DNA of 64,000 nucleotides. Source: Anaerolineae bacterium. Lineage in GTDB: Bacteria; Chloroflexota; Anaerolineae; DUEN01. The notes below the pieces were generated by a model, which was given only the letters and a program-made list of their open reading frames with translations, did no database searches and was not told where the DNA came from. The stretch lies in assembly GCA_025060615.1 (NCBI GenBank), contig JANXBS010000002.1, positions 1 through 64,000 on the forward strand. Reading direction: 5' to 3'. Of this stretch, positions 1 to 64,000 are shown one piece after another. The stretch's first letter is position 1. Each line of letters starts with the position of its first letter. Made by a program: the position numbers and the translations under genes.

Positions 1-734
1 GGCAGGTCTACCAGGCGAATCTGCTCGCGGGTGATATGGACACCCGCCGCCTGAAGTTTTTCCAGCAATTCATCAATATACGCCTCGGTGATGGGGTCGG
101 TCTTTGTCCGCGCCAGCTCCAGGATCAGCGGACGACCAGAACTTTGATACCTAAGCAGTTGGTCTGCCAACTCCTTGATGTGCCCCTCCATATACCTCTG
201 CGTCCAGTATTTGAACTCCACCAGTTCGTCGGTGATAAGGACAAAGTCCACCCGGCCGCCCTCTATCATCACCTCCACGCCCCGGAGTTTGCCCGCCGTA
301 TGCAACTGTTCCGCTCGCAACAGCTCGGCGGCCAGGCCGCGGCGGTAGGGCGCCCAGAGGTTCGGGTTGTTCACCATCTGCTCCAGGCGGTGAATGCCCT
401 GCATCACCTCCGGACCGGCGCCGGCGAAGCGCTCCGCCCACCGCACGCCCCGCACCAGGTTCAGGATGTCGCCGGCATGGTTCGCCGCCTTGCCGCCCTT
501 CATCACCACGCCGGCGAAGGCAGGCACGCCGGGCAGCAGCGTCGCGCCCACGTCCACGGCCAGGGCCAGGCCGTTCTGCCAGGTCAGCCCCTCCCGGCGG
601 ATGTCGTTGAGGGTGAGGCCGATGCTGAAGAGGTCCCAGGCGGTCTCGACCCAGTGCCCGCTGGGGTCGGTGTACTTGATGGGGTTGTTAAGGACGTAGG
701 CGTACCGGTTCAGCGCCTGGGACCGAAGGGGGCC
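1..734 (-). pseudogene. Orphan RHS tip cassette: RHS core end, pretoxin linker and alternative nuclease-like toxin domain (3' end off window)
   Basis: Read on the minus strand, the frame is open from a stop at 735-737 to the window edge, so the C-terminus is missing. From about 722 to 485 it repeats the end of the neighbouring RHS gene (1807-2044): ALNRYAYVLNNPIKYTDPSG followed by the same pretoxin linker, about 17 mismatches in roughly 235 bp by eye. After GKAA the sequence differs completely. The new C-terminal part contains GLAAELLRAEQL, then GGRVDFVLI, then LVEFKYW. This helix-Glu, Asp, Glu-x-Lys order resembles a PD-(D/E)XK nuclease core. No ATG or ribosome site precedes it, so it is probably a silent donor tip that can recombine into the full-length gene, as known for orphan rhs-CT cassettes. 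The toxin activity is inference; the duplication is directly visible. Confidence 0.82.
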
Positions 735-804
735 TCACAGACAGGCTGCCCGGCTCGGAACGAAAGGCACAGAAAGAGCGACGCTATAAGTCTGCACTGA
801 TAGG

Positions 805-1269
805 TCATTCCAATCTTGCCAGTTTCTTGCTGCGTTGCAAGCCGAATTTTTTTAGTTTGTCACATAGTTGATCTAACTCTTTGCTCGAAAAGAGAGCACA
901 TATTTGTGTGCAATAATCTAGCAACAACGCTGCAATTTGCCGGACTTGGGGTTCGAGCCTTGCCATCCGATCTCCATGACGAGGTGTTTCGATCCTGTCA
1001 TAGCTATCGTCCAATTCATTGCCCTTTAGATAGGCAATCAGCGTACCGAGGTCGATCCAGCAATGCTCCTCCGGGGACAAGGGAGCCACATCTGCATACA
1101 CTTCACCCCTATCCACGTACACTCTGATCCGGCAAGCATCAGATTGAAAAATCACCTCCTGATTATCGAAATGGCTGAATTTCTGTTTATGCACAAGATT
1201 GAATCCTTGTTTAGAGATCAAATAGCCAAAGTACTTCTCAACCAGGTGAAAGAATTCCTCCTTATACAT
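805..1269 (-). CDS. Candidate immunity protein for the RHS toxin (unknown family, 154 aa)
   Basis: This small soluble protein has no signal peptide and starts with MYKEEFFHLVEKYFGYL. A good ribosome site (GGAGGT, about 6 nt before the ATG) lies in the 37-bp gap after the RHS stop, so the gene is probably co-transcribed with and translated just after the RHS protein. In polymorphic toxin loci the gene directly behind the toxin encodes its cognate immunity protein, and on the other side lies an orphan tip, which supports that reading. It is acidic in the middle (LSPEEHCWIDLGTLIAYLKG) with a basic lysine/arginine-rich C-terminus. The DNA here is visibly more AT-rich than the RHS core, like the tip it follows, as expected for a toxin/immunity pair acquired together. 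I do not recognise the family; immunity is inferred from position only. Confidence 0.7.
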   Translation of the reverse strand: MYKEEFFHLVEKYFGYLISKQGFNLVHKQKFSHFDNQEVIFQSDACRIRVYVDRGEVYADVAPLSPEEHCWIDLGTLIAYLKGNELDDSYDRIETPRHGDRMARLEPQVRQIAALLLDYCTQICALFSSKELDQLCDKLKKFGLQRSKKLARLE

Positions 1270-1306
1270 AGAAAGACCTCCGATCTGGATCGAGTCTGTA
1301 AGTTAT

Positions 1307-4300
1307 TCATGGGCGTCTCAACCAGAATTCTCCATTCTCTTCCACAAGACGATAGCCCTTCTGAAGAAGATAGTCTATTTCTCGCTGGAAATAAGAGTCC
1401 ACTCTCATGGCTTTAGGTAATTGGAGGTGGAATTCGGCACCTACTGCTATGGCATCATCGAGAAATTGCCGATTAATCTCCCACCATTTACCGGCAGAGT
1501 GCAACATCTCGTAGACGGCTGGGTCTAGGTCTAAATAGGTAGCTCTGGTGCTCTTTGCCCAATCAATATAGCCCGGCCTGCCTAAAACCTCTCTGAAGTG
1601 ACCGAGTGATACGATTGTGCCCTGCTTTAGCTCGCCTTTGGTACCCTGCTTGGCAAGAGCTTTGACTAATGCCGATGCTTCAACAGTGTTTTCACCCGCT
1701 CTCAGTAGCATACTCGCAGTCAGCACGGCATGGGTACCATCTCCCATATGACCGGCGAGACGCACCGCCTCCCCCGCCTCATCGGCATGGCCTGCCACCT
1801 CCACCGCCGCCTTGCCGGCCTTCATAGCTACCCCGGCGAAGGCGGGCACACCGGGCAGCAGCGCTGCGCCCACGTCCACGGTCAGGGCCAGGCCGTTCTG
1901 CCAGGTCAGCCCCTCCCGGCGGATGTCGTTGAGGGTGAGGCCGATGCTGATGATGTCCCAGGCGGTCTCGACCCAGTGCCCGCTGGGGTCGGTGTATTTG
2001 ATGGGGTTGTTAAGGACGTAGCTGTACCGGTTCAGCGCTTGGGGATTGCCCGGCTCCGGCACGAGGGGGTCGGGCTGGAGGAAGCGGCCGATGGCCGGAT
2101 CGTACCACCGGGAGCGATACCAGTACAGCCCCGTCCCCCCATCCCACCGCTGCCCCGTGAAGCGATAGGCCGTCCCCACACCCCCACTGCGCACCGCCCC
2201 ATAGGGCCAGTAGCGAGCGGCCTCCCCCCCACTGCTGGCGATGACGCTCCCCAGGTGGTCATGGTAGAAGTAGGTGACCGGCCCCCCACACCCCCGCCGC
2301 AGGGCGATCCGCCTCCCCTCAAACAGGTAATACTTGGTGAGCTGTGCCCCCTGGCCGCCAAGCTGCAGGTGGCAGCTGGACACCGTAGGCAAGTAAGCCC
2401 TACGCCTCAACCGCGGATCCGGCGTCGGGGTGGGAGGGGACGGGGTGGGAGTGGGCAGGACCGCCGGCACGAAGACCTCATAATGCTCCCCCACGTAGAG
2501 CGTCGTCCCCTCTGGTCCAACCCGCCGCACCAAATGGCCATCCCCATCGTAGGTGTAGGTGATGGTCTGGCCCCCCACCACAGCCTGGGTCAGCCGGCCC
2601 TCCGCATTGTAGGCCAAGCTCTGACCCGGCCGCCCGATCAGACGGCCGTTGGCGTCGTAGGTGTAGGGCTGGCCGTTCACTGCACGGGGGGCATGGGGCC
2701 GCGGCTGGCCCGCGCCCGGGTAGCTCAGGGTATACCGCACGCCCCCCTCCACCTTGCTCAAGAGGTTGCCTTCGGGGCTGTAGGCGTAGCTCGCACTCCA
2801 ACCTCCGCTGGCCCCCTCCAGCCGGCCCAGCGCATCATAGGTGAAGGTGGTGGTCACCCCACCATCAGTGATACTCTGCACGTTACCGGCCGGATCGTAA
2901 GCATAGCTCAGGCTCACCCCCGGCGCCTGGATCGCCGTCAGCCGGTAGTGCTGCGGGTGATAGCCATAGGTGATGACCGCCCCGTCCCCGTAGGTGAGGC
3001 GCAAGGGCTGCCCCAACGGGTTGTAGACGACCTGGCTCACGTAGACGCCCCGCACCCCGCCCCACTCGCCGGGGCTCGTCAGACCATCAGCCAGCCCCCG
3101 GGCGTTATAGCGATAGACCACCATCTCGCCATCGGGATAGGTGAGGACCCACAGCCGGTCGTCCGGGCGATAGGCGTAGCGGGTGGTGAAGCCAACCCCC
3201 CCGATGACCTTGACCTCGGCAATCACCCGCCCCCGGGCGTCGTAAATCCATTGCGTCCAGCCGCTAGGGTCCTCCATCCCCGTGCGCCGCCCCAGCCCCG
3301 CGTTGCCGCCGCTGGTGTCGTCGTAGCGGTAGCGCACGGCCAACGGCGGATGGGCGCTCGGACAGGCGTCATCCGTCCGGTAGTGCTTGCCGAGGAGCCG
3401 GTTCAGCCCATCATAGTAGAGGCAGACCCGCTGTCCCTGGGCATCCGTCTGCCGGATCAGGTTGCCGACGGCATCGTAGGCATACTGCCACGTCCCCAAG
3501 TCAGGATCTCTCAGCAGCAGCTTGCGCCCCAACAGGTCGTACTCCAGTTGGATGCGATTGCCCGCCGGGTCCCAAACGTCGGTGAGATGATCCCGCACAT
3601 CGTAGGCGTAGGTGGCCGTGGCATAGGGGATTGCCTCCCAGGCGGGGCTCGTATACACCCCCTGGTATTGCCGCACGGCGATCAGCCGGCCAAAGGGGTC
3701 CCTCTCCCGGATGGTCTGGTGGCCATTCTCGTCCAGGGTGGCCACGCGCCGTCGGTCATAGAAGTGCCGCACGCGGGTGCCATCGGGGTGGGTAACCTGG
3801 ATGAGGCGGCCCAGGCCGTCGTAGGCATACTGGCGCTGAGGCCGGCTCCAGTCGGGCGCCCGATAGCTGCCAGGGGCGGCCGGGTAGAGATAGGGCAGCG
3901 TCTGCCGCGCCACCTGCCCCAGGGCGTTGTAGCGAAGGCTGACCAGGAGGCTCTCAGTAGGCTGATCCCCCTCCTCCTGGGTCTGGATAACATCCCCTAG
4001 CCCACCGTAGATAGTCCAATCCTCTCGGTAGGTGGCGGCCGGGCTGGCCTCTCCGTTAAGGTCGTCGCGCACGCCATGGCGGACGATCCGCGGGGCTGGG
4101 GCGTCGGTGTAGAGGTACCGCTCGGTGGCCGGATGCGAGAAGTCTACCCCCGGCCGGCGCACCTCCGTCAAACGGCCGAAGCCATCGTAGGTGTATCGGG
4201 TTATGGCGCCGTTGGGGTCAATCTCCTGTTGGAGCTGTCCCACCAGCCCCGCTCCGCCCGTGTCAGCGTTGAGTCCATACCGCCGGTAGGCCGTGGTCAA

Positions 4301-7213
4301 GGTGGGGCCCTGTCCGGGTGAGGGCTGTACTGCCACCGAGAGGGGGTAGGCGCGGAAGGTGCCGTCGTAGGCGATGGCCGTGACCGTGCCATTCGGAGCG
4401 GTCTCGCTGATGCGGTTGCCCCAGGCGTCGTAGCCGTATGCCACCGCGCGCACCCAGTTGGCGTCGCAGGCTGTCCCTTGATGGCCGGCCCGCCAGACCT
4501 CCTTGAGCAGCCCCTGGGTAGGGGGTGTTGTATAGCCCCCAGGGCCGCTGGCGCCGTCGTAGACGAAACGGGTCTGACCCCGGCAGGCCCCGGCGCCGTC
4601 CCGCACCACCTCCTGGGCCAGATAGCTCACCAGGTATCGCCCGTTGGCCACCTCGTCCCTCGGGTAGTACCAGCGCTCTATAGTGCGGTAGAGGGTACTG
4701 CCGGCATCGCTGTACTCCAAGATGCGGGTAAGCAGGCCGTACTGGCGAACGCCCCCCTGGCGATCTTGATCGTAGAAATATTGTGTCTTCTGAGCTTGGT
4801 AGCTGGCGCCCGAGGGGTCGTACAGCCGCGCCTCCTCCTCCCCCAGCCGGATCAGCTTGCCGGCATAGACGCCGTCCTGAATCCCAACCCAGGTGCGCCA
4901 GAGCTCAAGCTGGATGACGTGGCCCACTTTAACCCGCCGCAGCTTCTCCTTGCCCCGCCGGGCGGCATCTATCCCGTTGCCGGCTTCAAACTCGTAATAG
5001 ATAGTGTTCCCCGGGCCCAGGCTCTCAGGCAACGTCTCGGTGACCTTGCGATAGCCGACCACCGTCAGCCCATCGTAGTGTGGGCTGTCGTAAGCATACC
5101 CCCACGTGTCCGCCTGGCCGGTGATGAGATCCCGCACGGTGCGGCTGGCCACGCGTCCGGCGCCGTCATAGCCGATGTCCAACTGCCCACCATAGCCGTT
5201 GTCCACCTGGACGAGCTGGGTATTCTCCCCGGGGGTGTTAGCGAAGCGCACGGGGGGCAGACACTGGGTCAACGCCTCATCGCGACAGCGATAGATGGCG
5301 CGTAGGGCGTAGCGCCGCTTAGACGGATCGTGATGGTTGAAGAAATCATATTCCAGCCGGTAACCAGCCCAGAACTGCCCCGCCTGGCGGATCGTGATCC
5401 CCGTCAGCAGCCGGGTGGTGTAGAAGGCCCAGACATTCGTACTACTCGGCTGAATGGGGGCGTCGGTACGGGTGATGGCGTAGGTGAAGTCGATGGTGGT
5501 CTGGCCGCCGTTGTAGCGAACCTGGGTCAGGTTGATCTGGGAGAGGTATTTCACCCGCTCGGTGCCATCGCAGTACACCTCGATGGTCCGCACCCGGTCG
5601 CCATAGGCCCCCGAATGAGCGCGCACATGGGCGGGGTCCACCGGCAGGGGGCTGTCATAGATGAAGTCCACTCGGTTCCCCACCGGATCGCTGATGTACT
5701 GTAGCATCCACTTGTCCGTGCGCGGCTTCAGAGTGGTGCCGTCGCAGTACCAGTCGCTTAGGGCGCGGGCGAAATGATAACGCCGGCCGTCGGGGGCATA
5801 GGCATCCGCCTCCACCGACGACCCGCCTGAGCCCACAATGCGCCACTCCGGCGCCTCCTGCAGGTAGAGGGTGCTCCCCACGTTGGCCTGGGTGTAAGCG
5901 ATCCCGTCCATGCGCCAGGTGGGCTGCGGGCTGCCGGCTACGTGAGGGGTCCAGTACCGATAGCTGTCCACCGAGAGCCTCCAGCCCGTGCCCAGCACCG
6001 ACGAGAAGCCCGGATCCTTGTCCCGACCGCGCAGATGGCTGTCGAACTCCAGCGCCAGCCGTGGGGTCAGGCCGCCCCGCCCCGGCGGCAGGGGGATGGG
6101 GTACTGGAAGCGGATGGCGCCGGTGAAGCGATCGGGCTGGAGGCCGCGCAGGCTGGGCATCGTCTCCCCATAAAAGTTCGTCCCCTCGGCCAGCGTGGAC
6201 AGGTGGGGCACCTCAGCCACCAGCGCGTGGAGGGCTGGGTCCCAGCGCGTGGGCAGCATCTCCCAGCGCCCGCTCCCCTCATCCAATAGGAACAGCCGGC
6301 CAAGGGTCGGATCCCCCTCCGGGTCTCGCACGGTGAGGAGCAGTGGGCGGTTGAAGGCGTGCAGCCCCTGGCCATCCTGGCCTTTAACCGTGAACTCATA
6401 GGCGCGATGGAGATGGACCGGCGCATCGGTGGGCCGGCCTAGGGGACGGGCGTACACTTCCACCGGCTCAGCGAGGGCCCCGGGCGGGAAGGTCAGGGTC
6501 ACCCGCCCCTCCTCCAGTACGACCTGGCCTCCTTCCGGCCCCAGCCGGTGCACCTCGGGCGCCGGCGGCAGCACGCCTACGCTGACCTCCGCCTGCGCGA
6601 TCCGGGTGCCGTCGGCCCTGCGTAGCTCGGCCGGCACCGCAACGGCATCGCCCACCCGCACCCCCACCAGCTTGATCTGGGCCTGCGCCTCCAAGGCGGC
6701 GCCGGGCTCCAGCCGCCCCATGGCCCAGGTGAGCGCCCGCCGGGCCGGGTCGTAGCGCCAGGGGGAGGGCGCACCCGAGGGAGTCACCTCCAGATTGGCC
6801 GGGAGGGTGGCGAGGAGGAGGGCCCCCTCCAGAGCCTGTTCTCCCCGATGTTCCAGCCGCCAGCGCAGCGTCACCGCCTCGCCGGGGGGCGCCGCCTGCG
6901 GTTGTGCGGTGATTTCTAAGTTTAAGTAGGGCAGATAGAGGTCGCCGGATGGGGATGGCAGCAGCTCGGGCGGCGGGGTGGGCGACGGCGGAGGGGGAAG
7001 GGGCGTCGCCTCGGGGGTGGGCAGCGGGGAGAGGAAGGGATCCGGCCCTCTAGCAGATGCCACCGCCGGCTCAGGCCTCTGGATCAGCGGCAAATAGGCG
7101 GCAGGAGAAGGCGTCACCCCAGGCGAAGGTTGCACCGCTGCCGCAGCAGGCGATAAAAGCAAGCTGACCAATACCATCAGATGCATGAGGAGCGCTCTGC
7201 GCCTAGGTCTCAT
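1307..7213 (-). CDS. Secreted RHS/YD-repeat polymorphic toxin (WapA/SpvB-like), 1968 aa
   Basis: Residues 1-26 form a Sec signal peptide (basic start, LMVLVSLLLSP, AAAA). A proline/threonine-rich linker follows to about residue 95. Next come a DUF11-like beta domain (about 95-215), a ZU5-like segment (EGGQVVLEEGRVTLTFPPGAL) and a SpvB/TcdB-like segment (GLTPRLALEFDSHLRG...GTGWRLSVDSY). Dozens of YD repeats (YDALGRL, YDANGRL, YNAEGRL) then form the RHS shell. The core ends with RFLQPDPL and NRYSYVLNNPIKYTDPSG. A pretoxin linker and a C-terminal tip of roughly 110 residues follow (YIDWAKSTRATYLDLDPAVY...WWEINRQFLDDAI...). The tip DNA is AT-richer than the core. RHS proteins encapsulate a C-terminal toxin; the Sec signal suggests surface export rather than type VI delivery. 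The tip's activity is unknown to me. A Pro/Thr-rich insert interrupts the last repeats near 2395-2480. Confidence 0.93.
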   Translation of the reverse strand: MRPRRRALLMHLMVLVSLLLSPAAAAVQPSPGVTPSPAAYLPLIQRPEPAVASARGPDPFLSPLPTPEATPLPPPPSPTPPPELLPSPSGDLYLPYLNLEITAQPQAAPPGEAVTLRWRLEHRGEQALEGALLLATLPANLEVTPSGAPSPWRYDPARRALTWAMGRLEPGAALEAQAQIKLVGVRVGDAVAVPAELRRADGTRIAQAEVSVGVLPPAPEVHRLGPEGGQVVLEEGRVTLTFPPGALAEPVEVYARPLGRPTDAPVHLHRAYEFTVKGQDGQGLHAFNRPLLLTVRDPEGDPTLGRLFLLDEGSGRWEMLPTRWDPALHALVAEVPHLSTLAEGTNFYGETMPSLRGLQPDRFTGAIRFQYPIPLPPGRGGLTPRLALEFDSHLRGRDKDPGFSSVLGTGWRLSVDSYRYWTPHVAGSPQPTWRMDGIAYTQANVGSTLYLQEAPEWRIVGSGGSSVEADAYAPDGRRYHFARALSDWYCDGTTLKPRTDKWMLQYISDPVGNRVDFIYDSPLPVDPAHVRAHSGAYGDRVRTIEVYCDGTERVKYLSQINLTQVRYNGGQTTIDFTYAITRTDAPIQPSSTNVWAFYTTRLLTGITIRQAGQFWAGYRLEYDFFNHHDPSKRRYALRAIYRCRDEALTQCLPPVRFANTPGENTQLVQVDNGYGGQLDIGYDGAGRVASRTVRDLITGQADTWGYAYDSPHYDGLTVVGYRKVTETLPESLGPGNTIYYEFEAGNGIDAARRGKEKLRRVKVGHVIQLELWRTWVGIQDGVYAGKLIRLGEEEARLYDPSGASYQAQKTQYFYDQDRQGGVRQYGLLTRILEYSDAGSTLYRTIERWYYPRDEVANGRYLVSYLAQEVVRDGAGACRGQTRFVYDGASGPGGYTTPPTQGLLKEVWRAGHQGTACDANWVRAVAYGYDAWGNRISETAPNGTVTAIAYDGTFRAYPLSVAVQPSPGQGPTLTTAYRRYGLNADTGGAGLVGQLQQEIDPNGAITRYTYDGFGRLTEVRRPGVDFSHPATERYLYTDAPAPRIVRHGVRDDLNGEASPAATYREDWTIYGGLGDVIQTQEEGDQPTESLLVSLRYNALGQVARQTLPYLYPAAPGSYRAPDWSRPQRQYAYDGLGRLIQVTHPDGTRVRHFYDRRRVATLDENGHQTIRERDPFGRLIAVRQYQGVYTSPAWEAIPYATATYAYDVRDHLTDVWDPAGNRIQLEYDLLGRKLLLRDPDLGTWQYAYDAVGNLIRQTDAQGQRVCLYYDGLNRLLGKHYRTDDACPSAHPPLAVRYRYDDTSGGNAGLGRRTGMEDPSGWTQWIYDARGRVIAEVKVIGGVGFTTRYAYRPDDRLWVLTYPDGEMVVYRYNARGLADGLTSPGEWGGVRGVYVSQVVYNPLGQPLRLTYGDGAVITYGYHPQHYRLTAIQAPGVSLSYAYDPAGNVQSITDGGVTTTFTYDALGRLEGASGGWSASYAYSPEGNLLSKVEGGVRYTLSYPGAGQPRPHAPRAVNGQPYTYDANGRLIGRPGQSLAYNAEGRLTQAVVGGQTITYTYDGDGHLVRRVGPEGTTLYVGEHYEVFVPAVLPTPTPSPPTPTPDPRLRRRAYLPTVSSCHLQLGGQGAQLTKYYLFEGRRIALRRGCGGPVTYFYHDHLGSVIASSGGEAARYWPYGAVRSGGVGTAYRFTGQRWDGGTGLYWYRSRWYDPAIGRFLQPDPLVPEPGNPQALNRYSYVLNNPIKYTDPSGHWVETAWDIISIGLTLNDIRREGLTWQNGLALTVDVGAALLPGVPAFAGVAMKAGKAAVEVAGHADEAGEAVRLAGHMGDGTHAVLTASMLLRAGENTVEASALVKALAKQGTKGELKQGTIVSLGHFREVLGRPGYIDWAKSTRATYLDLDPAVYEMLHSAGKWWEINRQFLDDAIAVGAEFHLQLPKAMRVDSYFQREIDYLLQKGYRLVEENGEFWLRRP

Positions 7214-7394
7214 GGCTTTCCTCCCAGTCTAGCAGCTCTGAAGCCATGATCGCGCTCTCTGCTAACTAAGCTCTAACGAGTTCCGGATGAGCCCTCAAGC
7301 ATCAGGCTGTGAGAGGGGGCTTTCATCATCTGAGGCAGGTTCATCAGGCAGGCTGATGCCCCGGCTGCGTTGAAAATCGCAGTCCCTATTCTGG

Positions 7395-8324
7395 TCATAG
7401 CTTCCCTGCCAACCGCTTCACGTCGCGCATCGGCGGCTCGCCGAAGAGCCTTCTGTATTCCCGGCTGAAGTGCGAGGCGTCGTTATAACCCACCCGGTAA
7501 CCCGCAGTCGCGGCATCCAGCCCTTCGGTGAGCATCAACCGACGGGCCTCCTGCAGCCGAAGCCGTTTCTGGAACTGCAGCGGGCTCATCCCCGTGACGG
7601 CCTTAAAGTGCTGGTAGAATGCTGAGAGGCTCATGCCCAACTCGCGGGCTAGGTCATCAATGAGCAATGGCTGGTTGAAGTCCGCGCGAATGCGTTCGAT
7701 CGCTTGCCTGATGTAGCGGCTGTGCCCGTCGAGCAGGGCGATATGACGGAGCCTTGTGCCCTGCGCCCCCATCAAGAGCCGGAAGACGATCTCACGAGTG
7801 ATGAGTGGGGCGAGGACGCGTGCCTCATGCGGATGGTCCACGAGGCGAACGAGGCGCACCACTGCATCCAGCAGGTTCTGGTCAAGCGGACTGACGTCGA
7901 AGGCCATCACGTCAGCGCGACGACTCGACAGCGCGTATCCGGTCTCGATCAAGACCGAGCTAACGAGATGGGGATCGAGCGCCAGGCTAAGGCTGAGGTA
8001 TGGTCGCTCTTGTGATGCCTCTGTGACGTGGCTGGCGACGGGTAATTCCAGCGTGGCGATCAGGTAGTGATAAGGGTCATACCGATAGCAGTGGTTCCCC
8101 ACCAGCACTTCTTTGCTTCCCTGGGCGATCACGCAGAAGGCTGGCTTGAACATGCTGTGATGCAACGGCGTAGGGGATGAGGCACGAAAGAGCTGAAGGC
8201 CAGGGAGGGGTTCGCTGGCCCCATCTTTCGGGACGGCTCGTCCGATACGCTCAACCAGCTCGCTCCGATAGATCTGCGCCAAGAACGCCTCTCGGATCTG
8301 CTCACGATCACCCATCGTTTCCAT
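7395..8324 (-). CDS. AraC-family transcriptional regulator
   Basis: An AraC_N-type effector domain (PLHHSMFKPAFCVIAQGSKEVLVG, split here as PLHHSMFKPAF and CVIAQGSKEV) is followed by a C-terminal pair of helix-turn-helix motifs (IDDLARELGMSLSAFYQHFK and GYRVGYNDASHFSREYRRLF). I chose the ATG at 8324 because GGAGAGAGG lies just upstream; the longer frame to 8429 lacks such a site and would overlap the inverted repeats in the intergenic region. It is divergent from the aldo/keto reductase at 8585, so it probably controls the oxidoreductase island and possibly itself. AraC proteins with this N-terminal domain often sit beside aldo/keto or short-chain reductases. The effector is unknown. Confidence 0.93.
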   Translation of the reverse strand: METMGDREQIREAFLAQIYRSELVERIGRAVPKDGASEPLPGLQLFRASSPTPLHHSMFKPAFCVIAQGSKEVLVGNHCYRYDPYHYLIATLELPVASHVTEASQERPYLSLSLALDPHLVSSVLIETGYALSSRRADVMAFDVSPLDQNLLDAVVRLVRLVDHPHEARVLAPLITREIVFRLLMGAQGTRLRHIALLDGHSRYIRQAIERIRADFNQPLLIDDLARELGMSLSAFYQHFKAVTGMSPLQFQKRLRLQEARRLMLTEGLDAATAGYRVGYNDASHFSREYRRLFGEPPMRDVKRLAGKL

Positions 8325-8412
8325 ACGTCCTCTCTCCACACAAGCTTTGTTGGTACAGACTGCTAGCTTTGCCACACCATTATACAAGATCTCTACGTTT
8401 TGAGGGATAACT

Positions 8413-8461
8413 CTTGCAAAATGATGCAAGAACCATGGAAATCTGTTCTATCGGTTTCCAT
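8413..8461. promoter_or_regulatory. Two inverted repeats between the AraC regulator and the AKR gene (candidate operators)
   Basis: A perfect 6-6-6 inverted repeat, CTTGCA-N6-TGCAAG, spans 8413-8430. A second one, ATGGAAA-N13-TTTCCAT, spans 8435-8461. Both lie in the divergent intergenic region, upstream of both genes. They are candidate binding sites for the AraC-type regulator, though AraC proteins more often use direct repeats, so binding is inference. Confidence 0.45.
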
Positions 8462-8581
8462 AGCAGTGGGCTTAAAATTGGGTGCAAACGGCATGAGAAA
8501 GCGAATTGCGGCGTCTGGGCCATCTGGCCTTAGGCCGGGCTGACATGCATGCTATTAGGGCTGAGATTCCCCAGGAGGTAA

Positions 8582-9580
<999 letters not shown>

Positions 9581-9684
9581 TCGGGCTTAGGTATCAGGCT
9601 TTTGAGGAAGCGGTTAGGCCTGCCGTCATTCAGAGCTATTTACTGCATTAGCCAAAGTTTGTGTTGAAGTTGGGGAGGCGAGGA

Positions 9685-10110
9685 ATGGAGATCGTCAGAA
9701 ATGGCTCACAACCTTCCAGAAGAGGGTCCTCGGATTACTTCACCGGGATAGTGCGCGTTGATCCGCTGTTCGAGGCGTCCGATCCGGCGCGTGTGCGCTG
9801 CGCCAGCGTCACCTTCGAGCCGGGCGCTCGCACCGCCTGGCACATCCATCCGCTGGGGCAGATCCTCATCGTGACGGCCGGCTGTGGCCGCGCGCAACGC
9901 TGGGGCGGGCCGGTCGAGGAGATACGCGCGGGCGATGTCGTCTGGTTCGAGCCGGGCGAGAAGCACTGGCACGGCGCGTCGCCGACCACGGCCATGACCC
10001 ACATCGCCATCCAGGAGGCGCTCGGCGGCCAGGTCGTCCAATGGTTGGAGCACGTCAGCGACGAACAGTACCTAGCGACTTCGGGTCACTCCGATCAATC
10101 GGAAGCCTGA
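9685..10110 (+). CDS. Small cupin-domain protein
   Basis: A single-domain cupin of about 140 residues. Motif 1 reads [20 protein letters not shown], giving the two His metal ligands, and motif 2 reads [18 protein letters not shown], giving a further His ligand. Such proteins usually bind Mn, Zn or Fe and act as small lyases, dioxygenases or isomerases. I chose the ATG at 9685, after GGGGAGGCGAGGA, over a GTG at 9661 whose upstream region has no ribosome site. It lies between two aldo/keto reductase genes, an arrangement common in detoxification or carbonyl-metabolism clusters; the reaction is unknown. Confidence 0.85.
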
Positions 10111-10983
<873 letters not shown>

Positions 10984-11007
10984 AGGAACTGGAATAGGAG
11001 GAGCTTC

Positions 11008-11082
11008 ATGCAATACACATCCCTTGGCCGTACGGGGCTACAGGTCGGCCAACTGCGCCTGAACACCATGAACTTCGGCCCG
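11008..11082 (+). pseudogene. N-terminal remnant of an aldo/keto reductase, fused in frame to the next gene
   Basis: The 25 codons MQYTSLGRTGLQVGQLRLNT then MNFGP match the start of a typical Tas-like aldo/keto reductase (family pattern MQYTxLGRTGLxVSxLxLGTMNFG). A strong ribosome site (GGAGGAG) still precedes the ATG. The reductase then stops abruptly and the frame continues into a lipoprotein signal sequence. This looks like a deletion or insertion scar. Confidence 0.72.
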
Positions 11083-11730
11083 ATGAACTCAGAACGGAAG
11101 CTCCGTTTCGGCATGCTCATTCTTGCCTCGTTCCTTGCCGCCGCTTGCACACCCATGTCCACGCCTCCATCCCAGCCGAATGCCGAGGCGCCGACGCCTA
11201 CGGCGACCGTGGCTGCGCCAACGGAAACTCTTCCACTCGAACAACCCACCGCAGCGCCGCCGACGCCCATTTCACCGTCGGATGCGCCGCCAACGCCAAC
11301 GGCAACGCCAGAACCCACGGAAGGAGAAACGCCTGTGCCTGCAAACGAGGAGGCGGCAACCGCGGAAACGCCCATTCGAGTCGTCTTTGGCGACACAGTG
11401 CTGACGGCGCGGCTGTGGGCCAACCCCACCGCGCGCGATCTGATCGCCCAGCTTCCGCTGACGCTCACCTTCCGCGACTATGGTCGCCAGGAGAAGCTCG
11501 CCAGGTTGCCCCGAAGGCTGACCATGGAGGGCGTACCGGCCGGCGACGACCCGCTGCCGGGCGAGATCGGCTACTACGCGCCGGCGGGCGTCATCGTTTT
11601 CTACTACGAGGACGTCGGCTACTTCACCGGCATCGTGCGGCTCGGCCGGTTCGACGATAGCTCGGACGCCATCAACGCCCTCATCGGCCAGACCGGAGAC
11701 TTTGCGGCGACCATTGAGCTTGCAAATTGA
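11083..11730 (+). CDS. Lipoprotein with C-terminal cyclophilin-like domain
   Basis: The mature-gene start is taken as the ATG at 11083, giving MNSERKLRFGMLILASFLAAACTP, i.e. n-region, hydrophobic core and an AAAC lipobox with Cys about residue 22. A Pro/Thr-rich spacer to about residue 110 leads to a globular domain (PIRVVFGDTVLTARLWANPT, RDLIAQLPLTLTFRDYG, LPGEIGYYAPAGVIVFYYED, GIVRLGRFDD) that resembles the bacterial cyclophilin-like fold family often found beside AKR, SDR and cupin genes. Peptidyl-prolyl isomerase activity is not established for that family. The frame is open upstream to 11008 through an AKR remnant, whose ribosome site is better than anything directly before 11083, so translation may begin there with a 25-residue N-terminal extension. 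Confidence 0.75.
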   Translation: MNSERKLRFGMLILASFLAAACTPMSTPPSQPNAEAPTPTATVAAPTETLPLEQPTAAPPTPISPSDAPPTPTATPEPTEGETPVPANEEAATAETPIRVVFGDTVLTARLWANPTARDLIAQLPLTLTFRDYGRQEKLARLPRRLTMEGVPAGDDPLPGEIGYYAPAGVIVFYYEDVGYFTGIVRLGRFDDSSDAINALIGQTGDFAATIELAN

Positions 11731-11751
11731 CACCCGAGGTGTGGTGGAAAA

Positions 11752-12486
11752 ATGGCGAGGATCTTCATCACCGGCTCGGCCGATGGCCTGGGCCAACTGG
11801 CGGCGAAGGCTCTGGTCGCGCAAGGCCATAAGGTCGTCTTACATGCACGCAATCCGGAGCGCGCCCAGCATGCGCTCCGGCACGTCCCCGGCGCCGTGCG
11901 CGCTCTGGTAGGCGACCTGTCTGACATCGAGGCGACCAAACGCCTCGCCGACGAAGCGAACGCGCTGGGGCCGTTCGACGCCGTGATCCACAACGCCGGC
12001 GTCTATCGGGCGCCGGCGCGCGAGGTGTTCACCGTCAACACCCTGGCGCCTTACCTCCTCACCTGCCTGATGCACAGACCCCGACGCCTGATCTACCTGA
12101 GCTCAAGCCTACATCTGCAGGGCCATGCGCGTCTGGAAGAGCTCGCCACAGATCACGGCCAGGTCAGCTATTCCGACTCAAAACTGTACGTGACGATGCT
12201 CTGCATGGCGGTGGCGCGCAGATGGCCGGATGTGTGCGCCAACGCCGTCGATCCCGGGTGGGTGCCTACCAAGATGGGCGGTCCGAACGCACCGGACGAT
12301 CTGCAGCAAGGGTACGAGACCCAGGTGTGGCTGGCCGTGAGCGACGACCCTGCGGCGAAGGTGAGCGGCCGCTATTTCCACCATCGGCAGGAAAGGCCCT
12401 ATCACCCGCAGGCCGGCGATGTCGCGCGGCAAGAGCGATTGTTGAGCGTTTGCGAAGCGATCACAGGCGTGCCTCTCCCGGAGTAG
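11752..12486 (+). CDS. Short-chain dehydrogenase/reductase (SDR)
   Basis: A Rossmann-fold SDR of 244 residues. The cofactor loop is FITGSADGLGQLAAKAL, DLSD binds the adenine edge, VIHNAGVYR is the NAG motif, and LSSSLH with YSDSKLY supplies the catalytic Ser-Tyr-Lys triad. VDPGWVPTKMGG follows as in the NAD-binding loop of this family. HARNPERAQ after the second strand suggests an NADP preference. It starts 21 bp after the lipoprotein gene and is probably in the same transcript as the other island genes. Substrate unknown. Confidence 0.92.
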   Translation: MARIFITGSADGLGQLAAKALVAQGHKVVLHARNPERAQHALRHVPGAVRALVGDLSDIEATKRLADEANALGPFDAVIHNAGVYRAPAREVFTVNTLAPYLLTCLMHRPRRLIYLSSSLHLQGHARLEELATDHGQVSYSDSKLYVTMLCMAVARRWPDVCANAVDPGWVPTKMGGPNAPDDLQQGYETQVWLAVSDDPAAKVSGRYFHHRQERPYHPQAGDVARQERLLSVCEAITGVPLPE

Positions 12487-12532
12487 CCGAGGAGGGGCAG
12501 CCCTACGACCCAGGTTCACGAGGAGAGACCCC

Positions 12533-12934
12533 ATGACCTCATGGACCAAGGAAGAACTCGACGCCATCGGCCGTGCGGAGGAGCTGGAGATCGCCCCGCG
12601 GCAACCGGACGGCAAGCTGCGCAAACCGTTGCCGGTTTGGGTGGTGCGCGTCGGTCACAACCTCTACGTGCGCTCGTATCGCGGGCCAAAGGGCGCTTGG
12701 TTTCAAGCCGCACAGGCCACCCACACAGGGCGCATCCGGGCCGGCGGCGTGGAGAAAGACGTGGTCTTTATTGAAGAAAGCGATCCTGCCATTAACGACC
12801 GAATTGACGCCGCCTACCGCGCCAAATACGGCCGCTATCCGCAGTACGTGGCGCCGATGGTGACCTCCGAGGTGCGGGCGACGACGCTCAAAATCATCCC
12901 GAAACCGACAAAAACGAACATCAAGGAGAGTTGA
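12533..12934 (+). CDS. DUF2255 family protein
   Basis: A 133-residue protein starting MTSWTKEELDAIGRAEELEI, followed by VWVVRVGHNLYVRSYRGPKGAWFQ and ending near YVAPMVTSEVRATTLKIIPK. I recognise this as DUF2255, a small family with a fold related to flavin-binding split barrels or nitroreductase-like proteins, frequently encoded beside SDR and AKR genes. The exact function is unknown. A GAGGAGAG ribosome site precedes the ATG, 46 bp after the SDR stop. Confidence 0.85.
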   Translation: MTSWTKEELDAIGRAEELEIAPRQPDGKLRKPLPVWVVRVGHNLYVRSYRGPKGAWFQAAQATHTGRIRAGGVEKDVVFIEESDPAINDRIDAAYRAKYGRYPQYVAPMVTSEVRATTLKIIPKPTKTNIKES

Positions 12935-12936
12935 AA

Positions 12937-13920
12937 ATGGAGTACGTCAAACTCGGAAACACCGGTCTGGATGTCTCGCGCATCTGCCTCGGCTGTATGA
13001 GCTTCGGCAAAGCCGAGGGCTGGGTCCACAATCCGTGGGCGCTGGATGAAGAGGAGAGCCGCGTCATCATCCGGCGCGCGCTGGAGCTGGGCATCAACTT
13101 CTTCGACACGGCCAATGTCTACGCCCATGGCGTCAGCGAGGAGATTCTGGGGCGGGCGATCCGAGACTTCGCCAACCGCGACGAGGTTGTCATCGCCACT
13201 AAGGTGCGCGGCCGGATGCATGCAGGACCCAACGGCGAAGGGCTTTCGCGCAAAGCCATCTTGAGCGAGATCGACAAAAGCCTGAAGCGCCTGGGCATGG
13301 ACTATGTAGACCTCTACATTATCCACCGCTGGGACTACCACACGCCCATCGAGGAGACCATGGCCGCCCTGCACGACGTCGTCAAGGCCGGCAAGGCGCG
13401 CTACATCGGCGCTTCGGCCATGTGGGCCTGGCAGTTCCAGAAGGCGCTCTACGTGGCCGAAAAACACGGCTGGACGCGCTTTGTCTCCATGCAGAACCAC
13501 TACAACCTCATCTACCGGGAGGAGGAGCGAGAGATGATGCCCCTCTGCATCGCCGAGGGGATCGCCTCGACGCCTTACAGCCCGCTGGCGTCGGGCCGAT
13601 TGGCGCGTGATTGGTCGGAGACCACGACGCGCTACGAGACTGACCCCATCGCAAAGCAAAAGTACGACGCCACGGCGGAGGCCGATCGCCGGGTGGTCGA
13701 GCGACTCGCCGAGGTGGCCCAAAAGCGCGGCGTCCCACGGGCGCAGATCGCTCTGGCCTGGCTTTTGCATAAGAAGCCGGTCATTGCGCCGATCATCGGC
13801 GCCACCAAGGTGTCGCATGTCGAAACCGCGGTCGGAGCGACGTCCATCCAGCTAACCCCCGATGAGATCGCGTATATGGAAGAGCCCTACGTGCCCCACG
13901 CAATCGTTGGGCACAATTGA
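12937..13920 (+). CDS. Aldo/keto reductase, YajO-like (third AKR of the island)
   Basis: Starts MEYVKLGNTGLDVSRICLG. Catalytic segments are NFFDTANVYAHGVSEE (Asp, Tyr), VIATKVRGRM (Lys) and YIIHRWDYHTPIEE (His); PIIGATKVSHVETAV is the cofactor-binding region. The ATG at 12937 follows AAGGAGAG with a good spacer; a TTG 6 nt upstream is also in frame but inside the spacer. Three bases after the DUF2255 stop, so tightly coupled to it. It differs enough from the reductase at 8585 to be a separate subfamily member rather than a recent duplicate. Confidence 0.93.
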   Translation: MEYVKLGNTGLDVSRICLGCMSFGKAEGWVHNPWALDEEESRVIIRRALELGINFFDTANVYAHGVSEEILGRAIRDFANRDEVVIATKVRGRMHAGPNGEGLSRKAILSEIDKSLKRLGMDYVDLYIIHRWDYHTPIEETMAALHDVVKAGKARYIGASAMWAWQFQKALYVAEKHGWTRFVSMQNHYNLIYREEEREMMPLCIAEGIASTPYSPLASGRLARDWSETTTRYETDPIAKQKYDATAEADRRVVERLAEVAQKRGVPRAQIALAWLLHKKPVIAPIIGATKVSHVETAVGATSIQLTPDEIAYMEEPYVPHAIVGHN

Positions 13921-13932
13921 GCGAGGAAAAAG

Positions 13933-14037
13933 CAACACGAAGAAGAGATCGCTGCAACCGTTCTATGGCTGTGCTCAGACGTAGCTTCCTTTGCCGTCGG
14001 AGCCGCAATGGCGGCTGACGATGGTCAAAAAGTGTAA
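13933..14037 (+). pseudogene. C-terminal remnant of a short-chain dehydrogenase
   Basis: Thirty-four codons plus a TAA, read as EEEIAATVLWLCSDVASFAV then GAAMAADDGQKV. This matches the signature C-terminus of glucose-dehydrogenase-like SDRs (pattern PEEIAxxVLWLCSDxASFxTGxxxxVDGG). The conserved VDGG has decayed to ADDG. It begins 12 bp after the AKR stop with no start codon or ribosome site of its own, so it is a fragment left by recombination or deletion. Confidence 0.72.
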
Positions 14038-14059
14038 GCTTCAACAGAGGAGGCTAATC

Positions 14060-15082
14060 ATGAAAGGAACCATGCTCTACGGCCCTCGGGATGTGCGCTT
14101 TGAGGAGCGCCCCGACCCGGTGATTATCGAACCGACGGATGCCATTATCCGAGTCACAGCGACCTGTATATGCGGATCCGATTTGTGGCCGTATCGCGGT
14201 GTTGAACCCATCACCCAACCGAGACCCATGGGCCACGAGTATGTCGGCATCGTCGAGGAGGTCGGCAGTGCGGTTAAGAATATCAAACCTGGTCAATTCG
14301 TTGTTGGCTCGTTCTTCGCGTCAGACAACACTTGTGAGATCTGCCAGGCCGGTTATCAGTCCTCTTGCATCAATCGGCAGCCCGCTGCTCCCACTGGTGC
14401 ACAAGCGCCCTTGCTGCGTGTGCCGCTAGCGGATGGCACACTGGTAGCGACGCCGGACATTCCCCCCGACGATCTGATCCCCAGCCTCCTCACCGCGTCA
14501 GATGTATTGGGCACCGGCTGGTTCGCTGCCGACGCCGCCAACGTGAAACCGGGCTCGACGGTTGTGGTCGTCGGCGACGGCGCCGTGGGCTTGCTCGGCG
14601 TGCTTTCAGCCAAACAGATGGGGGCCGAACGCATCATCGCCATGAGCCGGCATCCGACGCGGCAAAAACTGGCGCTGGAGTTTGGCGCGACCGACATTGT
14701 CCCTGAGCGCGGCGACGAGGGTGTAGCGAGGATTAAGGAACTCACGAATGGGCTCGGCGCGCACTCAGTCATCGAGGCCGTCGGCACCCAGGAATCGCTG
14801 ATGCAGGCTATCCGTTCTGCACGGCCAGGCGGCTACGTCGGGTTCGTTGGCGTGTTCCATGAAGTGGCGATACCTGGGTGGGAGTTTTTCTTCTCCCACG
14901 TTCACTTGCACGGTGGCCCCGCCCCTGTACGCCGCTACTTGCCCATGCTGATTGATCTGATTTGGAATCGAAAGATCAACCCCGGTAAGGTATTTGACTT
15001 GACTCTGCCCCTGGAACAGGTGGCGGAAGGCTACCGTGCCATGGATGAGCGGCGAGCTATCAAGGTGTTGCTGCAGCCCTAG
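14060..15082 (+). CDS. Zinc-dependent alcohol dehydrogenase (MDR family)
   Basis: A medium-chain dehydrogenase of 340 residues. Catalytic-zinc residues are visible in CICGSDLWPYRG (Cys) and MGHEYVGIVEEVG (His-Glu), with the GSFFASDNTCEICQAG region in place of the classic four-Cys structural zinc lobe. VVVVGDGAVGLLGVLSAKQMG is the NAD(P)-binding fold. The ATG at 14060 follows AGGAGG; the frame is open upstream to 13991 but through the SDR remnant region. It closes the oxidoreductase island and is convergent with the gene at 15172. It probably oxidises or reduces a small alcohol/aldehyde pair; substrate not known. Confidence 0.92.
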   Translation: MKGTMLYGPRDVRFEERPDPVIIEPTDAIIRVTATCICGSDLWPYRGVEPITQPRPMGHEYVGIVEEVGSAVKNIKPGQFVVGSFFASDNTCEICQAGYQSSCINRQPAAPTGAQAPLLRVPLADGTLVATPDIPPDDLIPSLLTASDVLGTGWFAADAANVKPGSTVVVVGDGAVGLLGVLSAKQMGAERIIAMSRHPTRQKLALEFGATDIVPERGDEGVARIKELTNGLGAHSVIEAVGTQESLMQAIRSARPGGYVGFVGVFHEVAIPGWEFFFSHVHLHGGPAPVRRYLPMLIDLIWNRKINPGKVFDLTLPLEQVAEGYRAMDERRAIKVLLQP

Positions 15083-15171
15083 GCCTTGGATTCAAAGCGT
15101 GCTGGGTTGGCTGATCGGTTTCAGCCTGCGGTCAGATTTTGCGTGACAACTTCATGTGCGCGCCCAGGCAT

Positions 15172-15780
15172 TTATGCTATGCGGCCTGAAAGCTGTACAT
15201 GGGCTAGGAGTCGAGCGTACTCCTGGAGCGTGTCCATGTCCGATAGGATGGCATCATCAGGAACCGGAATTTCAGCTATAGCATCTTGATGACGACGGAT
15301 CACCTCGCGCAGGCTGCCGCCCTGGCCTATGGACAGCACCTCCGACCAGAACCGCCGCGGCAGGCCAATGGGATGGCCGCGCCGGCCGCCGAAGATAGGC
15401 AGACAAATGCGATCGTCCTCGCCACGCAGAGCAGCGGCGATTCGGTTCATGGTGGCCACGGAGACCTGCGGTTGATCACCGAGGGCGATGAGCGCGGCGG
15501 TTGCCATCGGGGAGGCAGCCTTCAGGCCCACCTGAACGGAGGAGAGCATCTCGCCCCGGGCGTAATCGGGGTTAAAGGCCACACGCACAGGCAGGCCGGC
15601 CAGAACTTGTTCCATCTCGGCTCGCCAGTGGCCGACGACTACGATCGCCTCATCCACGTTAGTGGCAGTCACGGTGTGCACGACGTGTTCGATCACCAGC
15701 TTGTCGCCCAACGGCAGCAACAGCTTAGGACATCCCATGCGCTGAGAAGCGCCCGCCGCCAGTACGATGGCCGAGATCAC
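15172..15780 (-). CDS. MobA/MocA-like nucleotidyltransferase
   Basis: A GT-A-fold NTP transferase of about 200 residues. The nucleotide-binding signature is LAAGASQRMGCPKLLLPLG, followed by VVVGHWRAEMEQVL, NPDYARGEMLSSVQVGL and ALGDQPQV (the metal-binding Asp). These match the family of molybdenum-cofactor cytidylyl- and related transferases. I prefer the GTG at 15780, 7 nt after GGAGGA, to the ATG at 15807; either way the start lies inside the 3' end of the preceding glycosyltransferase gene, implying translational coupling. MoaA lies elsewhere in the window (42.5 kb), but no molybdoenzyme does, so the exact nucleotide acceptor is open. Confidence 0.85.
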   Translation of the reverse strand: MISAIVLAAGASQRMGCPKLLLPLGDKLVIEHVVHTVTATNVDEAIVVVGHWRAEMEQVLAGLPVRVAFNPDYARGEMLSSVQVGLKAASPMATAALIALGDQPQVSVATMNRIAAALRGEDDRICLPIFGGRRGHPIGLPRRFWSEVLSIGQGGSLREVIRRHQDAIAEIPVPDDAILSDMDTLQEYARLLAHVQLSGRIA

Positions 15781-17551
15781 GGCAGTCCTCCGTTTCCCTT
15801 CGCCCATATCGACGAAGCAAAGTCTCCCGCGAGATCCAAAGCTGTCCTCGTTGAAGGCGCCACAGGCTTTTTCCTTTTAGGCTGGCCGGGTTAAAGGCCC
15901 AGATGATCAACCAAGTGTGCAAGTTCTCCCAAAAGCTGGCAAAGCGCCGGAAAATCCCACGAGGCTTCTGCGGGTCCACCAGCTCGAACCCCCATTGCTC
16001 AGCCAGGCGGGCCACCTGGTGAAGCCCGTTTTCACTTCCGAAAGAGGTCACTCCGCGAAAGGCCTTTAAGTCTCGCAGGCGTGGGTTCGACTCGACCTCA
16101 ACCGCCAGCTCGGCTAGAGAACGGGCTAGACGGCGCTCGAACGCGAACGCCCAAGCGAGGTCGGGCCCTCCGTCCGGCATCGGTGGGATACGCTCATTCC
16201 AAAAGTGCAGCTCGCCGATAGGCTCACCGCGCCGGATCTGAGTGCCATCGGACAACACCACATCAATGCGACTCCGGCTGATGGCGATACGCAGCAGACA
16301 GTCCTCTTTCTGGCTGAATTCTTGAATGCCGCAGCAACGCCGGAGCAACGCGTCAAGGGTCCGGATTGCGCTTCGCACCACTTTCGGCAGGCGCCTCTCC
16401 GAAGGCGAAGGCCTTGGGCGCGGCCATACTTGAAGCCGGCCGTCAGAGGTGAGAAGAAATGTCTCGCCGCGCCAGGTGACGCGTCGTCTCATTAGCCCGG
16501 CACACCAAACTGCCGCGCTTAGCAAGTCTCGCAATGGCAACCAGACCAGCCAACGACGAGATTCCCGATCCCCTGTGTAGCCAGTAATCCGCCAGGCGAT
16601 TAGCCAGCGCAGCAATAGGGATACGGTCAGCGCCTGCCATCCTGAGGGCGCAAAGCCGGTCACCACTGTGAACGTGGCGGCCAGCGGCGTGCTGAAAGTT
16701 AGCAATAATCCGGGATACTCCCAGGGCCGGCTGACCCGAGCACAGCGAATCCAGCGCACCTCGCGATCCCACTGATCTCGAAACGTGGTCGCACCCAGTA
16801 CGCTGGCCACGATATAGTCTGATAGGTGCACGCGCAGTCCCAGAGCGGCGATTCTGGCCCCGATCTGGTAATCGTCTGCCAGATAGTCAGCCACCGCCGC
16901 AAACCCGCCGATTCGGGCCAGATCGCGTTGGCGTAAAGCCAGGGTAGCGCCCATGGCAAAGCGCATGGAAAGGACGCGGCGGGCGATCAGGACCGATGGC
17001 AGGAAGGTCACGCCCATGTGCAGCGCCTCTAAGCGGGCGGTTAGATTCAAGGCCCTCTCTCCCCTATAGAGACAGGTGACAAGTCCAGTACGCTGATCAG
17101 CCAGCGGGGCGACCACCCGTCGTAGATAGTCCGGGGTGACGCGGATGTCGCTGTCGCTAACCACCAACGTCTCGTAACGGGCCTGGGCGGCCAGGCCGTG
17201 AAGGATGCTAGCCTTGCGGTTCATCCCGATGGAGGGGGTCACGTATAACCGGATGCTGCACTCGGGAAAGTCTTGTTGCAATCGTCTGACGATGGGGACG
17301 GCTGGGTCTGATGGATCGGCCACGCCAAAGAGGAGCTCGAAATCAGGGTAATCCTGTGTGCAGAAGCTGACGAAGTTCTGATAGGCCTCGGCATCTAATC
17401 CTTTCACTGGCTTCAGGATGGAGACTGGTGGCGTAAAATCGCGAGGCAACTCTGGCCGCGCGCGGAAGAACGAGCGAACATGCCACCAGGCGATCACCCA
17501 ATACACCCAACTGGCGATGGTGAGCAACAAGAGCAACGATTCGATGATCAT
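15725..17551 (-). CDS. hpnI: HpnI-like membrane glycosyltransferase fused to a YkoP-like domain
   Basis: Residues 1-390 are a family-2 glycosyltransferase like HpnI and ceramide glucosyltransferase: N-terminal membrane helix, VVSDSDIRVTPDYL (DxD-type site), GATLALRQRDL, ADDYQIGARI and REVRWIRCARVSR (the RW-type acceptor motif), then two or three membrane helices. Residues from about 410 to 590 (RIAISRSRIDVVLSDGTQIR, GELHFWNERIPP, ENLHTWLIIWAFNP) form a second domain that I match, tentatively, to the YkoP-like family. HpnI is known to add N-acetylglucosamine to bacteriohopanetetrol. AGGAGG precedes the ATG within the end of the upstream hpnK-like gene. The fused C-terminal domain is unusual and its role unknown; the lipid acceptor here is inferred. 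Confidence 0.82.
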   Translation of the reverse strand: MIIESLLLLLTIASWVYWVIAWWHVRSFFRARPELPRDFTPPVSILKPVKGLDAEAYQNFVSFCTQDYPDFELLFGVADPSDPAVPIVRRLQQDFPECSIRLYVTPSIGMNRKASILHGLAAQARYETLVVSDSDIRVTPDYLRRVVAPLADQRTGLVTCLYRGERALNLTARLEALHMGVTFLPSVLIARRVLSMRFAMGATLALRQRDLARIGGFAAVADYLADDYQIGARIAALGLRVHLSDYIVASVLGATTFRDQWDREVRWIRCARVSRPWEYPGLLLTFSTPLAATFTVVTGFAPSGWQALTVSLLLRWLIAWRITGYTGDRESRRWLVWLPLRDLLSAAVWCAGLMRRRVTWRGETFLLTSDGRLQVWPRPRPSPSERRLPKVVRSAIRTLDALLRRCCGIQEFSQKEDCLLRIAISRSRIDVVLSDGTQIRRGEPIGELHFWNERIPPMPDGGPDLAWAFAFERRLARSLAELAVEVESNPRLRDLKAFRGVTSFGSENGLHQVARLAEQWGFELVDPQKPRGIFRRFASFWENLHTWLIIWAFNPASLKGKSLWRLQRGQLWISRETLLRRYGRRETEDCRDLGHRTGGGRFSAHGMS

Positions 17552-17555
17552 TTTC

Positions 17556-18398
17556 CTATGCCTCCTGGAGCGCAGGGTAGGTCGTCAGGCGCAGAGATCG
17601 TTCTTCAATGATCTGCCGTACCGCAGGGCTGAGCAACGCGGCCAGATCGCCCGGATTAGGCCCCAAGGGTTCAGCGTTCGGCCCGAAAGTAGGATGGAAG
17701 TACAGCTCAGCCGTCGGTACTGAGAGCTCACGCAACACTCTCACCACGTAGGCCTCTTCCATCTGGCCGCTCTGCAACAGCCCATATGTCCGATGCGTGA
17801 CCTTCAAGTGATGACCACATAGCGCGCGCAGGCACCAGCGATAGAGTGCAGCGAAGATAAGAGCCCACGCAGCCTTAGTCCCGAACTGACGTCGGCTATG
17901 ACGTACCGATAGCCAGAAGTCATCGCGAGGGAGCCGAAACCCACAAGCGCCAAATTGCTCAGCCAGTGAGAGCACCGTGGCGAGCAGGGAGGGGTGGACG
18001 TGCATATGGTGATGGCCATCCACATGAGAGAGAGAAAGCCCCGTGGCCGCGAAGCGCTCGAATTGGGCGGTGACCTCTCGAATTAGCTCACGCTGCAGGG
18101 TGCGGCTCAGCGCGTAGCGCAGGCCGGCCCAGGCTGCGTTGCGCGGGAAGTAGCCGTGGGCGTCCACCAGATGTGGGATATGGCTCTGCGGCAGGGCCGC
18201 GCGCCCTTCCGTCACTGTTAGGTGCAACCCTATAGCTAGCGAAGGGTTTTCCCGTGCCAGTACAATCGCTTCCTCCGCAGCCTCTCCAGCTATCATCAGG
18301 CTGGCGCTGGTCAAGACTCCCTCACGGTGAGCCTTCACTACCGCTAAGTTAATATGAGTTGAGCGGCCAAAGTCATCGGCGTTCAGGATGATCTGCAT
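17556..18398 (-). CDS. hpnK: HpnK/YdjC-like carbohydrate deacetylase
   Basis: Starts MQIILNADDFGRSTHINLAV; the NADDFG Asp pair, GLHLTVTEGR and DGHHHMHVHP supply the metal-binding and catalytic residues of the YdjC/ChbG deacetylase family. C-terminal ELYFHPTFGPN is also typical. In hopanoid clusters HpnK removes the acetyl group that HpnI's sugar carries, giving glucosaminyl-hopanoid. Here hpnK and hpnI are adjacent and tightly packed (4 bp apart), so the pair probably glycosylates and deacetylates one lipid. The start is supported by AGGAG 7 nt upstream. No squalene-hopene cyclase is in the window, so a non-hopanoid lipid is possible. Confidence 0.85.
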   Translation of the reverse strand: MQIILNADDFGRSTHINLAVVKAHREGVLTSASLMIAGEAAEEAIVLARENPSLAIGLHLTVTEGRAALPQSHIPHLVDAHGYFPRNAAWAGLRYALSRTLQRELIREVTAQFERFAATGLSLSHVDGHHHMHVHPSLLATVLSLAEQFGACGFRLPRDDFWLSVRHSRRQFGTKAAWALIFAALYRWCLRALCGHHLKVTHRTYGLLQSGQMEEAYVVRVLRELSVPTAELYFHPTFGPNAEPLGPNPGDLAALLSPAVRQIIEERSLRLTTYPALQEA

Positions 18399-18743
18399 TC
18401 GAAGCTCCTGCTTTCATTATAATTTAAACCGATTGAGAGGTTAAAGTGGCTCAATCTCTAATCCGACAACTGAAGGCTCGCACCTTATCTCCGGCTCATC
18501 CTCACGTATACGTTAAGCTTTCTAAGGGCAGACGTCTTCTTCACCATGACCATGCCCAGCAGAAAAAGCTTGGATAGACAATACTCTTCTAAACTCCGTT
18601 TTTAACCCTTATACTGCGGTAGTGAGGAGGGAACAAGGGCAGGGTGAGGGCTAAGGCGCGCTTGCTGTATATTTTGACAACGCAAGAGTCAATAAACTCC
18701 AAACCGAGGGATGGAGCCGACAGCCCCCGGCAGTCCTATCGTG
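18399..18743. other. Intergenic region upstream of the hpnK-like gene
   Basis: About 345 bp between the hpnK start and the end of the patatin gene, with no convincing gene. It contains the hpnK promoter near 18416-18444. A plus-strand TATACT near 18610 lacks a clear -35 and has no plus-strand gene after it. Confidence 0.5.
18416..18444 (-). promoter_or_regulatory. Candidate sigma-70 promoter for hpnK-hpnI-mobA-like operon
   Basis: On the minus strand TTAACC and a perfect TATAAT are separated by 17 bp, ending 17 bp before the hpnK ATG. The -10 is perfect and the -35 matches four of six consensus bases. Confidence 0.5.
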
Positions 18744-19592
18744 TCAGGCTTCCGAGGAGAGGCGAAGATCATGCCGTAGCTTCGGAAGGGCTATACGCGC
18801 GGCCGCGCGGCCGGCCTCCATCAGGATAGGGGCATTGGAGAAATCGGTTAACCCCACACGGGTCACATCAGGCGTGATCAGACAATCCGCCTGTTCAGCT
18901 TCGGAATGAGTGACGAGCATGCGAGCATAAAACGAGGCAGCTAACATCTCCAGCAGATTGCGCGGCTCCCGTCCCAGCGCGCCTCGGGGCAGCAAATCTA
19001 CAGCGATCACGTAATCAGCGCCCAGGTTTCGGGCGACGGATACCGGCAAGTTATTGATCAGACCTCCGTCCACTAGCAGGCGACCGTTGAGCCGAACCGG
19101 GCTGAAGATCGCTGGTACAGCACAACTGGCGCGTACTGCCGTCGCCACCGAACCCTCACGCAACACGACCAGCTCACTGTTCACTACGTCAGCAGCTACG
19201 GCAGCGAACGGGATACGCAGGTCAGCAAAGGTCAGCCCGGCCCCGAGAAGCTCGTTGAAATAATCCTCGAGCGGACTCATGTCCAGCAACCCCAGTTTAG
19301 GCCGTTGGACGCGGCTGATCCGCGTCCAGCGTAGGTCCGCTGCGATCTCTCGGAGCCGGGCTGGCGTCAATCCTGCGCAATAGGCCGCGCCTACAGCCGA
19401 TCCCGCGCTCACGCCCACTACGCAGTGGATGGGAACTCCTGCCTCTTCTAGCACCTCCAACACGCCGATATGGGCGATGCCGCGCACGGCTCCCCCGCTC
19501 AGTACTAAGCCCACACAACGTGGCCGGATCCGCCACCAGCGCTGCATATGTCGGATCCAGAGCTTCCTCAAGGCGTTCAGCTTGCCAATCAT
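18744..19592 (-). CDS. Patatin-like phospholipase (RssA/NTE type)
   Basis: A cytoplasmic patatin of about 280 residues. LVLSGGAVRGIAHIGVLEVL is the oxyanion loop, GVSAGSAVGAAY holds the catalytic Ser (GxSxG), and LLVDGGLINNLPV holds the catalytic Asp (DGG). It should hydrolyse acyl ester bonds of membrane lipids. The start is uncertain: an ATG at 19670 overlaps the upstream gene by 20 bp, one at 19592 has a GGAGGT about 17 nt upstream, and 19547 is also possible. I list 19592, which gives the usual short lead before the patatin domain. It lies downstream of the membrane glycosyltransferase gene, probably in one transcript. Confidence 0.88.
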   Translation of the reverse strand: MIGKLNALRKLWIRHMQRWWRIRPRCVGLVLSGGAVRGIAHIGVLEVLEEAGVPIHCVVGVSAGSAVGAAYCAGLTPARLREIAADLRWTRISRVQRPKLGLLDMSPLEDYFNELLGAGLTFADLRIPFAAVAADVVNSELVVLREGSVATAVRASCAVPAIFSPVRLNGRLLVDGGLINNLPVSVARNLGADYVIAVDLLPRGALGREPRNLLEMLAASFYARMLVTHSEAEQADCLITPDVTRVGLTDFSNAPILMEAGRAAARIALPKLRHDLRLSSEA

Positions 19593-19650
19593 AGGCGCTC
19601 GCTTTTCTGACCTCCGGTGAGATAGCGATAAGGCGATCGCCACTCCCCTT

Positions 19651-21207
19651 TTATCCCCCGTTACCTTCATCGCCCTGGTTAAGCCGATAGTAAGTTACGC
19701 TTACGCGCGTGAAATGGCTGTCTATAAGCCGCTCACCGTGCGCGTCAAGCCAGGCCCGCACTAATCCCCGCTGATCCCAAAGCTCTTCTTCGGAGGAGAC
19801 CAGCCATACCCCCTGCCAGCCTACTAGACGCCGGCGCATCTCCACGTCCACCTGTTCTGGCGTTGCACCCGCGTTAGTATATGGCGGCTCTACGAACGGG
19901 AACTCGCCTGTGGCATAGTAAGCGTAAACGTGGCGAACGTATGGCATGATCACCATTACGGCATCGCCAGGGCCCCGTTGGCGCTCCACGATCGCGACTG
20001 CTCGTCGGAAATCCGATTTGATCGGCACGTGAGTCTGAAAGCCCGCCGCCTGTAAATTGAGGGCCACCACGCTCCCCAGGACGATCGCGGCAGCCCAGCG
20101 GCTATACTCTCGAATGGCGATCGTGCCCAACGCAGCCAAGATCCCCAGGGCCGGCGAGATCCAAATCAGATAGCGATCGGTGAACAGGGGCACCCGCAGC
20201 GAGATGGCGAACAGCTCCAACACGGGCAAGAGAAGCCACATCCCCAACCAGGCCAGCGGCCGTAGGCGTCGGCCCGCGCGACTGGCGGAAATCAACCCAT
20301 CTCCCATCCACACGCCGGCCAAGGCCAAAAAGAGCATCGGCGCGATGCTCCATGCCCCCGGAATCGGCGCCAGGCCCCGTCCAAACGCCAGCAGGAGCAC
20401 GGTGATCATCTGATCCAGCGGCAGGAAGGGGAATCCGGGCCTGAAGTTGCTGTCCATCAACATCCTGAGCTGCCACCATCCCAGCGGCAGATAGGGCAAC
20501 GTCAAGCCAGCTAACGCGGCTGCGTATCCGCGCCATCGCCGCCGGCTTTCCGGCCACCCGACGAGAAACCAAAGAAGGTGTACCGGGATGATCAGCGCAG
20601 CCAATACGTGCACATATAAGCAAAGCGTCGTCCACAGCCAGTACAGGGCCCATCGCCAGAGCCTGCCCTGGCGCAGCGCTTCCACAAAGGAGAGGTTGCT
20701 TGCCAGGATCAGGGACGTGATCAAGGCGTACATCTTGCCCTCTTGGCTGTACCAGGTGAGGTAAGGGTTCGTCGCTAAGAGGAGCCCGGCGACCAGACGA
20801 GCAGGGTGCGGTGCTCCCAGCCGGCCTGCTAACGTTATACCGAGCGCAACGGCCACCACGCCTGCCATCAGGGAGGGGAACCGCAGCGCGTACTCGCTAT
20901 GGCCGGCGATGGCTAGCCAGGGGCGTAGGAGCAGGAAAAACAAGGGGCCATTTTCGCCAGGGCGAGTAAACATGGCCAGCAGCTCGGGCCAGGGGCGGGT
21001 GGCAAAGCGCAGCGCATCCACCTCATCCCGCCAAAGGCTTTGGGAATCCAGCCCCCAAGCCCGCCAGGCGAAAGCCAACAGGACCAGGATAAGCATCGTC
21101 GCACGCGCCAGCGCCCGCGGTTGAGCGCTTTCCCACACGTCTATACCCCTGCTAAGAGGGTTCACTTGTGAGCAAAGCTTGTCGCCAACAAGATGCCTGG
21201 AGCGCAT
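19651..21207 (-). CDS. GT39-like integral membrane glycosyltransferase (GT-C fold)
   Basis: A polytopic membrane protein of 518 residues with about ten hydrophobic segments. The first loop contains SLWRDEVDALRFA, the acidic dyad position typical of GT-C enzymes using polyprenyl-phosphate sugars, and then PLFFLLLRPWLAIAG...YALRFPSLMAGV and NPYLTWYSQEGKMYAL, all characteristic of the ArnT/dolichyl-phosphate-mannose group in Chloroflexota. The soluble C-terminal part includes RQRGPGDAVMVIMPYVRHVY. It should transfer a sugar outside the membrane. It lies 6 bp after a small membrane protein gene and overlaps the possible patatin start. Confidence 0.85.
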   Translation of the reverse strand: MRSRHLVGDKLCSQVNPLSRGIDVWESAQPRALARATMLILVLLAFAWRAWGLDSQSLWRDEVDALRFATRPWPELLAMFTRPGENGPLFFLLLRPWLAIAGHSEYALRFPSLMAGVVAVALGITLAGRLGAPHPARLVAGLLLATNPYLTWYSQEGKMYALITSLILASNLSFVEALRQGRLWRWALYWLWTTLCLYVHVLAALIIPVHLLWFLVGWPESRRRWRGYAAALAGLTLPYLPLGWWQLRMLMDSNFRPGFPFLPLDQMITVLLLAFGRGLAPIPGAWSIAPMLFLALAGVWMGDGLISASRAGRRLRPLAWLGMWLLLPVLELFAISLRVPLFTDRYLIWISPALGILAALGTIAIREYSRWAAAIVLGSVVALNLQAAGFQTHVPIKSDFRRAVAIVERQRGPGDAVMVIMPYVRHVYAYYATGEFPFVEPPYTNAGATPEQVDVEMRRRLVGWQGVWLVSSEEELWDQRGLVRAWLDAHGERLIDSHFTRVSVTYYRLNQGDEGNGG

Positions 21208-21213
21208 CTAGTG

Positions 21214-21630
21214 CTATGGTTTCGTGCGTCGGCCGCGCCAGTTAAGCCAAACCAGGGCAAGCGGAATTGTGATCAAGAGCAAGACCCCGCATCCTAGCCA
21301 CACGTAGCCAAAAGCGAGCACCAGGCTGCGTAGAGCAGAGAGCTCCCCCTCCGGTGGCGTCGCCGGCTCCAAGGCCTTTGGCAAAAACGGTTCCGTAACC
21401 TGCGGATTACTCTCCGTGGCTTGTCCTTCATCCGGGAGTTGAACCTCAGGCGGCGTCGCCATGCCTGCTTCCGGGGGCGAGGCTGGCGTGCCCATCACTC
21501 CAGGTGACTGAAAGGCAAAGCGAGCGATCACAACAGGCGATTGCGACGAGAACGTCCAGGCCAATGCTAACGTGATCAGCCCCATCCCGATGAGGACAAC
21601 CCTTAAAGCCCGTTGCGATCGTCGCTTCAC
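21214..21630 (-). CDS. Small two-helix membrane protein of unknown function (138 aa)
   Basis: An N-terminal hydrophobic segment (VVLIGMGLITLALAWTF) may be a signal or anchor. An extracytoplasmic proline/glutamate-rich stretch of about 65 residues (PASPPEAGMATPPEVQLPDE) follows, then a C-terminal membrane helix (YVWLGCGVLLLITIPLALVW) and a short basic tail (NWRGRRTKP). No enzyme motif is visible. The gene lies 6 bp before the GT39-like gene and 18 bp after a similarly built small protein, so the three are probably one operon. A role in surface attachment or as a glycosyltransferase substrate is only a guess. Confidence 0.7.
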   Translation of the reverse strand: MKRRSQRALRVVLIGMGLITLALAWTFSSQSPVVIARFAFQSPGVMGTPASPPEAGMATPPEVQLPDEGQATESNPQVTEPFLPKALEPATPPEGELSALRSLVLAFGYVWLGCGVLLLITIPLALVWLNWRGRRTKP

Positions 21631-21648
21631 GTATCTTTCCTCAGCAGC

Positions 21649-21945
21649 TTATTGGCGAGCCAATGGGCTGCGCCGGAATAAGGTCACGCCGATCACTACA
21701 GCCAAGATCACTAAGAGTGCCACAACCCCTCCCAGGATCGGAAACGAGATGCCCGACGAGATGGCGGCCGTGGCTGGAGCTGTAGCGACCGGCGCGGCGA
21801 CCGGGGTAATCGGCGACATCGGTGACTGCCATGCCAACGCTTCACTTGACCACGCCTCTTTCGAGGCCAGCCAGGATGTTAAGGCCAGAGTGAAGATGAA
21901 GGTGAGCAACCAATGCGTGGAGGCCATTGTAAGCGATCGCTTCAT
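21649..21945 (-). CDS. Small membrane protein with signal peptide and C-terminal helix (98 aa)
   Basis: A cleavable-looking signal (HWLLTFIFTLALTSWLAS) is followed by a short Pro/Ala/Thr-rich extracytoplasmic segment, then a C-terminal helix (GGVVALLVILAVVIGVTLF) and basic tail (RRSPLARQ). The architecture parallels the next gene, although the sequences are not obviously homologous. It is the first gene behind the promoter at 21966-21993. Function unknown. Confidence 0.65.
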   Translation of the reverse strand: MKRSLTMASTHWLLTFIFTLALTSWLASKEAWSSEALAWQSPMSPITPVAAPVATAPATAAISSGISFPILGGVVALLVILAVVIGVTLFRRSPLARQ

Positions 21946-21965
21946 GGGCCGGTCTCTCTATTACG

Positions 21966-21993
21966 ATTATACGAGATGTGAACATGATAACAA
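21966..21993 (-). promoter_or_regulatory. Candidate sigma-70 promoter for the small-membrane-protein/GT39/patatin operon
   Basis: TTGTTA, 16 bp, TATAAT on the minus strand, 20 bp upstream of the ATG of the first gene. The -10 is perfect. Confidence 0.55.
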
Positions 21994-22022
21994 AACGCGA
22001 TCTGAAGCACTAATCCACCTGG

Positions 22023-22724
22023 TTATGCGCTCAGATAATAGTCGCATAGATCTTGCAAGACGCAGACGTGGCAGCGAGGCTCGCGCGCCTTGCATACCTC
22101 TCGGCCATGACGGATGAGATTGATATGCAGCGGATAGTAGTATTTCGGCGACACCAGCGATTCCCAGGCTGCCTCCGTCTGTTCAGGCGTCGCCGAAGAG
22201 GAGACGATGCCTATCCTACGGCTGATTCGATGAATATGGGTGTCTACCGGGAACACGGGACGCCCCAAGCTAAATAACAACACGATAGCAGCCGTCTTGG
22301 CACCCACCCCATGGAGAGATTGAAGCCATGCCTTGGCTTGATCCAGCGGCATATCCTTCAGGAAATCTAGAGAGAATTCGCCGCGCTCTTGGAAGATGCG
22401 GCGCAGCGCCGCCTGAATGCGAGGCGCTTTGCTCCTGGCCAGCCCACCCGGCCGGATCGTCTCCTCGACCGCCTCCGTGGGCGCTGTCATCACAGCCTCC
22501 CACGTCGGAAAGCGCGCGCGCAAGGCATCAAAGGCCCGGCCGCTGTTGACGTCTGAGGTGTTCTGTGACAAAAAAGTGCCAATCAGCACTTCCACCGGAT
22601 CGCCTGTGGTATGCCAGATTGGCTGGCCGTATTCCGCGATCAGGCGTTGGATGATCTTCTCCGCCTTAGCCGTCAATGTTTGGTCTTTAGGAGCCATATC
22701 TTTTGGGCAGATCTTTGTTCCCAT
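22023..22724 (-). CDS. nth: Endonuclease III
   Basis: A DNA glycosylase/AP lyase of base-excision repair. VLIGTFLSQNTSDVN is the damage-pocket helix; LHGVGAKTAAIVLLFSLGRP carries the helix-hairpin-helix and catalytic Lys; VDTHIHRISRRIG carries the catalytic Asp; the C-terminus has the [4Fe-4S] pattern C-x6-C-x2-C-x5-C (CKAREPRCHVCVLQDLC). I chose the ATG at 22724, 7 nt after GAGGAAAG; the longer frame to 22766 has no ribosome site. Monocistronic by appearance. Confidence 0.93.
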   Translation of the reverse strand: MGTKICPKDMAPKDQTLTAKAEKIIQRLIAEYGQPIWHTTGDPVEVLIGTFLSQNTSDVNSGRAFDALRARFPTWEAVMTAPTEAVEETIRPGGLARSKAPRIQAALRRIFQERGEFSLDFLKDMPLDQAKAWLQSLHGVGAKTAAIVLLFSLGRPVFPVDTHIHRISRRIGIVSSSATPEQTEAAWESLVSPKYYYPLHINLIRHGREVCKAREPRCHVCVLQDLCDYYLSA

Positions 22725-23380
22725 TTCGCATCTTTCCTCATCCCCAATAAGGAAATAAAAACTCACCAGGGTAGATTTTTTCGCCAGGCAGCCTGGGCGT
22801 TCAGGTCCAGGCTAAAAGGGCAAAACCTGCGAGCTGAAATTCAGCCTCTGAAGGGGGTTTCTGCCCTCTCGGCGAACAGACGCCGCAAAAAACTTATCCT
22901 AGAAAGGGTACAAAAGGGGGTGAGCGCTTCGCGCACGTGCGCATTCTAGCATAAGGCTGCCCAGGAAACCAAGAGGGGCGACTTGACGATCCGGCCAAGA
23001 GATGCCATCATGGGAAAAGCAAGAGTGCCCGGGGGGCTGTCTCCCCAGGCACTCTACCCAAAGGAGGAGAAAGGTTGGGTCCCCGCGTTTGTTGTGCTGT
23101 ATCTTGATTCTCGCGTATAGCCACGTCTACCGCTGGACGCATCCCCCACGCATGGCCTACCGTCATTTGACCTTTTCTGAACGCCAGAGAGGGCCGGGAT
23201 CGCCCAGGCCCCAGCCCTCTCAATGGTGAAGAGGAGGTGAAAGAGAGACACCACGGTCTCCCTTCAGATTCTCCGCGTGCCTTTGTCAAGGTGCTGGACG
23301 GCTGCTGTACCCTTCTCCTACGCCGTGAGGACGATCTCAGGCAAGATCTAGAGCCCTCGATCTGGAGTGAATCAAACAAG
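22725..23380. other. Intergenic region between nth and the HAD phosphatase gene
   Basis: About 650 bp without a convincing gene. It includes a strong hairpin at 23022-23055 and purine-rich AGGAGG-like tracts near 23063 and 23232. A GTG-started frame at 23237 runs in frame into the HAD gene but adds 48 residues that do not look like part of that family. This may be a transcribed leader; I do not recognise a known riboswitch. Confidence 0.5.
23022..23055. terminator. Strong hairpin, possible terminator or leader structure
   Basis: AGAGTGCC and GGCACTCT form a perfect 8-bp outer stem with further CGGGG/CCCC pairing inside. There is no T-run on either side, so it is not a classic intrinsic terminator; it may instead be an attenuating leader of the HAD gene about 330 bp downstream. 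Confidence 0.4.
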
Positions 23381-24202
23381 ATGAAAGCCCTTTTCTCAGC
23401 AGACCTAGCGACACGACAGCGGGTGAAAGAGCTGGCCGGCTTCATCCTGGACATGGATGGTACCCTTTATCTAGGCGACACGCTGTTACCCGGCGCAGCT
23501 AAGCTTCTGGCATCGCTTCAGGCTCGACATCTCCCATTCCTGTATCTTACAAACAACTCATCCCGCGATGCGGCCATGTACGCCGAAAAGCTGAACCGCC
23601 TTGGCCTGCCGGCGACGTCTGATCAGATTCTGACCTCCGGCGCAGCGACGGCTGCCTGGCTGCGCGCATATCACCCGCACACCCGACTGTTCGTGCTGGG
23701 AACCCCCAGCCTGCAAGCGGAATTCGCCTCGGCTGGCTTTCAAGTGGTGGATGAGGCCCCTGATCTGGTGGTGTTGGGGTTCGATACAACATTGACTTAC
23801 GCCCGTCTGGCGCAGGCCTGCACTCTGATCCGTCAAGGCGTGCCGTGGATCGCTACGCACCCTGACATCAATTGCCCAGTGCCTGGCGGCTTTATCCCAG
23901 ACGCTGGAGCCATTGCCGCTGCCATCGTCGCCTCTACAGGCGTCCAGCCTCAGGTGGTCATCGGCAAACCCAACCCGTATATTTTCCAGGAAGCGTTGGC
24001 GCGGCTGGGCACACCCGCAGCGGCCACGGCTATGGTGGGAGATCGGCTTTACACCGATATAACCGGTGCACGCCGCGCCGGGCTGGTGGCCATCCTGGTG
24101 CTCAGCGGCGAGACCACGCTAGCCGATCTTGAAACAGCCACAACCCAGCCGGACATGATTTTCCCATCCGTGTGTGAGCTGGCTCAAGTCCTCGACGAGT
24201 AA
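23381..24202 (+). CDS. HAD-IIA sugar/aryl-phosphatase (NagD-like)
   Basis: A HAD-superfamily phosphatase of about 273 residues. FILDMDGTLYLGD is motif I (nucleophile Asp and general-acid Asp), LYLTNNSSRD motif II, VIGKPNPYIF motif III (Lys), and AMVGDRLYTDITGARRAG motif IV (Asp pair). This order is typical of NagD, 4-nitrophenylphosphatase and phosphoglycolate phosphatase of the IIA cap type. The substrate is not evident. I chose the ATG at 23381, just before the family's conserved start; an in-frame GTG at 23237 would add an unrelated leader. Confidence 0.9.
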   Translation: MKALFSADLATRQRVKELAGFILDMDGTLYLGDTLLPGAAKLLASLQARHLPFLYLTNNSSRDAAMYAEKLNRLGLPATSDQILTSGAATAAWLRAYHPHTRLFVLGTPSLQAEFASAGFQVVDEAPDLVVLGFDTTLTYARLAQACTLIRQGVPWIATHPDINCPVPGGFIPDAGAIAAAIVASTGVQPQVVIGKPNPYIFQEALARLGTPAAATAMVGDRLYTDITGARRAGLVAILVLSGETTLADLETATTQPDMIFPSVCELAQVLDE

Positions 24203-24346
24203 AACCCTTCTGGCTTTCTAAAGTGAGGAGACGTTTGCGAGAAAAACCCCTGTATTCGCAAGAGGGCTCTGGCGCACAGATAAGTATCATGTTATCATTG
24301 GGCTGTGATAGATAGAGCACGAGTAGATGAGAAGGCGGCAGAGACC

Positions 24347-25054
24347 ATGACGTTGGAAATCGAGGCGAAACTAACGATCCCAGATCAGGCTACCTTTAAC
24401 CGGTTGCTGGCGATCCCTGCGCTGGGGGCTTATATGTTGGGACCCGTACAAATGACCTCGGTGGTAGATTGCTTCTACGATACCGTTGATATGGCGATGC
24501 TCTACAGAGGATATGCGTGCCGCCTGCGCCATGAAGGCAGTCGAGTCATAGCTGCAATGAAAGAGGTGGGCCGCGCGGCCGATGGTATCCACAGGCGAGA
24601 GGAACTAGAAGTAGCCACACCAGAGGGAGCGGACCCCTCCACCTGGCCGGAAAGTCAGGCGCGAGCGCTAGCGCTGGCGCTGACCCGAGGCCGCCCATTA
24701 ATCACGCTGTTTGAATTGCACCAGCGTCGCCATCGGCGGGCCGTGCGACAGGCGTTGCGTTCTGTGGGTCAACTGTCTTTGGACGAGGTGGCCGTCTTCC
24801 TGGAGGAACGGACCCTGAGCTGGCTAGAGTTGGAGATCGAGCTGACGGGCGGAGAGGTCTCGGACTTGCTCACATTGAGCGATCTGCTGCAACAGGCTTT
24901 CGGGCTGTGCCCACAGCCGAAATCGAAATTCGCTCGCGCGCTGGAATGGCGTCGCCAGGTGCTCGTCCCCACACTTGATGTGCTGCCGATACAACCCCTC
25001 GAAAGAGGTGACATCTCTCCAGCAGGGTGGTGGAGTGAATCTTCACCACCCTGA
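24347..25054 (+). CDS. CYTH-domain phosphatase-like protein
   Basis: Starts MTLEIEAKLTI, the N-terminal ExExK signature of CYTH enzymes (triphosphate tunnel metalloenzymes: class IV adenylate cyclase, thiamine-triphosphatase, inorganic triphosphatase). VVDCFYDTVDMAM, YACRLRHEG, RREELEVAT and LELEIELTGG supply the further charged strands that line the tunnel, and QPKSKFARALEW is the C-terminal basic motif. It probably hydrolyses an inorganic or organic triphosphate. The CHAD domain often fused to CYTH is absent. An intrinsic terminator-like hairpin follows at 25128. An in-frame GTG at 24305 is less likely as start. Confidence 0.85.
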   Translation: MTLEIEAKLTIPDQATFNRLLAIPALGAYMLGPVQMTSVVDCFYDTVDMAMLYRGYACRLRHEGSRVIAAMKEVGRAADGIHRREELEVATPEGADPSTWPESQARALALALTRGRPLITLFELHQRRHRRAVRQALRSVGQLSLDEVAVFLEERTLSWLELEIELTGGEVSDLLTLSDLLQQAFGLCPQPKSKFARALEWRRQVLVPTLDVLPIQPLERGDISPAGWWSESSPP

Positions 25055-25078
25055 GCGGACGCCTACCGCCTATCCGCT

Positions 25079-25108
25079 TTGTCGTTTGGCACAAGGGTGC
25101 TGTATAAT
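25079..25108 (+). promoter_or_regulatory. Candidate sigma-70 promoter before rtcA
   Basis: TTGTCG, 18 bp, TATAAT, the latter perfect and at 25103-25108. It lies just before the hairpin at 25128-25160, so a transcript starting here would carry that hairpin as a leader or attenuator for rtcA. Confidence 0.5.
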
Positions 25109-25127
25109 GCCGCCTGTTACCGAAGCC

Positions 25128-25160
25128 AGGCCCGAAGGGTCTCTAGGACCCTTCGGGCCT
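25128..25160 (+). terminator. Hairpin between the CYTH gene and rtcA (intrinsic terminator or attenuator)
   Basis: AGGCCCGAAGGGT and ACCCTTCGGGCCT form a perfect 13-bp stem with a 7-nt loop, followed by TCTT. It may end the CYTH transcript; its position after a TATAAT-type promoter also allows attenuation of rtcA-rnz. Confidence 0.65.
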
Positions 25161-25179
25161 TCTTAAGCGAAAGAGATCC

Positions 25180-26220
25180 ATGCTGGTCATTGACGGCTCT
25201 TATGGCGAAGGCGGAGGGCAGATTCTACGCACGACGCTCAGCCTGGCGGCGATCCTACAGCGTCAGGTTCGCATCGAGCACATTCGCGCCCGGCGGCCGC
25301 AGCCTGGGCTGCGCCCTCAACACCTCACCGCAGTACGGGCGATGGCTGCCATATGCGGCGCCTCGCTGGAGGGCGATCGGGTAGGCTCATGCGAACTGGT
25401 CTTTCGGCCCGGGCATGCCCCGCGTCCCGGCCGCTACGTGTTCGACGTCAGTCAGATGGCCGGGGCCGGCTCGGCCGGCTCGGTGACGTTGATTTTGCAG
25501 ACTGTGTTGCTTCCGTTGGCGCTGGCGGACGGCCCTTCACATCTGGTGCTTCGAGGCGGTACGCACGTGGAGTGGAGTCCACCGTTTCACTACCTCGCCC
25601 ATGTCTATCTGCCTGCGCTGGCCCACATGGGGGTTCATGCGAAAGTCCAATTGATGCATTGGGGCTGGTATCCGCAGGGCGGCGGCGAAATAGTCGCAAA
25701 GGTGGTCGGGGGAGCCCGGTTACAACCACAAGAGTTCATCCAACGTGGCCCACTGCGGCGGCTATGGGGGCTCTCGGCGACGTCGAATTTGCCTACCCAC
25801 ATCCGTCAGCGCCAAGCTGAACAAGCCAGGGCTCGCCTGCATGACGCGGGATTCTCCGCAGATATCCAGCAAGCCGATGCGCCGTCGAAAGGGCCAGGAA
25901 CGTGTGTCTTTCTCTGCGCGGAGCATGAGCGTATTGCGGCGGGGTTCACGGCCTATGGACGGCGAGGCCTGCCGGCCGAACGGGTAGCGGATGCGGCGGT
26001 GGACGAGTTTCTCGCTTATCAGACCGCACGGGGTGCCACAGATGCCCATCTGGCCGACCAGTTGGTGCTGCCACTGGCCTTGGCCGGCGGCGCGTTGACT
26101 ACTGTTCGGATCACCAGTCACCTACTCACTAATATCTGGGTGGTTGAGCAGTTTCTAGGACGACGCTTCACATTGGAAGGTGTGGAGGCACAAGAAGGGC
26201 TACTTCGATGTTTGAATTGA
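25180..26220 (+). CDS. rtcA: RNA 3'-terminal phosphate cyclase
   Basis: Converts an RNA 3'-phosphate to a 2',3'-cyclic phosphate using [16 protein letters not shown] at the N-terminus, [14 protein letters not shown]-like ([15 protein letters not shown]), [31 protein letters not shown] and YPQGGGEIV are family signatures, and the catalytic His lies in [14 protein letters not shown]. Length 346 is normal. The stop overlaps the RNase Z start by 13 bp, so the two RNA-processing enzymes are translationally coupled. The RNA ligase RtcB is in the same window but 14 kb away on the other strand. Confidence 0.95.
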
Positions 26221-27176
26221 TCTTCCTGGGGACCTCGGCTTCGGCTCCGTCGGTGCGCCGCGGCCTCTCCTCAGCGGTCGTTTTATACAAAGAATACCGG
26301 TTCATGATCGACTGTGGTGAGGGCACACAGCGTCAGTTGCTGCGCAGCGGCCTGGGCTTTCGGCGGCTGGATCGTATCCTTCTGACGCATGGACACCTCG
26401 ATCACATTTTGGGGTTGGGAGGACTTGCCTCTACGTTTGGCCGTTGGGAGATGATCCAAGAGCTAGATGTGTACGGCGGGCAGTGGGCATTACAACGCGT
26501 GAAGGCTCTAATGGACGTGGTGTTTGGCCCCGGCCGCCTGCCGCTACGAATAAACTATCACGAGATCGAGCCCGGCGTGGTTTTCCAGGACGACTCGTTT
26601 GTCCTACAGGCTTTCCCCGTGGACCATCGCGGGCCCGGCTGCTTCGGCTACACCTTTGAGGAGAAGCCACGACGGCCCTTCCTCCCCGAGCGAGCGGAGG
26701 CGTTGGGTATCCCAGCCGGGCCGATACGGCGCCAACTCGTGCAGGGCCAGACGGTCACCTTGGAGGATGGCCGGGTGATCCACCCAGACGATGTGTTAGG
26801 GCCGGAGGTCCGGGGAGCTCGCCTGGTCTTCGTAGGGGATGCAGGGCGAACAGATAACCTGGTAGAACAAGCTTGGCAAGCCGACGCGTTGGTCATCGAA
26901 GCCACCTATTGCGAGGAGGAGGCGGAGATGGCCAGGCAGTTCGGTCACCTGACAGCTGCGCAGGCCGCCCGGCTAGCTCAGGAGGCCCAAGTCAAACAGC
27001 TTATCCTAACACATATCTCTCGTCGTTATGGGGCAAAGCGCGTTCTGGCTGAGGCGCTGCCGATCTTCCCCGCCACGGTGGTCGCCAACGATTTCGATCG
27101 CTTTCGCATCTTGAAGGACGGACGCAATATCCGACTGCACGAGGAGCATCTAGAGGACGAGGAAGAGACCGCGTGA
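26208..27176 (+). CDS. rnz: Ribonuclease Z
   Basis: The tRNA 3'-processing endonuclease of the metallo-beta-lactamase fold. [19 protein letters not shown] is the usual start, [14 protein letters not shown] follows, and [13 protein letters not shown] is the zinc-binding HxHxDH motif. [13 protein letters not shown] and [13 protein letters not shown] carry further ligands, and [11 protein letters not shown] the last His. Length is normal for the short bacterial form. Starts inside rtcA (13-bp overlap). Confidence 0.95.
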
Positions 27177-27213
27177 GGAGATTCGGGCCGTTGTCACGGC
27201 TTAAGGGGTCATT

Positions 27214-29241
27214 TCATTCCAGCCCTCGCGCCCAGCGGCGCAAACGGGTGTAACTTAGCCGCGGGCTGCCATCCGGATTGAGCAGAGCATACCAGCGCAT
27301 CTGTTCCTGGGCCGGATACCAGGTGACGGTGCTAAAGTCGAGGTTGAACGGAAACACCGCTTCAATCCATGGCCACTCGCGAACAATGCGATCGAGCGCC
27401 TCGACTAGATACTCGGCCTGTTCCACTTCGCTCACGGTGAACGGCTGATGCTCGCCCAGGTCCCACGCAGGCGTGCGAATGGGCCAGCCCATCTCGGTGA
27501 TCCACATAGGCGTGCTTTCATCGCCGTTATCCACCATGATCTGACGCTGCGCCACCACCCGATCCAGCGATAGTCCCCACGGATCGTGTACATCCGGTGG
27601 CTTGCCAAATCCATAAGGATGCGTGCTTAACGCGTCGAAGAAACCACGCGCGCCTCCTGCATAGAAGGCGCGTAGCCAGTCGAGATCCCCCACAGCCGTG
27701 GGAGAGCCAGGTCCAGTGGTCGCCACGCCGCCTGCGATCACCGACGCCTCCGGATCGGCGGCCTTGATGGCCGGGTAGGCCTGCTTCAGCATCTCGGCGT
27801 AGAAGTACGGGTCGGGCCAGGTGTCGCCCCATTCGTAGGCCAGGTTGGGCTCGTTCCAGATCTCATAGGCGTGGATACGGCCGCGATAGCGCGCGGCCAG
27901 CACGCCGAGGAAATGAGCCAGGTCGGCCGGATCACGCGGCGGATGGCTGATCGGCGTGCCCAGTGGGCGAGCCCAGGCGGGAGCCTGGTGTACCCGCAAT
28001 AGGATCTTCAGCTCCTGGGTCTCATAGGCGTTGACGATGTTGTCGGCGTCTACCCAGTAATAATGCCCTCGCTCCGGCTCGGCTGATTCCCAGCTCAAGT
28101 ACCCTTTGGCCCAAGTGAAGCCCAGGTCACGTACTAGGTAGGCGTTACCGATGCCGGCCAGGTTCATGCCCAGGATCAGGGGATGATCCTCGTGCCCCCC
28201 CTCGTTCTTAGGTCCTCGTCCAAGTCTAAGAGAGGAAAGGGGGCGCGTGTAGGGGCCTTCTGCCGGAGAAGCAACGGGTGCGCCATACACGTCCGACCCC
28301 GTCAGCCAGGGGATCGGCTGGTCCGAACCAGGGGACAGCGCAACCAAGCTGTACATCCCATCGCGCCAGAGGGCGAAGAGCAGCATCCCATTTGGCCCCC
28401 AGGCTGGCGCGCTCACGATGGTCTTTCCGTCTTCCGGCGTCATCCATAGCGGCTGTGGTGGCTCACCAGGGTGGATGATGAAGAAACCTAACGGCGCACC
28501 ATCGTGTTCCCGGCCGAGGAAAAGCAGACTCTTTCCATCAGGCAGCCATAACGGTGATGAGGCGTGGATCGGCCAGTTGGTCAGCGGCGTTGGCCCTAAC
28601 CCATCCGTGGTCACGATCCATAGCCGCTGCCAACCGCTCTCAGCGTCAATGCCGACGAAGGCCAGCCGCTTTCCATCTGGGCTCCAAGCCGGGTCGCGCT
28701 CAGCGCGCGGGGTTTGAACTAGCGGCCTCACCGCGCCCGTGGTCACATCCAGCAGGAAGATGTCCTGATTGCCGGCGCGCTCGCTGACGAAGGCGAGGGC
28801 GCGGCCATCAGGTGACCAGGCTGGCGCGTAGTCGTCTGCGGGATGGTCGGTCAGCCGACGCAGCTCGGAACCGTCTGTGTTCATTAGCCAGATGTCGGCC
28901 TGGCCAGCTCGCCACGAAGTGAAGGCGATCCGCGTGCCATCGGGCGAAACAGCCGGATCCCAATCCACCTCAGGGTTATCCGTCAGCCGGCGCAAGCCAC
29001 CGCCATCTATCCGATAAATGTCGCCGTTGCCGGCCTGATCGCTGGCGAAGAAGAGAGTGGCCGGCTCGCTCGCCTCAGAGGTCGGAGAAGGGGTAGGAAG
29101 AACGGCGGGCAATGGGGTAGGGATCGGGGTCGAGGTGGCGTTTCCACACCCTGCCAGCGTTGTTAGCCACAATGCCATGGTCAGCCATAAGGCGAATGAT
29201 CGGCTGAACCGTCTTGCCGCTCGGGAATCCCGTCGCCTCAT
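27214..29241 (-). CDS. Lipoprotein: TolB-like beta-propeller fused to a glycoside-hydrolase-like domain
   Basis: The N-terminus has a lipoprotein signal (LWLTTLAGCG lipobox, Cys about 32) and a Pro/Thr spacer. Residues about 60-330 contain repeated propeller blades of the TolB/PD40 type (AVSPDGTRIAFTS, AWSPDGRALAFVS, AWSPDGKRLAFVG). Residues about 350-660 form a TIM-barrel glycoside hydrolase-like domain: YEIWNEPNLAYEWG supplies the acid/base Glu and MWITEMGWPI the nucleophile Glu, as in GH39/GH5-type clan-A enzymes. The protein is therefore a surface-anchored glycosidase with a sensor or binding propeller. It starts 3 bp after the methyltransferase stop, with GAGG/AAGG ribosome sites. Substrate unknown. 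Confidence 0.85.
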   Translation of the reverse strand: MRRRDSRAARRFSRSFALWLTMALWLTTLAGCGNATSTPIPTPLPAVLPTPSPTSEASEPATLFFASDQAGNGDIYRIDGGGLRRLTDNPEVDWDPAVSPDGTRIAFTSWRAGQADIWLMNTDGSELRRLTDHPADDYAPAWSPDGRALAFVSERAGNQDIFLLDVTTGAVRPLVQTPRAERDPAWSPDGKRLAFVGIDAESGWQRLWIVTTDGLGPTPLTNWPIHASSPLWLPDGKSLLFLGREHDGAPLGFFIIHPGEPPQPLWMTPEDGKTIVSAPAWGPNGMLLFALWRDGMYSLVALSPGSDQPIPWLTGSDVYGAPVASPAEGPYTRPLSSLRLGRGPKNEGGHEDHPLILGMNLAGIGNAYLVRDLGFTWAKGYLSWESAEPERGHYYWVDADNIVNAYETQELKILLRVHQAPAWARPLGTPISHPPRDPADLAHFLGVLAARYRGRIHAYEIWNEPNLAYEWGDTWPDPYFYAEMLKQAYPAIKAADPEASVIAGGVATTGPGSPTAVGDLDWLRAFYAGGARGFFDALSTHPYGFGKPPDVHDPWGLSLDRVVAQRQIMVDNGDESTPMWITEMGWPIRTPAWDLGEHQPFTVSEVEQAEYLVEALDRIVREWPWIEAVFPFNLDFSTVTWYPAQEQMRWYALLNPDGSPRLSYTRLRRWARGLE

Positions 29242-29244
29242 GCC

Positions 29245-29871
29245 TTATCCCTCGTTGCCTAATCTACGCATCAAGTACCACGATGAGGGAAGGCCATGCT
29301 CCTGTCCCACGCGCACCCAGATCGTCTCAAACGTCGGCTCAAACAGGGCGGCCACTTCAGGTGGATCGAGTCCGGCCCAGCCGCGATAGCCCCAGGCATA
29401 CAGCAGATAATGGCCGCCAGGGCGTACTGCGCGTGCGAGCGCAGCCGCGTAGGCTGGGCGGTCGGCTGGCCACAACCCATGCAGACAGCCGATATCCAGC
29501 GCGAAGTCAGCACGCCAGGGGAGAAAATCGAGCCGGGTGACCAGCCCTAAGTGAAAGCGGGCGCGCACACCCGCACGGCGAGCCTTGCGCCGTGCCCGGA
29601 CGATGGCCAGGATGGCGCTGTCCACGCCGATCACCTCAAAGCCATGGCGGGCTAGGTAGATGGCATTGGTCCCGGTGCCGCAGCCCAAGTCGACTGCTCG
29701 GCCGGACGGCACCACGCCACCCTCGATCACTTCGATCACCTCGGGAGGCGTAATGTTCGTGTCCCAAGGCGGCCGGCCTAGATACATCAAATTGAAACGG
29801 AGCAGGTTCCACCACCGTCGCCAGTGAGCAGGGGGGATCATAGTTGGGAGCCTCCACGGGCTCGGGATCAC
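29245..29871 (-). CDS. Class I SAM-dependent methyltransferase
   Basis: The SAM-binding motif I is VDLGCGTGTNAIYLARHG, with VIGVDSA as motif II, DFALDIGCLHGL as motif IV and RAVRPGGHYLLYAWG as motif VI. The N-terminus RFNLMYLGRPPWDTNITPPE resembles small-molecule and tellurite-resistance-like methyltransferases. The start overlaps the upstream stop as GTGA (29871), with AGGGG before it; an ATG at 29841 after GGAGGC is the alternative. Substrate unknown. It sits between the HAS-barrel gene and the propeller lipoprotein. Confidence 0.88.
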   Translation of the reverse strand: MIPSPWRLPTMIPPAHWRRWWNLLRFNLMYLGRPPWDTNITPPEVIEVIEGGVVPSGRAVDLGCGTGTNAIYLARHGFEVIGVDSAILAIVRARRKARRAGVRARFHLGLVTRLDFLPWRADFALDIGCLHGLWPADRPAYAAALARAVRPGGHYLLYAWGYRGWAGLDPPEVAALFEPTFETIWVRVGQEHGLPSSWYLMRRLGNEG

Positions 29872-30458
29872 GGCTCGATCCCCTGTAGTACACTCATCAT
29901 GCGGTCGTAATCATCACGCAGCAGGGCCGCCACTTCTTGCGCTGCCTTCTCCAGCCAGCCCAGATCGTCGCCGCGAGCGGCATAGACTGCGCGAATATGC
30001 GCGGCCAGGAGTTGATCGGCCGGCAATTCGCCCGGAGCGCTCAACAGCAGCCGGAAATATGGCCTTCGCTCGGTGAAGGCGTGCACCTCTTCCGCCGTGC
30101 ATTGCCAAACCGAGTAGTGCAGAGGCGGCGGCTGGGGAGGTAACACCTGGCGCATAGGGCCGTGACCATTGCGAAAGCCCACAAGCAACGCCCGAAACTC
30201 GGTGCGCAACGTGCGTTCCAACTGCGGATGCTCGCGATAGATTGCCTCGTCAAAGACCTCATCGGTGGAACGGCGCACGGCGCGCCGGCCAGGGTCAATC
30301 CCCATGGTGGCACCGAAGCTGACCACTGCATAGAGGACGCGCTCATCCACGTTGACCCGCACCAGGCTGCCCAGCGGGGGCGGCTGGTGGAGGGCAAAGC
30401 TTTCTGCCACAAAGCCCAAGCTATTGGTTTCGATGATCTCGCCGATGCGGTCTGCCAT
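29868..30458 (-). CDS. Stand-alone HAS-barrel protein (HerA N-terminal domain-like)
   Basis: The first 70 residues (ADRIGEIIETNSLGFVAESF, LGSLVRVNVDERVLYAVVSF) match the HAS-barrel found at the N-terminus of HerA-type DNA translocases and of ATP synthase subunits. The remaining 120 residues are alpha-helical and carry no Walker A or B motif, so no ATPase is present. Its gene is 23 bp downstream of the NurA nuclease gene. Known HerA-NurA pairs resect DNA ends; here the HAS domain is separate from any ATPase. It may be a NurA adaptor or regulator, by inference. Confidence 0.72.
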   Translation of the reverse strand: MADRIGEIIETNSLGFVAESFALHQPPPLGSLVRVNVDERVLYAVVSFGATMGIDPGRRAVRRSTDEVFDEAIYREHPQLERTLRTEFRALLVGFRNGHGPMRQVLPPQPPPLHYSVWQCTAEEVHAFTERRPYFRLLLSAPGELPADQLLAAHIRAVYAARGDDLGWLEKAAQEVAALLRDDYDRMMSVLQGIEP

Positions 30459-30481
30459 CTTGCCTCCTGCTCTTCCTCTTT

Positions 30482-31714
30482 CTACACCCCGCGCACGCGC
30501 TTACTGCGGTCTTTTTCCGACCGGGTGTAGATGATCTCGCGCCCAGCGAGCTCTCGTGCCACCATTTCTTCTACCAGTTGTCGCTCGCCCGCCGTGATCA
30601 CAGCCTGTTCGTGCGCCTCGGTGAGCGCAGGAGGATAGCCTTGTCCACGCTGGCACTGATCGTAGACCACGGCGTGAACGCGGTCGAGCAATTCTGGTGT
30701 CTTGGCGACCCAGGCCGGCACCTCCAGGCGGGCGATCTCGCTGCCTATTTTGAGGTAGAAGAAGTACACTTGCTGATCTTGATCAAAGTGCTTAAGCACC
30801 GGATGCCGGCTGCGGAAATAGTCACTGCGCTCGCCGTCCGCCAGATGTTGGGCGAAGAGGAGACGATCGGACAACATAGCTAGGGGAGCGCAGCGGGGAC
30901 GTCGTTGGTAAACTGTGACGGCCTGGCACTGACGGCAGATGACCGATGGATCAGGGCAGAGGCCCACCCGGAGCGCGTTGATCACATCGTCAGCGCCTGG
31001 GTGACTAGTGTAGGCGGCTAGGGGCACGTTCAGCTCGCGTAACCGCCGGAGCGCCCGTTGATACGGCTCCAGGAAATGCCGGCGCACCTCCTCATCAATA
31101 CCTGGGCTGTCCAATCCCCACAGGATGAGGGTGCCATCCCGGAGGGCTACCATCTCTTGTGACGAGATGGCCATCACCGCATGCAAGAGCGCGGTCATCT
31201 CATCTACGGCCACTTTGAGCGCCAGCAATGCACCCTCGATGGGCAGCGTCCGATGATCGGGCGAGAGAAACACCTCTTCATCACGATAGTAAAGTTGGGT
31301 GGTGGCATCCAGCTCGGCTCGGGATTCGCTGCCATAGGTAAGCACGGCGTAGCCGGTGTTGATGATGAAGAAGCGCACAGGGCTATGGCGATCCGGGGCG
31401 ATGTAAGAGCCGTCGGCAGCCACAACGGTGAAATCGGCCGGGCAGGGAGGCAACGGATAGCACGTGGCGAGGGTGCGCTCGGGGTAGGCCACCAGCCAGT
31501 CAGGCCTAGCCTGGGGATCATCCAGGCGAGCACGCACGTGAGCCGGATCGGTGACGCGCAGCCGCTCCAGAGCCAACGGCAACCGGCCGTGACGATCTTC
31601 CCCATCAAAGGCCTGTGCCATCTCATAGATGGCCTGGACGATCACATCCAACTTCAGGGGCATCGGAAAAGCGCCCTTTCCGTCACTAAGGAATAGGGGA
31701 TTATCAAGTTCCAT
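30482..31714 (-). CDS. nurA: NurA-domain nuclease
   Basis: A 5'-3' nuclease of the NurA family, partner of the HerA translocase in DNA-end resection. FTVVAADGSYIAPDRHSPV holds the first catalytic Asp, ALRDGTLILWGL the second acidic cluster and GYPPALTEAHEQAVITAGER the C-terminal conserved motif. A four-Cys-like patch (CPDPSVICRQCQAV) lies about residue 265. Two starts are possible: ATG 31714, almost at the predicted transcript start (leaderless), or ATG 31663 with an AAAGGG upstream. The next gene downstream is the HAS-barrel protein; no HerA ATPase is in the window. Confidence 0.85.
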   Translation of the reverse strand: MELDNPLFLSDGKGAFPMPLKLDVIVQAIYEMAQAFDGEDRHGRLPLALERLRVTDPAHVRARLDDPQARPDWLVAYPERTLATCYPLPPCPADFTVVAADGSYIAPDRHSPVRFFIINTGYAVLTYGSESRAELDATTQLYYRDEEVFLSPDHRTLPIEGALLALKVAVDEMTALLHAVMAISSQEMVALRDGTLILWGLDSPGIDEEVRRHFLEPYQRALRRLRELNVPLAAYTSHPGADDVINALRVGLCPDPSVICRQCQAVTVYQRRPRCAPLAMLSDRLLFAQHLADGERSDYFRSRHPVLKHFDQDQQVYFFYLKIGSEIARLEVPAWVAKTPELLDRVHAVVYDQCQRGQGYPPALTEAHEQAVITAGERQLVEEMVARELAGREIIYTRSEKDRSKRVRGV

Positions 31715-31722
31715 TATACTAT

Positions 31723-31751
31723 ACTATACTGTGCCGCTTGGAGGATGACAA
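31723..31751 (-). promoter_or_regulatory. Sigma-70 promoter for nurA operon, with tandem TATAGT/TATAAT
   Basis: On the minus strand TTGTCA, 17 bp, TATAGT, followed by further TATAGTATAAT repeats that run into the ATG at 31714. The predicted start site falls about 2 nt before that ATG, which would make the transcript leaderless. Confidence 0.65.
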
Positions 31752-31763
31752 AGAGGGGTGATC

Positions 31764-32618
31764 TTAGAGCACAACCAACGCAATGCCGAGCAGCGTCACT
31801 GCGGCCCCTGTGATGGAACTGAGGCTGGGGATTTCCCGGAGGAGCAGAATCCCTAGGATGACACCACCCGTGACCTCTTGAGTGGCGATTAAATTGACAT
31901 AAGTTGCATGGGTTCGACGAAGCGCGGCGTTATACAACGTGTGGCCCAGGCCCGATGACAGCACGCCCAGGGCGATAATCGAGCCGATCTGCCGAAATCC
32001 GTAGCCCTCTGGTGTGAACGAGAGCACGGCAGCCGGTAAAGTCCATAGCGCAGCAAGCCCGTACACGGCGCCGGCGTACGTGAAAAGCGGGTAGCACGTC
32101 CGTTGGGAGCGGCCGGCTACGGAGTATAAGCCATACATCATCGCCGAGCCGATGGCTAGCAAGTCGCCAATAGCCATCTGACTGGTCAGACGGGGTTCAA
32201 ACCCAGTCAGGATGCCGACGCCGATCACAGCTACGAGCACTCCTAGCCATTTGCGACGTGGGATGGGCTCGTGCAAAAGCCAGGCCGAGGCAATCGTCAC
32301 AAAAATGGGAGCGGTATACACCAGCGCCAACGAGTGGGCGATGGTGGTGAAATTGAGAGAGGCGATATAGAACAGGAAATGCAGCGCAGTCACCAGGCCA
32401 AAGCCTAAAAAGCGGACCAGATCCTCTCGTGAAGGCCCCAACGGTTGTCGGTTGAACCGAGCCAGGGCCATCACCAATAACGCCCCGGTGGCTAGGCGCC
32501 CGACGGTGACTTCATAGGGTGAGAGAGGGGTTGCCCATCGAACGAAGATTGGGCTGGTGGAGAAGAAACCTACCGCCAACGTGACGTAAAGGAGGCCAAG
32601 GCGTTCGCTTGATGTCAT
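31764..32618 (-). CDS. EamA/DMT-family transporter
   Basis: A 284-residue drug/metabolite transporter with about ten membrane helices in two EamA repeats (YVTLAVGFFSTSPIFVRWAT... and DLLAIGSAMMYGLYSVAGR). Conserved PIFVTIASAWLLHEPIPRRK and VTGGVILGILLLREIPS end the two halves. It probably exports a small metabolite; substrate unknown. Upstream of the nurA promoter and likely transcribed separately. Confidence 0.9.
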   Translation of the reverse strand: MTSSERLGLLYVTLAVGFFSTSPIFVRWATPLSPYEVTVGRLATGALLVMALARFNRQPLGPSREDLVRFLGFGLVTALHFLFYIASLNFTTIAHSLALVYTAPIFVTIASAWLLHEPIPRRKWLGVLVAVIGVGILTGFEPRLTSQMAIGDLLAIGSAMMYGLYSVAGRSQRTCYPLFTYAGAVYGLAALWTLPAAVLSFTPEGYGFRQIGSIIALGVLSSGLGHTLYNAALRRTHATYVNLIATQEVTGGVILGILLLREIPSLSSITGAAVTLLGIALVVL

Positions 32619-32731
32619 CGAGGGTCTGCGCTCATCCTGGTGTAGCCCTTACGGGAACTGGACAGAGTTGCATCCACAACGCGAGCGGCCGAAGAAGGTC
32701 TACAATTGCAGATTTCATTTGGACCGCCGTC

Positions 32732-32968
32732 TCACGAAAGGGGTATGGGAACAAGCAAACGCGGCACGAGCGTGAGAGACTCCACGGCTATCGAGGTAGG
32801 AGAGTTCTCCTGGGAAGCCGGCTCAGGGGTGCTGAGCGGAGGTGGAGGTGGGGGAGCCCCAGTCAAGACATAAGCTAGAATCAAGCTCAGCACGACCAAG
32901 AGGCTGATGCCCCAGAGTATCCACTGTCGCCATTGTCTCGCCGAACTACGCCGTATCCTCTTGGCCAT
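32732..32968 (-). CDS. Small single-pass membrane protein, proline-rich (78 aa)
   Basis: A basic N-terminus (MAKRIRRSSARQWRQW), one membrane helix (ILWGISLLVVLSLILAYVLT) and a Pro-rich outer segment (GAPPPPPPLSTPEPASQ) to the C-terminus. I chose the ATG at 32968, after GAGAG; the longer frame to 33136 overlaps the divergent gene's promoter region. Function unknown; it is divergent from the coiled-coil protein gene. Confidence 0.55.
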   Translation of the reverse strand: MAKRIRRSSARQWRQWILWGISLLVVLSLILAYVLTGAPPPPPPLSTPEPASQENSPTSIAVESLTLVPRLLVPIPLS

Positions 32969-33092
32969 GATAGTTACTCTCGCATGGTCTAATCCGATTA
33001 TACCATGCAGCCGCGCTCCTGGCAAGGCTCCTCGCTTACCTCCTCTTGATCTGAACTCTTGCGCCTGAGATTGAATTGATGAAACCTCTCCC

Positions 33093-33121
33093 TTGTGAAT
33101 TGTATCAAGATGAGATATACT
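33093..33121 (+). promoter_or_regulatory. Sigma-70 promoter for the heptad-repeat protein
   Basis: TTGTGA, 17 bp, TATACT, predicted start near 33128. This places transcription downstream of the longest-frame ATG (33076) and supports the start at 33151/33154. Confidence 0.6.
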
Positions 33122-33153
33122 TTGATTGGAACTCACGAAGAGTGGAGGGCATG

Positions 33154-34281
33154 ATGGCTTTCACTGTACAAGATTACTTCGATCTGGTACGACTACTGGC
33201 AGAGCACCCCGAATGGCGTGCTGAGCTGAGGCGGCTCGTCTTATCAGATGAGGTGCTGACGCTTCCAGAACTCGTACGAGAGCTGGCGGAAATCCAGCGG
33301 CGCACCGAGGAGCGGTTGGAGGTTCTGGCGCAGCATGTGGATGCGCTGATCGAGACTCAACGGCGCACCGAGGAGCGTGTGAACGCACTGGCTGAGGCTC
33401 AGCAGCGCACCGAGGAGCGGCTGGCGGCTTTAGCGCAGCATATAGATGAGCTGACGCAGCGGTTGAATACGCTCACCCAACGGGTGGATGAGCTCACGCA
33501 ACGGCTGAATGCGCTCACGCAGCGAGTAGATGAGCTCACCCAACGAGTGGATGCGCTCACACAGCGGGTGGACGAGCTGACGCAGCGGTTGAATACGCTC
33601 ACCCAACGGGTGGATGAGCTCACGCAACGGCTGAATGCGCTCACGCAGCGAGTAGATGAGCTCACCCAACGAGTGGATGCGCTCACACAACGGGTGGATG
33701 TGCTCACACAACGAGTGGATGCATTGGCCGAGGCTCAACGACGTACCGAGCAGCAATTGGAAGCCCTGGCGACCACGGTCAACAACCTAACCTTGGAAGT
33801 CACAGAGCTAACGCACACTCAGAAGCGAATCATCGACCGATTGGCCAAACTCGAAGGGCGCATGCTGGAATGGGAGTACCGCGAGAAAGCCCCCGCTTTC
33901 TTTGGTTCACTGCTGCGTAAGACTCGGCTCGCCAGGCGAGAGGAATTGGCCGACCAGGTGGAAGACCGTCTGCCACTCAATGAGTTCCGAGACGTGCTTT
34001 TGGCCGATCTCTTCGTGCAAGGTCAGCCGCGTGCGCTCCCACAAGCAGGGAATGTGCTGCTAGTTGTGGAGGTCTCCTCGGTGGTGGATGAGGGGGACGT
34101 CACCCGAGCGGGGCGTCGGGCCTCTCTATTGCGTCAGGCCGGCTTACGGACCGTCCCTGTAGTTGCTGGGGAGAGCATCACCGAGAGCGGGGATCTCGAA
34201 GCCCGTCGTCAGAATGTAGTGATCATCCAGGATGGGGAGCACCTGCGATGGGATGAAGCCCTCATCGCTTGGGTTCAATGA
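33154..34281 (+). CDS. Heptad-repeat coiled-coil protein with degenerate nuclease-like C-terminal domain
   Basis: The start at 33151 or 33154 follows GGAGG; 33154 has the better spacing. Residues 1-45 form a globular lead (FTVQDYFDLVRLLAEHPEWR). Residues about 45-235 are a long coiled coil of seven-residue units, chiefly LTQRVDE, LTQRLNT and LTQRVDA. The C-terminal 135 residues (AFFGSLLRKTRLARREELAD, RDVLLADLFVQG, NVLLVVEVSSVVDEGDV) have the strand order of a restriction-endonuclease fold. The expected Glu-x-Lys is Glu-x-Ser, so it may be inactive. Similar proteins with DUF3782-like domains are common in Cyanobacteria and Chloroflexota; function unknown. Confidence 0.72.
   Translation: MAFTVQDYFDLVRLLAEHPEWRAELRRLVLSDEVLTLPELVRELAEIQRRTEERLEVLAQHVDALIETQRRTEERVNALAEAQQRTEERLAALAQHIDELTQRLNTLTQRVDELTQRLNALTQRVDELTQRVDALTQRVDELTQRLNTLTQRVDELTQRLNALTQRVDELTQRVDALTQRVDVLTQRVDALAEAQRRTEQQLEALATTVNNLTLEVTELTHTQKRIIDRLAKLEGRMLEWEYREKAPAFFGSLLRKTRLARREELADQVEDRLPLNEFRDVLLADLFVQGQPRALPQAGNVLLVVEVSSVVDEGDVTRAGRRASLLRQAGLRTVPVVAGESITESGDLEARRQNVVIIQDGEHLRWDEALIAWVQ
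33451..33702 (+). repeat. Two tandem 126-bp units made of 21-bp coding repeats
   Basis: The 21-bp unit encodes a heptad (LTQRxxx). Six heptads in the order NT, DE, NA, DE, DA, DE form a 126-bp block that occurs at 33451-33576 and again, almost unchanged, at 33577-33702, indicating a recent internal duplication. Further degenerate heptads follow to about 33740. Length changes in multiples of 21 keep the frame. Confidence 0.85.
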
Positions 34282-34290
34282 CAGATGACG

Positions 34291-34321
34291 GAGGGAGGAC
34301 GATACGCCCTCCCTCTTCTTT
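34291..34321 (+). terminator. Intrinsic terminator of the heptad-repeat gene
   Basis: GAGGGAGG and CCTCCCTC form an 8-bp stem with a 9-nt loop, followed by TTCTTT. It lies 9 bp after the stop of the plus-strand gene and just beyond the end of the convergent radical-SAM gene. Confidence 0.75.
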
Positions 34322-34379
34322 ACACTTTAGCACTTCTAAGATTACCCTCGACACTTTAGCACTTCTAAGATTACCCTCG
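34322..34379. repeat. Perfect 29-bp tandem duplication at the 3' end of the SPASM radical-SAM gene
   Basis: The unit ACACTTTAGCACTTCTAAGA plus nine more bases occurs twice with no mismatch (34322-34350 and 34351-34379). On the minus strand it encodes the gene's last residues ([10 protein letters not shown]); because 29 is not a multiple of three, the second copy is read in another frame and creates the present stop. Confidence 0.9.
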
Positions 34380-35433
34380 CCACCGTCGGCGGGTGCAGCA
34401 ACATGTTCGCATAAGACGCATTGGCCATTGGGCAGGCACATTCCTTGTTCGCAATGGAGCGGCGCAGTCGCGTCATCTCCTCTCCGAACCAGATCGGCGC
34501 CAGATCGTAGCCCGTCTGGCGTAAATTGCCCACCGGTTCCGCCCGAATACAACATGACCAGATGTCACCATTGGGCGCGATGTGGGCACTGGCCCAACCG
34601 GCGTAGCAATCAATGACTTGAGTTCGCTGGCGTAAGATCCGTTTGGCGAGCTGATAGTACTCAGCTCGGAATGCCTGAGTCACGCGGGCGATGCCGCGTG
34701 CTGGCGCACGACGGGCCTGCTCGCTCAGGAAGTCGGCAATGGGTTCGTACTCCTCAGGCGCAGGGGTGATGCCCCATCCCACCGTGTCCAACTCCACCCG
34801 CTCCTCAGCGATTTCAGTAATGTACGAATCCGGTTGAAGAGGCTGCAAGCCATCGTAGATCTCCCGGAAGCGATGAATGTTGAAGCGGGAGATCACCGTG
34901 TGAATCGTCAACACCAGGTTACGACGCTGCTTTTGCAGCTCTTTCAATCGCTGCCACGTCTCCATCGCCTTCCGCCAGTTGCCAGAGATGCCTCGGATGT
35001 CATCGTGTTCCTCACCGAGGCCGTCCAGGCTCAGATTGATCCCGATTTCGGAGTCAACGGCTTCCCGGCATATATGATCCACCTGTTCCACCACGCGGTC
35101 GCTGAGTAGGCCATTGGTGGGGATGGTGATATAGGCTGGGCGACACTCCTGGTACGCTGCTATCACTAGCTCATCCAGGTCCGACCGTAGGAATGGCTCG
35201 CCGCCGGTGAAGGTGATGTAGACAGGGGTGCGGCCCAGATGATGAAAGACCTGTCGCCATTCCTCAACGGTCATGTCGTCATTCGGCTTACGCCACACGT
35301 CGCATGTGCGACATCGGGAGTTACAGCGGAAGGAGACGCTGACCACGATAGAGAACGGGTATAGGCGCGGCCATCCGAAGCGCCGAAACGCCCAATAAGC
35401 CGGCAATTTAGCAGCTAAGCTCAATAGGGACAT
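34342..35433 (-). CDS. Radical SAM/SPASM-type protein
   Basis: A 363-residue radical-SAM enzyme. The [4Fe-4S] loop is [13 protein letters not shown] (C-x3-C-x2-C), the SAM site is FTGGEPFLR, and [15 protein letters not shown] follows. The C-terminus [20 protein letters not shown] with a later [10 protein letters not shown] cluster fits a SPASM-like auxiliary cluster, typical of peptide- or sugar-modifying enzymes. It is the last of four radical-SAM genes on this strand, 120 bp after its neighbour. The C-terminus ends CRG because of a 29-bp tandem duplication. Substrate unknown. Confidence 0.88.
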
Positions 35434-35553
35434 CTTGCCTCAGAGGATGCCTGCGAGGGGGTCTGGGAAGCCTGATGAGCCTCTTCTGCGGAGATTCTTG
35501 GAGCATCAGGCATATCACGCCGCGTTCTACACGGGTAGCGGAAAGCTTTTCCA

Positions 35554-37074
35554 TCACCCCAGCCGACGCGCCGCTTTGCCCTGCCACTCTGGGGGATGAG
35601 GTGAAGCCAGGGATGCATGTCTGCGTCGGTTGTAGAGAAAGAAGCGCTTGGCATCTCGAATCCGTTCTGGCGCTCTTCGCCAGGTATCCCACTGGAACAA
35701 TCGGCGCGCCAACCGGCGGGGACGCAGGTAAAAGCGGCGATAGGCCTCATGCCACTTTCGCTCGACCAGCTCCGCCGTCAGCTCTCCCATTTGAAAATGG
35801 GCTTTATCATCCTGGATAGCGAGATCACCCCAATCGTGGGAGAAGATCTCTGCCCCCTCCTCATGCAGCATCTCCCACAGCCTGGTGCCGGGATATGGCG
35901 CAGCGATCATGAAATGCGCCAGGTCTGGCTCCAGCTCCAAAGCGAACCGGATAGTCTTCTCCATCGTCTCCTCGGTCTCATGGGGCATCCCGAAGATGAA
36001 GAAGCCCATGGTCTGCAGGCCGGCCGCCTTGGCATCGCGAAACGCCTGCCGCACCATATCCAGCGTCTGACCTTTGCGGATGATCTTATTCAGGATCTCC
36101 TGATCGCCCGATTCCACGCCGAAGCCGACGCGCTTGGCTCCGGCCGCCTTCATTAACTGGAAGAGCTCTAGGTCCGTGTAATTGACCTTCATGCCGTGCA
36201 CGGTCACCCATGGCACTGTGTTCAGCCCCTCGGCGATGAGGCGGCGACACAACTCCTTAGCCCGCTTGAGGTCGCGGTTCCAGATGTCGTCGGTGATGCC
36301 GATCTCGGTCGCCTTCAAATCCCGCACCAGCCAACGCCACTCCGCGATCACGTTGTCCACGGAACGCATGCGCCAGGTATCGCCGGTGATGGGCTTCGAA
36401 CAGAAGGTGCATTTGAAAGGACACCCACGGCTGGTGACGATGGTGTATGAGCGCGAGCCCGGGATCAGCCCATCCGTCAGAGGTTGCAGATTCGTATATT
36501 GCTCGATCTTGAACAGATCATGGGCAGGAAACGGGATGTTGTCCAGATCAGGACGGAGCGGCCGTGGCGGATTATGAACGATCGCACCGCCGTTCCCGTT
36601 AACGCGGCGATAGGATAGCCCCAAAATTTCTGACCAAGCCTTATGCTCAAAGAGGCGAGGAGCCGTACTGGATGCCTGTACACCAGCGTCTAACTCTAAC
36701 GCCTGCATGATCTCGACGATGGTATCCTCGCCTTCGCCGCGCACCACCAGGTCCACTTCTGGGCGCTGCATGGATTCCTCTGGCTGCAAAGTCAGATGCG
36801 GGCCGCCCAAAATGGTCACCGCCCCGGTGGACTTAGCAACGCGCGCCGCCTCCCACGCCTCTTTAATCAACGGCGTCGGCGATGAGATGCCGACCACGTC
36901 ATAACGGCCGCGGCGCAGGACATCGGCCAGCGGCTCCTTCTCAACGGCAGCATCGTAGATTTCCACCGGATAACCGGCCGCCCGTAGGGCACCGGCCAGA
37001 TACCCTAGCCCCATATGGATGTGCTGGCGCGAGTTCCAAACCTTCGACTCAGGACTGGCCAGAAGGACCCGCAT
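35554..37074 (-). CDS. B12-binding-domain radical SAM protein (paralogue 2)
   Basis: Residues 1-145 form a cobalamin-binding-type Rossmann domain ([52 protein letters not shown]). The usual DxHxxG cobalamin ligand motif is not visible. Residues about 195-420 are the radical-SAM barrel: [17 protein letters not shown] (C-x3-C-x2-C), [13 protein letters not shown] and [12 protein letters not shown] basic C-terminal tail follows ([15 protein letters not shown]). It is clearly a duplicate of the next gene upstream (shared [22 protein letters not shown], GFFIxGxP, RxFYLRPxR), 15 bp away. Substrate unknown. Confidence 0.88.
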
Positions 37075-37089
37075 TAGGCAGTGCCTCCT

Positions 37090-38589
37090 TTAAATCGCCC
37101 CTTGGGCTTTCAGCTCCTTGCGCAGTTCGGTCTTCTCCCGACGAGGGAAGATCACCCGCCAGGCCACGCGGAACGTGCGACTGTAGTTCAGCCAGAAATC
37201 CTTGCGGCTGATGGTCATGAGGATGCGATGCGGGCGTAGGTAGAACTGGCGATAGGCCTTCTTCCACATCTCCTCCTGTAGCTCCGCCGTTAAATCGCCC
37301 AACTCATAACGGGCACGGCCCTCGAAGAAGACGTAGTCCTCCCAATCTTCCATCAGAAGACGCCCCTTAGTCTTAGCGATCTCGTAGACCTTAGTGCCTG
37401 GATAGGGGGTCATCATCGAGAAATTGGCTACCAGCGGATCCAGCTTACAAGCGAAATCGATCGTGCGTTGCATCGTCTCGCGGGTATCACCCGGCAGGCC
37501 GATGATGAAAAAGCCGATCGTCTCTAACCCGACGGCCTTAGCGTTCTGGAAGGCCTGCTCAATGGTCTCGATGGTGATATGTTTCTCAATAGACCTCATG
37601 ATCTCTGGATCGCCGGATTCCACACCGAAGGCCGTCCGTTTGAGCCCCGCCTGTTTGAGCTTGGCCAGGAGCTCTTTCGTGGCCAGGTTAGCGCGGATAC
37701 CGTTCACAAAGATCCATGGTACGTGATTGAGACGATTTGCGATCAGCAGGTCGGCCAAGACGTGCAGCCGATCCATACGGATGTTGGCGCTGTCGTCCAA
37801 TACGCCGATCTCCTCTGCCCCTAGATCACGCACCAGATGTCGCCATTCCTCTAGCACATTCTCCGGGCTGCGTGCCCGCCACTTAATCGGCATGATGGAC
37901 TGAGAACAGAAAGTGCAACGATATGGGCAGCCGCGGCTAGTCAGGATGGAGAAAGAGCGCGCCCCGTCCACGTGATCAATCGCCGGCTGCAGGTTGGTAT
38001 AGCGTTCCATCTTAAAAAGATGATACGCGGGCCAGGGCAGGCTGTCCAGGTCTTTGATGGCCGGGCGATCCGGATTGCGGTGAAGCTGGCCATCGCTGGT
38101 CTTATAGCTAATGCCCAGCACACCCTTCCACAGCTCTTTAGCCGGATCCATCAGCGCCGCAGTGGAGAAGGTCGGTTGATCGCGCAGGAAAGATTCTACC
38201 ACGTTGCAGACCTCGACCCAAGTCGCCTCGCCTTCGCCGCGCACCACGATGTCAATCCCGTGCTCCAACGACTCGAAATCAAGGTTTTCAGACACCACGC
38301 TGGGGTGAGGGCCGCCGATCACCACGGGGATGTCCAGCACCTGTTTAACGGCAGCCGCCGTCCGCCACGCCTGTTTGACCTGGGGAGTATTAGCGGTGAT
38401 GCCCACGATGTGCGGACGAAACTCCTGCAAGAACTCCGTCAGCGGTTGGTCTTCCACATCGGCGTCGAAGATGCGGACCTCGTCACCACGCTCTTCGGAC
38501 ACCGCGCCCAAGTAGGCCAACCCTAAGTGGGGCGTAGTACGGGTGTCAATCGGCAAACGGAACCGTGGGTTGATTAACGCGACGCGCAC
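37090..38589 (-). CDS. B12-binding-domain radical SAM protein (paralogue 1)
   Basis: Same two-domain plan as its neighbour: a B12-fold domain ([60 protein letters not shown]), then the radical-SAM core (ILTSRGCPYRCTFCSQSIM, AFGVESGDPEIMRSI, FFIIGLPGDTRETM, PYPGTKVYEIA). The DxHxxG cobalamin motif is not seen. The paired genes look like a tandem duplication, which suggests successive or related reactions. Ribosome site GGAGGAAAATC precedes the ATG, 153 bp after the first gene of the set. Confidence 0.88.
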   Translation of the reverse strand: MRVALINPRFRLPIDTRTTPHLGLAYLGAVSEERGDEVRIFDADVEDQPLTEFLQEFRPHIVGITANTPQVKQAWRTAAAVKQVLDIPVVIGGPHPSVVSENLDFESLEHGIDIVVRGEGEATWVEVCNVVESFLRDQPTFSTAALMDPAKELWKGVLGISYKTSDGQLHRNPDRPAIKDLDSLPWPAYHLFKMERYTNLQPAIDHVDGARSFSILTSRGCPYRCTFCSQSIMPIKWRARSPENVLEEWRHLVRDLGAEEIGVLDDSANIRMDRLHVLADLLIANRLNHVPWIFVNGIRANLATKELLAKLKQAGLKRTAFGVESGDPEIMRSIEKHITIETIEQAFQNAKAVGLETIGFFIIGLPGDTRETMQRTIDFACKLDPLVANFSMMTPYPGTKVYEIAKTKGRLLMEDWEDYVFFEGRARYELGDLTAELQEEMWKKAYRQFYLRPHRILMTISRKDFWLNYSRTFRVAWRVIFPRREKTELRKELKAQGAI

Positions 38590-38741
38590 GATTTTCCTCC
38601 GAAGTTGGGATTAGCGCACAGAGGCGGCAAGATGCACCTCAGGCATCTGTTTTCAACCGATGTCTGGCCCAATGGGTCTGCGCGCCTGCAAGATCAGAAT
38701 CAACACCCCCTATGCCTGCGCTCACACGGCTTGGCTGTACT

Positions 38742-40190
38742 TCAGGCTTCCATGCGCATGTAGTGAATGGCCGTTCGGAGCAGGCTCAGAGGATTCATCT
38801 TGATAGGATGCACGCGATGGTAAATCGCGTACCCCTTGAAGAGCTTGTGTACCCACCAGAAGATGGTGTCTACCACCCGATTATGCGGCAGCTTGATCAG
38901 CCAGCGGATGACGGGCTCTAGCCAGGGGAACTCGACGCCGATGGCGAAAAGCCGTTGCAAGTGTTCGACTTGGCGTTTCTCTGCCTCGTTTTCGAAGATC
39001 AAGATCGAGCGTTCCCAGGCGATGGAGGAGATATCGTCGAAAGTCCCCTCCATCAGGCCGTTATCCTGGGTGAACTGCCCCAGCTCCGTCCCAGGGTAGG
39101 GCTGGAACAGAAAAGCGTGAGCGTACGAGATGCGAGCAGCCGCATTCAGCCGCATGGTCTCGATGTCGTCTTCCAGAGTGCTCGTGGGCAAGCCCAGGAT
39201 GTTCGTCGCCGTGATGTGGATGCCAGCCTCGCGAAACATGCGGCCGGCCTGGATCATCTCCTCCTTGGTCATGCGCCGCTTGAGCAGCTCTGTGCGGATT
39301 CGATCGTTCGCCGCTTCGATGCCCATACTCACGCAATGGCAACCCGCCTTGCGCAGCAACTCAACCTTGTGAGGCCCCTTCACGATCAGATTGGCGCGCA
39401 CGTTGCAGAAGAAAGGCAATCCCACCTCCTTGGGCCACTTCTCGGCGAACTCCTCCAACCAATCATCGTAGATGATAAACAGGTCGTCCAGGAACACCAC
39501 TTGCTCCAGGGGATACCGCTCTCGGACCCACTTCACTTCCTGTATAACGTGATCCACGCTCCGTTGGTTCCCCCGTTTCTCGCGCTTATAGATCTGGTAG
39601 TACGCGTGGTTGAAGCAGTAGGTGCAATTGTAGGGGCAGCCGCGGGAGCCCATGAAGTGTTTGATCGGCGATTGGCGGGTGGGCAAATGCTTGCTGTAAA
39701 TCAGCTCCCGATCGGGCATAGGAAGGCTGTCCAAATCTCGGATGAGCGGTCGAACGGGATTGCGCACGATCTCATCTTCGATCTTGAACCACCAGTTCGG
39801 GATATCCGGCTTTAAGCCACCGTTGCCCAGCGCATTCGCCAGGTCTACAATCGGGCCTTCCCCCTCGCCTACACAAATCCCATCTACGCCCGGCTCCTCA
39901 ATAAACTCAGGGAAGAACGTGGGATGTGGACCACCGAACACTGAGAAGGGAGCCTTGTCTTTCAGCGCAGCTTTAATGCGTAAGTTGAGCTCCTGATACC
40001 AGCGCTGGGAGCCGGTCATGACCGAGTAGCCGACGATATCGGGCTCGAATTCACGAGCTACTTGGATCGGGTCTTCCTGGGCGGCGATGGCCAAAGCGAC
40101 CTCGTGTCCTGCCGCCTTTAAGCAAGCCGATAACGACATGATGCCCTGAGGTTCGTAGTCGATCTGCTTTTCGACGAAAAGGACGCGCAC
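38742..40190 (-). CDS. B12-binding-domain radical SAM protein (first gene of the quartet)
   Basis: I place the start at the GTG at 40190, 7 nt after AGGAGG. B12-fold domain: [64 protein letters not shown]. Radical-SAM core: [20 protein letters not shown] (C-x3-C-x2-C), [34 protein letters not shown] and [12 protein letters not shown]. It belongs to a different subgroup from the two paralogues behind it. It is transcribed from the strong promoter at 40338-40366 with a leader of about 140 nt. Substrate unknown. Confidence 0.88.
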
Positions 40191-40337
40191 CGTTCCCCCT
40201 CCTATGAAGTTGGGTCCGCGCTGCACGTTAGGGATATAGAAGCCAGCAAGAGAGCGTACATGCTCGCGGACCTCGCAAGGCCACCCAACCTTGGGGGGCT
40301 GGTCATTCGGCCGGACCTTCTACGAAACACAGGGCCG

Positions 40338-40366
40338 ATTATAAAATGCTTCCGCAACCCCGTCAA
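40338..40366 (-). promoter_or_regulatory. Strong sigma-70 promoter of the radical-SAM operon
   Basis: TTGACG, 17 bp, TATAAT on the minus strand: one mismatch to consensus in total. Predicted start near 40331, giving a leader of about 140 nt to the GTG at 40190, in which I see no cobalamin-riboswitch box. Confidence 0.75.
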
Positions 40367-40472
40367 ATTTACTCTAATAAGATCACAAAAACTTATAAAT
40401 TTGGCGCTCGTCGGTATGGAAGCGCTTGCTGACCAGCTTACTGCGTTGTCAGATAGTATTTTCGGGGGATGC

Positions 40473-41924
40473 TCACCCCTTGACCACCGCGATGGGCCGC
40501 AGGCGCGCCACCTTGCGGGCGATGCCAGCGGCATCCACCACCTCCACCACCCGATCCACATCCTTGTACGCGATGGGCGCCTCTTCGGCCAGGCCAGCCA
40601 TGCTTCCCGCCCGCACTTGGATCCCGCCGGCCTCCAGCTCGCGCTTCAATTGCTCGCCGCGCACCTCCCGTTTGGCCTCAGCGCGGCTCATCATTCGGCC
40701 AGCCCCATGACAGGTTGAGCCGAAGGTCTGGCTCATGCTTTGCGGTGTGCCCACCAGCACCCAGGAGGCCGTACCCATGGAGCCAGGTACCAGCACGGGC
40801 TGCCCGATGTCTCGGTAATCGGCCGGCAATACGGGAGAGCCAGGGCCAAAGGCGCGCGTCGCCCCCTTGCGGTGCACGCACACGCGCATCCGTCGCCCTT
40901 CGACCTCGTGCTCTTCGATCTTGGCCATATTGTGGGCGATGTCGTAGATCTGGAACAGGTCCCAATTCTTCACCTTGCCGGCCAGCACCTCCGCAAACGC
41001 TTGTCGACACTGATGCGCCAGCATCTGCCGATTGGCCCAAGCGTAATTCGCCGCGCACTTCATAGCCGCTAGGTAGTCCTGTCCCTCGGGGCTCTCGATC
41101 GGCGCGCATACCAGCTCGCGATCTGGCAGCGTGATGCCATATTTCTTGATCACGCGCTGGAACAGGTTTACGTAATCGGTGCAGACCTGATGTCCAAAGC
41201 CGCGCGATCCGCAATGGATCTGCACACATACCTGGCCAGGGAAGAGGCCAAAGGCCTTGGCCGCTTCTTCATCATATACTTCTTCCACGACGTCCAACTC
41301 GCAGAAATGGTTGCCGGCGCCCAACGTGCCGAGCTGATCCCGGCCACGGTTCTTGGCATTGGCCGAGCATTTGCTGGCGTCCGCTCCCGCAATACAGCCA
41401 TTCTCCTCTGTATGTTCCAGATCCTCGGGACGGGCATAGCCGCGCCGCAAGGCCCATTGTGCCCCCTGCTCCAGCACCTGATCCAGCTCGTTCACTTGCA
41501 GGCGTAGAAACCCGTGTTCGCCTACGCCGCTAGGGACGTGGCGCTGCAAAGCTGTAGCCAGATCGCTCAGATACGGGGCCAGCTCCTCGTGGCTCAGATG
41601 CGATCCCAACAGCCGCACGCCGCAGTTAATATCATAACCGACTCCACCGGGCGAGATCACACCCTCGGAGACGCTGGTAGCGACGACCCCACCGATAGGG
41701 AACCCGTAGCCTTGATGGATGTCCGGCATCGCTAAGGCATAGCCGACCACTCCCGGCAACGTCGCCGTATTCACCAACTGCTCAAGCGAGCGATCTTCAA
41801 AAGCCTTCTCCAGGATCTCTGGATCAGCATATAGACGCGCGGGAACGCGCATATCAGACCGGTGCGTTTTCGGGATCTCGTAGAGGAAAGGGGCAATTTG
41901 ACGTACATCTCGTCTCTCGACCAT
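40473..41924 (-). CDS. rtcB: tRNA-splicing/RNA-repair ligase RtcB
   Basis: The GTP- and Mn-dependent ligase joining 2',3'-cyclic-phosphate and 5'-OH RNA ends. Metal and catalytic residues lie in [42 protein letters not shown] and [16 protein letters not shown]; the last contains the guanylylated His. Length 483 from the ATG at 41924, chosen because GGGAGGGAGAGAAG precedes it. RtcA, its frequent partner, is in the window at 25.2 kb on the other strand. Nearby genes concern Fe-S and molybdopterin, so no repair operon is evident. Confidence 0.95.
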
Positions 41925-41975
41925 GGCTTCTCTCCCTCCCCATCCATGTCCCTCTACCTTAAATCGGTATCGGTT

Positions 41976-42004
41976 ATGGTAACATGTGAAAAGGCGATAG
42001 GCAA
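41976..42004 (-). promoter_or_regulatory. Possible promoter of rtcB
   Basis: TTGCCT, 17 bp, TACCAT on the minus strand, about 50 bp before the rtcB ATG. Both boxes match four of six consensus positions, with the ideal spacer. Confidence 0.35.
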
Positions 42005-42101
42005 AACAAACCGGGACACTCGTGAGCAACTGCGCCTGCAGCATCCATGGAGGCTCACGGGTGCCCCGGCTGGGATATCCTGCGCGGATTCGGCTGAGCG
42101 A

Positions 42102-42473
42102 TCAGTAATGGCCGCAGGGAGCCGGTTCCTCACCCGTATGTGTCTTACTGGTGCGGAACGAGCTGCCGCAGCCGCATGTGGATACGGCGTTCGGGTTCTC
42201 GATGTGGAATCCCCCACCCATCAGGCTGTCTACATAATCAATGCGCGAGCCGGAGATATAGAACGAACTAATAGGATCCACCAGGATACGAAGCCCATGC
42301 TGCTCAAAGACCTCGTCATCTTCCCGCGGCTTATTGTCAAAGGTCATCCCGTATTGCATGCCCCCACAACCACCACCGGTCACGAACACACGAAGCGCGT
42401 GAGTCTCCGCAAGTCCTTTCTGTTCCAACACCTCCCGCAATTTTCGGGCAGCAGCCTCCGTTAATGTAATCAT
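42102..42473 (-). CDS. IscA/ErpA-type Fe-S insertion protein
   Basis: A HesB/IscA A-type carrier that delivers Fe-S clusters to apoproteins. MITLTEAAARKLREVLEQKG is the family start; cluster ligands are Cys36 (VTGGGCGGMQYG) and Cys100/Cys102 (STCGCGSSF). A 17-residue C-terminal tail ending PAPCGHY adds a fourth Cys and is unusual. AGGAGG lies before the ATG. It follows moaA by 66 bp, behind the SufR-like regulator, so the three may form one Fe-S-responsive unit; MoaA itself needs two [4Fe-4S] clusters. Confidence 0.92.
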   Translation of the reverse strand: MITLTEAAARKLREVLEQKGLAETHALRVFVTGGGCGGMQYGMTFDNKPREDDEVFEQHGLRILVDPISSFYISGSRIDYVDSLMGGGFHIENPNAVSTCGCGSSFRTSKTHTGEEPAPCGHY

Positions 42474-42539
42474 TGTAACCCTCCTGAGATGGAATCTCTC
42501 GTCTACACGTATACGCTATACTTGCTGGTCTGTCTGTAC

Positions 42540-43517
42540 TCAACCACCAATCTGCGACATTAGACGCGTTTGGGGGATGATCCCTTCTGGGAGCCCGTGG
42601 CCCCACGGCTTGCGCCAGACCGCTTGACGGATCAGCTCTTTCAGCGCATCAAAGCGGATCTCTGCGCGCAGCGGGGTGAGCAAATCCACTTCATCATCTC
42701 GCAATAAACACAGACGCAACTTCCCATCGGCTGTCACCCGGATCCGAGTGCAGCCGGCGCAGAATGGCTCAGTGACAGTGCTGATAAACCCCAACGTCCC
42801 CTGGGCGTTAGCCAACCGGAACGGCCGCGAGGGATCGTTGCCGTTGTGTCCGGGCACTGGGGATAACGGCCCTAGTGCCGACTCGATACGCTCACGCGTC
42901 TCTTGCATGGTAACGACGGCATCCTGTTGAAACCCTGCCACCTCGCCGAAGGGCATCAGCTCGATGAAGCGCACCTCCCAGGGGTGATCTAACGTCAGCC
43001 GTGCCAGCTCCACTACATCGTCCTCGTTGTATCCTCGGGTGACCACGCAATTGATCTTGATGGGGGTTAACCCGGCAGCCTCTGCCGCCTCAACGCCAGC
43101 CCAAACGTCCTCCAAATGTCCCCATCGGGTGATCCGATGGAACCTCTCGGGATTTAGGGTATCCAAGCTGATGTTCACTCGGGTTAACCCAGCCTCAGCT
43201 AGCGGCGCTGCCAAGTCCTTGAGCAAGACACCGTTGGTTGTCAGCGTCAGCTCTCGAATCCCTGGCACTTGAGCGATCGCCCGCACTAGCTCGATTAAGT
43301 TAGGACGAACGGTGGGTTCACCTCCGGTGAGGCGGATCTTTTCGATCCCCAGCTCAGCGCCGGCCCGCACGATGGTCAGGATCTCGTCGTCCCGCATCAG
43401 CTCGGCACGCGGCCGAAATCGCATGTGCTCCGACATACAGTAGACACAACGGAGGTTACATGCGTCGGTCAGCGAGATGCGCATGTAACGGATGTGCCGC
43501 CCGAACTGATCCCGCAT
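42540..43517 (-). CDS. moaA: GTP 3',8-cyclase MoaA
   Basis: The first enzyme of molybdenum-cofactor synthesis, converting GTP to 3',8-cyclo-dihydro-GTP with radical SAM chemistry. The N-terminal cluster is ISLTDACNLRCVYCMSEH, the SAM site IRLTGGEPTVRPN, and the second cluster EPFCAGCTRIRVTADGKLRL with Cys in RLCLLRDD. The C-terminal Gly-Gly (LMSQIGG) is present and is needed for activity in the family. I chose ATG 43517 (GAGGG upstream, 325 aa); a TTG at 43568 overlapping the previous stop is an alternative. No moaC, moaE or molybdoenzyme lies in the window. Confidence 0.94.
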   Translation of the reverse strand: MRDQFGRHIRYMRISLTDACNLRCVYCMSEHMRFRPRAELMRDDEILTIVRAGAELGIEKIRLTGGEPTVRPNLIELVRAIAQVPGIRELTLTTNGVLLKDLAAPLAEAGLTRVNISLDTLNPERFHRITRWGHLEDVWAGVEAAEAAGLTPIKINCVVTRGYNEDDVVELARLTLDHPWEVRFIELMPFGEVAGFQQDAVVTMQETRERIESALGPLSPVPGHNGNDPSRPFRLANAQGTLGFISTVTEPFCAGCTRIRVTADGKLRLCLLRDDEVDLLTPLRAEIRFDALKELIRQAVWRKPWGHGLPEGIIPQTRLMSQIGG

Positions 43518-43564
43518 GGCCCTCACTCTGGAATGAACACGCTGGGTAGAGGCATGGACTTCGT

Positions 43565-44209
43565 TCAACCCTGATCATCGCTGCCATTCGTGCGCGCCAC
43601 AATCCGATAGGTGCACCGCAAGTCGCCAGCCGCTATATGGCATAGCCGTTCCGGGGTGGCCCCGAGGAGGATTTGAGCCAGAGTGGCGTCCATCTGGCAT
43701 AGCTCGGGATGCGCTTCAGACACGCCAGCGTAAGGACAGTTAAAGATGTGCAGGAGGTAATCGCCCTCCTCACTTCGCTCCCAGCGAGGCAAGTAGCCTT
43801 TTTTGTTCAGAAACTCCACGACTTCCGTTAGGCGCTCCTCCAGCGTCTGCCCCTCTTTCAGCGGCGGCGCCTCCTCGGCCGTGCGTCGTGCGATCCGTTG
43901 AAAGATCTCCCTGAGTTCGTCTGGCGAGACTACCCCTTTGATCTCGTCCAGGACCACGCTTGTCAAGGCGCGGAAGTTATTGGGAAACTGATCAATTGCA
44001 GCCTCCGTTAGCGTGTACACCTGTTGCGGGCGCCCCACCGTCCGCCGCCGGCGCACTCGAGGAATGGTCACCAGCCCTTGCCCTTGCAGGATGTCGAGAT
44101 GATGGCGCACCGAGACGGGAGCCATGCCGAGCTCCGCAGCCAACTCCGACACGGATGCCCCACCTCGCTCTTTTAAGATCTCTAGGATCCGCTTACGAAT
44201 AGTTTGCAC
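43565..44209 (-). CDS. SufR-like Fe-S-dependent transcriptional regulator
   Basis: From the GTG at 44209 (GGGAG upstream) the protein is 214 residues. An N-terminal winged helix (GGASVSELAAELGMAPVSVRHHLD) is followed by a helical domain and a Cys-rich C-terminus: C-x12-C (CPYAGVSEAHPELC) and C-x8-C (CHIAAGDLRC). This matches SufR, the [4Fe-4S]-sensing repressor of Fe-S assembly genes. It shares a transcript with moaA (stop and possible start overlap) and an IscA-type gene. A perfect palindrome in its own promoter suggests autoregulation. Confidence 0.85.
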   Translation of the reverse strand: MQTIRKRILEILKERGGASVSELAAELGMAPVSVRHHLDILQGQGLVTIPRVRRRRTVGRPQQVYTLTEAAIDQFPNNFRALTSVVLDEIKGVVSPDELREIFQRIARRTAEEAPPLKEGQTLEERLTEVVEFLNKKGYLPRWERSEEGDYLLHIFNCPYAGVSEAHPELCQMDATLAQILLGATPERLCHIAAGDLRCTYRIVARTNGSDDQG

Positions 44210-44260
44210 CGCTTCTCCCTCGCTTTCATCACAGCCTTGTACCCGTTCACCGCTATTTCT

Positions 44261-44289
44261 ATTGTAGCACAAGGCCTTGTTTGTGTCAA
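44261..44289 (-). promoter_or_regulatory. Sigma-70 promoter with palindromic operator in the spacer (SufR-like/moaA/iscA unit)
   Basis: TTGACA (44284-44289) and TACAAT (44261-44266) are separated by 17 bp. The spacer contains ACAAGGCCTTGT, a perfect 12-bp palindrome at 44269-44280. A second imperfect dyad (TGTTGTAAAGTTTTTAACA) overlaps the region just upstream. A repressor bound in the spacer would block RNA polymerase. Confidence 0.72.
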
Positions 44290-44328
44290 TTGTTGTAAAG
44301 TTTTTAACACTTTTGGTGGGTACAAAAA

Positions 44329-44351
44329 AACCGGAGGGATACTCCCCCGGT
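44329..44351 (-). terminator. Intrinsic terminator of the ABC-2 exporter operon
   Basis: On the minus strand ACCGG(G)GGGA pairs with TCCC(T)CCGGT, followed by seven T. It lies about 220 bp after the permease stop and just before the SufR-like promoter, so it separates the two units. Confidence 0.8.
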
Positions 44352-44567
44352 GTCAAACATTCTACTGCAATATGAGCAAGCGTGCAAGTTCTTATTCTTT
44401 TTATCTACAGGCTTGTGTTTAAAATCAAAATAAGGACATAGATGAACCAGCTTAGAGATAAACGCGAGAGATTCGCTTCACGTGAATACGGAATTTGCAT
44501 ATCGCCACGTAACTATCTGGATGTCTCTTGTATATGCCCTGGGAAGGGTGGAGGAAGTTGGGGATCC

Positions 44568-45701
44568 TCATTGATCATGGTTCACGTCCGGAGTTGTCTC
44601 CACAACAAGGGTAGAAATAGGAGTAGGAGCTGGCTTGAGGCTCACGCGTTCGGGGACCGCTGGTGCCATCATGAGAGGCATCGGCGTCGGCGTGGTGACC
44701 GTGAAGGAGCCGAAACGAGCATAGCTGGGCGGGCCATACAGCGCATAGCCAATGCCAATCAGAGCCAACAACAGCACCATCAGCTTTAGAATCTCAGCGC
44801 GACGGAGGCGCCAACGCTGACTGGGCTTCAGCATCTGCACGCTGGCCAAGTACAGTCCGAGGGCGATGACCGCGTATAGGCCTGCCGTGTAATGCCAGAG
44901 GGGACGCAAACCTGGTCCGTTGCCTTTAAGGGCCTGGGGCGAATCCATCGGATTGCCACTGAGCGTCCATACAAGCGGCACAAAGGGCGAGGTCACCGGC
45001 ATAAACATCCCCCAGCGCATGTCCTCGCTGAGAGCTGACGCCATTGCCGCCACAGGGTTTAGGAGAAGGATTGCGCGCGGTGGAGTGGCATTGCGCACTA
45101 TACCGACTACGATGTACAAAAAATAGGTGCCCAACGCCAGCAGCAACAAGATTATGTAGCTTGCTACAGTGGCACGGCCGCCGCGTCGCAGCCAGGTGGA
45201 GAAAAACAACCCCAAGATTCCCAAGGTAAGGGCGCATATCACCAGAATCCCCAGCGCCCGCAGGATGTCGGTGAGGGTCACACCGCCGAAGATGAAGACA
45301 ATACTCGCCATCGGCACTGCGGCAAGGATGAGCAAGAAGACGTAGCTGAGCGCTGAGATCAGCTTGCCCCACAAGATAGCTGCCGAAGAGAGCGGTGTGG
45401 CCAACAGCATATCCAACGTCCTCCGCTCCACCTCGCTGCTGATCGCGTTAGCCGTGAGCGCTGGCGTGATGATGCAGACCAGGGTCAGCTCGAACAAAGC
45501 CAAACCGGTGAAGACAGAGTAGCCCACCACTGCACCCAATGGAGGCCCGCCGCTGGAGAAAATCCAGCTGAACGTGAGCATGTCGTAGAGCCCATAAGCG
45601 AACGCACCCAGCAGGAGCAGAAACAACGTTAGGATGACAAACGCTCGCGGCCCGCGCATGCGAGAGCGCAGCTCCTTGACGAGGATGGGATTGACACGCA
45701 T
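44568..45701 (-). CDS. ABC-2 type transporter permease
   Basis: A 377-residue membrane protein with about seven helices. ANAISSEVERRTLDMLLATPLS and ILWGKLISALSYVFLLI are the conserved ABC-2 permease signature (the coupling helix before the second TM). It starts in a TAATG overlap with the ATPase stop, after GGAGG. The C-terminal 40 residues end in a Pro/Thr-rich tail outside the membrane. With the ATPase and the large membrane protein upstream it forms one exporter; cargo unknown. Confidence 0.9.
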   Translation of the reverse strand: MRVNPILVKELRSRMRGPRAFVILTLFLLLLGAFAYGLYDMLTFSWIFSSGGPPLGAVVGYSVFTGLALFELTLVCIITPALTANAISSEVERRTLDMLLATPLSSAAILWGKLISALSYVFLLILAAVPMASIVFIFGGVTLTDILRALGILVICALTLGILGLFFSTWLRRGGRATVASYIILLLLALGTYFLYIVVGIVRNATPPRAILLLNPVAAMASALSEDMRWGMFMPVTSPFVPLVWTLSGNPMDSPQALKGNGPGLRPLWHYTAGLYAVIALGLYLASVQMLKPSQRWRLRRAEILKLMVLLLALIGIGYALYGPPSYARFGSFTVTTPTPMPLMMAPAVPERVSLKPAPTPISTLVVETTPDVNHDQ

Positions 45702-46648
45702 TATGAAGCCTCCGTTAACCGTAGGAAAAGCTCTTCCAGATCGTTCCCCACCTCCTGAAAGCTGACAACGGGGATCTCCCCGGCGACCAGATGCGCCAAT
45801 AGCTTCGCCACAGCCTGGTCGTCTCCGCTGAAAGAGACCTCGATAAGGACACGATGGTTCTCTTGCGGGATGAGGACCGCCTGACCGACGCCTGGGTATC
45901 CATCCAAGCGGGCGAGAGCTGCATCCGGATCGCCCAGCATACAGATGTGGAGCAACCGTTCTCCTTCCATCTGGCGACGAATGCTCTCCCTATCGCCGCT
46001 GGCAATAAGTCGGCCGCGCTCGATGATGCCAATCTGAGTGCACATCTCCGCCAACTCAGCCAAGATGTGAGAACTGACGACGATGGTCTTGCCTATTCGG
46101 GCGAGCTCCCGCAACAGCTCGCGCATCTCCACGCGAGCTCGTGGATCCAAACCGGAGGCCGGCTCGTCTAGGAGCAGAATCTGCGGGTCGTGTACCAGCG
46201 CGCGGGCCAAGCACAGGCGCTGCTGCATGCCACGTGAGAGGGTGTTCACGTCGTCATCTCGCTTGTCCAGCAAGCCCACCAAGGCGAGCAGCTCATCTAC
46301 GATCGCTGCACGCCGTGTGGCCGGCACCTCATAACAGCGGGCATAGAAGTCGAGGTATTCCCAGACCCGCATTTCCTCGTAAACGCCAAAGAAATCCGGC
46401 ATGTAGCCGATGAGGCGACGTAACTCGCGCGGATCGTCATCCATGCGTCTGCCAGCGATCCAGATTTCCCCTTCGTCTGGATCTAGCAGCCCGGCCAGTA
46501 AGCGCAGCGTCGTCGTTTTCCCAGCGCCGTTGGGGCCGATGAACCCGAAGAGCGCCCCCCTGGGCACCCGCAGATCGAGATGATCCACGGCTGTCACTCT
46601 GCCGTATCGCTTGGTCAGCCCTCTGGTCTCGATCGCGAACTCGCTCAT
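45701..46648 (-). CDS. ABC transporter ATP-binding protein
   Basis: Walker A FIGPNGAGKTTTLRLLAG, Q-loop GYMPDFFGVYEEM, signature LSRGMQQRLCLARAL, Walker B ILLLDEPASGLD and H-loop VVVSSHILAELAEM are all present. The C-terminal 90 residues form an extra domain typical of ABC-2 exporter ATPases. The start at 46648 overlaps the upstream stop (ATGA). It pairs with the permease at 44568 and with the 817-residue membrane protein. Confidence 0.93.
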   Translation of the reverse strand: MSEFAIETRGLTKRYGRVTAVDHLDLRVPRGALFGFIGPNGAGKTTTLRLLAGLLDPDEGEIWIAGRRMDDDPRELRRLIGYMPDFFGVYEEMRVWEYLDFYARCYEVPATRRAAIVDELLALVGLLDKRDDDVNTLSRGMQQRLCLARALVHDPQILLLDEPASGLDPRARVEMRELLRELARIGKTIVVSSHILAELAEMCTQIGIIERGRLIASGDRESIRRQMEGERLLHICMLGDPDAALARLDGYPGVGQAVLIPQENHRVLIEVSFSGDDQAVAKLLAHLVAGEIPVVSFQEVGNDLEELFLRLTEAS

Positions 46649-49098
46649 GGCCTTTCGTCCCTGATCGCTTTGAAGCTGAAGTCGTACAAGATGCAATCGC
46701 TACCATGGAAACCCTCGCCGCTGAGCTGCAATCGGAGGGCTCCGTTACCAGAATGAACGAACCGCTCTGGTCGTTCGATAACATTGTTACCGCGTTGGAG
46801 GCCCTCCTGTTTCACCCAAGACCCGGCCTCCCAGTCGTACAAAGCGGCGATGGGAAGCCCTGCCGACGAATCCACGGCGAGGGAGACCGAGAGCGTCATC
46901 TCGGTGATGGTCATGTCCAACAGCTCCGACGGCAACAGGTATTCCAACGTAGCCCTGCCGGTAGGGCCGATGTACACCCGCCCACCCGGCCCGCAAAGGT
47001 TGGCTTCATTTTGCGATTCGATCAGCCGAGGCACGATCATCCCCGGCGGAATGGTGACTGCTTGTCCGCTCAGATCTAGCGGCAGCGTGAACACTAGCAG
47101 AGTCGTCTGGTGGTGCCCTACTGTCCTCGGCCAGGAGAAGACTTTTCGAAGACATGGTGCCGGGCAATGTGCCTCGTCATCCACCAGCGCCACGGTGATG
47201 GGGCTCCGATCCAGCCAGGCGATCAAGGTGAATCCCGCCGGCGGATAAGGGCCAAAGGGCCCCTCGAAGATGCCGCTCAGCAAGCTCTGCTTGAGCACCA
47301 GGTTGCGAGGTGGGGCGGTGTCGCCTGGCTGCCACAGCTTTTCGAACAGCGCATAGGGGAACGGCGGCCCCATGGCATCACCCCCCTCTAGATCGGCGGC
47401 GATGTCTAGGTGGCCCCCGGGGGGCACATCGCCCAGGTGGGCGTAGCGGCTGCCCATCACAGCCACAAGATCAGTTAGGCTGTAGGAGGAGCCGTTGCGC
47501 AATATGCCCTTGACTTGGGTACCATCATACTGCAGCTCGGCTGTGATTTCCCATTCCCCAGGCCGGGCAGTGCGCTCGATCTGGAATCCCTGCATCGCCC
47601 ACTGGTTGATAGCCAGGTCACGCACCACCGTTGGATCGCCTTCAACAATGCTCATATGGGTCGGCTCGAAGGGCCCACCAAACCGCTCCGGTTCGCTGCT
47701 CAGCGGTGAAACCAGCGCGCCACCGCTTACTTTTAGAGTATAAGCACGGCGCGAGGGGGAGAAGACGCCCACATAACTGCGGATCTGAGCAGGAGACTCC
47801 AAACCCGTCTTTTGCACGATGGAGATCTGGTTTAGGATGACCTCGCTGCCGCGCAGACCATACCCAATCCCGAACGATACACCAGCGAAGGCTACAGTCA
47901 ACGCCGGAATGCTCAGCCAAGCCCAATCTAGCCGGCGCCAATGCCGCAGCACAAGGTAGTTAGCCGGGCCGATCAGGACGATGTAAAGGCCCAGCAGGAT
48001 CATCAGCCAGTGGATCGAGGGGAGATCCAGCGCGGGCAGGTTCGTCACTGTATAGGCCAACCGTTGAGCCATCACCTGGGCTTCCGACGCGTCCGGCGGC
48101 AAGTTCGGCGGGTAGGCTGAGCTCCGGGTGAACAAGGTCGTCCAAACGGCGCGCATGCCGGCCCAGGCCACAAAGGGACTCAGCGCAGGATCGAAGGCCA
48201 GGTAATGGATCCGTCCCTTGCCTAGCCGCCTTTCGGAAATGAGCGCCTGACCATCCTGGGAGACTAAGCTGCGGCCAAAAGAGGAAGCTGGAAGAGAGGC
48301 TACGATTTCTTCGCTCCAGCTGAGGGGCGCTATGCGAGCGAACTCAGCTAGTGTGGTGAGCTCGCCGAGGGTGACGAGACGGAGTCCGGTCGGCTTGAGC
48401 TCAACGGGCAGGCCGGCTAAGGTTCGCTCAGCGCCGGGGCCGCCGGCTAGGATCAGATGACCCCCGTAGCTCACCCACGTTCGCAGGGCATCCGCCTGCG
48501 CGGATGAGAGGGAATTCGTATCACTGTCGGCGATGATCAGCGCATCGAATGTGCGCAACGCCTCAGCGCGTTCGGGCAGATCGGCCAGCGGGAAGGGTAC
48601 CACCTCGACCTGACGTCGTCCCTCGTCGAGGTCCATACCGACCATCCCTTTGTACGGGGTGGGATCGGAGGCGATCACGCCGACCACGTAGATGATGTTA
48701 CGAAGGGCATACACGTTCGTCTGAGTGCTAGCGATCACCCGATCGTCAGCGATCAAGTCTATGGTCACGCGGTGGGCGAACGAGGGAAGCAGGACGTACA
48801 GGGTGAGCTCTTTACGAGCACCACTGGGCAAGGGTACAGGCACTGCGTAGATGGTGTAGACGTTGCCGCTCTGAACGGCGGCGCGCAGCTCGGCGCGGAG
48901 ATCGTTGCCGGCATTGGTGACGAGCACACGCAAAGGCAACCACTCGCCGTATTTAAAGTAGCCGCCGAAGTGCGGGCGAACGGAGAGGGTGATGCCATCG
49001 CCATCAAGCACCGGGGTTACTGCCTTTATCCCTACGGCTGAAATCGCTAGGATATGCATTCCAAGCAGGAATCCTATGAGAGCAACTCTTGGTTTCAT
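46645..49098 (-). CDS. Large membrane-anchored protein with GATase1-like fold, partner of ABC-2 exporter (817 aa)
   Basis: An N-terminal signal/anchor (VALIGFLLGMHILAISAVGI) precedes a beta domain (about 35-130) and a Rossmann-like segment resembling the glutamine-amidotransferase fold without its catalytic Cys (FDALIIADSDTNSLSSAQAD, VSYGGHLILAGGPG). Two central membrane helices (WLMILLGLYIVLIGPANYLV and a second about residue 400) are followed by a long extracytoplasmic beta-rich C-terminus. Proteins of this plan sit beside ABC-2 exporters in many Chloroflexota and Firmicutes. It is the first gene of the three-gene operon. Its role is unknown. Confidence 0.75.
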   Translation of the reverse strand: MKPRVALIGFLLGMHILAISAVGIKAVTPVLDGDGITLSVRPHFGGYFKYGEWLPLRVLVTNAGNDLRAELRAAVQSGNVYTIYAVPVPLPSGARKELTLYVLLPSFAHRVTIDLIADDRVIASTQTNVYALRNIIYVVGVIASDPTPYKGMVGMDLDEGRRQVEVVPFPLADLPERAEALRTFDALIIADSDTNSLSSAQADALRTWVSYGGHLILAGGPGAERTLAGLPVELKPTGLRLVTLGELTTLAEFARIAPLSWSEEIVASLPASSFGRSLVSQDGQALISERRLGKGRIHYLAFDPALSPFVAWAGMRAVWTTLFTRSSAYPPNLPPDASEAQVMAQRLAYTVTNLPALDLPSIHWLMILLGLYIVLIGPANYLVLRHWRRLDWAWLSIPALTVAFAGVSFGIGYGLRGSEVILNQISIVQKTGLESPAQIRSYVGVFSPSRRAYTLKVSGGALVSPLSSEPERFGGPFEPTHMSIVEGDPTVVRDLAINQWAMQGFQIERTARPGEWEITAELQYDGTQVKGILRNGSSYSLTDLVAVMGSRYAHLGDVPPGGHLDIAADLEGGDAMGPPFPYALFEKLWQPGDTAPPRNLVLKQSLLSGIFEGPFGPYPPAGFTLIAWLDRSPITVALVDDEAHCPAPCLRKVFSWPRTVGHHQTTLLVFTLPLDLSGQAVTIPPGMIVPRLIESQNEANLCGPGGRVYIGPTGRATLEYLLPSELLDMTITEMTLSVSLAVDSSAGLPIAALYDWEAGSWVKQEGLQRGNNVIERPERFVHSGNGALRLQLSGEGFHGSDCILYDFSFKAIRDERP

Positions 49099-49232
49099 AA
49101 AGCCTTCTGTCTTTAAGGACAGGCCTTTAGGTCCGATTCATCATAAAAAACGCTCGCTAAACACTAAGGGTTCTCTGTATTGGGTAAGCGGAGATACTGT
49201 CCTTGCCTACGCAACGGGATTTTCAGACAATC

Positions 49233-51437
49233 CTAAGACCTTTTGAACGGCGAGAGAGTTTGACTAATAGCGGCGGTGCATAGAATCACATCGCGAACGG
49301 ACAGCCCACCGGCCAGCTCAACCCGAAGCCGACTCGTCACCACCGGTTGCCCCAGCGGATCACGGGCGGAGATGATCACGACGGGGATGGGCCGGATCGC
49401 TGGATCGGCATCCTTCTCGCGGAGGACCTCATAACCGTCCTGATCGGGAAGCCCTAGGTCTAGAAAAACAGCATCAGGTTGGCGCTCTCGCATCATCTTC
49501 AGCGCCTGGGCGCCATTGGTCGCCCGCAGGATGTAATAGCCTTCCCGGGCAGATTGGAGCTGTCGAGCGATCAGGCGAGCCATCTCCTGATCATCCTCCA
49601 CGATTAGAACACATCCTTCGGGCGGCACCACGCGGTGGGTAACAGCGAGGAGTGCTTCTCGGGTAATGGGCTTCACCAGATACTCAATCACGTTCAGCCG
49701 CTCGCAGGCTTCTCGTTTGCCCGGGATATAACAGCTCACCACCGGCACCCGTTCTGGAAAAGCGACGAGGCTTTGCATCAATCCCCGGTTCTCCATCACC
49801 TGCCGATCATTGATCAGCACCACCTGCGGCGGGTCCGAGGCGATTTCCTCCCGGAGTTCCTGGAAGTCGCTCACGCTTTTCACCTGAGCGTTGCCTAGGT
49901 AGACATGAATCTGATGGCGAAGCACGTCCTCGCGTTCCATGATCAAGATGTGAGGCTCAGGTTTGGGCAGCTCAGCCACACGGGCGCGGGTGCGCCACTC
50001 GCGCGCTGTGTAGGGGTTGACCCAACGGGCTGCCTCGGGGATCTCCGATTCCATTGGGTTCAGAGGGAGGGAAAAGTAAAAAGTGCTCCCCTGGCCCACT
50101 TCGCTCTCCAGCCACATCTTACCACCGTGCAACTCCACCAGCCGCTTGCTGATACTTAAGCCAAGACCGCTGCCGCCATGTTGCCGGCGGGTTGAGGCAT
50201 CTAACTGCTGGAACGGCTCGAAGATCTTTTGCTGTTTCTCTCTCGGGATGCCAGGCCCCGTGTCAGCTACGCCCAACACCAGATAACTTCGATCTACATA
50301 GGCCGTGACCTTGACTCCGCCAGCTGTGGTGAAGCGCCCAGCGTTGCTAAGGAGGTTGAGCAAAATTTGGCGGATGCGCAGACGATCACAATACACTTGG
50401 GGCAACGCCGTTGGGACATCCACCTCCAAGTTCAGCCCCTTCGCTCGGTATAGCGGCTCGACAGCTTCCACCGCCTCGCGGACGATCGCGTTTATATCCG
50501 TCCACTCGCGGCTTAGGCTCAACTGGCCGGCCTCAATCTGGCTGAGGTCAAGGACATCGTTGATTAACTGAGAGAGGTGCTGGCTGTTACGATGGATGAT
50601 CCGGATGTCGGAGAGAAGGGCTTTGGGAAGCGGAGTGCCATACGTCCTGGGCGAGTTTAGGATCATCTCGGTGAAGCCGATGATCATGTTGAGAGGCGTG
50701 CGCAGCTCATGGCTGACGTTAGCTACGAACTGCTCCTTGGCCTGACGGGCCGCCTCAGCCTCCAGCCGACTGGCTCGCACTAACTCGTTTAGTTTAGCCA
50801 GATGCAAATAAGCTTCGGCCAAGTCCTGGTTGACCTGTTTTAAAGCCAGGCGTTGGTCCCGGGCCTCCTCCAACAGCCTCTGCGCGCGCTGGAAATAGCA
50901 GAACAGTTGACTGAATATCACCTGTCGGTGAGACTCAACGATCCACCCCAGCGTCCACACCGCGCCGATCGTAAAGGATACAGCGATCGCCTCACTGAGC
51001 ATAGCCGAGGGAAGCACTCCCAGCGGCCGCGCCCACAGGAGCCACACAGCTATGAGGGAGATGATTGCGCTTGCTCGAGGCCCCAGGGTAAAGACGGCGA
51101 GGGCCACCGGCAATAGAAGCAGGGAGGTCGCGCCTGGGCCGGACCACCACCACATCGCCAGCACCATAGTCGCCATAGCGCCGGCGATCAGGCCGGCAAT
51201 GCCCAAGCGCAGATCTAACCGGGAGAGTCCATAGCCACAGGCCGCCGTCGCTAGAAAGCACAATCCCAACGCACCGACTTGATATGGCTCCAATAGCCGT
51301 TGGTCTAACCCGATAGGCAGAATCCCAACGATGACGAAGAAGGCGCAGAGCTTCCCAAATTCTTCGCCTTTTAGATACGCCCACTCTTGCTCAACAGAAT
51401 TGGCCATTGGACGGCTGTAAAACTTCAACCACCTCAT
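49233..51437 (-). CDS. Membrane-bound hybrid sensor histidine kinase with two receiver domains
   Basis: Five or six N-terminal membrane helices (about 35-165), a coiled linker, HisKA (FVANVSHELRTPLNMIIGF, phosphorylated His) and HATPase (LLSNAGRF, GVADTGPGIP, GGSGLGLSISKRL). Two receivers follow. The first has Asn where the phospho-Asp should be (PPQVVLINDRQ) and a Lys in YLVKPIT, so it is probably non-phosphorylatable; the second is intact (DAVFLDLGLPDQDGYEV). I prefer the ATG at 51437; the frame runs to a TTG at 51488. No output regulator is adjacent, so the target is elsewhere. Confidence 0.9.
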   Translation of the reverse strand: MRWLKFYSRPMANSVEQEWAYLKGEEFGKLCAFFVIVGILPIGLDQRLLEPYQVGALGLCFLATAACGYGLSRLDLRLGIAGLIAGAMATMVLAMWWWSGPGATSLLLLPVALAVFTLGPRASAIISLIAVWLLWARPLGVLPSAMLSEAIAVSFTIGAVWTLGWIVESHRQVIFSQLFCYFQRAQRLLEEARDQRLALKQVNQDLAEAYLHLAKLNELVRASRLEAEAARQAKEQFVANVSHELRTPLNMIIGFTEMILNSPRTYGTPLPKALLSDIRIIHRNSQHLSQLINDVLDLSQIEAGQLSLSREWTDINAIVREAVEAVEPLYRAKGLNLEVDVPTALPQVYCDRLRIRQILLNLLSNAGRFTTAGGVKVTAYVDRSYLVLGVADTGPGIPREKQQKIFEPFQQLDASTRRQHGGSGLGLSISKRLVELHGGKMWLESEVGQGSTFYFSLPLNPMESEIPEAARWVNPYTAREWRTRARVAELPKPEPHILIMEREDVLRHQIHVYLGNAQVKSVSDFQELREEIASDPPQVVLINDRQVMENRGLMQSLVAFPERVPVVSCYIPGKREACERLNVIEYLVKPITREALLAVTHRVVPPEGCVLIVEDDQEMARLIARQLQSAREGYYILRATNGAQALKMMRERQPDAVFLDLGLPDQDGYEVLREKDADPAIRPIPVVIISARDPLGQPVVTSRLRVELAGGLSVRDVILCTAAISQTLSPFKRS

Positions 51438-51495
51438 ACGCCCACCCGGTGATTCATCTGAAAGGCGATGGCTCTGGGGAAGACGCAATGCTACG

Positions 51496-52296
51496 CTAAG
51501 CGGAGGCCCCAGAGTAACGCCGTACGCCGACGCGCCAGAACCAGCGCGAGCCTAGCAGCAAAGCGATCGCCAGAGTGACTGTACCAAGCAGCGTCTGCCA
51601 TGTCAGGCGGCCAGCCAGCGCCTCAGCCGGCACGGTGGTGGCAAAGGCGACCGGCACGACGAACGTCAGGGCAACACGCAACCAGGGCGGATAGATGCCC
51701 ACGGGCCAGCGCCCCGCCTCGTACATGCTCTGGAAGATCACTAGGATGTTCTCCACCCGAACAAACCAGAACGAGCAGGTGGCCAGGATCAGCCAGAAGC
51801 TGTAGACGATCACCCCACCAGCCAACAACGCCAGAGCGAAAGCGAGGGCATGCCAGAGCCCAAGGACAGCTCCCAGCCTCGCCAACGCTACGGCCAATGT
51901 GCCGATGCCCAATGCCACGTCTATCAGCTTCCAGATCTGGATCTGCTGCACGCTCACTAACAGTTGGGCGTCCTCCGGCTTGGTGAGCGTGAAGTCGAGG
52001 GTCCCCCGTCGCACGTCTTCCATAAATCGTTCCATGCTGGGACGGATCACCAGGTTAATGACGCCGCCCACGAGGAAGTAGACGCCCAACAGGGCCAACA
52101 GCTCTTCAGGCCGCCAGCCGCCCAGCGTCTCTGTGTGAGCGAAGACTATCGCTAATCCGGCTAACGCTGTCCCTAGCCCTATGGCCGACTGGAACAGCTG
52201 CACGAAGAAATTCGCCCGATATTCCAACTCGCTCAGGACGCCTAACCGAAAGTACAGCCACAGAAGCCGTAAATGAGTCACCTTCTCCCTCTGCAT
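51496..52296 (-). CDS. ABC-2 family permease (PF06182-like), lone
   Basis: A 266-residue permease with six membrane helices. EYRANFFVQLFQSAIGL, PSMERFMEDVRRGTLDFTLT and FWFVRVENILVIFQSMYEAG are characteristic of the PF06182 family, members of which normally come as two permeases plus an ATPase. Neither partner is next to it (the ATPase at 45.7 kb belongs to a different operon), so it may pair with genes outside the window. The ATG at 52296 is chosen over one at 52326. Confidence 0.85.
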   Translation of the reverse strand: MQREKVTHLRLLWLYFRLGVLSELEYRANFFVQLFQSAIGLGTALAGLAIVFAHTETLGGWRPEELLALLGVYFLVGGVINLVIRPSMERFMEDVRRGTLDFTLTKPEDAQLLVSVQQIQIWKLIDVALGIGTLAVALARLGAVLGLWHALAFALALLAGGVIVYSFWLILATCSFWFVRVENILVIFQSMYEAGRWPVGIYPPWLRVALTFVVPVAFATTVPAEALAGRLTWQTLLGTVTLAIALLLGSRWFWRVGVRRYSGASA

Positions 52297-52925
52297 CGTA
52301 TCTGTCTCTGATCCATAGTATATCACAACTGGCCATACCCCATCTGATCCTACTCTCTGAAGCAGGACTGGTCGGCGCTACATTCCCAGCGGCCACCGAC
52401 CTCCCGATTATTGGGATGATGGCCCAGGCCATGGAAGAGCGGGATGGGAAAGTGGAAAAGAGAGCTAAGCTCCGCTGGCTGACTGGCTGCAGGATCCCCA
52501 CCTATTGTTGGGCCGTTGACGGATGAGGAGCGGGAGGACCTTTTCTGCCCTGGCTAGCTCTGGTCCCCCACCGCCTACTCAAGCTGAAACCCGTCATCCG
52601 AACCCACACCTGACCTGCAACCCGCAGGTGATGGCATGAGCCAACGGTTGAGCGAACGACAAAACCTCTAGACTAGACGGATGAACGGCTGACCGACTCG
52701 GCGGGACGTGTGCGGAAAGTGGCCGTCCGGGCAGTGAGGGTCTCCTCGTATAGGAGGGAGGCAACTCTTCTAAGGACACTATAAGCGGTAGATAAGGCAG
52801 CGGATGGAGGAGATGGCTGGTTCTCTAAGAGTTTACCCGAAAATTGTATGTGAATGGGTGAACGAAGGCAACACCTTTACCGACCTAGTGAAGTCCTCGG
52901 GCAGATTCTAAGCTAGCGATTGGGC
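52297..52925. other. Gene-free region of about 630 bp
   Basis: No convincing open frame. It contains a perfect ACCTGC/GCAGGT hairpin near 52613-52630 and AGGAGGGAGG-rich patches near 52750. I compared it by eye with RNase P RNA, tmRNA and SRP RNA signatures and found no convincing match. It could hold an unrecognised structured RNA or old gene debris. Confidence 0.45.
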
Positions 52926-53477
52926 TCACGGGCGGGATACCTCTGTGGCTGCCGACAGCAATCGTTCGACTTCGGAGCGAAGCAGACGCCACCCGCGACG
53001 GGTGGGGAGCCGCCCAGCCTTTAAGAAGCCTTGGGCGATGTACCGCCGCACGGTTCCAGGGCTCACGCCTAGAAGGCGAGCCGCCTCTCTGACGCTAATC
53101 CATCTGTCGGCCAGGATCTGCGACGGGCCGGCCTCGGCCACCTCTTGCCGCATTGCGGCTAGTGAAGCATTGACCTCGTTGATTTGGTGTTCGAGCTGGG
53201 CTAGGGAAGGCAAGGCCTCGGCTATACGGGCATGCAGATCACGCACCTGCAGGAACAGCTCGGTTTGAGCCGAATCTAATTCTTCTAAGCGGCGACTCAC
53301 ATCGGCCAGACGCTGAGCCAAGCGCGTGACATCTTGGTGGCTTATCGCCCCAGGGTGAGGCTCCGGCGCCAGCCCCATTGCCCCAAAATCGAATCGGATC
53401 CGGCGCCAGTGACGGCCAAGCACTGGCCATCGCGCCAGCGTCTTGATGAGGGGCACCTTGCCTTCCCTGTCCGTCAT
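52926..53477 (-). CDS. Coiled-coil protein with C-terminal excisionase-type HTH
   Basis: A 183-residue soluble protein. Residues about 45-110 are a predicted coiled coil (LAQRLADVSRRLEELDSAQT, LEHQINEVNASLAAMRQEV). The C-terminus ISVREAARLLGVSPGTVRRY then AQGFLKAGRLP is a MerR/excisionase-like (HTH_17) DNA-binding motif. It probably binds DNA as a dimer through the coil. It lies just downstream of the sortase gene and may share the flagellar transcript. The start has only a weak ribosome site. Target unknown. Confidence 0.8.
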   Translation of the reverse strand: MTDREGKVPLIKTLARWPVLGRHWRRIRFDFGAMGLAPEPHPGAISHQDVTRLAQRLADVSRRLEELDSAQTELFLQVRDLHARIAEALPSLAQLEHQINEVNASLAAMRQEVAEAGPSQILADRWISVREAARLLGVSPGTVRRYIAQGFLKAGRLPTRRGWRLLRSEVERLLSAATEVSRP

Positions 53478-53522
53478 AAGTGTAACCCCGTTCTACTATG
53501 GAACCACTCCCGCCTGATCCCC

Positions 53523-54296
53523 TTACTCGCTCGGCTTGGCCACCACGATCACGCGGTAATCGTTCCCATCGGGAGGCCAGCAAGTGACCAAAGTCAGACG
53601 CTCGTCACGGGTGGGGGCGATCCATAGCGCGTTCTGGCGTCGCTGCTCGATGGGCACACCCGCTTCCTTCAGAATAAACCTGTCCTCGACCCGATAGCGA
53701 TACTCTCGGCCGTCTGCGTACAGGATGATCAGATCACCCGGCTCCAGGTCCACCAGATGCTCGAAGACCTTGCCCTCGATATTATGATGTCCGGAGATCA
53801 CGGTGTTGCCGACGTGGCCAGGCAGAGCGGAATCCCTATGAAATCCCGCTGCATAGGAAGCCGTCTCCCACTGCGAAAACCAGTTCCCATTGCTCTCCAA
53901 GGTCGTCCACCCGACGGTGACTACTGGTGCATCCAACTGAATGCTGGGCGCCACAATCCGCTCCGGCGCCGATTGGGCCGGTATCCGCAGCGTAGGCCTA
54001 GAGGTCGGCGTAGGTGTCGGCTGCGGGGCCAGATCGGCTAGTGATGGCGCAGTCATGTGGCGGAGGCGTGGTGTGCTTTGCACAGCTACACCCATATCCG
54101 TCACTGGCCCTGGGCGGGACGCCGGCCCAATCACCACAGTCAAATGAGCCCCTGAACATCCTCCTAGCCCTAAAAGGGCCAGCCCCCATAACACCATTAG
54201 CCCGATCCAACGGAATAAGCGGTCTGGTAGCTCCAGCCATCGCGACGCCACCGGACGTGGCTGTAAATGCATGACTGTTCCTGGCTCGCCTTTCAT
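53523..54296 (-). CDS. Class D/E-type sortase
   Basis: A membrane-anchored transpeptidase. One N-terminal helix (GLMVLWGLALLGLGGCSGA) is followed by a Pro/Thr linker and the sortase barrel: catalytic His in VISGHHNIEGKVF, Cys in LTLVTCWPPDG and Arg in DYRVIVVAK. WTTLESNGNWFSQWETASY is the usual leader strand. The ATG at 54296 overlaps the fliD stop (ATGA), implying translational coupling to the flagellar cap gene, which is unusual. No LPxTG-type substrate is seen in the window. The signal segment also contains LGGC, so it could be a lipoprotein. Confidence 0.88.
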   Translation of the reverse strand: MKGEPGTVMHLQPRPVASRWLELPDRLFRWIGLMVLWGLALLGLGGCSGAHLTVVIGPASRPGPVTDMGVAVQSTPRLRHMTAPSLADLAPQPTPTPTSRPTLRIPAQSAPERIVAPSIQLDAPVVTVGWTTLESNGNWFSQWETASYAAGFHRDSALPGHVGNTVISGHHNIEGKVFEHLVDLEPGDLIILYADGREYRYRVEDRFILKEAGVPIEQRRQNALWIAPTRDERLTLVTCWPPDGNDYRVIVVAKPSE

Positions 54297-56089
54297 ATCG
54301 CTCGATTGAACAGCATGCCGCTCAAGAATATGCCTCCCAAGAGGGATTGGCCAGCGCTAGCGGCGTAGATCTGGCCAAACAGCGCTGTATATTGCCTGCG
54401 GAGATATGCTTCCTGCAACTGCATCCGCTCTTGCATGGCCTTCAAGCTGCCATCGAGATCTTTAATCTGGCCATCTACGCCTTGAATCAACCGGTCCATA
54501 ATACCGCCTACGGTGCGGGTGTACGGTTCCAGCCGCGTTACGAGCCGATCCATCAGTACGTTAAACAGCCGAGCAACGCCATGGAAGTTAGACGTCAAAG
54601 CCGAGTTGAGCTTTCCACTGTCGCTGATGACCAGATGGAGATTGCTGTCTATTGTGATGCCGATCTCACGGAGCGAGGTCGGATCGCCCACCGACACAGA
54701 GGTCTCGCTGTCGAGGGGGATCGGACGGTTCAGGTCGCTGAGCAGATCGAGGCGCAGCCGATACAGCGTGGACTCGCCAGCCAGCCCGCCGCGAGTATAG
54801 GTGCCACTCACGGTCTGGGTCACGTCGCTTTTCGACTTTAGATAGGCGGTCACCTTGTTGAATTGGGTAATGAACTCGGTGATCTTGTTGGTCACAGTCG
54901 TCGTGTCAGCCGCAACGGTGAGCGCGGCTTTGGCCTCAGCTCCTTCCGCCAGCAGATTCAGGGTCACCCCGCTAATGACATCGGTCAGCCCGGTGCGGGC
55001 CTGGCGGGTGATGTTGATCCCGTTGACCTTCATGCTGGTGTTGACGGCTTGCTGCAGGGTGAACCTGAACCCATCGGTTGGGTCTACATCACCCGAGCCA
55101 CCATCGCCTAGGATGCCCAGCCCGCTGCTGCCAGTACCCGAGAGCACGGTGCCTGTGAGGTCGCTGGCCACAATCCGATGGCGCGTGCCGGTGTTGGCGG
55201 CGGTCAGGATCAACTGCCGATCTACGATGGTTGCCACCACCTCGTTTCCTATGGCATAGGTGCCGTTGTTGATGGCACTGGCGATGTCAGCCAAGGTGCT
55301 ACTACTGGTGACGGAGATCTCAACGCCCTTGGCGTCGTAACGGACACTGGCCGCGCCGCTGCCGCGCAGGCCGGGCGTATAGCTTCCGGAGCCGAAGAAG
55401 ATGGTGAGGCCGCGGCCGGTGTCATAGGTCTGCCCGGCTACGGCGGAGAGGCTCTGCCACTCTGATGTGAAGTTGCCAGCGTTGGTTACGTTGGCAATGC
55501 TAATGGCAGTTCCGTCCTCGTCTACCAGACGGAACTCCCAGCTTCCAATGTTGTCGCGCACTTCCACGTAATAGGTGCCACTTCCTAGCTCACGTTGACC
55601 GCTGGCCAGCGCGGAGCCGACGCCGAAGTCGTCCACCGTGTTAGCGACGGTGACCTTGCTAGAGACGGCCCGGCTTTGCAGCCCGCCAATTACGAAGGTG
55701 CCAGCTAGGCCCAAAGCTTGATTGGTGTAAAGCTGTTGTTCGGAACGGACGCGATGGGCTTTGGCCAGCGTGGCGATAGCGATTTCGTACACGCCCAGCG
55801 TGGCGCTGGAGGTTGCCGAGGCCGTGACTACGCTCGTATTGCTGCTCGTCGCGCGCTTGGCGCCAAATGCGGAAGTGACGCCGGCGGCCAGATCCTCTGC
55901 CTGATTCCGTAAGGTGTTGAGCAGTCCCTGCAGCTCGGTGTAGAGGGATCGCATCGTATGAAGCTGATCCCGTTGCGCCTTGAGCAAGTCGTAGCTGCGT
56001 TGGTGGTATCGCATGGCCTGGGTGACCAGCGCGTTCAGGTAATCGGCGCTGAGGACGGACGAAGAGGACGGCCCTGAGATGCCGAACAT
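54293..56089 (-). CDS. fliD: Flagellar hook-associated protein 2 (filament cap) FliD
   Basis: The N-terminal helix region (SSVLSADYLNALVTQAMRYH, QRDQLHTMRSLYTELQGLL) and a C-terminal coiled region (RLEPYTRTVGGIMDRLIQG, LQEAYLRRQYTALF) match FliD, whose oligomer caps the filament and folds flagellin into it. The central domain is rich in Ser/Thr/Gly as usual. Residue length 598 is on the long side. It lies 27 bp after fliS and is followed by the coupled sortase gene. Confidence 0.93.
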   Translation of the reverse strand: MFGISGPSSSSVLSADYLNALVTQAMRYHQRSYDLLKAQRDQLHTMRSLYTELQGLLNTLRNQAEDLAAGVTSAFGAKRATSSNTSVVTASATSSATLGVYEIAIATLAKAHRVRSEQQLYTNQALGLAGTFVIGGLQSRAVSSKVTVANTVDDFGVGSALASGQRELGSGTYYVEVRDNIGSWEFRLVDEDGTAISIANVTNAGNFTSEWQSLSAVAGQTYDTGRGLTIFFGSGSYTPGLRGSGAASVRYDAKGVEISVTSSSTLADIASAINNGTYAIGNEVVATIVDRQLILTAANTGTRHRIVASDLTGTVLSGTGSSGLGILGDGGSGDVDPTDGFRFTLQQAVNTSMKVNGINITRQARTGLTDVISGVTLNLLAEGAEAKAALTVAADTTTVTNKITEFITQFNKVTAYLKSKSDVTQTVSGTYTRGGLAGESTLYRLRLDLLSDLNRPIPLDSETSVSVGDPTSLREIGITIDSNLHLVISDSGKLNSALTSNFHGVARLFNVLMDRLVTRLEPYTRTVGGIMDRLIQGVDGQIKDLDGSLKAMQERMQLQEAYLRRQYTALFGQIYAASAGQSLLGGIFLSGMLFNRAI

Positions 56090-56116
56090 GGAGAACCTCC
56101 CCGAAGCCAGATGGCT

Positions 56117-56455
56117 TTACGCAGTATGGGCCTGCCTCAGAGATGGGCCTTGCTCCACCAGGCATCGTACCCAGACGCTGGCGAGCTCGCGCAGGATATG
56201 TGCCGCCTGATCGAAGTCCCCCTGCCGGGCTTGATCTGCGCAGTACTGGTACAGCCGGTATAATCGCATAGGGATATCACCTTGCCGCATGTCCAGTGCC
56301 TTGATTAAAGTATTCAGCGCCCGCGTGGTCTTGGCCAGGTCACGCCGTGCGCATCCGACGATAGCGACGTCGTAGACCATGAGGACCAGTTGCAGAGGGG
56401 TAGCCGAGAGGATCTGGTTCTGGCGATAGTGACGCAGTACAAGCGGTGAGTTCAT
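56117..56455 (-). CDS. fliS: Flagellin chaperone FliS
   Basis: A 112-residue helical protein. YRQNQILSATPLQLVLMVYD is the family signature (TxxxLVxMLYxG region), with DMRQGDIPMRLYRLYQYC further on. FliS binds the flagellin C-terminus and prevents premature assembly. It lies between fliC and fliD, as in many bacteria. Confidence 0.9.
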   Translation of the reverse strand: MNSPLVLRHYRQNQILSATPLQLVLMVYDVAIVGCARRDLAKTTRALNTLIKALDMRQGDIPMRLYRLYQYCADQARQGDFDQAAHILRELASVWVRCLVEQGPSLRQAHTA

Positions 56456-56507
56456 AGGCTGCCTCTTGTCAGGAGATTGTCAATCTGTCTCCCTTCCGTC
56501 AAAGGGG

Positions 56508-56540
56508 CGGCAGGGGCGCAGCGGCGCTACGCCCCTGCCG
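56508..56540. terminator. Strong hairpin after fliC
   Basis: CGGCAGGGGCG and CGCCCCTGCCG form a perfect 11-bp stem with an 11-nt loop, 35 bp after the fliC stop. Only a short T-run follows (minus strand), so it may act as partial terminator or stabilise the flagellin mRNA 3' end while allowing reduced fliS-fliD transcription. Confidence 0.65.
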
Positions 56541-56574
56541 TCTGTCCTGCGAGGAAGGGGACAGGGAAAAAGGC

Positions 56575-57411
56575 TTAGCGGCCACCAATGAGCTGCAGCA
56601 CAGCCTGCGGTGCGATGTTGGCCTGAGCCAACATGGCGATGGCCGTCTGTTGCAGGATCTGGAACTTGACAGCGTTCAACTGTTCCACAGCCATGTCAGC
56701 GTTCATGATCCGGTTATAGGCCGCCTCGGTGTTTACCTTGCCGATAGCCAACGTGTCCTCCTTGAAAGTAAGGCGGGCCATCATGGAGCCGATGTTGGAC
56801 AAGGAGGCGGAGACGCTAGCGATGGCAGTATCGAGAAGATCAATGTAGGCGCGGGCGCTGGCCGCCGATCCAACCGTAATGGTGTCGATGCCGAGATCGG
56901 CACTGTTATGCCCGTAGTTGAGCGACCAAGTGGTAAAGTCGCTAGAAGCAGCACCGGTGTGGAAATCCCAAGTGACCGTGCTGCTGATGAGCTGCTGGCT
57001 ATTCCAGGTAGTGGTTCGAACGATGTCATCAATCTCCAGAGCGAACTGCTCCAGGTCATCTGCGATGGCGGCTCGCTCCGCGTCGCCCAGGGTATCGCTG
57101 GCAGCCGCCTCCGCCTTGGCCCGCATCTTGGCTAAAATCTCATTGATCTTGCGCAGGCCACCCTCGGCCACGGCCAGCAGGTTCTTGGCATCGCCAATGT
57201 TGTCTATCGCCACCTGCATGCCGGTCGCCCGTACATCGAACTTGGTGGCTAAGGTGAGGCCGGCTGGATCATCGGCTGCTTCATTAATGCGTCGGCCCGT
57301 GGACAGCCGGGTCTGGGCCAGTGCCAGGTTCTTGTTCACTTCCCGCAGCGTGTTGAGGGCGTTAAGCGCTGCGACATTGGTGTTGATCCTGGTGAAATCA
57401 ATCGTAGCCAT
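56575..57411 (-). CDS. fliC: Flagellin
   Basis: A 278-residue short flagellin. The N-terminal D0/D1 region has INTNVAALNALNTLREVNKN, LSTGRRINEAADDPAGL and ATKFDVRATGMQVAIDNIGD; the C-terminal D1/D0 has RLTFKEDTLAIGKVNTEAAY then NRIMNADMAVEQL and AMLAQANIAPQAVLQLIG. The variable outer domain is almost absent, giving a thin filament. It is preceded by a sigma-28-type promoter and a strong ribosome site (GGAGGACAAAA). No other structural flagellar gene is in the window. Confidence 0.95.
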   Translation of the reverse strand: MATIDFTRINTNVAALNALNTLREVNKNLALAQTRLSTGRRINEAADDPAGLTLATKFDVRATGMQVAIDNIGDAKNLLAVAEGGLRKINEILAKMRAKAEAAASDTLGDAERAAIADDLEQFALEIDDIVRTTTWNSQQLISSTVTWDFHTGAASSDFTTWSLNYGHNSADLGIDTITVGSAASARAYIDLLDTAIASVSASLSNIGSMMARLTFKEDTLAIGKVNTEAAYNRIMNADMAVEQLNAVKFQILQQTAIAMLAQANIAPQAVLQLIGGR

Positions 57412-57459
57412 TTTTGTCCTCCATATTCTAGCTTATCCAGAACTGGTATTGAATCAGGT

Positions 57460-57486
57460 TTATCGGCCAAAAGGCCCGCGTATTCA
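57460..57486 (-). promoter_or_regulatory. Sigma-28 (FliA)-type promoter of fliC
   Basis: GCCGATAA at 57460-57467 is the perfect FliA -10 consensus; TGAA lies 15 bp upstream at 57483-57486 in the -35 position (consensus TAAA). The leader to the fliC ATG is about 40 nt. Confidence 0.8.
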
Positions 57487-57914
57487 TGGGCTGGCTTGCT
57501 GCATTCATCGCCCAGAGGCCCAGCCCTGTCCTCTAAGGATCTGCTACGATGAGGGGCAAATCCCGCTTTCGTCGCTTGACTCGCTTCACACCTCCTTCCC
57601 GATCGAGCTGCTTCTAGTGGCTTTGGCTACCGGTGACATCCTCTCGCCCAGATAGACTGGTCAGGATGCCAGCAGATGCTGACTCGGTTCATTTGTGGTT
57701 TCTATCTCTTCTTATCGGTAACAGTTCCACGAGAGATTGTAAGGCTCGCGTAAATGAGGAAGGAGTCCTTATGTAGAGTCAATGATTGCTTCTCGCCTGA
57801 GAGGGGATGCGAGAGGAATTGCCTTTAGGAGAGCCGATCACTAATGTCCACAGTGGGCAAATTCAGGGGCTCAGCGTGATTATCGGCGAGCACACCCAGC
57901 CAAGGTAAGGTTTG
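57487..57914. other. Intergenic region between the fliC promoter and the iron ABC ATPase gene
   Basis: About 430 bp with no convincing gene on either strand. I see no clear terminator for the ABC operon, though the end of that operon lies here. Confidence 0.5.
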
Positions 57915-58964
57915 TCAGGTCTTCGCCCCTCGATCTGTGAACCAGGTGAGGGCGTGGCCTGGCGTCAACTCGACCCTAACCGGCGTGCCCTCGTCGTAGC
58001 GGACGGTGTGTGGTCCCAAACATGGAACGACGCGCCCCGAGGGCAACAACACGTAATAAAGGTAATCCATTCCTCGGAAAACGCAGCGGACAATGCGTGC
58101 CGTTCCCTGCGGATCAGGACATAATCTAAGGTCATCAGGGCGCACCAATACCTCTACCCGAGTCCCTACAGGCAGTGGGATTGGTTGTGGCTGTACTCCT
58201 AGCTCCGTTTGCAATCCCTTAGAGACAACGATAGCCGATAGAAATACAGAAGGTTCGAAGAATTCAGCGATGAAGCGCGTGGCCGGCGCCTGATAAACTT
58301 CCTCCGGCGTTCCCACTTGCTCGAGCCGGCCTCGATTCATCACCGCTACCCGGTCTCCCATAAACAGGGCTTCCTCTTGATCATGGGTGACGAACACGGC
58401 CGTCACTTGGCTCGTTTTCAAGATCTCCCAAACCTCCTCGCGCACCCGAATTCGTTGTCTGGCATCTAGATTCGAGAACGGCTCGTCCAACAACAGCACC
58501 TCTGGCTTCGGAGCGAGGGCACGGGCGAGCGCCACGCGTTGCTGCTGACCACCTGACAGCTCGTGTGGGAAGCGTTCCTCTAACCCACTTAGCCCGACCA
58601 ACGCCAATATCTCGCGCACGTGATCTGATTGCCTCTTGCCTAGATCAAGCCCATAGGCCACGTTTTCAGCTACTGTGAGATGAGGGAAAAGCGCATAGTT
58701 CTGAAACACCATGCCTACGCGTCGTCGCTCTGGCGGGAGGTAGACATCCGGCCCAGTGACCGGATGACCATGGATCAGGATACGACCCATATCTGGCTTT
58801 TCAAACCCGGCAATGAGCCGCAATACGGTGGTCTTGCCGCATCCACTGGGGCCGAGAAGGGCCAGGATCTCCCCGTGCAACACCGTCAGATCTAACCCCT
58901 CGACAGCCCGAACATCGCCAAAGGCCTTGGTCACCCCTATACATTCTACTGCAATATGGCTCAT
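57915..58964 (-). CDS. fbpC: Iron(III) ABC transporter ATP-binding protein
   Basis: Walker A LLGPSGCGKTTVLRLIAG, signature ELSGGQQQRVALARAL, Walker B VLLLDEPFSNLD and a C-terminal TOBE-like domain (EVLVRPDDLRLCPD) identify an FbpC/PotA-type ATPase. The start at 58964 overlaps the permease stop (ATGA) and follows AGGAGAGG. Last gene of the fbpABC-like operon. Confidence 0.92.
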   Translation of the reverse strand: MSHIAVECIGVTKAFGDVRAVEGLDLTVLHGEILALLGPSGCGKTTVLRLIAGFEKPDMGRILIHGHPVTGPDVYLPPERRRVGMVFQNYALFPHLTVAENVAYGLDLGKRQSDHVREILALVGLSGLEERFPHELSGGQQQRVALARALAPKPEVLLLDEPFSNLDARQRIRVREEVWEILKTSQVTAVFVTHDQEEALFMGDRVAVMNRGRLEQVGTPEEVYQAPATRFIAEFFEPSVFLSAIVVSKGLQTELGVQPQPIPLPVGTRVEVLVRPDDLRLCPDPQGTARIVRCVFRGMDYLYYVLLPSGRVVPCLGPHTVRYDEGTPVRVELTPGHALTWFTDRGAKT

Positions 58965-60610
58965 GGGTGCCTCTCCTGCTCTCGCAGGGTTAGGAATGCC
59001 ATCGGCAGCGACGAAGCGAGGACAAGGAGCAGAGCCGGCGCGGCCGCCCGCGCGAAAAAGGCCTCCGATACCGCTGACCAAACGGACGTAGCCAGCGTCT
59101 TAAACCCTGCCGGCCCTAGGATCAGGGTTGCAGGCAGCTCTTTCATAGCCGTCAAGAACACCAAACCGGCGCCTGCCGCGATCCCCGGCCGCACCAATGG
59201 CAGCGTGATAGAGGTGAAAACCTGCAACGGGCGCCGTCCCAAGCTGCGGGCAGCTTCTTCTAGGCTCGGTTGTACCTGGAGGAGCGAAGCGCGCACAGAG
59301 CCTACCGCCTCTGGGAGGAACAGCACAACGTAGGCCAGAATCAGCATCGGCAACGTCTGGTACAAAGGCCGCGCATACTGGATCCCGAAAAAGACCAAGG
59401 CCAGCGCGATGGCGATGCCCGGCAAGGCAAACCCGATATAGGTGAGCTGCTCTAGCAGACGACTGAGCCAGCTCGGCCGGCGAGCGCTCAGGATCACCCC
59501 TGGCAGCGCGGCGACCACCGCCACCACTGCAGCTATGCCCGACACCAGGATGGAATTGCGGGTGGCCCGCCACAAGGGTAGCAACTGCTCGCCTGCTTGC
59601 AGCCCGCGCGCTAGCCAGTAGAGGAGCACGCCAGCGGGCAAGATCAGAGCTATCCCCACCACCGCGCTACAGAACAAAAGAGCCGGCCATCGCCATCGCC
59701 CCAGACGCACTTGGGGTGGACGACGCGCCACTCCCGCACCCGTGCGGTAATATTGAACCCGCCCTCGCGTCTGAAGCTCTAGCGCTAGAAGGACGAGGGT
59801 GATGGCCACCAAGACCAGGGAGAGCAGCGCGGCATCGGAGCGGTTAAAGGCAGATTGATACTGAATGTAGATGGCCCGCGTGAAGGTGGTATACCGCATG
59901 ATCGAGACGGCGCCGAAGTCCCGCAACGTATATAGCGCCACCAACAGCCCTCCGGAAGCCAGAGCTGGCCGCAATTGAGGCAAGATCACACGCCGGAACG
60001 TCGCCCACGGTCCACGTCCCAGGCTGCGCGATGCTTCCTCTAGAGCAGGATCCAGCTGCAACAGCATCGCCCGCACGCTCAGAAAGATGTACGGATAACT
60101 CAGCAGCGTAAGCACCAGCAAGGTTCCTGGAAAGCCGTAGATCTCAGGCAGCCGCGTGATACCCCAGAGCTTCTCTAGCCATTCCTGCAGGATGCCCCGT
60201 GGCCCCAGCGCAGCGACCACCAGGTAAGCGCCCACATAACTGGGAATGGCCAGGGGCAGGGAGAGCAGCACCACCCAAGCCTGGCGCAATGGCAGATCGG
60301 TGCGCGTTGTGAGCCAGGCCAACGGGATCGCTACCAATGCTGAAGCCATCGTCACGGCCAGTGCCAGCCACAACGTGCGCCCCAGAATTTGCCAGGTACG
60401 CGCCTGAACAAGCAGAGCCCAGGCTGTCACGCCCGCCTCTAGCGCCCTGACGATCAGATACACGATCGGCAGCAGGACAACCGCGGTCACGGCAAGGGCA
60501 AAAAGCCAGAGGATTGAGGCCGTCCCCACGGCCGGGAAGAGGGAACGGCCTCGTCGTCCTCTTCGAGTGATCCAACGCGCGATGGCAACGGTTGCGTTAG
60601 CTACAATCAC
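58961..60610 (-). CDS. fbpB: Iron(III) ABC transporter permease (two fused BPD domains)
   Basis: A 549-residue permease with about 12 helices in two repeats. Each repeat carries an EAA loop: EEASRSLGRGPWATFRRVIL and EEAARSLGRRPLQVFTSITL, the sites that contact FbpC. This double-length arrangement is typical of FbpB-type ferric permeases. The GTG start at 60610 overlaps the fbpA stop (GTGA). Confidence 0.93.
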   Translation of the reverse strand: MIVANATVAIARWITRRGRRGRSLFPAVGTASILWLFALAVTAVVLLPIVYLIVRALEAGVTAWALLVQARTWQILGRTLWLALAVTMASALVAIPLAWLTTRTDLPLRQAWVVLLSLPLAIPSYVGAYLVVAALGPRGILQEWLEKLWGITRLPEIYGFPGTLLVLTLLSYPYIFLSVRAMLLQLDPALEEASRSLGRGPWATFRRVILPQLRPALASGGLLVALYTLRDFGAVSIMRYTTFTRAIYIQYQSAFNRSDAALLSLVLVAITLVLLALELQTRGRVQYYRTGAGVARRPPQVRLGRWRWPALLFCSAVVGIALILPAGVLLYWLARGLQAGEQLLPLWRATRNSILVSGIAAVVAVVAALPGVILSARRPSWLSRLLEQLTYIGFALPGIAIALALVFFGIQYARPLYQTLPMLILAYVVLFLPEAVGSVRASLLQVQPSLEEAARSLGRRPLQVFTSITLPLVRPGIAAGAGLVFLTAMKELPATLILGPAGFKTLATSVWSAVSEAFFARAAAPALLLVLASSLPMAFLTLREQERHP

Positions 60611-61695
60611 GGCAGAGCCCCTACCTCGCGCAGTAATCGGATGGTGCCCTCCAGATCGGCCAGGTCTGCTAGGTCAATCTGAATCGCGTGAAGCTCTCCT
60701 AGAGGTGGCAGATCAGGGTGCGTGCTGACCCCTTCCACCAGAGGGTATTCGAACGTCTGCGTGGCGAAGTATTGCTGAGCCACCGGCGAAAGCATAAAGC
60801 GTAGAAACTTAAATGCCGTTTCCTTGTTCGTTGATGACTCCAGCACGCCCGCCCCCGCCACCATCACTAGAGAGCCAGGCCCGCCGCCCGGCAGAAAGTA
60901 GTTGCGAGCCGGAAAGCCTTCCCCTTGCTCCCGGAGGAAACGATACAAATAGTAATGATTTGCGAAGCCCACATCAACCTCGCCCGCGCCGACGGCCGCG
61001 ACGATGGCGCTGTTGTTCTCGTAAGTCCTCGGCTCATTGGCCAGGATGCCCTCCAGCCACTGGCGGGTCTTTTCTTCCCCCCAAACCACCCGCATGGCGG
61101 TCACCATGGTCTGGAACGAAGCGTTGGTGGGCGCCCAGCCGATACGTCCCTTCCACTTTGGATCGGTAAAATCCCAGATGTCAGCGGGCAGTTCCGAAGG
61201 ATTAACCCGTTCCGTGTTGTACACGATCACACGGGCACGGCCGGAAAGGCCTACCCAGCGCCCTTGGGGGTCCCGGAAGCGAGGATCCACCCGATTCAGG
61301 ATGTCCTCAGGGAGGACGGTCATCATCTTCGCAACGGCTCCCAACCCGCCCGGATCCTGAGCGAAGAAGACATCGGCCGGCGAGCGTTCCCCTTCTTCGA
61401 GCAACGTAGCGGCCAGTTCGGCCGTACTGCCCCAGCGAGCCTCTACCTGAATCCCAGTTGCCTCCTGAAACTGCGCGACGATAGGCCCGACGAGGTTCTC
61501 GCTGCGCCCAGAATAGAGGACCAGCTTCTGAGAGGTTGCCGCTGTGGCCGGCGTCGGTCTCACCTCAGTAACGGTCGGTTGTGGACTAGAAGAGGCCGGT
61601 GTCGTCACCACAGGAACGACACAAGCCGTTAATAGCAACGCCAACCCTAGCCCTAGGGTCAGAGTCCATCTCCGGGTTATGATCTGAATCCGCAT
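60607..61695 (-). CDS. fbpA: Iron(III)-binding ABC lipoprotein FbpA
   Basis: A lipoprotein signal (LGLALLLTACVVPVV, Cys about 25) precedes the solute-binding domain: LVLYSGRSENLVGPIVAQFQ, ADVFFAQDPGGLGAV, GLSGRARVIVYNTERV and VGFANHYYLYRFL. The tyrosine pair in NHYY corresponds to the iron ligands of FbpA-type proteins. It is the first gene of the operon and divergent from the DtxR-type regulator, fitting iron-repressed import. Confidence 0.92.
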   Translation of the reverse strand: MRIQIITRRWTLTLGLGLALLLTACVVPVVTTPASSSPQPTVTEVRPTPATAATSQKLVLYSGRSENLVGPIVAQFQEATGIQVEARWGSTAELAATLLEEGERSPADVFFAQDPGGLGAVAKMMTVLPEDILNRVDPRFRDPQGRWVGLSGRARVIVYNTERVNPSELPADIWDFTDPKWKGRIGWAPTNASFQTMVTAMRVVWGEEKTRQWLEGILANEPRTYENNSAIVAAVGAGEVDVGFANHYYLYRFLREQGEGFPARNYFLPGGGPGSLVMVAGAGVLESSTNKETAFKFLRFMLSPVAQQYFATQTFEYPLVEGVSTHPDLPPLGELHAIQIDLADLADLEGTIRLLREVGALP

Positions 61696-61764
61696 AGAGC
61701 TTATCTCGACCTCCAGTGCTGTTTGTTTGGGGGAACTGCATCTGCTTCCTACTGTTTGATGCTA

Positions 61765-61793
61765 TTGCGATTCATTCGCATCTGTGTTATACT
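61765..61793 (+). promoter_or_regulatory. Promoter of the DtxR-type regulator with inverted repeat (candidate iron operator)
   Basis: TTGCGA (61765-61770), 17 bp, TATACT (61788-61793). TGCGA-N5-TCGCA (61766-61780) overlaps the -35 box. Lying between the divergent fbpA and regulator genes, it could be the metal-repressor operator for both. Confidence 0.55.
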
Positions 61794-61899
61794 GAAATTA
61801 GCACTCGCGCGTCAAGTCCTTGTGTTGAATTTCACGTTTACTGCGACGGAAATCGGGTTTTCAACTCTGGTCAAATGGGAACGGAAGCGGTCTTTTACG

Positions 61900-62559
61900 A
61901 TGGTCATCAGTCCTGCGATGCAGCGGTATGCTGCCGAAATCTATCGGCTTCAAGAGGATAATGCCTACGTCTCGCTCTCGCTGCTAGCTGAGCAGGTGGA
62001 TACGTCTTTACAAGCGGCATCTCGCATGATCCGGCGGCTGAAAGAGGCCGATTTGATCGTTCATGAGCCGTATCAGGGCGTACGGCTTACTCTCAAGGGT
62101 GAGCGCCTCGCGCTTGTAGGGATACGGCGCCATCGCCTGATTGAGGTGTTTCTCGTGCAGGTGATGCGCTTCGGCTGGGACGAAGTGCATGACATGGCCG
62201 AACAGCTTGAGCTAGGCGTTAATCAGGCGCTGGAGGATCGCATAGATGAGCTGACCGGCCACCCCACTCGCTGCCCTCATGGGGAGCCTATTCCCACTCG
62301 CGATGGGGTAATGCCGCGCCTGAGCGATGTAAGCCTGGTTACGCTCTCGCCTGGGGCGATGGGATGGATCAGCCGCGTGCGCACTCACGATCCAGCCCAA
62401 CTGCGCTATTTGCAAGAGCTGGGGCTGGTGCCGGGAGTTGGTTTCCACCTGCTCAACCAGGCGCCGTTTAATGGCCCATTACGTCTACGCGTGGGCATGC
62501 AAGAGCTAGTGTTGGGGCGCGAGCTGGCGGCCAGGCTATGGGTCGAACCTCGAAATTGA
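61900..62559 (+). CDS. DtxR/MntR-family metalloregulator with C-terminal FeoA-like domain
   Basis: From the ATG at 61900 the protein has 219 residues. N-terminal winged helix (LSLLAEQVDTSLQAASRMIR), a dimerisation/metal domain (RHRLIEVFLVQVMRFGWDEV, HDMAEQLELGVNQALEDRID) and an SH3-like FeoA domain (VSLVTLSPGAMGWISRVR, ELGLVPGVGFHLLNQAPFNG). This is the DtxR/IdeR plan, so it should repress under Fe(II) or Mn(II). It is divergent from fbpABC and probably regulates it. The frame is open further upstream but no better start is seen. Confidence 0.92.
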   Translation: MVISPAMQRYAAEIYRLQEDNAYVSLSLLAEQVDTSLQAASRMIRRLKEADLIVHEPYQGVRLTLKGERLALVGIRRHRLIEVFLVQVMRFGWDEVHDMAEQLELGVNQALEDRIDELTGHPTRCPHGEPIPTRDGVMPRLSDVSLVTLSPGAMGWISRVRTHDPAQLRYLQELGLVPGVGFHLLNQAPFNGPLRLRVGMQELVLGRELAARLWVEPRN

Positions 62560-62705
62560 CGGTCACCTAGTCGGGGAAGGGCAGATCTACAAGCTGTGGC
62601 ACGCGACAGCGGCGTCTTGGACATACGGTGTAGAACCGGCGCACCGGCTGCGGGGCTTTAGGGGTGTGCCTGAAAATTTGCCAAATGTTGTAAGAGGTCG
62701 AGTGC

Positions 62706-63242
62706 ATGGTGCGCGCTCGAGCACAGCCGCATTATCTGGCCATCGGTCGGATCACAGCGCCCTTTGGCATCCGCGGCGAGGTCAAGGTTGAAATCCACAC
62801 GGGTTGGCCGGAGCGCTTTGTCCAGCTAAAGCGCGTCTACGTCGGCGACGCGGCAGCCCGTGTGGTAACAGCTACTGAGGTCGAGAGCGCTCGCCTGCAC
62901 AAGGGGCATGCGATCCTAAAGTTGGGCCTCAGCCCAGATCGCAACGCTGCGGAGGCCCTTCGCGGCCGATGGCTGTTTGTGTCGCGGGAAGAAGCCATGC
63001 CCCTTGGAGAAGGGGAATACTATCTTCACGAGATCATAGGCCTAGAAGTATGGGAGGGAGATCGTTATCTGGGGCGTGTAGTAGAGATCTTGGAAGCAAA
63101 GGCCGGCGCTAATGACGTATATGTCGTTCGCGGCCAGCGCGGCGAGCTGTTACTGCCAGCCATCCGTCAGGTGATCCTACACGTGGACCTGGAGGCCGGG
63201 CGTATGGAGGTGGCTGTGCCGCCCGGTCTAGAGCCGACTTAG
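62706..63242 (+). CDS. rimM: 16S rRNA processing/30S maturation protein RimM
   Basis: The N-terminal RimM barrel (LAIGRITAPFGIRGEVKVEI) and the C-terminal PRC barrel (LHEIIGLEVWEGDRYLGRVV, KAGANDVYVVRG, LLLPAIRQVILHVDLEAG) are both complete. RimM binds ribosomal protein S19 and helps mature the 30S head. Its usual partners rpsP and trmD are not adjacent; it stands alone between the regulator gene and a glycosyltransferase on the other strand. Confidence 0.93.
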   Translation: MVRARAQPHYLAIGRITAPFGIRGEVKVEIHTGWPERFVQLKRVYVGDAAARVVTATEVESARLHKGHAILKLGLSPDRNAAEALRGRWLFVSREEAMPLGEGEYYLHEIIGLEVWEGDRYLGRVVEILEAKAGANDVYVVRGQRGELLLPAIRQVILHVDLEAGRMEVAVPPGLEPT

Positions 63243-63254
63243 CGAACCTGTAGC

Positions 63255-64000
63255 TCAACTCACTTGCCGCGTCTTCCATGTGGCCTGGTGGGTTAACGCC
63301 TGTCCTAAAGAGTGAAAGGCCAGCAGGAAGGCAGTTAACATGATGGCCGGATAGAGGGGCACAACTGCAATTGATAGCTGCAAGTGCCAGGCGGTTAACA
63401 ACCACACAGCCGCTGCTAGTCCGATGGCTAGCGCTGCCAGAGGCATCGAGACCGGCCAGCTCATCAGCAAGGCGCCAGTCAACATGAGCCAGGGCCCCAA
63501 GAAGACGATGCCCAGCCATGACCAGATGAAGAGATAAAGGGTCAGGTGGCGGCCAAAAACGGCATATAGGTTCTTGCCGAAGCCCTCCCAGGCTGCGGGC
63601 GCTGAGCGATACATGCGACAGAAAGTGTGGTCTGGGGCGGGCAGCAGCCGCCAGCGCAAGTTACAGCGTGCTGCCAGCCGCGCTAGGGCCATGTCCTCGG
63701 CCACCTCCCGGCGCACTGCGGCGTGCCCACCCATGGCCTGGTAAGCCTCTCGACGAAACAACATCACCTGGCCGATGGCTGCGGCAAAGGCCGGCCAACG
63801 AAATCGCTGCGCCAGCGCTAGAGGAAAATGACTGAACAGGCTCCAAGGGATAATAGGCACGGTCAGTTTCTCGGCTAGGGTGATAGTGACCTGCCGAGGC
63901 AAGATCGAGAGCAAGTCCAAACCCTCAGCCTCTAACATAGCCACTATGGTCTTCAGCATAGCTGGATGATGCCAGGTGTCGGCATCTACGAAGAGCAAGA
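63255..64000 (-). CDS. Membrane glycosyltransferase, family 2 (N-terminus off window)
   Basis: Only the C-terminal 247 or so residues are in the window. LLFVDADTWH is the DxD metal site, GQVMLFRREAYQAMGGHAAV the acceptor region and EDMALARLAARC the catalytic ED motif. Three or four membrane helices follow. The pattern resembles carotenoid- or hopanoid-type and polysaccharide family-2 glycosyltransferases; the nearest resemblance is to CrtQ-like enzymes, tentatively. The frame is open at the window end. Confidence 0.85.
   Translation of the reverse strand, partial: LLFVDADTWHHPAMLKTIVAMLEAEGLDLLSILPRQVTITLAEKLTVPIIPWSLFSHFPLALAQRFRWPAFAAAIGQVMLFRREAYQAMGGHAAVRREVAEDMALARLAARCNLRWRLLPAPDHTFCRMYRSAPAAWEGFGKNLYAVFGRHLTLYLFIWSWLGIVFLGPWLMLTGALLMSWPVSMPLAALAIGLAAAVWLLTAWHLQLSIAVVPLYPAIMLTAFLLAFHSLGQALTHQATWKTRQVS

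Follow-up and report, generated by a model that had tools for sequence, protein, structure and literature searches.

A free-standing HAS-barrel protein as a candidate third partner of the NurA-HerA system

Results

The window analyzed here is a 64,000-nucleotide stretch of an Anaerolineae bacterium genome, in which three adjoining genes on the minus strand were of interest. The first, nurA (30482-31714), encodes a 410-amino-acid nuclease of the NurA family that belongs to the A lineage of the two lineages described below. Its match to PF09376 is strong, with E 3.2e-28 and a score of 99.3 bits where the cut-off is 21. D101 (within DGS), E172 and D193 (within DG), which from knowledge of the NurA family we take to be the catalytic acidic residues, are each present in no fewer than 98 of the 99 aligned NurA sequences. 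Y360 is kept in 98 of the 99, and so is a basic tail at the C terminus that includes K401 and K405. Given the profile score and these residues, the original prediction that this gene encodes NurA holds. NurA tails are basic in all 99 sequences, and the free-standing HAS proteins described next are net acidic.

The second gene (29868-30458) encodes a protein of 196 amino acids that we refer to as the HAS protein. It starts 23 bp past the nurA stop codon, and within that gap an AGGAGG ribosome-binding site (30463-30468, minus strand), read directly from the DNA, lies four bases ahead of the ATG. The third gene (29245-29871) encodes a SAM-dependent methyltransferase of 208 amino acids (PF13649, E 8.9e-18), whose GTG start shares 4 bp (GTGA) with the HAS stop codon, an overlap that suggests translational coupling in this genome only. 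The methyltransferase gave a strong match (E 5e-146) at the window locus and nowhere else, apart from two weak matches (E ~1e-6); because the other loci carry no strong relative, we dropped it as a component of the system. The PADLOC model mads_2 matches this neighbor in the methyltransferase region only (E 3.7e-20).

Three further features of the window are recorded in passing. On the plus strand (25180-27176), the gene for an RNA 3'-terminal phosphate cyclase shares 13 bp with that for a tRNase Z-like metallo-hydrolase. A 401-amino-acid protein that contains an extended array of near-identical coiled-coil repeats (LTQRVDELTQRLNALTQRVD) is encoded at 33076-34281, and a tandem pair of similar radical-SAM-like proteins, each of ~500 amino acids, at 35554-38589.

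The HAS protein is not a HerA, as its 196 residues contain neither a DUF87 match nor a Walker A motif. Direct Pfam and NCBIfam scans of its own sequence matched no relevant model, PF09378 included, and a chorismate-synthase match from these scans was judged spurious. PF09378 was matched by 12 of 22 relatives (best E 1.3e-15); in genome G110, a relative whose gene adjoins nurA reached 59.3 bits, the cut-off being 25.2. Since the window sequence itself has no match, its membership in PF09378 rests on these relatives and on its predicted fold. A sequence search with a profile of the 22 relatives found no solved structure. An AlphaFold2 model built with the same relatives (pLDDT 91.2, pTM 0.86) has an N-terminal beta barrel (approximately residues 1 to 120) followed by C-terminal helices (147 to 194) in the place where HerA has its RecA domain. 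All 40 Foldseek matches to this model at E ≤0.001 were chains of HerA or HerA-type complexes; HerA N-terminal regions ranked first, the best being Sulfolobus HerA (E 5.0e-6). VIA-align superposed the model on the same Sulfolobus HerA (4d2i) with a Z score of 13.7 (116 residues, rmsd 4.7) and on a SIR2-HerA complex (8woc) with a Z score of 13.3 (109 residues, rmsd 2.9), while F1-ATPase barrels matched lower (Z ~11). Because HerA N-terminal regions are the first fold matches, and in view of the relatives' PF09378 matches, we identify the modeled product of 29868-30458 as a free-standing HAS barrel without a motor. The original prediction had described a separate HAS-barrel gene with a different C-terminal part and no Walker motifs, and had counted a failed profile search of the resemblance against itself; both the description and the resemblance held up once relatives and fold were used, though the window sequence alone gave no match. 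The protein shares its barrel fold with the N-terminal barrels of HerA and F1-ATPases, and its relatives pass the Pfam cut-off. What differs is that the barrel here is the product of a separate gene of ~200 codons with C-terminal helices of its own, and that in sequence it forms a family apart from the N terminus of the HerA with which it travels.

The window contains no HerA gene, as originally noted: all four DUF87 matches in the genome fall outside C2:1-64000. At the level of the genome, the absence of HerA did not hold. A complete HerA of 552 amino acids is encoded on another contig (G000:C3:89282-90937), the only complete HerA found, with a HAS barrel of its own (PF09378, E 3.1e-7), a DUF87 motor (PF01935, E 6.4e-26) and the Walker A motif GQSGTGKS. 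The original prediction had counted against itself a complete HerA elsewhere, with its own HAS barrel, shown to be NurA's sole partner; such a HerA is present, and the claim of sole partnership goes beyond its existence.

Across 151 genomes of one phylum, the HAS gene was largely found where HerA and NurA were found. The window's type of HAS protein (A-type) was present in 59 genomes, all 59 of which were among the 62 encoding an A-type HerA, and 58 of the 59 also encoded NurA. The corresponding Fisher P value (~1e-38) ignores shared ancestry and is descriptive; the counts, likewise uncorrected for ancestry, span ~40 family-level groups. The three genomes with an A-type HerA and no HAS match comprised one with a divergent HAS gene directly before HerA (G032, L154), one whose HerA is truncated at the end of a contig (G105) and one in which HerA is present and both HAS and NurA are absent (G020). 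Counting both types, a free-standing HAS protein was encoded in 92 of 99 genomes with NurA, compared to 2 of 52 without it. In one genome (G134, C12:41120-42655, L156) HerA is in pieces with an internal stop, NurA was not found and the HAS gene is retained, a state that may represent decay of the whole NurA-HAS-HerA system.

Gene order was equally consistent over 142 loci, a few of which overlap. NurA, where found, lay upstream of HAS on the same strand (98 of 98), and HerA lay downstream on the same strand (121 of 121), with median gaps of 23 nt between HAS and HerA and 294 nt between NurA and HAS. No fusion of HAS with NurA or with HerA occurred in any of the loci searched. In a separate genome collection, whose named relatives are nearly all Chloroflexota, HAS was encoded in 80 of 80 related loci; within the flank, 53 held the ordered trio, 22 HAS and HerA, 4 NurA and HAS and 1 HAS alone, many of these 80 loci being cut by contig ends. 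Where clusters are broken, the HAS gene remains with one partner or the other. In 19 of the 59 A-type genomes, including that of the window, it sits just behind NurA, with HerA on a different contig in 16 of them and at a distance of over 1 Mb in the other 3, and in 14 B-type loci with NurA elsewhere it still directly precedes HerA. Many Dehalococcoidia loci (L036-L115) carry an extra 1 to 2.7 kb between nurA and the HAS gene.

Genomes with NurA but without the A-type HAS encode a different protein of ~200 amino acids behind NurA or before HerA, together with another HerA subfamily. This B-type HAS was present in 36 of the 151 genomes, a count taken after three weak A-type matches were set aside. 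An hhalign comparison aligned the two types across 163 columns (E 1.4e-9) that take in some of the C-terminal helices, and at the level of sequence profiles we regard the two families as homologous. Against the N terminus of its own HerA, neither family aligned significantly (E 0.033 for A and 0.076 for B, compared to 1.4e-9 between the families), and we discarded the idea that HAS is a recent duplicate of this HerA's N terminus. For a model of the B-type protein (pLDDT 82.3), HerA is again the first match (Foldseek E 1.4e-6; VIA Z 13.6, 110 residues, rmsd 2.3). The A version of HAS pairs only with the A versions of NurA and HerA, and B with B; no mixed locus was found. One genome (G030) combines a full A-type trio with a HAS-HerA pair of the B type (L157, L148).

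Relatives of the B type were also found on four haloarchaeal plasmids (L136, L137, L138, L139), where HerA, HAS and NurA matches fall one to one on the same four records. The Natrinema, Halobaculum and DL31 plasmids encode, in this order, an SMC/Rad50-type ATPase, NurA, the HAS protein and HerA, with a Mre11-type metallophosphoesterase ahead of this row in Natrinema and DL31; the circular Halorussus record begins inside the NurA region. The plasmid search found no relative of the window's own HAS protein or NurA, and the phages and viral contigs searched yielded no relative.

Discussion

The main end-resection machine of archaea, NurA-HerA, is described as consisting of two proteins. In the known complexes the HAS ring of HerA docks the NurA dimer, and the Sulfolobus, Deinococcus and Thermococcus systems work with HerA and NurA alone. 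The loci described here resemble the known systems of Sulfolobus, Thermococcus and Deinococcus radiodurans in their NurA nuclease with its catalytic residues, in their HerA with a HAS barrel and Walker motifs, in the linkage of nurA and herA among relatives and in the mre11/rad50-type genes that stand in front on the archaeal plasmids. Unlike the known complexes, which have two components (HerA:NurA 6:2 in D. radiodurans), they encode between nurA and herA a third, motor-less HAS-barrel protein. Given its co-occurrence with NurA and HerA, the fixed NurA-HAS-HerA order and the consistent pairing of A with A and B with B, we are confident that the HAS protein belongs to the NurA-HerA system. With less assurance, we favor the reading that it is a dedicated third subunit, probably an adaptor at the interface between motor and nuclease. 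Two points count against this reading: the Sulfolobus, Deinococcus and Thermococcus systems need only HerA and NurA, so that the core mechanism does not require it, and HerA here retains its own HAS barrel, so that the separate protein is no simple substitute. By analogy with known HerA-NurA, the cellular role is likely resection of DNA ends at double-strand breaks.

As such an adaptor, the HAS protein would form a complex with both hexameric HerA and dimeric NurA, at the place where HerA's HAS ring meets NurA. There, as adaptor or collar, it would help a two-fold nuclease to sit on a six-fold motor and would couple DNA pumping to cutting. In the window's genome, HerA would have moved away from the operon. 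We place the protein at this interface because NurA tails are basic, HAS proteins are net acidic and the contact between HerA's HAS domains and NurA in D. radiodurans is described as ionic, with R336, R337 and R339 among the basic NurA residues, in passages of PMC9960219. Passages of that report and of three others (PMC5715905, PMC7776575 and PMC8708640) describe NurA-HerA as a two-protein machine and make no mention of a separate HAS protein; an earlier mention is possible, the 2004 survey of FtsK-HerA proteins by Iyer and colleagues being outside the scope of these passages.

Two other readings keep the HAS protein within the system and assign it to one partner. It might regulate or chaperone NurA, mimicking HerA's docking domain and filling the HerA-binding face of the nuclease so as to keep it inactive or soluble until displaced by HerA. 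A NurA-docking fold without a motor would suit this role, as would the genomes in which HAS lies just behind NurA and HerA is distant, but the 14 B-type loci keep HAS with HerA and not with NurA, and over all loci HAS lies nearer to HerA; we therefore think this reading rather unlikely. Slightly less probable still is that HAS serves HerA, in ring assembly, capping or loading or as a motor-less ring subunit, with no direct contact to NurA. HAS barrels do form the ring crowns of HerA and of F1-ATPases, both among the fold matches, and linkage to HerA, always downstream, is tight. Against this, A-lineage genomes often retain HAS beside NurA instead of HerA, and HerA hexamers assemble unaided in the solved systems.

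The original prediction had itself offered an adaptor that recruits a distant ATPase, or a NurA-only nuclease. A modified version of the adaptor idea survives, as the ATPase appears to be the ordinary HerA, encoded directly downstream of HAS in many relatives; the NurA-only nuclease does not, with HerA in all 59 A-type genomes. That HAS recruits some different, distant ATPase to NurA, or forms a HerA-free nuclease with it, is very improbable for the same reasons and in view of the full HerA in the window's genome, even though HerA is not adjacent in the window and the genome has other DUF87/FtsK-like ATPases.

A defensive role, also suggested originally, found no backing, and we give a similarly slight chance to NurA, HAS and HerA being an anti-phage system. 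HerA-type motors do partner with effectors in several defense complexes (TdpAB, HerA-SIR2, HerA-DUF4297) that are among the best fold matches of the HAS model, but the entries for these indicate no free-standing HAS subunit, their effectors differ, and no such defense context was found here. Neither NurA nor the HAS protein has a PADLOC match (for HerA, PADLOC returned HerA models and one mads_8 ATPase model), the neighbors examined are ordinary chromosomal genes (RtcA, tRNase Z, EamA, radical-SAM), the system is broadly conserved across the phylum with none found in phages or viral contigs, and the archaeal loci are preceded by mre11/rad50-type genes.

More speculatively, and with distinctly less confidence than in the adaptor reading itself, one may picture NurA-HerA as a three-protein machine in some archaea and across much of one bacterial phylum. 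In it HAS, older than the split into two lineages, would lie between motor and nuclease as a second ring or a mixed collar and so solve the two-on-six symmetry mismatch. A third partner, if real, would change what must be reconstituted to study NurA-HerA systems, and it would offer a natural handle on the open question of how coupling is achieved between a nuclease dimer and a motor hexamer. The candidate is present in the 92 of 99 NurA genomes of the phylum noted above and on the haloarchaeal plasmids, where it is annotated as a "hypothetical protein." For one of these plasmid records (L139), PLSDB predicts a resistance gene ("DES-1 beta-lactamase") that overlaps the end of herA; the prediction appears to be spurious.
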